A DNA stretch of 16,077 nt from assembly GCA_030616165.1 (NCBI GenBank), contig JAUWXV010000061.1, forward strand, positions 1 to 16,077, read 5' to 3'. Under the pieces are notes generated by a model that saw nothing but the letters and a program-made list of their open reading frames with translations, was not told the origin of the DNA and did not search any database. The position numbers were made by a program, and so were the translations under genes. Shown here one piece after another: positions 1 through 16,077 of this stretch (position 1 is the stretch's first letter; each line of letters begins with the position of its first letter). Origin of the DNA: a bacterium. Lineage in GTDB: Bacteria > SM23-31 > JAUVVT01.

Positions 1-1
1 G

Positions 2-112
2 GCAAATGTCCCTGTAACACTTCTTTTAAAAGTTATGCCAAAAACTCGTCAGGAATACAGGGGTTTTTGCGAACAAATCGATTTTACGCACCTTGTTGAG
101 CTAATTTTCTAA
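2..112 (+). CDS. 3' end of an unidentified protein, cut by the window edge
   Basis: Reading from base 2, 36 codons run open to a TAA at 110-112, so only the C-terminus would lie inside the window. The translation has a protein-like composition, with PKTRQEYRGF in the middle and the end THLVELIF, and it is more plausible than the other two plus frames. I do not recognise the family; a transposase or integrase tail is possible but nothing proves it. It converges on the TIR gene, whose stop lies about 225 bp to the right. The stretch 113-337 between them shows no gene and no clear terminator. Confidence 0.3.
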   Translation, partial: ANVPVTLLLKVMPKTRQEYRGFCEQIDFTHLVELIF

Positions 113-337
113 AAAACTCTCTCGAACCATATTTATTTTTAAAAGAAGCCCTGACCAGGATGCATAGATTAGGTCTAATTTTGAACTAATACAGTCAAGA
201 GGTATAAAACCACTACTAAGTGATTTTTATGCGAAAATAGGGTGTTTATAGGTTAGTTCTTGAAAAATAATGTTTACAAAACTACGATATGTCAAAATTT
301 AACTATGTTGAGATTATATTCATTTCCTGATAGTATT

Positions 338-1174
338 TTAACTAATTAAGTTTAGTTGTTGTTCTGCTTCTATTCTCATATCTGTAAAAGTTGGAGAGCT
401 TTCTTTCAATAATTTATAAAATGTATCTGTATTAAAAGAGTGATATTGACCTCTTAATATTGCCCAATCCATCATAATATTTTTCCGTATATTTATTTCA
501 TTAATTATTTTAACATAGGATTCAATTTTATTAGTAAATCCTTTATGGAATAAATGTCCAATCTGAAGAACATGCAATGCATAATCTTTTTGAAATCGTA
601 ATGGATTAATTGATAGATCTCTTATAAATTGATTTTTATCTCTAATTAATTCATTTGACAACTTCATATTTCCTTCTATTTCAGTTAAAAAACGATTTAA
701 TTTCTCTTGCTTCTCAGTAAATCTTGGAATAAGATCCTGTTCTTTATCCTTTAGGAATTTAATTACCTTATCTATCATTTTATCTATATTGGGTCTATTT
801 TCATTATATTCGAGATCTATGAAATCCATATTTGTTGAAATAAAGCCTTTTGATTTAATTCTTCTTCCTTTGTAACTTTTTCGAGTAACGTGTAATAATA
901 ATTGGATCTGTCCAAGTTCTTTAAGGCATTTAGCATACCCCCATTCTTGATTAACCCATTGGTGGTTTTTAGACTCATTGGTTATCAAAACAATAAAGAC
1001 ATTACACTTTTTGAAGGATTTGATTACTTTTTCAGTAAAAGTTGTATCTCCTTCTTTACGGTCTTCAACAAGTTCAACGCAAAATGAACTTTCAAGTTTT
1101 TCATTTATTTTTTCTTCTAACTTTTTAGCTATATTGTAATTCTTCCCTGCATAACTGATAAATACATAATTCAT
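338..1174 (-). CDS. TIR-domain protein with helical C-terminal region
   Basis: The first ~145 of 278 residues form a TIR domain: FISYAGKN near the N-terminus (beta A), a mid-domain segment FIVLITNES, and SKNHQWVNQEWGYA, where W73 and E77 match the conserved Trp and the catalytic Glu position of bacterial TIR NADases. In that family the enzyme degrades or cyclises NAD+, often as an antiphage effector. Residues ~150-278 are helical and charged, with no family I recognise; they may sense a trigger or a partner. No membrane segment or signal peptide is seen, so it should be cytosolic. The ATG is preceded by AGGTGAT at good spacing. The gene is divergent from the DUF5677-like gene with 246 bp between. 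The TIR assignment is firm; the defence role is inferred. Confidence 0.85.
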   Translation of the reverse strand: MNYVFISYAGKNYNIAKKLEEKINEKLESSFCVELVEDRKEGDTTFTEKVIKSFKKCNVFIVLITNESKNHQWVNQEWGYAKCLKELGQIQLLLHVTRKSYKGRRIKSKGFISTNMDFIDLEYNENRPNIDKMIDKVIKFLKDKEQDLIPRFTEKQEKLNRFLTEIEGNMKLSNELIRDKNQFIRDLSINPLRFQKDYALHVLQIGHLFHKGFTNKIESYVKIINEINIRKNIMMDWAILRGQYHSFNTDTFYKLLKESSPTFTDMRIEAEQQLNLIS

Positions 1175-1219
1175 TATATCACCTAATAATTTATTAGTAT
1201 TATTTCAGAATCCCCCGCG

Positions 1220-1241
1220 AATTTACCGAATATAGTAAATT
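1220..1241. promoter_or_regulatory. Inverted repeat in the divergent intergenic region
   Basis: AATTTAC (1220-1226) and GTAAATT (1235-1241) form a perfect 7-bp inverted repeat with an 8-nt spacer, about 45 bp upstream of the TIR start codon. It has no following T-run, so a repressor site is likelier than a terminator. In AT-rich DNA such repeats also arise by chance. Confidence 0.25.
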
Positions 1242-1358
1242 GTAAAGTGAATATCTAACCTTTATTTTATAAGCTTTGTTCAAAAATTGTATTTAATAAA
1301 TGTGGGATTTTAAATAAACAAGAATATTTTTTTAAATTGATTTAAAATCCAAAATATA

Positions 1359-1387
1359 TTGACTAAAATTAATTGAGTAGTTATATT
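1359..1387 (+). promoter_or_regulatory. Sigma-70-like promoter for the DUF5677-like gene
   Basis: TTGACT (1359-1364), a 17-bp spacer and TATATT (1382-1387) match the housekeeping consensus in 5/6 and 5/6 positions. Predicted transcription start is near 1394, giving a leader of about 27 nt to the ATG at 1421. The rest of the 1175-1420 gap is AT-rich with no gene. Confidence 0.55.
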
Positions 1388-1420
1388 TGAAAATAGAGAA
1401 AATAAAAAAAATATGTGAGT

Positions 1421-2356
1421 ATGAAGAAAGGTAAAATGGATATTACAAAAATATTTTCTATTGTTCTTGAAACCTTTTTATATATTGCAAAAGAAACTGG
1501 TAATTTGCAAGGTAATAAAGCTGATGAAAAATTGAGTTTGGCATTTTTCAGACAAAGTGCCTTAATAGGTTATAGTCTTGACGATACATATAGTCCCCAA
1601 AGCTTAGCTAAATTTCCATCATTAGAAGAAAGTGGTGGTTTGACAGATATCGTTACACCCTTTATTCTTGTTCGCAATCTTTTTGAGACTTATATAATTA
1701 TGTATTATTTATTGATTGACTCTGAATCGGAAAAGGAAAAAGAATTTAGATTAAATTTATGGGATAGACATGGTTTAAGTGAAGGAATGGAAATGTCTAA
1801 ATTATTACTTGTCAATCGTAATGTGATAAAAGAATACGAAAGACAATATAAAGTTTTATGGAAAAAAATAGTATCTTCAGACTTTTATAAGAAACTAAGT
1901 GAACCAGAGAAGAAATCAATAAAAAAGCCCTATAAATGGATTGTAAAGAAAAAGGGCGAAAATATATATGATATACTTTATCTTTCGGATATAGCTAAAA
2001 TTCATCCGTCTCAGGCAGGTTTTATATATAAATTTTTATCTAATTATGTTCATTCTCAAAGCTTTTCGTTGGAACACCAAGCAACTATTTTAAAATTTTC
2101 AGATACTAAAGAAGAATTGGATAGGTCTAAATTTTATGCATGTATGTTCTTGTCATTAATATTAGATTGTTTTTGTAAGATTATCCCAAAAGCAAGGGAT
2201 TTAATTGATGATAACAAAGACATTAAAGAGATTATTGAAGTATATCAAGAACTTAAAGAAGAAAGTTTATTAGATATAGAAGTAGAAAAGAATAAATTAA
2301 AAAAGAATAAAAAAGTACAGACTAATAAAATCCCAAATCCAACAAATCTGGCATAA
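1421..2356 (+). CDS. DUF5677/HEPN-like helical protein
   Basis: A 311-residue, all-helical, soluble-looking protein. The segment ILVRNLFETYIIMYYLL resembles the conserved R-x3-E helix of DUF5677-type proteins, and SNYVHSQSF supplies the late His that this group often has. Function of the family is not established; such proteins are frequent in accessory and defence regions. The C-terminus is a Lys-rich tail (KNKLKKNKK). I chose ATG 1421 over the GTG two codons upstream (1415) because neither has a strong ribosome site and ATG is the commoner start. It is divergent from the TIR gene and could be its partner, but nothing in the sequence demonstrates that. Family call is moderate; an unrelated HEPN-like protein is the alternative. 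Confidence 0.65.
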   Translation: MKKGKMDITKIFSIVLETFLYIAKETGNLQGNKADEKLSLAFFRQSALIGYSLDDTYSPQSLAKFPSLEESGGLTDIVTPFILVRNLFETYIIMYYLLIDSESEKEKEFRLNLWDRHGLSEGMEMSKLLLVNRNVIKEYERQYKVLWKKIVSSDFYKKLSEPEKKSIKKPYKWIVKKKGENIYDILYLSDIAKIHPSQAGFIYKFLSNYVHSQSFSLEHQATILKFSDTKEELDRSKFYACMFLSLILDCFCKIIPKARDLIDDNKDIKEIIEVYQELKEESLLDIEVEKNKLKKNKKVQTNKIPNPTNLA

Positions 2357-2428
2357 CCTAACCAAAGGAATGCCTAATAAAGTGGATTATCATTTAGAAG
2401 TAATAGATGATTTGTATAAAAGTGAAAA

Positions 2429-2800
2429 ATGAAAAAGATTTGTTCAAAGTGCAAAGAGTATAAAGAGTTTTACAAGCGTAATAATTATGTTTGTAAAGAC
2501 TGCATTAGAGAGTGTTCAAGAAAATACTATTATAAAAATAGGGAAATTAAATTGGCGTATCATAGGGAATACGCTTTAAGGAACAAGGAGAAGGCTAAAA
2601 AGTATCAAAAGAAATACCGAGCCGAACACATGGAGGAAAGGAAAAAGTGGGGGGCAGAACATAAGATACAAATTAAAGAGTATCAAAAACAATATCGTTC
2701 TGAACATAGGGAAGAAAGAAAAAAGTGGAAGGAAGAACACAGGATAGAAATTTTAGAATATCGAAAAAAGTATAGACAAAGGGATAGAGTATTAAATTAA
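2429..2800 (+). CDS. Small basic zinc-knuckle protein with internal repeats
   Basis: A 123-residue protein with an N-terminal CxxC...CxxC knuckle (C5, C8, C22, C25) that probably binds one zinc. A very charged helical tail follows, rich in Lys, Arg, Glu and Tyr. Residues 59-84 and 85-110 are a tandem 26-residue repeat (YQKKYRAEHMEERKKW, then YQKQYRSEHREERKKW), followed by a third partial copy at 111-118. The knuckle resembles the N-terminus of many phage and mobile-element proteins, some with a downstream HNH nuclease; no HNH motif is present here, so a nuclease call is not supported. It may bind nucleic acid. The ribosome site is weak (AAAAGTGAAAA). Its stop is 14 bp before the next gene, so the two are probably cotranscribed. 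Confidence 0.6.
   Translation: MKKICSKCKEYKEFYKRNNYVCKDCIRECSRKYYYKNREIKLAYHREYALRNKEKAKKYQKKYRAEHMEERKKWGAEHKIQIKEYQKQYRSEHREERKKWKEEHRIEILEYRKKYRQRDRVLN
2606..2782 (+). repeat. 78-bp tandem coding repeat
   Basis: Two full and one partial copy of a 78-nt unit encode the 26-residue protein repeat. The copies have diverged at the DNA level (for example CGAGCC against CGTTCT) while the protein pattern is kept, which suggests an old duplication under selection on the helix rather than recent slippage. Confidence 0.6.
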
Positions 2801-2814
2801 AGGGGAAAAATAAA

Positions 2815-3327
2815 ATGAAAAAATTTAATATTTTTATAGTAGGTATTTTAATTTGCTTTTTGAGTTTTAATGTTAGTGCACAGGAATATTCCATAGATAA
2901 GTATTGTGGGGAGGAGTGGGTGCAAGGCTCAGAGATTAATAAATTAGGAATAGTAGTGGGATTTACATCAGCCGCAAATGCAATAGAAAGAGATGTAACA
3001 AGAATGTTCCAGAGTCTTCAAAATTTAGAAGAAGGCATTGAGCTTGAAGAGGGATACCAGGATAGTTCTAAATGGGAGTTTTTTGAATCTGTTAAACCTC
3101 TTAGAAGGGAAGAAGTAAAAAAATATACTATTTATGAAACACAAATGAGAACTATTATTGAAGCAATAGACGAGTTTTATAAAAATACAAGAAATAGAAG
3201 AATATTAATAACGGGAGCTTTTGAGTATGTGAGTATGTCTTTGCAAGGAGCAACAGATGAGGAATTAAAGGAAAAATTGGAATATCTTAGGATTACTGAA
3301 ATTCCTAATCCAGATGAAAAAAAATAA
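2815..3327 (+). CDS. Exported protein of unknown function
   Basis: A 170-residue protein with a clear Sec signal peptide: KK at positions 2-3, a hydrophobic core, and a likely signal peptidase I site after NVSA, giving a mature start at QEYS. The mature part has GEEWVQGSEINKLGIVVGF near its start and AIDEFYKNTRNRRILI toward its end. I recall this pattern (a Lys followed by a hydrophobic V-x-GF segment, then DEFY...NR...I) from short periplasmic proteins of unknown function in Desulfobacterota-like and environmental genomes. It has one Cys after the signal but no lipobox. AGGGGA precedes the ATG, 14 bp after the zinc-knuckle gene, so they share an operon. Role unknown. Confidence 0.65.
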   Translation: MKKFNIFIVGILICFLSFNVSAQEYSIDKYCGEEWVQGSEINKLGIVVGFTSAANAIERDVTRMFQSLQNLEEGIELEEGYQDSSKWEFFESVKPLRREEVKKYTIYETQMRTIIEAIDEFYKNTRNRRILITGAFEYVSMSLQGATDEELKEKLEYLRITEIPNPDEKK

Positions 3328-3377
3328 GTGATTATTGGGATAGGGAATTACCTAAAATAATAAAGAAGAAATAAAAA

Positions 3378-3458
3378 ATGCAAGATTATAACTGGCTTTT
3401 AACAACAATAGCACAGTCTTCCGCTGCACTGGATTGTTTTTTTATTGACAAGCCTTAA
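3378..3458 (+). pseudogene. N-terminal remnant of a membrane protein
   Basis: A 26-codon frame starts with MQDYNWLLTTIAQSSAALD and ends in TAA shortly after. The phrase WLL-T-IAQSSAAL is one I recall as the start of longer bacterial membrane proteins, where it continues into a first transmembrane helix with a GGF motif. Here it breaks down after about 19 residues into DCFFIDKP. It is best read as the leftover 5' end of a lost gene. The family is unnamed to me. Confidence 0.4.
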
Positions 3459-3473
3459 GTATTAAATTATATT
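3445..3473 (+). promoter_or_regulatory. Strong sigma-70-like promoter
   Basis: TTGACA (3445-3450), a 17-bp spacer and TATATT (3468-3473) give a 6/6 and 5/6 match to consensus. It overlaps the end of the broken membrane-protein remnant and points at the small membrane protein at 3547, with a predicted start near 3480. Confidence 0.5.
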
Positions 3474-3546
3474 ATGATAAGAACCCACAAAACAAACTTA
3501 TATAAAAATGCTATTTGAATATAGAAAATTTGAAGAAAAATAAATA

Positions 3547-3768
3547 ATGATGGATTTAATTATATTTCCAATTTTAATACTTGCGTTGACTGTAATTTGG
3601 ATTATTTTACCATTTGCCATATTTGGTATAAAGCCCTTATTGCGAGAAATATTGTCTGAATTGAGAAAATTAAATAAAAAAAATAAATGTATCTATTTGT
3701 GGCAGCAATGGTGCTCAATGGTTTTATACTGTTGGGCTATTTTTTTGCCAAATTGTGACATAATGTGA
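3547..3768 (+). CDS. Small single-pass membrane protein, possibly frameshifted at the 3' end
   Basis: 73 residues with one N-terminal transmembrane segment followed by FAIFGIKPLLREILSELRKL, a pattern I recall from small bacterial membrane proteins in which a helix is followed by FGIKP and an amphipathic, basic coiled segment. The last ~25 residues (after NKKNK) have an unrelated composition rich in Trp and Cys. The change falls right after an A-rich run (3672-3687, AAATAAAAAAAATAAA), so a frameshift or loss of the native C-terminus is plausible. The ribosome site is weak (GAAGAAAAATAA). The strong promoter at 3445 lies upstream. Function unknown. Confidence 0.45.
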   Translation: MMDLIIFPILILALTVIWIILPFAIFGIKPLLREILSELRKLNKKNKCIYLWQQWCSMVLYCWAIFLPNCDIM

Positions 3769-3770
3769 CA
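3754..3770. repeat. Short direct repeat TGTGACA
   Basis: TGTGACA occurs at 3754-3760 and again at 3764-3770, exactly one helical turn apart, and is followed by AAATTAGGGGGTCT. It could be a regulator site or a mobile-element border. Nothing decides between these. Confidence 0.25.
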
Positions 3771-3939
3771 AATTAGGGGGTCTAAAAAGGTGTCCAATTT
3801 TTTGATGTATTTTAATATAATATTAGTTTTCGAACTTATCAAATCACTCTATATCTTCTTTTTTCTTAATATATTTTATCATATTTCATAATTTGTTATA
3901 TATTGATAAATTATATAAGATAAAAATTTTTATTTTTTA
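3771..3939. other. AT-rich non-coding spacer
   Basis: No coding frame of note is seen here. It contains AAAAGGTGTCCAA (3785-3797) and, near 3919-3932, an AT-only palindrome. The base composition is more A/T-rich than either flanking gene block. Confidence 0.4.
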
Positions 3940-3968
3940 TTGACTTTTGCTATTTTTTAAATTATATT
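3940..3968 (+). promoter_or_regulatory. Sigma-70-like promoter upstream of the phosphoesterase gene
   Basis: TTGACT (3940-3945), 17 bp and TATATT (3963-3968), the same two hexamers and spacing as the element at 1359. The predicted start near 3975 would give a leader of about 290 nt before the phosphoesterase ATG at 4263, or a nearly leaderless transcript for the short frame at 3988. Confidence 0.5.
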
Positions 3969-3987
3969 TTTTAAGGGGGGATAAATA

Positions 3988-4050
3988 ATGATTCATTTTT
4001 TATTTATTGAATTAGTTCATTTACATATGCCCATTGATAACTTCTTTTAG
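3988..4050 (+). CDS. Possible 20-residue leader peptide
   Basis: An ATG preceded at 7 nt by AAGGGGGG opens a 20-codon frame (start MIHFLFIELVHL, end NFF) that closes at TAG 4048-4050. The strong ribosome site and the promoter directly in front are the only support. The predicted transcription start falls inside the ribosome site, which argues against efficient use. It could be a leader peptide or chance. The following 210 bp up to 4262 hold no further frame. Confidence 0.25.
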   Translation: MIHFLFIELVHLHMPIDNFF

Positions 4051-4132
4051 TTAAGGTTAATATAACTGTATAACTTCACTCTCACAAGCAGTATATCTCG
4101 ACCGGAAAGTGAGTTAAGTACATAACTCCCCC

Positions 4133-4164
4133 ATGTTATGAATGATGATTAACACCTATAACAT
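4133..4164. promoter_or_regulatory. Inverted ATGTTAT/ATAACAT pair upstream of the phosphoesterase
   Basis: ATGTTAT (4133-4139) and ATAACAT (4158-4164) form a perfect 7-bp inverted repeat with an 18-nt spacer, 100-130 bp before the phosphoesterase start. The same core recurs in front of the glycyl radical enzyme gene, so it may be an operator shared by the two transcripts. Confidence 0.3.
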
Positions 4165-4262
4165 TAACTGAAAAATCTTTAAACCTTCTTAGGGATATAA
4201 TATATTTGTTTTAAACATTTTAATATTAAAGTTATACTAATTTTTATAAAAGGAGCACTATC

Positions 4263-5693
4263 ATGCCAGACATTAGTTACGTATGCATATCAGATATGCA
4301 TCTTGGCGAAGAGGATGGTCTATTAACTAATTTAAAAACTGGCAGTACTGACACTGAATCTACTCAGCCAAGCCCGGTTATGGTGCAATTAGTAGAGTGT
4401 TTAAGAGAGCTTATCTCTAAAAACAAGGAAGGAAAAAAACCAATACTTATTTTAAATGGAGATATCCTCGAACTGGCTTTGACCACTACCAATCATGCGG
4501 CTATGGTATTTGAACGCTTTATAGAACTTATTATGCCGGCTGGCAAAGAACTTTTTGAAAGAATTATATACATTCCTGGAAATCATGACCATCACATCTG
4601 GGAGCTTGCCCGGGAGACACAGTATGTTAATTACATTACAAAACCTGAAATGACAAATCCGGACATAGGCAAACGTCTTCCTATTCCCTGGCATACGACA
4701 AACATGTTTGTGGAAAATGATCCTAATCCAGTGCCTTCCTATTTCCTGACCAAACTGGTTAATAGATTCCCCCGCCCAACGGATTGTGTTATCACCACAG
4801 TATATCCCAACTTTGGCTTTTTTATAGAAGACAGCCAGAAATGTGTCATTTTTCATCATGGTCATTTCATTGAACCGCTCTATCAACTAATGAGTAACTT
4901 AAGGAATCTGATTCTTCCTAACCGTGAAAAACCGAGACATATTTGGGACATAGAAGCTGAAAACTTCGCCTGGATCGACTTTTTCTGGTCAACAATGGGA
5001 CGCTCCGGGGAGGTTGGGAAGGATGTTGAATTAATTTATGAGAAAATGCATGACAAGGTACAAGTCAAGAGACTTTTTTATACTTTTATTGACAATCTTG
5101 CCAAGAAAAAGAACTGGCCGAGAATTACGATGAAAATACTGGGAAGAATTATCTTTCATTTATTAAAAAACAAAATCCCCGGATTTGAAAAAAAACAAAT
5201 GGTTGATTCCTTGAGTCAAGATGCCAAAGATGCCCTTAAAGAATACATGAACACTCCTCTTAGGGAGCAGATTCTCGCAGAGCGAAAGGATACACCGAAT
5301 GATGTGACCTTTGTTTTTGGACATACTCACAAACCATTTCAGGAAAAAATGGATGTAACAAAATATCCTGAAAAAGTAAAAGTATATAACACCGGTGGTT
5401 GGGTAGTTGAAGATAAGGTTCCCCAACCACTCCATGGCGGTGCAATAATCCTGGTCGATGATGATCTGGATACCGTGTCACTTCGAATGTACAATCAGGA
5501 AGCCGACCCTGAAAAATATTCAATCAGGGTTGAGCAAGCTACACATGCTGGGGAAGAGAAGAATCCTCTTTACTACCAAATCCAGAATTTGGTTAAGTCA
5601 TCCGAGGACCTATGGCAGGAATTTTCAAATATTGCCGCCGATACAGTGGAAGAAAGGATCAAACATTTTAGAGATAGGCTAACTAAGGATTAG
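4263..5693 (+). CDS. Calcineurin-like metallophosphoesterase
   Basis: 476 residues with the full two-metal phosphoesterase signature: SDMHLG (D11, H13), LNGDILE (D67), GNHDHH (N107, H108, D109), FHHGH (around 198-201) and FGHTHKP (H354, H356). Enzymes of this fold hydrolyse phosphomonoesters or diesters, including nucleotides and lipid-sugar diphosphates; the substrate cannot be read here. The stretch between FHHGH and GHTH (about 150 residues) is long and contains basic and hydrophobic segments (for example residues 290-310), which could cap the site or touch the membrane. No signal peptide. AAAAGGAG lies 7 nt before the ATG. It precedes the glycyl radical enzyme by 195 bp on the same strand and may belong to the same pathway. 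Confidence 0.85.
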   Translation: MPDISYVCISDMHLGEEDGLLTNLKTGSTDTESTQPSPVMVQLVECLRELISKNKEGKKPILILNGDILELALTTTNHAAMVFERFIELIMPAGKELFERIIYIPGNHDHHIWELARETQYVNYITKPEMTNPDIGKRLPIPWHTTNMFVENDPNPVPSYFLTKLVNRFPRPTDCVITTVYPNFGFFIEDSQKCVIFHHGHFIEPLYQLMSNLRNLILPNREKPRHIWDIEAENFAWIDFFWSTMGRSGEVGKDVELIYEKMHDKVQVKRLFYTFIDNLAKKKNWPRITMKILGRIIFHLLKNKIPGFEKKQMVDSLSQDAKDALKEYMNTPLREQILAERKDTPNDVTFVFGHTHKPFQEKMDVTKYPEKVKVYNTGGWVVEDKVPQPLHGGAIILVDDDLDTVSLRMYNQEADPEKYSIRVEQATHAGEEKNPLYYQIQNLVKSSEDLWQEFSNIAADTVEERIKHFRDRLTKD

Positions 5694-5742
5694 AAAACTT
5701 CTTAATAAAGTTGTGCTTCCATCTTTTTCATAGCTTCACATT

Positions 5743-5780
5743 TATAACATCTATTAAGATGGGATGTTATATTGTTTTTC
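5743..5780 (+). terminator. Hairpin followed by a T-rich stretch, terminator or operator
   Basis: TATAACATC (5743-5751) and GATGTTATA (5763-5771) are a perfect 9-bp inverted repeat with an 11-nt loop, followed by TTGTTTTTC. It sits 50 bp after the phosphoesterase stop, so it may end that transcript. The stem is A/T-rich and weak, and the same core is repeated nearby, so a protein-binding site is an equal alternative. Confidence 0.35.
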
Positions 5781-5865
5781 ATGTTATACATTGGTAATGA
5801 TAGAAGTGATAGAAAGTTTGATGCTTAAATTGTCGTGTTGGGATAAAGTAAATTATAATGTTATA
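5764..5865. promoter_or_regulatory. Repeated ATGTTATA motif upstream of the GRE gene
   Basis: ATGTTATA occurs at 5764-5771, 5781-5788 and 5858-5865, and its complement TATAACAT at 5743-5750. The first two copies are 17 bp apart, and the third overlaps the end of the -10 element of the predicted promoter. This arrangement suits a regulator that blocks or recruits polymerase. The motif also appears by chance elsewhere in AT-rich parts of the window. Confidence 0.35.
5830..5859 (+). promoter_or_regulatory. Promoter of the GRE operon
   Basis: TTGTCG (5830-5835), 18 bp and a perfect TATAAT (5854-5859). The predicted start near 5866 leaves a leader of only about 23 nt with AAAGGAGG at 5874-5881. 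Confidence 0.5.
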
Positions 5866-5888
5866 TTTTTCATAAAGGAGGCAATCTT

Positions 5889-8462
5889 ATGGATAAAGAA
5901 CAACAAGTTGCAATTCGTGATTTGTCATTGGAAAAATATGATCTTACCAAACGCGTATCATATCTTAAAGATATATACTTTAGAGCAATGCCCGAAATAT
6001 GTATTGAACGTCCACGAATAATAACTAAATTCCACGAAAATAGTGGTCTTTTTAAAAAGAAGAGTATCACCATATTAGATAAAGCCAGAGCATACCGGGA
6101 TGTCCTTGAGAGGCGCACTCCGATAGTTCGCCACAGCTGTTCGTATGAGAAAGGTGTAAAAAAGATGAAGCGCTTTAAATTCAAGGAGGCCCCTCTTTTC
6201 GCAGGCTCCACTACAAGCAAGTTCAAAGGTGTTCCCCTTTATCCAGAGTTTCTTGCCCTGGCATTGTGGCCAGAACTTTGGACGATTTCAAAGAGGGCAA
6301 GTAATCCTTTCCATATTACAGATAATGAGGTGAAAAAACTCAATTACGAGATATTCCCCCACTGGATAGAAAACAATATAACTGAACTGGCGAGGAAAAG
6401 ATGCTACGAGGAAAATCTGAAAAAGTACGGACTTAATAAGCATGATCCTGAGATGAAGCTTTTAGAACGGCTTGTTATTTTTCTTGCCAGTAAACCCAAC
6501 TGTATCTCCCACACCATACCGGATTTTTCCAAGGCTATCAAACAAGGTTTGCGCCAGATAATCAAGGATGTCAAGAAGAAAAAAGAAGAAACTTCTGAAG
6601 ATTCCAAGAAAGAATTCTATACGGCAATCTCTGAGGTTCTTGAGGGGATAATCACATATTCAAAAAATTTGGCTGCTGAGGCCGAGAAACTTGCCAGTAA
6701 AGAAAGGGATCCTGTACTAAAAAAAGAACTCCTCGATATTGCAGAGATAAACAGTCATGTCCCTGAATATCCTGCACGGACTTTCCGTGAAGGACTGACT
6801 ACGATCTGGATCTGCTGGATCGCCATCCACCTTGAAAATCCAAACGTTGGTCTCAGTCTCGGCAGGCTCGATCAGGTTCTTTACAACCTTTACAGAAATG
6901 ATATTGACACTAATAAATTAACGATAGAGCAGGCCATTGAGTTAATATGTTGCTTGTGGCTTAAGATAGGCGACCATGTTCCTGCTATTCCGGATGCGGG
7001 TGAACAACTCTTTGGTGGGTCCGGCTCTAACCAAGCTATCACTATTGGTGGTGTTGACAAAAACGGTAAGGATGTCGTAAGTGATCTGACCTATGTTATG
7101 CTCAGAGCCACGGAGTTGATGAAATTACGTGATCCCAACCTTAATGCAAGGTATTATCAAAGTGAAAAATCCAGAGATTACCTGAGGAGGCTATGCGAGG
7201 TTAATATCAATACAGGAGCCACTCCAGCACTTCACAATGATAAGGCTGTTATCAAGGCTCTTGTCCATAAGGGTGAAACTGTTGAACAGGCACGGGATTA
7301 TGGTGTGATAGGCTGTGTAGAACCCGGGAGTAATGGAAGGTTCTATGGCCACACTGCTGCTATCTTATTGAACCTTACTTCTGCCCTTGAACTTACCCTC
7401 TTCAACGGCAGACACAGGCATACAGGTATGGATTTACTGATAAGCACAGAGTCAGGTGATGTCACCACCTTTACAACCTTTGAGGAGTTTAAGGCTGCAT
7501 TTGAAAAACAGACACGCTGGCTTGTCGAGCAAACAACAAACCTGAATAACATCTTGGGGAGAATACATCAGGACTTCTATCCCACACCTATCCTCTCGGC
7601 TTTCTTTGAAGGACCCATGAAGAAGGGAAAAGACCTTATTCAGGGTGGAGCTATGATCAACTCTTCAGGTGCAACCATCATTGGACTCGCAGATGTTGCT
7701 GATTCCCTGAGTGCTATCCAGAGAGTTGTTTTTGAGGAGAGGGCAACCTCCTTTGCAGACCTCCTTCAGGCCCTTGAAAGTAATTTTGAGGGTTACGAAT
7801 TCCTGCAAAAGCGACTTATGAATCCCGATAAGACCCCTAAATACGGTAATGAAAATTCTGCGGCTGATGCCAATGTTTCTTGGATAGTGGAACTATTGGA
7901 TAAAGCCTTTGGGGAGAAGATGAACTACCGCGGTGGACATTACCGAGTTGGATACTGGACTATGACCAACCATGCAGGTTTTGGCAGGCTGATGAAAGCT
8001 CTTCCCAACGGACGTAAAGCTCATGAGAACTTCACTAGCGGCATAACCCCTGTTTCCGGAGTTACTCCTTATCTTACAAAAGCCCTCAACTCTGTTGCAA
8101 AACAGCCTGTAGGATGTCTCTCAAACGGAATTGCCTTAAATCTTAAGTATACTCCTGAACATGGAAATAAGGAGAAGATGCTCGACAACTTTGTAGCCTC
8201 TGTAGAGGGGTATTTTGATGATGCTAATGGAGAGAGAGATGGCGGGATGGAAATCCAGTTCAATATCACAACACATGATGATTTTGTTAATGCTGTAGCC
8301 AATCCTGAGATTTATAAAGAACTTCTGGTTCGTGTTTCTGGGTATACTGCTTACTTTAAGGATCTTAATCCACAAATGCAAAAAGAGATAATCGATCGCA
8401 CAGAATATCTTCTATCCACCGGAAAAGCAAGGGATTTTGCTCCATTTCCGTTACCTAAATGA
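5889..8462 (+). CDS. Glycyl radical enzyme of the eliminase type, substrate unknown
   Basis: 857 residues, full length for the pyruvate formate-lyase superfamily. The PFL domain spans most of the protein. The active-site loop is IGCVEP, with the thiyl-forming Cys at 476 and Glu at 478; the Cys-Val-Glu layout is typical of GRE eliminases (choline lyase, glycerol/diol dehydratases, hydroxyproline dehydratase). Pyruvate formate-lyase instead has Cys-Cys. Near the C-terminus RVSGYTAYF places the radical at G818, 39 residues from the end. Other family landmarks are EICIERPR (37-43), GGAMINSSG and a SLSAIQRVVFEE helix. The enzyme is cytosolic, and O2 would cleave the activated form at the Gly. Ribosome site AAAGGAGG, 7 nt before the ATG. 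Downstream come the SCP2-like protein and the activase. Substrate cannot be assigned: no microcompartment or aldehyde dehydrogenase genes are near, so it is not an obvious CutC or diol dehydratase. Confidence 0.93.
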   Translation: MDKEQQVAIRDLSLEKYDLTKRVSYLKDIYFRAMPEICIERPRIITKFHENSGLFKKKSITILDKARAYRDVLERRTPIVRHSCSYEKGVKKMKRFKFKEAPLFAGSTTSKFKGVPLYPEFLALALWPELWTISKRASNPFHITDNEVKKLNYEIFPHWIENNITELARKRCYEENLKKYGLNKHDPEMKLLERLVIFLASKPNCISHTIPDFSKAIKQGLRQIIKDVKKKKEETSEDSKKEFYTAISEVLEGIITYSKNLAAEAEKLASKERDPVLKKELLDIAEINSHVPEYPARTFREGLTTIWICWIAIHLENPNVGLSLGRLDQVLYNLYRNDIDTNKLTIEQAIELICCLWLKIGDHVPAIPDAGEQLFGGSGSNQAITIGGVDKNGKDVVSDLTYVMLRATELMKLRDPNLNARYYQSEKSRDYLRRLCEVNINTGATPALHNDKAVIKALVHKGETVEQARDYGVIGCVEPGSNGRFYGHTAAILLNLTSALELTLFNGRHRHTGMDLLISTESGDVTTFTTFEEFKAAFEKQTRWLVEQTTNLNNILGRIHQDFYPTPILSAFFEGPMKKGKDLIQGGAMINSSGATIIGLADVADSLSAIQRVVFEERATSFADLLQALESNFEGYEFLQKRLMNPDKTPKYGNENSAADANVSWIVELLDKAFGEKMNYRGGHYRVGYWTMTNHAGFGRLMKALPNGRKAHENFTSGITPVSGVTPYLTKALNSVAKQPVGCLSNGIALNLKYTPEHGNKEKMLDNFVASVEGYFDDANGERDGGMEIQFNITTHDDFVNAVANPEIYKELLVRVSGYTAYFKDLNPQMQKEIIDRTEYLLSTGKARDFAPFPLPK

Positions 8463-8551
8463 GACATTTGAGGCCTGTAAAGGGTTGGTGTAGTCTCTAT
8501 TGGATAAGTAAAGTGATATGAACGTTAACTTAACCAAAAAGGAGTTGACAA

Positions 8552-9040
8552 ATGAGATCCATACTAAAACGTTTTTTGCTAAGACCAATTCCTTATTTTT
8601 TTACTGATATAGTGGGAGTTTATATAGCGAGACTTTTCTCAAGAAGTTTGAAAAAAGAACTATCTGGAAAAGCAACAGATGAGTTTCTGGAGCTCCTATT
8701 AAGGGGTATGGACCTGGCTTTTTATCTATCGAAAGGATATCGGAAGAATATAAGAGATTTTGAGGGACGTTACCTCTTTAAAACTGCTGACAATCTTGTT
8801 GCTGCCTCTGCTATTTTTAAGGATGGTGATATGGAGGTCCTCGAAGACGTAATAGATGATTGGGATATTATGATAACCTTCAAAGATTCTGAAGCATTGT
8901 TGGCCTATATATTCTCTAAGGATCAAGATATTCTCGATTCAATATTGGCAAACGATGTTGAGGTTGAAGGAAACTTGAATTATATATATAAGTTTGGTTT
9001 TATGGTCAGGGACCTCGCCCATAAACTTGGAGTCGGATAA
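8552..9040 (+). CDS. SCP2 sterol/lipid-carrier-like protein
   Basis: 162 residues. Residues ~67-158 look like an SCP2 domain: alternating strands with DIMITFKDSEALLAYIFS, then DVEVEGNLNYIYKFGFM, the conserved G-N after a V-x-V-E strand followed by a hydrophobic C-terminal helix. SCP2 proteins bind fatty acyl chains, sterols or other apolar ligands in a tunnel. Residues 1-30 are basic and hydrophobic (FLLRPIPYFFTDIVG) and could hold the protein to a membrane. AAAAAGGAG precedes the ATG, 89 bp after the GRE stop. Its stop touches the activase start with no gap, so the two are translationally coupled. A carrier gene inside a GRE-activase pair is unusual and is the best hint that the substrate is hydrophobic. 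Family call is from pattern, not a search. Confidence 0.7.
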   Translation: MRSILKRFLLRPIPYFFTDIVGVYIARLFSRSLKKELSGKATDEFLELLLRGMDLAFYLSKGYRKNIRDFEGRYLFKTADNLVAASAIFKDGDMEVLEDVIDDWDIMITFKDSEALLAYIFSKDQDILDSILANDVEVEGNLNYIYKFGFMVRDLAHKLGVG

Positions 9041-9973
9041 ATGTTACAGAGGAGTAAACTTCCCCTTATTGTTGATATCAAGAGGAACAGTCTTGAAGAT
9101 GGACCGGGTATCCGAAGTGTTGTTTTCTTCAAAGGATGCCCTCTGCGATGTATGTTCTGTCACAGCCTTGAAACCCAGGAGCCATGGGTAGAGATTGCAT
9201 TTTCATCTAAGGAGTGTATAAAATGTGGGAAGTGTGCAGATACCTGTCCAAATGGTGCTATCGACGTTGATTTCTTAGGACGTATCCATAGAGATAAGTG
9301 CGTCCGATGCGGAGAATGTACCATCACCTGTCCCGGGAATGGTCTTAGACTTATAGGAACTTATTACCAGGTTGAAGCGCTCACCGAAATTCTCCTACGA
9401 GACCTTTCCTATTATCGCTATTCAGGAGGTGGAGTAACTCTTTCAGGTGGTGAATGTACAATTTATCCCGATTATGTTGGATCTCTTCTTATATCCTTGA
9501 AGGCTAAAGCGGTTCATATCGTTCTGGAAACTTCAGGCTATTTTGAATACAATACCTTCAAGCAAAAGATACTTCCATATATAGATCTCGTCTACTACGA
9601 TATTAAGATCGCAGATCCCAGAGCTCACAATAAGTACATTGGGAAACCAAATCAGAGAATTCTTAAGAACTTTTGCCGGCTTATTAAGGAAAAGAGAGTC
9701 GAGGTTCGTCCCCGCATTCCTCTTGTGCCTGGTATTACTGCCACAAGAGAAAACCTATCAGCAATCGTCGGATTTCTATGTGAAGCAGGGGCAGATGATG
9801 TCACCTTACTCCCTTACAATCCAATGGGGATAGAGATGGCTGTTAACCTCGGAAGGCAAAAGCCGCATATTCCCGAGGGATTTATGAAACCTGATGAAGA
9901 AAGAGAAGTGTATTCTATGTTCAGAACGATACTTGGGGAAAAGAAAAAAATGGGAGCAGTTTTAGTGTCATAA
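9041..9973 (+). CDS. Glycyl-radical enzyme activating protein (radical SAM)
   Basis: 310 residues. GPGIRSVVFFKGCPLRCMFC carries the radical SAM CxxxCxxC set (C33, C37, C40) that binds the SAM-cleaving 4Fe-4S cluster. A ferredoxin-like insert follows with two CxxCxxCxxxC sets (C59, C62, C65, C69 and C87, C90, C93, C97), as in activases of choline lyase, benzylsuccinate synthase and 4-hydroxyphenylacetate decarboxylase. SGGGVTLSGGE is the glycine-rich SAM-binding segment. It abstracts H from G818 of the upstream GRE. The ATG directly follows the SCP2 stop, with GGAG inside the SCP2 end as ribosome site. The usual W-C-x-NPE after the cluster is changed to FCHSLETQEP, a minor variation. Confidence 0.93.
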   Translation: MLQRSKLPLIVDIKRNSLEDGPGIRSVVFFKGCPLRCMFCHSLETQEPWVEIAFSSKECIKCGKCADTCPNGAIDVDFLGRIHRDKCVRCGECTITCPGNGLRLIGTYYQVEALTEILLRDLSYYRYSGGGVTLSGGECTIYPDYVGSLLISLKAKAVHIVLETSGYFEYNTFKQKILPYIDLVYYDIKIADPRAHNKYIGKPNQRILKNFCRLIKEKRVEVRPRIPLVPGITATRENLSAIVGFLCEAGADDVTLLPYNPMGIEMAVNLGRQKPHIPEGFMKPDEEREVYSMFRTILGEKKKMGAVLVS

Positions 9974-10489
9974 TATATGAAAGCAGAATAGTCTATTAAT
10001 AAGGTAGATAACTAAGCATAATTATCTGAGTAAATAGTAATAATAAAATCTGAATCCTTCAACTTTACGTTTTTTTGACCTTTATGGAGGACTTAAACTA
10101 TACATGGGGCAATGCATCAACAGACTCTTTTACACTGGGGAAGGTAACGAATGAGATTTATAATTTTAAATCTCAGAATGTTCTTGGCATTGTTTTCGTA
10201 TGAGAATAAGTATTACAATTATCAAAAAATTAACAAATTTAGTGCTTTCATCAATGATATGCCGAAGTCATTCTCTGCACATCACGGTTTTATCGATACT
10301 TTCCTAAGTTCATGTTGGGTAGGTTTGATTACGCCTGTGAGTGGATGTACCACGTATACTGTTTCCTCACTCACACAATAAGGAATGAATCCTACCCTAT
10401 TTTTAGCGAGAGTAATAAAAGCCTTTTCAGAAAGAATAGAAGAGATTTTAAGGATGAACTAATTACCTTAATTAGGAAAGGAGGAAGAT
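9974..10489. other. Gap between activase and membrane pair, with ambiguous open frames
   Basis: No confident gene is seen in 516 bp. A 9-bp perfect hairpin (TGAGATTTA at 10152, TAAATCTCA ending at 10175, 6-nt loop) lies in it. On the plus strand a frame from 10151 to 10381 and a second from 10385 to 10462 are in the same phase, separated by a single TAA. On the minus strand a 65-codon frame without a start is open across roughly 10270-10470 (translation includes AKNRVGFIPYCVSEETVYVV). I cannot tell which strand was coding; a decayed gene or a structured RNA are both possible. Confidence 0.35.
10075..10104 (+). promoter_or_regulatory. Possible promoter for the membrane-protein pair
   Basis: TTGACC (10075-10080), 18 bp and TATACA (10099-10104), 5/6 and 4/6 matches. 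If used it would start near 10111 and give a leader of about 380 nt before the first membrane protein. Confidence 0.3.
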
Positions 10490-11098
10490 ATGGTTCAGAT
10501 AGACATACCCGCTGCTTTTATCGCAAGCATGCTTTTTCTGGATGTGGGAAGAAAAGTAGTATTGAAGGAAGCTAAGGAAACAAATGAAGCGAAACCTGCG
10601 GTCTATTATAAGTTTCTTTTCAGGTCTGTTTTTTTTGCGGGTTTTGTTATAGCGCCTGCCGGTATTTATCTCCTTGCCGGATGGCCTGGCTGGGAGCAAA
10701 TATATTGGAGTAAGAGTTTTGAATTAGTAATGCATACTGGATGGGTAAATGCACTTCTGCCGGCATTTTTTATAATTGCCATTGTGCTTGGAGCTTATTG
10801 GGGGCATGTCCTTGGGTATCGATGGCTAATCACCGGTAAAGTGAAATACCTGCGCCCGACCTATATTGCAGTTCTCATTGTGGTTGGAATTGTTGTATTG
10901 GTTAATTATCCGTCTTTTCTCCTTGTAGGCACCTATGACCAATACAATAACTTAAATGGGCAAGTTCGTGGGGATATGGCAAATGTGTGGAGTAATCCAT
11001 ATGGTTTTTCTGTTGCTTGGATAATGGTCATGCTCTATTTTATTATCTGTTTTTTCTATCTATTTTTCAAAATAAGGAATGAGAGTACAAAATATTAA
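10490..11098 (+). CDS. Multi-pass membrane protein, GWPGWE motif (paralogue A)
   Basis: 202 residues with four clear transmembrane segments (about 44-66, 85-109, 123-145 and 172-194) and a hydrophobic N-terminus starting VQIDIPAAFIA that may be a fifth. The loop after the first clear segment carries AGWPGWE, and a later loop GTYDQYNN and WSNPYGF. The neighbouring gene encodes a protein with the same order of these motifs, so the two are paralogues and may form a heteromer. I do not recognise the family; a transporter or membrane-bound enzyme are both possible. AAAGGAGG lies close before the ATG. The next gene starts 11 bp after its stop. Confidence 0.7.
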   Translation: MVQIDIPAAFIASMLFLDVGRKVVLKEAKETNEAKPAVYYKFLFRSVFFAGFVIAPAGIYLLAGWPGWEQIYWSKSFELVMHTGWVNALLPAFFIIAIVLGAYWGHVLGYRWLITGKVKYLRPTYIAVLIVVGIVVLVNYPSFLLVGTYDQYNNLNGQVRGDMANVWSNPYGFSVAWIMVMLYFIICFFYLFFKIRNESTKY

Positions 11099-11109
11099 GG
11101 AGGTATGAA

Positions 11110-11664
11110 ATGCTTGCTATTGATATTCCAATTTCAATATTAGCAGGTCTAGTGCTTGCAGAGGGTGGTAAGAACATGATCAAGGGTGGAGATAGCCAGA
11201 AATACAACTTTATGCGTGCCACAGTCCTGCTGTATGCGGTCTTCTTTATTACGCCTATTCCGTTTTATTTTTTTATGGGATGGCCAGCTTGGGAGACGAA
11301 TTTCCTCTGGAGGTGGCCCGACAGTCTCCTTGACAGTCCGTTAAAGGCATCTGTATCTTTTGTAGCATTTATACTAACAGTGGGTCCAGCATATCTGGGT
11401 TTTTACTGCGGCACATTCCTGATAAGAATGGGGAAAGATATTTGGGTACGGATAGGATATATATCAATGGGAATTCTGGTAGGTATTATAGTATTTTTAA
11501 CAAGGGGTATTACCTTCAACATTGCAAGTACTTATTCAAAATATGAGGCAGGTGATTTTTATTCCTTTTGGTCACACCCATTCTTTACAGGCTGGCTAAT
11601 TGTCACAATTTACTTTTGGGGTTCTTTGGTTGTCTTTTATATCTGGCTTCGTAAGAAAAATTAA
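11110..11664 (+). CDS. Multi-pass membrane protein, GWPAWE motif (paralogue B)
   Basis: 184 residues with the same layout as the upstream protein: N-terminal AIDIPISILAGL, then a segment ending in MGWPAWE, two more helices, a loop with STYSKYEAGDFYSFWSHP, and a last helix. Shared positions include IDIP, GWPxWE, the [GS]TY[DS][KQ]Y loop and WS[HN]P. Conserved Trp, Glu, Tyr and Asp at membrane edges hint at a catalytic or ligand site, but function is unknown. AAGGAGG precedes the ATG, overlapping the stop region of paralogue A, so the two are translated together. Probably a duplication followed by divergence. Confidence 0.7.
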   Translation: MLAIDIPISILAGLVLAEGGKNMIKGGDSQKYNFMRATVLLYAVFFITPIPFYFFMGWPAWETNFLWRWPDSLLDSPLKASVSFVAFILTVGPAYLGFYCGTFLIRMGKDIWVRIGYISMGILVGIIVFLTRGITFNIASTYSKYEAGDFYSFWSHPFFTGWLIVTIYFWGSLVVFYIWLRKKN

Positions 11665-11826
11665 CCGTTATACCCAATCCATTGTTGTCAGCTGCCAGAT
11701 GTTCAACAATAAAGATTTCAAGTCGATTTGAAAAAAGTTTGGCTATTCTTATTATTTTAAGAGTCTTGCGGTTGAGTCCGTTCAGCGGTGGCAAGTATAT
11801 GAAAGGTTTATAATTACAGAAAAAGA
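11665..11826. other. Short gap before the reductase, open on both strands
   Basis: A plus-strand frame 11667-11810 (includes SRFEKSLAILIILRV) and a minus-strand frame (YLPPLNGLNRKT and onward) are both open through this 162-bp stretch. Neither has a convincing start and ribosome site, and the minus frame runs into paralogue B. It may be a remnant of an inserted gene. No clear terminator is seen. Confidence 0.25.
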
Positions 11827-13044
11827 ATGATTTCTATGTCTGTTTTGTTTACAAAAGCCAAGATTGGCAATATGGAACTATCGAATCGTATGATTCGTAC
11901 TGCTTCTCATGAAGGGCTGGCAGACAGTACTGGCAAGCCAACTGATGAGCAGTTTGAGTTTTATAAAGGCTTTATAGAAGGAGGAATCGGTCTTGTTATC
12001 ACCGGGTATGCTGGAATTATGCAGTCAGGGAAGAGTGCCCTTTACCATATGACTATGATCGATTCTGACGAACTGATTCCATATCATCGAAGGCTTATTG
12101 ACCGTGTTCATCAGATTGGCGGAAAAATTATACTCCAAATAGCCCATTGCGGACGTCAAACCTGGTCAAGTGAAACGGGTGAGCCGCTCTTAGCCCCTTC
12201 AGCGATCCCGTGTGGTTTTTATCGTGAAACGCCCAAAGAAATAAGTGAAGAGGAGATATATACCGTAATAGAAGAGTTTGCAAAGGCAGCCCTCCGGATC
12301 AGGGAAGCGGGATATGACGGTGTACAAATCCATGGTGCCCATGGTTATCTTCTCTCTACATTTTTATCACGACATTCCAACAAGAGGAAAGACCAATGGG
12401 GAGGGAGTATTAAAAATCGTTTCAGAATAGTTAGCGAAACATTGAGAGCCGTTAGAAGAGTTGTCGGAGAAGATTATCCGGTACTTATAAAGCTTAATAC
12501 ATATGAGCGAGCACGAAAAGGAAACAAGTCCGAGGATTGCGTCCAATTTGCTAAAATGGTTGAAAATACCGGTTGTTGTGATGCTATAGAGCTAAGCTGC
12601 GGCACAAATGAAGGTGGGTTTGTCATGACGAGGGGGGAGTTCCCGACTGACGCTATTTTTAAATACATGCGTCCTTACCGCAAGTATCATTCATTGGTTA
12701 AATTTTTTCTAAGGAGTTTCGTGCTCCCATTTGTTAAGTTAAAACAGCCACCATTTTCCGAAGGATATAATCTAGAAACTGCTGTAAAGGTAAAACAGGC
12801 GGTTTCTTTACCTATAATTACCGTAGGAGGTATGCGATCCAAAAGTTTTATGGAAGCAGCCATTGAATTGAAGAAAACAGATTTTGTTTCCATGGCAAGA
12901 CCGTTAATCCTGGAACCTGATCTGGCTAACAAATTTAAGAACGGAATCAGCGATATTGCCTTATGTGACAACTGTAATAAATGTGTTGTTGCCACTGATA
13001 CGCGCCCCATTCAATGTTATAATATACCATTATTGGAAGCGTAA
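11827..13044 (+). CDS. Old Yellow Enzyme-type NADH:flavin/ene-reductase with 4Fe-4S motif
   Basis: 405 residues forming an FMN-binding TIM barrel: GNMELSNRMIRTASHEG at the N-terminus, AHCGRQT, the HGAHGYLLSTFLS loop with N-x-RxDxWGGS after it, and IITVGGM near the C-terminal phosphate site. Close to the end C380, C383, C386 and C397 (CDNCNKC then IQC) match the 4Fe-4S site of the 2,4-dienoyl-CoA reductase/BaiCD branch. That branch reduces C=C bonds of enones or enoyl-CoAs. The family's C-terminal FAD/NAD domain is missing, so electrons must come from another protein or directly from NAD(P)H. The usual start of the family suggests ATG 11836 (MSVLF) as an alternative; the ribosome site is weak for both. 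Last gene of the plus-strand block. Confidence 0.85.
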   Translation: MISMSVLFTKAKIGNMELSNRMIRTASHEGLADSTGKPTDEQFEFYKGFIEGGIGLVITGYAGIMQSGKSALYHMTMIDSDELIPYHRRLIDRVHQIGGKIILQIAHCGRQTWSSETGEPLLAPSAIPCGFYRETPKEISEEEIYTVIEEFAKAALRIREAGYDGVQIHGAHGYLLSTFLSRHSNKRKDQWGGSIKNRFRIVSETLRAVRRVVGEDYPVLIKLNTYERARKGNKSEDCVQFAKMVENTGCCDAIELSCGTNEGGFVMTRGEFPTDAIFKYMRPYRKYHSLVKFFLRSFVLPFVKLKQPPFSEGYNLETAVKVKQAVSLPIITVGGMRSKSFMEAAIELKKTDFVSMARPLILEPDLANKFKNGISDIALCDNCNKCVVATDTRPIQCYNIPLLEA

Positions 13045-13178
13045 ATATACTACTATGATTTTAAATAACATGATATTTATGCATTAATTCATTTCAAACT
13101 TTAGAAAGGTTTTAATAAAAATGTTATAAATTTCAACTATTTTAATTTATTTATAATTTGTACATATTTATTTCCAGG
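13045..13178. other. AT-rich gap after the reductase
   Basis: No gene, promoter or terminator of note. It contains one ATGTTATA (13121-13128) and AGGTTAT (13176), which pairs with ATAACCT about 25 bp further on. Confidence 0.3.
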
Positions 13179-13289
13179 TTATTTTTCCCGAATAACTCTA
13201 CTTGTATAACCTAATTTCTTTATATCTTTTGAAGTAATCAAATTTCTTTTTTGTAACATAAATTTTAATCTTTTTTGTCCAATAATCAC
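13179..13289 (-). pseudogene. Fragment resembling the N-terminal winged helix of AbiEi-type antitoxins
   Basis: On the minus strand 36 codons from GTG 13289 to TAA 13179 read LKFMLQKRNLITSKDIKKLG in part, followed by YTSRVIREK. The pattern (Leu-rich helix, N/G-x-ITS-x-DI-x-x-LG, then a recognition helix) is like the first helix-turn-helix of type IV AbiEi antitoxins. The frame stops before the wing that normally follows, and no later frame restores it for more than a few codons. AGGAG overlaps the GTG, so this start is probably not used. I read it as a truncated remnant; chance similarity is the alternative. Confidence 0.35.
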
Positions 13290-13317
13290 TCCTACCGAAA
13301 ATGAAAGGTGATATAAT

Positions 13318-13566
13318 ATGTATATTAGCACAAAAAATAAACTCATTATGATAAAAGAATTTTTAAAAAATATAATTACATTTATACTTGTTTATCTATT
13401 TTTATATATAGCCAAAATAGTCATATATGCTGTAATTGTCTCATTGTTATTTTTTGGGATTTATGCTATATTTCCTGATCATTTGTTTCTGAATATATTT
13501 TTATGTGTACTAACAGTATTAGTACTCTTTGTAATTAGAGGTGCGTGGAGAGGATTTGATATTTAA
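13318..13566 (+). CDS. Small two-helix membrane protein
   Basis: 82 residues. A basic N-terminus (STKNKLIMIKEFLKN) is followed by a transmembrane segment around residues 19-50, interrupted near a Pro-Asp pair (FPDHLFLN), then a second one to about residue 74, and RGAWRGFDI at the end. No recognised family. AAAGGTGAT stands before the ATG. Its stop lies 14 bp before the GH31 gene, so the two are most likely cotranscribed. It might anchor or assist the enzyme, but there is no direct support. Confidence 0.6.
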   Translation: MYISTKNKLIMIKEFLKNIITFILVYLFLYIAKIVIYAVIVSLLFFGIYAIFPDHLFLNIFLCVLTVLVLFVIRGAWRGFDI

Positions 13567-13580
13567 ATCGGAGAAATAAA

Positions 13581-15809
13581 TTGAAAGAATATTTATGTAA
13601 AAATCATTCTAAAATAACTGGAATTACATTTCCAGATATAAATATCGTCAGGATAAGAGTTCGTAACGGTTACGATCAATTTACACAAAAAGACTCTGTG
13701 GCTGTGGTTGAGCAAGATAAAAAAATAGAAATATTTATTAATCAAAGTAATGATGTTCCAGAGGAATTAGTAATTTCACCTGAGAAAAATAGTGATTCAA
13801 GCATAATATATAATAAAGAATCTGAACTAATAACATTCTTCTATAAAAGACGGTGTATAGCCAAAACTATTAGTCCAATATATAGTAATAACAAGGGAAC
13901 ATATGTAGATTTTGAGAATCCGGGAGAAGAATATAACTTTTATGGCTTGGGCGAAAAAGCTGGAAGATTGGAAAAGACCGGTGAAGACTGGGTATTAAAA
14001 AATAATGAAACATACAGCTATTCAGAAAAATGTGACTCCTTATATGCAAGCATTCCATTCTTTATTGTGGTTACAAAAAATGATACTTTTGGTATATTTC
14101 TGGATCAAATACAACATTCATTTTTTGATTTTGGAAAATCTAAAAATCACAATAAATTCACATTCGGGAGTGAATCGCATCATGAAATAGATTTTTATTT
14201 TATATTTGGTAATAACCCAAATGAAATAGTAAAAAGTTATTTTAAGCTAACAGGATATTCCTATTTTCCTCCAAGAAGAGCTTTTGGGCATCATCAATGC
14301 AGGTGGAGTTATAAAAATGAAAAACAAATAAGAAAACTTATATGTAATTTTAAGAAACATAATGTTCCATGTGATATGATTTATTTTGATATTGATTATA
14401 TGGATAAATTTAAAATTTTCACAGTTAATGAAAAGGCTTTTCCAGACATACATAACTTACTAAAAGATATTAAAAATGAAGGATATCATCCCACATTTAT
14501 TGTTGATCCCGGTGTTAAAGAAGAAGCCGGTTATAGAGTATATGAAGATGGAATGAAAAATAATATTTTCTTAAAAGATTCCAATGGAATTTGGAAAGGG
14601 AAAGTTTGGGCTGAAGGTAAAACAGTTTTCCCTGATTTTTATAAAAATGAAACTAGGCAATGGTGGGCTAATCTGCATAAAAATTTTGTGACTAAAAAAC
14701 TAAGAACGCATGTTGACATCTGGAACGATATGAATGAAATAGCTCACGGATTGAAAGAAAATCCGGATGATGTATTTTTTGAATATAATGACAGGAGTTT
14801 ACCATACAAAGAGTTCCATAATGCGTATGCTCTTATGGAAGCGAAAGCAACAAATGATTACGCAAAAGATTCAGGGAAAAGGACATTTATACTCTCAAGA
14901 GCCGGATTCTCAGGAATACAAAGATATGCAGGAATATGGACCGGGGACAATTGGAGTAATTACAGTCATCTTAAAATGACAATAAGCATGATGCTAAATT
15001 TATCTCTTTCTGGAATCCCGATAGTTGGATGTGATGGCTTAGGTTATGGCGGATTTTGTACACCAGGAGCAGCAATACGCTGGACTCAGGCTATGTGCCT
15101 GCTGCCGATAATGAGATTTCACTCTGCAAAATGGTTTCCCCCTAAAGAGCCATGGAGCTTTGGAAAAGTTGTATTAAAACATATAAAAAAATATATTAAA
15201 TTGAGATATAAATTCTTACCTCATTTGTACAACTTGGCACATAAAAGTCATACTAAAGGAGAATTGATAATTAAGCCAATATTTTTTGATTATCCGGAAG
15301 ATGAAAATACATATAATTTAGATAATCAATATCTCGTTGGTGATAGTATATTAGTCGCTCCTGTTGTAACTCCATTGCTCCCCTGGAAGAAATTGTATTT
15401 ACCAGAAGGTAAATGGATAAGGCTGGAAGATGGTAAAGAATTTACCGGGAGGAAATGGGTCAGGATGTTAGTACCATATAGCAAATGTCCAATTTTTATA
15501 AAAAAGGGATCGGTCATAGCAACACAAGATGTTGGCACGAATCATGAACCTCTAAATAAAACTTTATTTATAAACGTGTATCCTCCAGAAAAAGGAGAAA
15601 TTTTATATGAATTTTATGATGATGATGGTGTCAATTATAACACAAAGCCAACAATAATTAATATCAAAGTAGATGACAGAAAAATACTTATAAAAAGTAT
15701 AAGTAGAGGAGACAGTCATTATGAATCAATAGTCGTTAGGGTAGGTGATATAGAAATAAAAAAAATATTTCTTGAAGAACTTGCATTTGATGAGTTCAGT
15801 TTTGTATAG
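13581..15809 (+). CDS. GH31 alpha-glucosidase-type glycoside hydrolase
   Basis: 742 residues. The N-terminal ~200 form the beta-sandwich of GH31, then the TIM barrel with FDIDYMDKFKIFTVNEKAFPD (first half of the signature). HVDIWNDMNE gives the nucleophile D383, and IWTGDNWSN gives the acid/base D456. AGFSGIQRYAGIW and IRWTQAMCLLPIMRFHSA are also family landmarks, and a C-terminal beta domain follows. The usual DIGGFxG loop reads CDGLGYGG here. The reaction is hydrolysis or transfer of terminal alpha-glucosyl (or alpha-xylosyl) residues; the exact linkage is not readable. No signal peptide, so it should act inside the cell. Start: TTG 13581, the first codon after GGAG at 8 nt; no in-frame ATG gives a full N-terminal domain. 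It is linked to the small membrane protein by 14 bp. Confidence 0.9.
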   Translation: MKEYLCKNHSKITGITFPDINIVRIRVRNGYDQFTQKDSVAVVEQDKKIEIFINQSNDVPEELVISPEKNSDSSIIYNKESELITFFYKRRCIAKTISPIYSNNKGTYVDFENPGEEYNFYGLGEKAGRLEKTGEDWVLKNNETYSYSEKCDSLYASIPFFIVVTKNDTFGIFLDQIQHSFFDFGKSKNHNKFTFGSESHHEIDFYFIFGNNPNEIVKSYFKLTGYSYFPPRRAFGHHQCRWSYKNEKQIRKLICNFKKHNVPCDMIYFDIDYMDKFKIFTVNEKAFPDIHNLLKDIKNEGYHPTFIVDPGVKEEAGYRVYEDGMKNNIFLKDSNGIWKGKVWAEGKTVFPDFYKNETRQWWANLHKNFVTKKLRTHVDIWNDMNEIAHGLKENPDDVFFEYNDRSLPYKEFHNAYALMEAKATNDYAKDSGKRTFILSRAGFSGIQRYAGIWTGDNWSNYSHLKMTISMMLNLSLSGIPIVGCDGLGYGGFCTPGAAIRWTQAMCLLPIMRFHSAKWFPPKEPWSFGKVVLKHIKKYIKLRYKFLPHLYNLAHKSHTKGELIIKPIFFDYPEDENTYNLDNQYLVGDSILVAPVVTPLLPWKKLYLPEGKWIRLEDGKEFTGRKWVRMLVPYSKCPIFIKKGSVIATQDVGTNHEPLNKTLFINVYPPEKGEILYEFYDDDGVNYNTKPTIINIKVDDRKILIKSISRGDSHYESIVVRVGDIEIKKIFLEELAFDEFSFV

Positions 15810-16077
15810 AAAGTCAAATATGAGTTTTCTCGGAAAGTCGACTTGGAGGTCATGTCTTTGAAATTCCCTATGTCATTTTAGATACACTCCTAATATTTCA
15901 AATTTAATAGTTCGCAAATTGTAATTGTACGTCTTCAGAACATTTTGGACACTTTTCAATAAAAATTAAGGTATAGATTTTATTTTAATTTCAGAAAAGT
16001 AAAAAAATCCATTATTAATACAAGAAATATTTAGTTTACATAATACCAACCTTGCCACTTTTGGTGTTAAATGGTGC
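15810..16077. other. AT-rich right edge, no gene identified
   Basis: A 10-bp palindrome AAGTCGACTT (15835-15844) lies just after the GH31 stop without a T-run. TTGGACACTTTT (15945-15956) mirrors a motif at 3785. Very short minus-strand frames enter from the right edge but cannot be judged from so few codons. Confidence 0.3.

Follow-up and report, generated by a model that had tools for sequence, protein, structure and literature searches.

A glycyl radical enzyme clade with a constant SCP2-fold partner and a possible role in lipid cleavage

What kind of molecule is handled by a glycyl radical enzyme (GRE) whose gene lies next to that of a putative lipid carrier? Much of the demanding chemistry that proceeds without oxygen in guts and sediments depends on GREs, and new GRE subfamilies have repeatedly brought unsuspected pathways to light. 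The locus studied here is on contig JAUWXV010000061.1 of assembly GCA_030616165.1; the window, i.e. the whole stretch of DNA that was analysed, is 16,077 nucleotides long. A sequence-only reading had named a block of genes in it, and all of them were found at the positions claimed, every one on the plus strand:

4263..5693, + strand: calcineurin-like metallophosphoesterase, 476 aa (PF00149, 1.8e-07)
5889..8462, + strand: GRE, predicted eliminase type, 857 aa (PFL-like 5.9e-159, Gly_radical 3.8e-18)
8552..9040, + strand: SCP2-fold protein, putative lipid carrier, 162 aa (profile and predicted-structure tests)
9041..9973, + strand: radical SAM GRE activase, 310 aa (TIGR02494, Radical_SAM, Fer4)
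10490..11098, + strand: multi-pass membrane protein 1, 202 aa (no Pfam family)
11110..11664, + strand: membrane protein 2, 184 aa (paralogue of membrane protein 1)
11827..13044, + strand: OYE-family ene-reductase, 405 aa (PF00724, 6.1e-64)

The motifs of the metallophosphoesterase (D-H, GDxxE, GNHD and GHTH) were recognised by eye. The activase scores 257.5 bits with TIGR02494 (cut-off 174.35) and has extra 4Fe-4S clusters. The proposed paralogy of the two membrane proteins is borne out by their mutual identity of 27%, with D5, P56, W65, W68 and E69 common to both. The last gene had been described as an Fe-S ene-reductase. It belongs to the OYE family, with scores under the cut-offs for BaiCD and mycofactocin OYE; its C-terminal C-x2-C-x2-C-x10-C, the cysteines of which are kept in two homologues (L047 and L063), is probably an Fe-S site, a 4Fe-4S role being judged by eye alone. 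Promoter- and terminator-like sites occur in the window at the same frequency as in shuffled sequence.

The window protein is a member of the GRE superfamily: it has the PFL-like barrel, the glycyl radical domain, the catalytic Cys and Gly, and an activase. The catalytic residues are C476 and E478 in the motif GCVE, G818 in RVSGY, and H208, and all four, as well as GCVE itself, are invariant in 86 of 86 aligned clade rows. These features uphold the earlier assignment to the eliminase type, and the Cys-X-Glu loop puts the enzyme in the eliminase (CXE) class, with the activity predicted. The 86 rows (loci from the one-genome-per-species search, the window and further matches) form a clade with support of 100, and of 99 in a second tree. 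In both trees the clade is separate from CutC, HypD, PD, PflD, YbiW and PflB; for IslA the comparison was a PDB score, 268.5 bits for the isethionate sulfite-lyase chain 7kq3. Membership was rejected for CutC (432.1 bits, equivalog cut-off 1050), for HypD (434.9 bits, cut-off 1100, the HypD clade also excluding the window GRE), for the sulfopropanediol dehydratases HpsG/HpfG (425 and 392.9 bits, cut-off 1000) and for the indoleacetate and hydroxyphenylacetate decarboxylases (278.3 of 1100 and 213.5 of 1150 bits). With NCBIfam equivalog scores this far below cut-off and two trees in agreement, the GRE falls into no biochemically known family that was tested, as the sequence-only reading had held. 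As judged from sequence comparison, the clade is an undescribed GRE branch, and no characterised family tested lies inside it.

The clade resembles the known eliminases in some features and differs in others. The clade shares with glycerol/propanediol dehydratase (GD/PD) the Cys-Val-Glu loop, the glycyl loop and a dedicated activase, and H208 aligns with the His of PD and HypD. GD/PD was nevertheless rejected, since the clade is not on the PD branch and has G/A321 at the position of the PD Ser and N/G/A490 instead of Asp at Cys+14. It also differs from GD/PD by its SCP2 partner, and the window has no aldehyde or alcohol dehydrogenase, which diol dehydratases usually adjoin. CutC, the nearest PDB match by bits, has the CVE motif and Thr at Cys+13 as well, but Asp at the H208 position. 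HypD is likewise an eliminase with His and CVE, and the window GRE is unlike it in placement and score. The shell gene of microcompartments (PF00936) was not found in the whole genome (~90% complete), and a microcompartment link was rejected. The partners of known GREs are missing from the window, as had been noted. The pocket that faces C476 has greater polarity than that of known eliminases, with N/D at position 381 where CutC, HypD and PD have Phe. Such a pocket is compatible with a polar head and not with a purely hydrophobic substrate.

Alkyl- and benzylsuccinate synthases are also GREs with hydrophobic substrates and extra subunits. The hydrophobic carrier could suggest that the clade enzyme similarly activates hydrocarbons by adding fumarate, and one clade member occurs in Desulfatibacillum alkenivorans DSM 16219 (L077), a cultured sulfate reducer and hydrocarbon degrader. 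The active site makes this very improbable and largely excludes it: the glutamate of CVE is invariant in 86/86 rows, whereas succinate synthases have no CXE glutamate. Moreover, BssA and MasD score 151 and 176 bits as compared to 402 for CutC, the succinate synthases have other subunits, and no small-subunit genes were recognised in the window (ORF list and Pfam). Alkyl/benzylsuccinate synthases were accordingly rejected.

The SCP2-like protein had been identified from the letters alone, and profile and fold tests support it. A Pfam search with the window protein alone gave no matches; PF02036 is matched by 19 of 65 homologues at E<=0.01 (best 6.8e-06). The AF2 model (pLDDT 83.2) aligns with the SCP-2L domain of MFE-2 (1ikt) with a VIA-align Z of 13.3 over 111 residues, and Z is 12-14 to MFE-2 and the alkylsulfatases Pisa1/SdsA1. 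Foldseek gave UbiJ-SCP2 as the first match, followed by alkylsulfatase SCP2 domains. The partner, as modelled, has the SCP2 fold, and lipid binding is predicted. Proteins with this fold bind sterols and acyl chains. In MFE-2, SCPx thiolase and SdsA1/Pisa1 an SCP2 domain is joined to a catalytic domain, as in part of our clade, but none of these is a glycyl radical enzyme. Since assembly factors (UbiJ, in ubiquinone assembly) use the same fold, we infer presentation of lipid to the enzyme rather than observe it.

How constant is this partner? The search for the GRE over one genome per species gave 80 loci, and an SCP2 domain is present in 80/80 judgeable loci, the window included; one further locus, whose contig ends inside its GRE, was left out of this count. 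In 33 of the 80 the domain is encoded by a separate gene between GRE and activase, in 46 it is N-fused and in one C-fused to the GRE, i.e. it is fused in 47/80. At L129 it lies 1.3 kb off and was missed in a short flank. None of 31 other GREs has SCP2 within 1.5 kb, and all strong matches to the SCP2 subfamily in 193 genomes (8/8) are at such a GRE. An activase is found within 8 kb at 33/34 non-N-fused loci; for N-fused loci the figure is 35/46, several of these being short contigs. The order GRE-SCP2-activase recurs in many phyla, beyond chance. The conserved unit is GRE, SCP2 and activase, and SCP2 as a GRE partner is confirmed. The clade is spread over many bacterial phyla, with rumen Clostridiales among its members, and Lokiarchaeota; a broad sample of 386 genomes had it in 14, Lokiarchaeota coming from other searches. 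Scanning genome and viral contigs with the window GRE alone gave no match, probably because its peptide patterns are not conserved, and the loci in genome contigs were recovered with an alignment query instead. A plasmid search returned no GRE above ~31% identity. In the literature we found nothing relevant on a GRE paired with an SCP2, sterol carrier or sterol-binding domain; a paper on a limonene GRE concerns a succinate synthase and was set aside.

The constant partner suggests that anaerobes use an oxygen-sensitive GRE to break a bond in some lipid-like molecule. Strict one-to-one presence would suit a carrier and a subunit equally well. Small subunits occur in benzylsuccinate synthase and 4-hydroxyphenylacetate decarboxylase, and SCP2 could likewise have a structural or regulatory task, such as keeping the GRE stable during activation, the substrate being an ordinary small polyol or amino alcohol. 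UbiJ as top Foldseek match would agree with this, and so would the His and Glu of the active site, which resemble small-molecule dehydratases. We nevertheless consider it rather unlikely. The SCP2 domains diverge more than the GREs (mean column identity 27% vs 56%, the GRE alignment being smaller), the nearest folds by VIA-align are SCP2 domains on enzymes handling long-chain substrates, and the PD Ser and Asp are not retained. We put the probability that GRE, SCP2 and activase together make up a glycyl radical eliminase dedicated to lipids at roughly 55%.

The other genes of the window are occasional neighbours, contrary to the idea of a conserved six-gene module. Membrane proteins are near 6 of 34 non-N-fused loci (window, L044, L046, L047, L057 and L063) and the OYE reductase near three (window, L047 and L063), and a metallophosphoesterase is directly upstream of the GRE in a minority of loci, another subfamily of it lying directly 5' at L041, L044, L045, L061, L063, L064, L066 and L069. 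The sequence-only reading had said that homologues regularly found without SCP2, the membrane pair and the reductase would speak against it; they regularly lack the membrane pair and the reductase, so half of the objection applies, and the other half is strongly contradicted, since judgeable loci never lack SCP2. SDR and NAD-dependent dehydrogenases are near the GRE in other loci, and metallophosphoesterase, SDR and ene-reductase are compatible with a lipid. The activase excepted, neighbours vary so widely that there is no conserved pathway from which to name the product. A frequent partner of the separate type, D599, has only weak N-terminal Pfam matches; its model is of low confidence (pLDDT 66), with a best fold match that is not significant (E 0.15).

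Some of these neighbours would fit an isoprenoid, hopanoid or sterol-type alcohol, from which the GRE takes off the hydroxyl before the OYE enzyme reduces the unsaturated product. BaiCD is among the OYE relatives, some N-fused loci have a 3-beta-HSD-like dehydrogenase after the activase, and sterols are ligands of SCP2 folds. Such a substrate is improbable given the rarity of the OYE gene and a clade that includes rumen Clostridiales and Lokiarchaeota with no recurring sterol-specific gene. Most sterols also have no OH beside a leaving group, which radical elimination needs. Of the substrate proposed earlier, the lipid-type part fits the constant carrier; a sterol is one of several guesses, and nothing points specifically to sterols.

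A lipid-dedicated eliminase could work as follows. The activase would generate a radical on G818, which would move to C476. The SCP2 domain would draw an amphipathic long-chain substrate out of the membrane and turn the polar end of that molecule towards the GRE. At the OH-bearing carbon the C476 thiyl radical would abstract H, E478 would take the proton from the OH, and the ketyl radical would eject the group on the adjacent carbon to leave an aldehyde or ketone. This product may go to nearby reductases, the OYE enzyme in the window or SDR and NAD-dependent dehydrogenases elsewhere. The likeliest substrate class, named here tentatively, is a lipid of the glycerol type that has lost its head group and so bears a free CH2OH; the group to leave would be OH or an O-alkyl chain. 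The separate and fused sub-types may act on different substrates.

A GRE clade in which a lipid-carrier domain is obligate marks a defined gap that can be put to the test. D. alkenivorans offers a cultured host for studying it, and the fused form offers one polypeptide to express with one activase. It is a speculative proposal that the clade represents a new GRE class, SCP2-fed lipid eliminases cleaving head-group-free glycerol lipids, possibly at archaeal or bacterial ether bonds. If this is true, it would mean oxygen-independent ether-lipid breakdown in sediments, digesters and the rumen.

The gene block that the sequence-only reading had delimited at 4263-13044 was confirmed, with all of its genes on the forward strand: a metallophosphoesterase, the glycyl radical enzyme (GRE), an SCP2-like protein, the activase, two paralogous membrane proteins and a reductase of the OYE family. 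The genes named below by position are:

338-1174 (-) and 1415-2356 (+), a TIR-domain protein adjoining a DUF5677 protein
5889-8462 (+), GRE, 857 aa
8552-9040 (+), SCP2-like protein
9041-9973 (+), radical SAM activase
11827-13044 (+), OYE reductase
13581-15809 (+), family 31 glycoside hydrolase resembling the alpha-glucosidase MalA (score under cut-off)

The SCP2 gene follows the GRE gene after 89 bases and its stop abuts the activase start (9040/9041); a gap of about 500 bases lies 3' of the activase. The genome holds two more GREs, one of which clusters with HypD in the tree, and no shell-protein gene (PF00936). The TIR protein (PF13676, weak CAP12/Pycsar-type match) and its DUF5677 neighbor are possibly an anti-phage defence element and are unconnected with the GRE block, 3' of which lies the glycoside hydrolase.

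Searched singly against Pfam, the SCP2-like protein gave no match; PF02036 was matched by 19 of 65 homologous domains, and the top PDB matches of a profile of these domains were sterol carrier proteins (E 0.0055). The AlphaFold model (pLDDT 83.2, pTM 0.75) has the strand and helix order of SCP2, and in Foldseek its ranks 1-45 were SCP2-type chains with UbiJ on top (2e-05). VIA-align gave Z 13.3 with the human MFE-2 SCP2 domain (rmsd 2.4, 111 residues) and Z 12-14 with alkylsulfatase SCP2 domains. The carrier suspected earlier is thus a real SCP2 partner.

Genome contigs were queried with the aligned sequences of the nearest relatives, and the resulting 80 loci (37-78% identity) were analyzed together with the window by ORF and profile. 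SCP2 was found at 80 of these 81 loci: as a separate gene 3' of the GRE at 33, as the N-terminal domain of a fused protein of about 985-1036 aa at 46, and as the GRE C-terminal domain at one (L066). The sole locus without it (L061) is cut off within the GRE. At L119 the separate gene lies 1.4 kb from the GRE, and at L129, which had initially seemed to lack SCP2, the gene adjoins the activase, 1.3 kb off. For comparison, 31 other GREs were examined, and no SCP2 lies within 1.5 kb of any of them. Conversely, in 193 genomes all eight strong matches to this SCP2 subfamily (E < 1e-20) sit at a clade GRE, and four weak ones (1e-6 to 1e-7) are located elsewhere. SCP2 pairing is therefore universal within one GRE clade. 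Note that clade rows are akin to each other and locus counts are not independent events; it is the three arrangements and the deep divergence that argue for a functional link.

As had been supposed, the window GRE belongs to none of the known families tested, its NCBIfam equivalog scores being a fraction of the cut-offs; assignment as HypD, CutC, sulfopropanediol dehydratase or decarboxylase was rejected, these models scoring far under cut-off. CutC and propanediol dehydratase (PD) are the top-scoring solved structures. Support for the GRE-SCP2 clade is 100 in FastTree (86 rows) and 99 under an IQ-TREE mixture model (49 rows). CutC, HypD, PD, PflD and YbiW fall outside it in both trees and PflB in the FastTree tree, and the clade edge is a break in GRE profile score from 949 to 806 bits.

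Other GREs branch close by. One on an Acinetobacter towneri plasmid (L152, NZ_CP127890.1) branches near the clade in both trees and has no annotated SCP2 partner; this plasmid and Moraxella osloensis plasmids carry a GRE with activase in mostly aerobic bacteria. The GREs of L037 and L134 form an adjoining branch without SCP2, and L037 and its relatives (genome family f27) have up to 12 GRE candidates per genome.

In a broad sample of 386 genomes, 14 have a clade GRE (matches > 900 bits). Among organisms named in the sequence records are Nitrospirota, Nitrospinota, Planctomycetota, Gemmatimonadota, Acidobacteriota, Armatimonadota, Desulfobacterota, Myxococcota, Spirochaetota, Chloroflexota, Clostridiales (Bacillota) and Lokiarchaeota. 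Members come mostly from metagenome assemblies, the cultured exception being Desulfatibacillum alkenivorans DSM 16219 (L077). Strain PF2803T of this species has mono- to tetra-alkyl ether lipids made by Ger, an unrelated enzyme (PMC11150832); a connection between these lipids and the GRE is conjectural.

The window's six genes, whose co-occurrence the sequence-only reading had put forward for testing, did not prove to be a conserved module, because the partners recur at only some loci; the conserved unit is the three-gene core of GRE, SCP2 and activase. D599, an undescribed and often duplicated domain (motifs GLYLGxL..AT and YxYxxFGYFLLMD; lipoprotein-like signal in some proteins), stands beside 10 of 34 non-N-fused loci (L044, L048, L056, L057, L060, L063, L064, L065, L067, L071), and the membrane protein seen in the window is near six of the 34. 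A metallophosphoesterase family lies directly 5' of the GRE at eight separate-type loci (L061 counted). DUF6765 (PF20551) proteins, by eye resembling zinc phospholipase C-type proteins, adjoin four in different phyla (L056, L062, L068, L071), and the OYE reductase occurs in the window and at L047 and L063. Neighbors of N-fused loci include a TetR regulator (10 of 46), an SDR (seven), an NAD-dependent epimerase/3-beta-HSD-like dehydrogenase (five) and, within several kb, 2-hydroxyacyl-CoA dehydratase-type (HGD-D) subunits (six: L082, L102, L103, L107, L110, L118).

C476, E478, G818 and H208 are kept in all 86 clade rows. The His of PD and HypD aligns with H208, where CutC has Asp. The PD Ser is missing (position 321 is G/A), as is the Asp at Cys+14 (position 490 is mostly N/G/A), and at position 381, where CutC, HypD and PD have Phe, 81 of the 86 rows have N or D. 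W127, D362 and W690 are constant in the clade and mostly other residues outside, whereas the constant H695 is common outside too. With residue roles drawn from the alignment rather than from a structure of a clade GRE, the reaction pocket is predicted to be distinct and more polar, which would be consistent with an amphipathic molecule's polar end.

The analysis shows that the core is conserved, that the eliminase residues are intact, that the partner has an SCP2 fold and that GRE and SCP2 are fused at many loci. We propose that SCP2 would present a long-chain substrate to the GRE, where the C476 thiyl radical would abstract H from a hydroxyl-bearing carbon, E478 would take the proton and the leaving group would depart from the adjacent carbon; the carbonyl product would then be handled by varying reductases. 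A candidate substrate is a glycerol lipid whose CH2OH has been freed, with OH or O-alkyl as leaving group, since it fits the chemistry, the SCP2 domain and the phosphoesterase. Long-chain diols or sphingoid bases would fit the chemistry equally.

The literature searched nowhere mentions a GRE paired with an SCP2 domain; subscription papers and sequence-database annotations lay outside its scope, so the pairing may have been noticed before without comment. We regard the clade as a GRE subfamily whose obligate lipid-carrier module is new.
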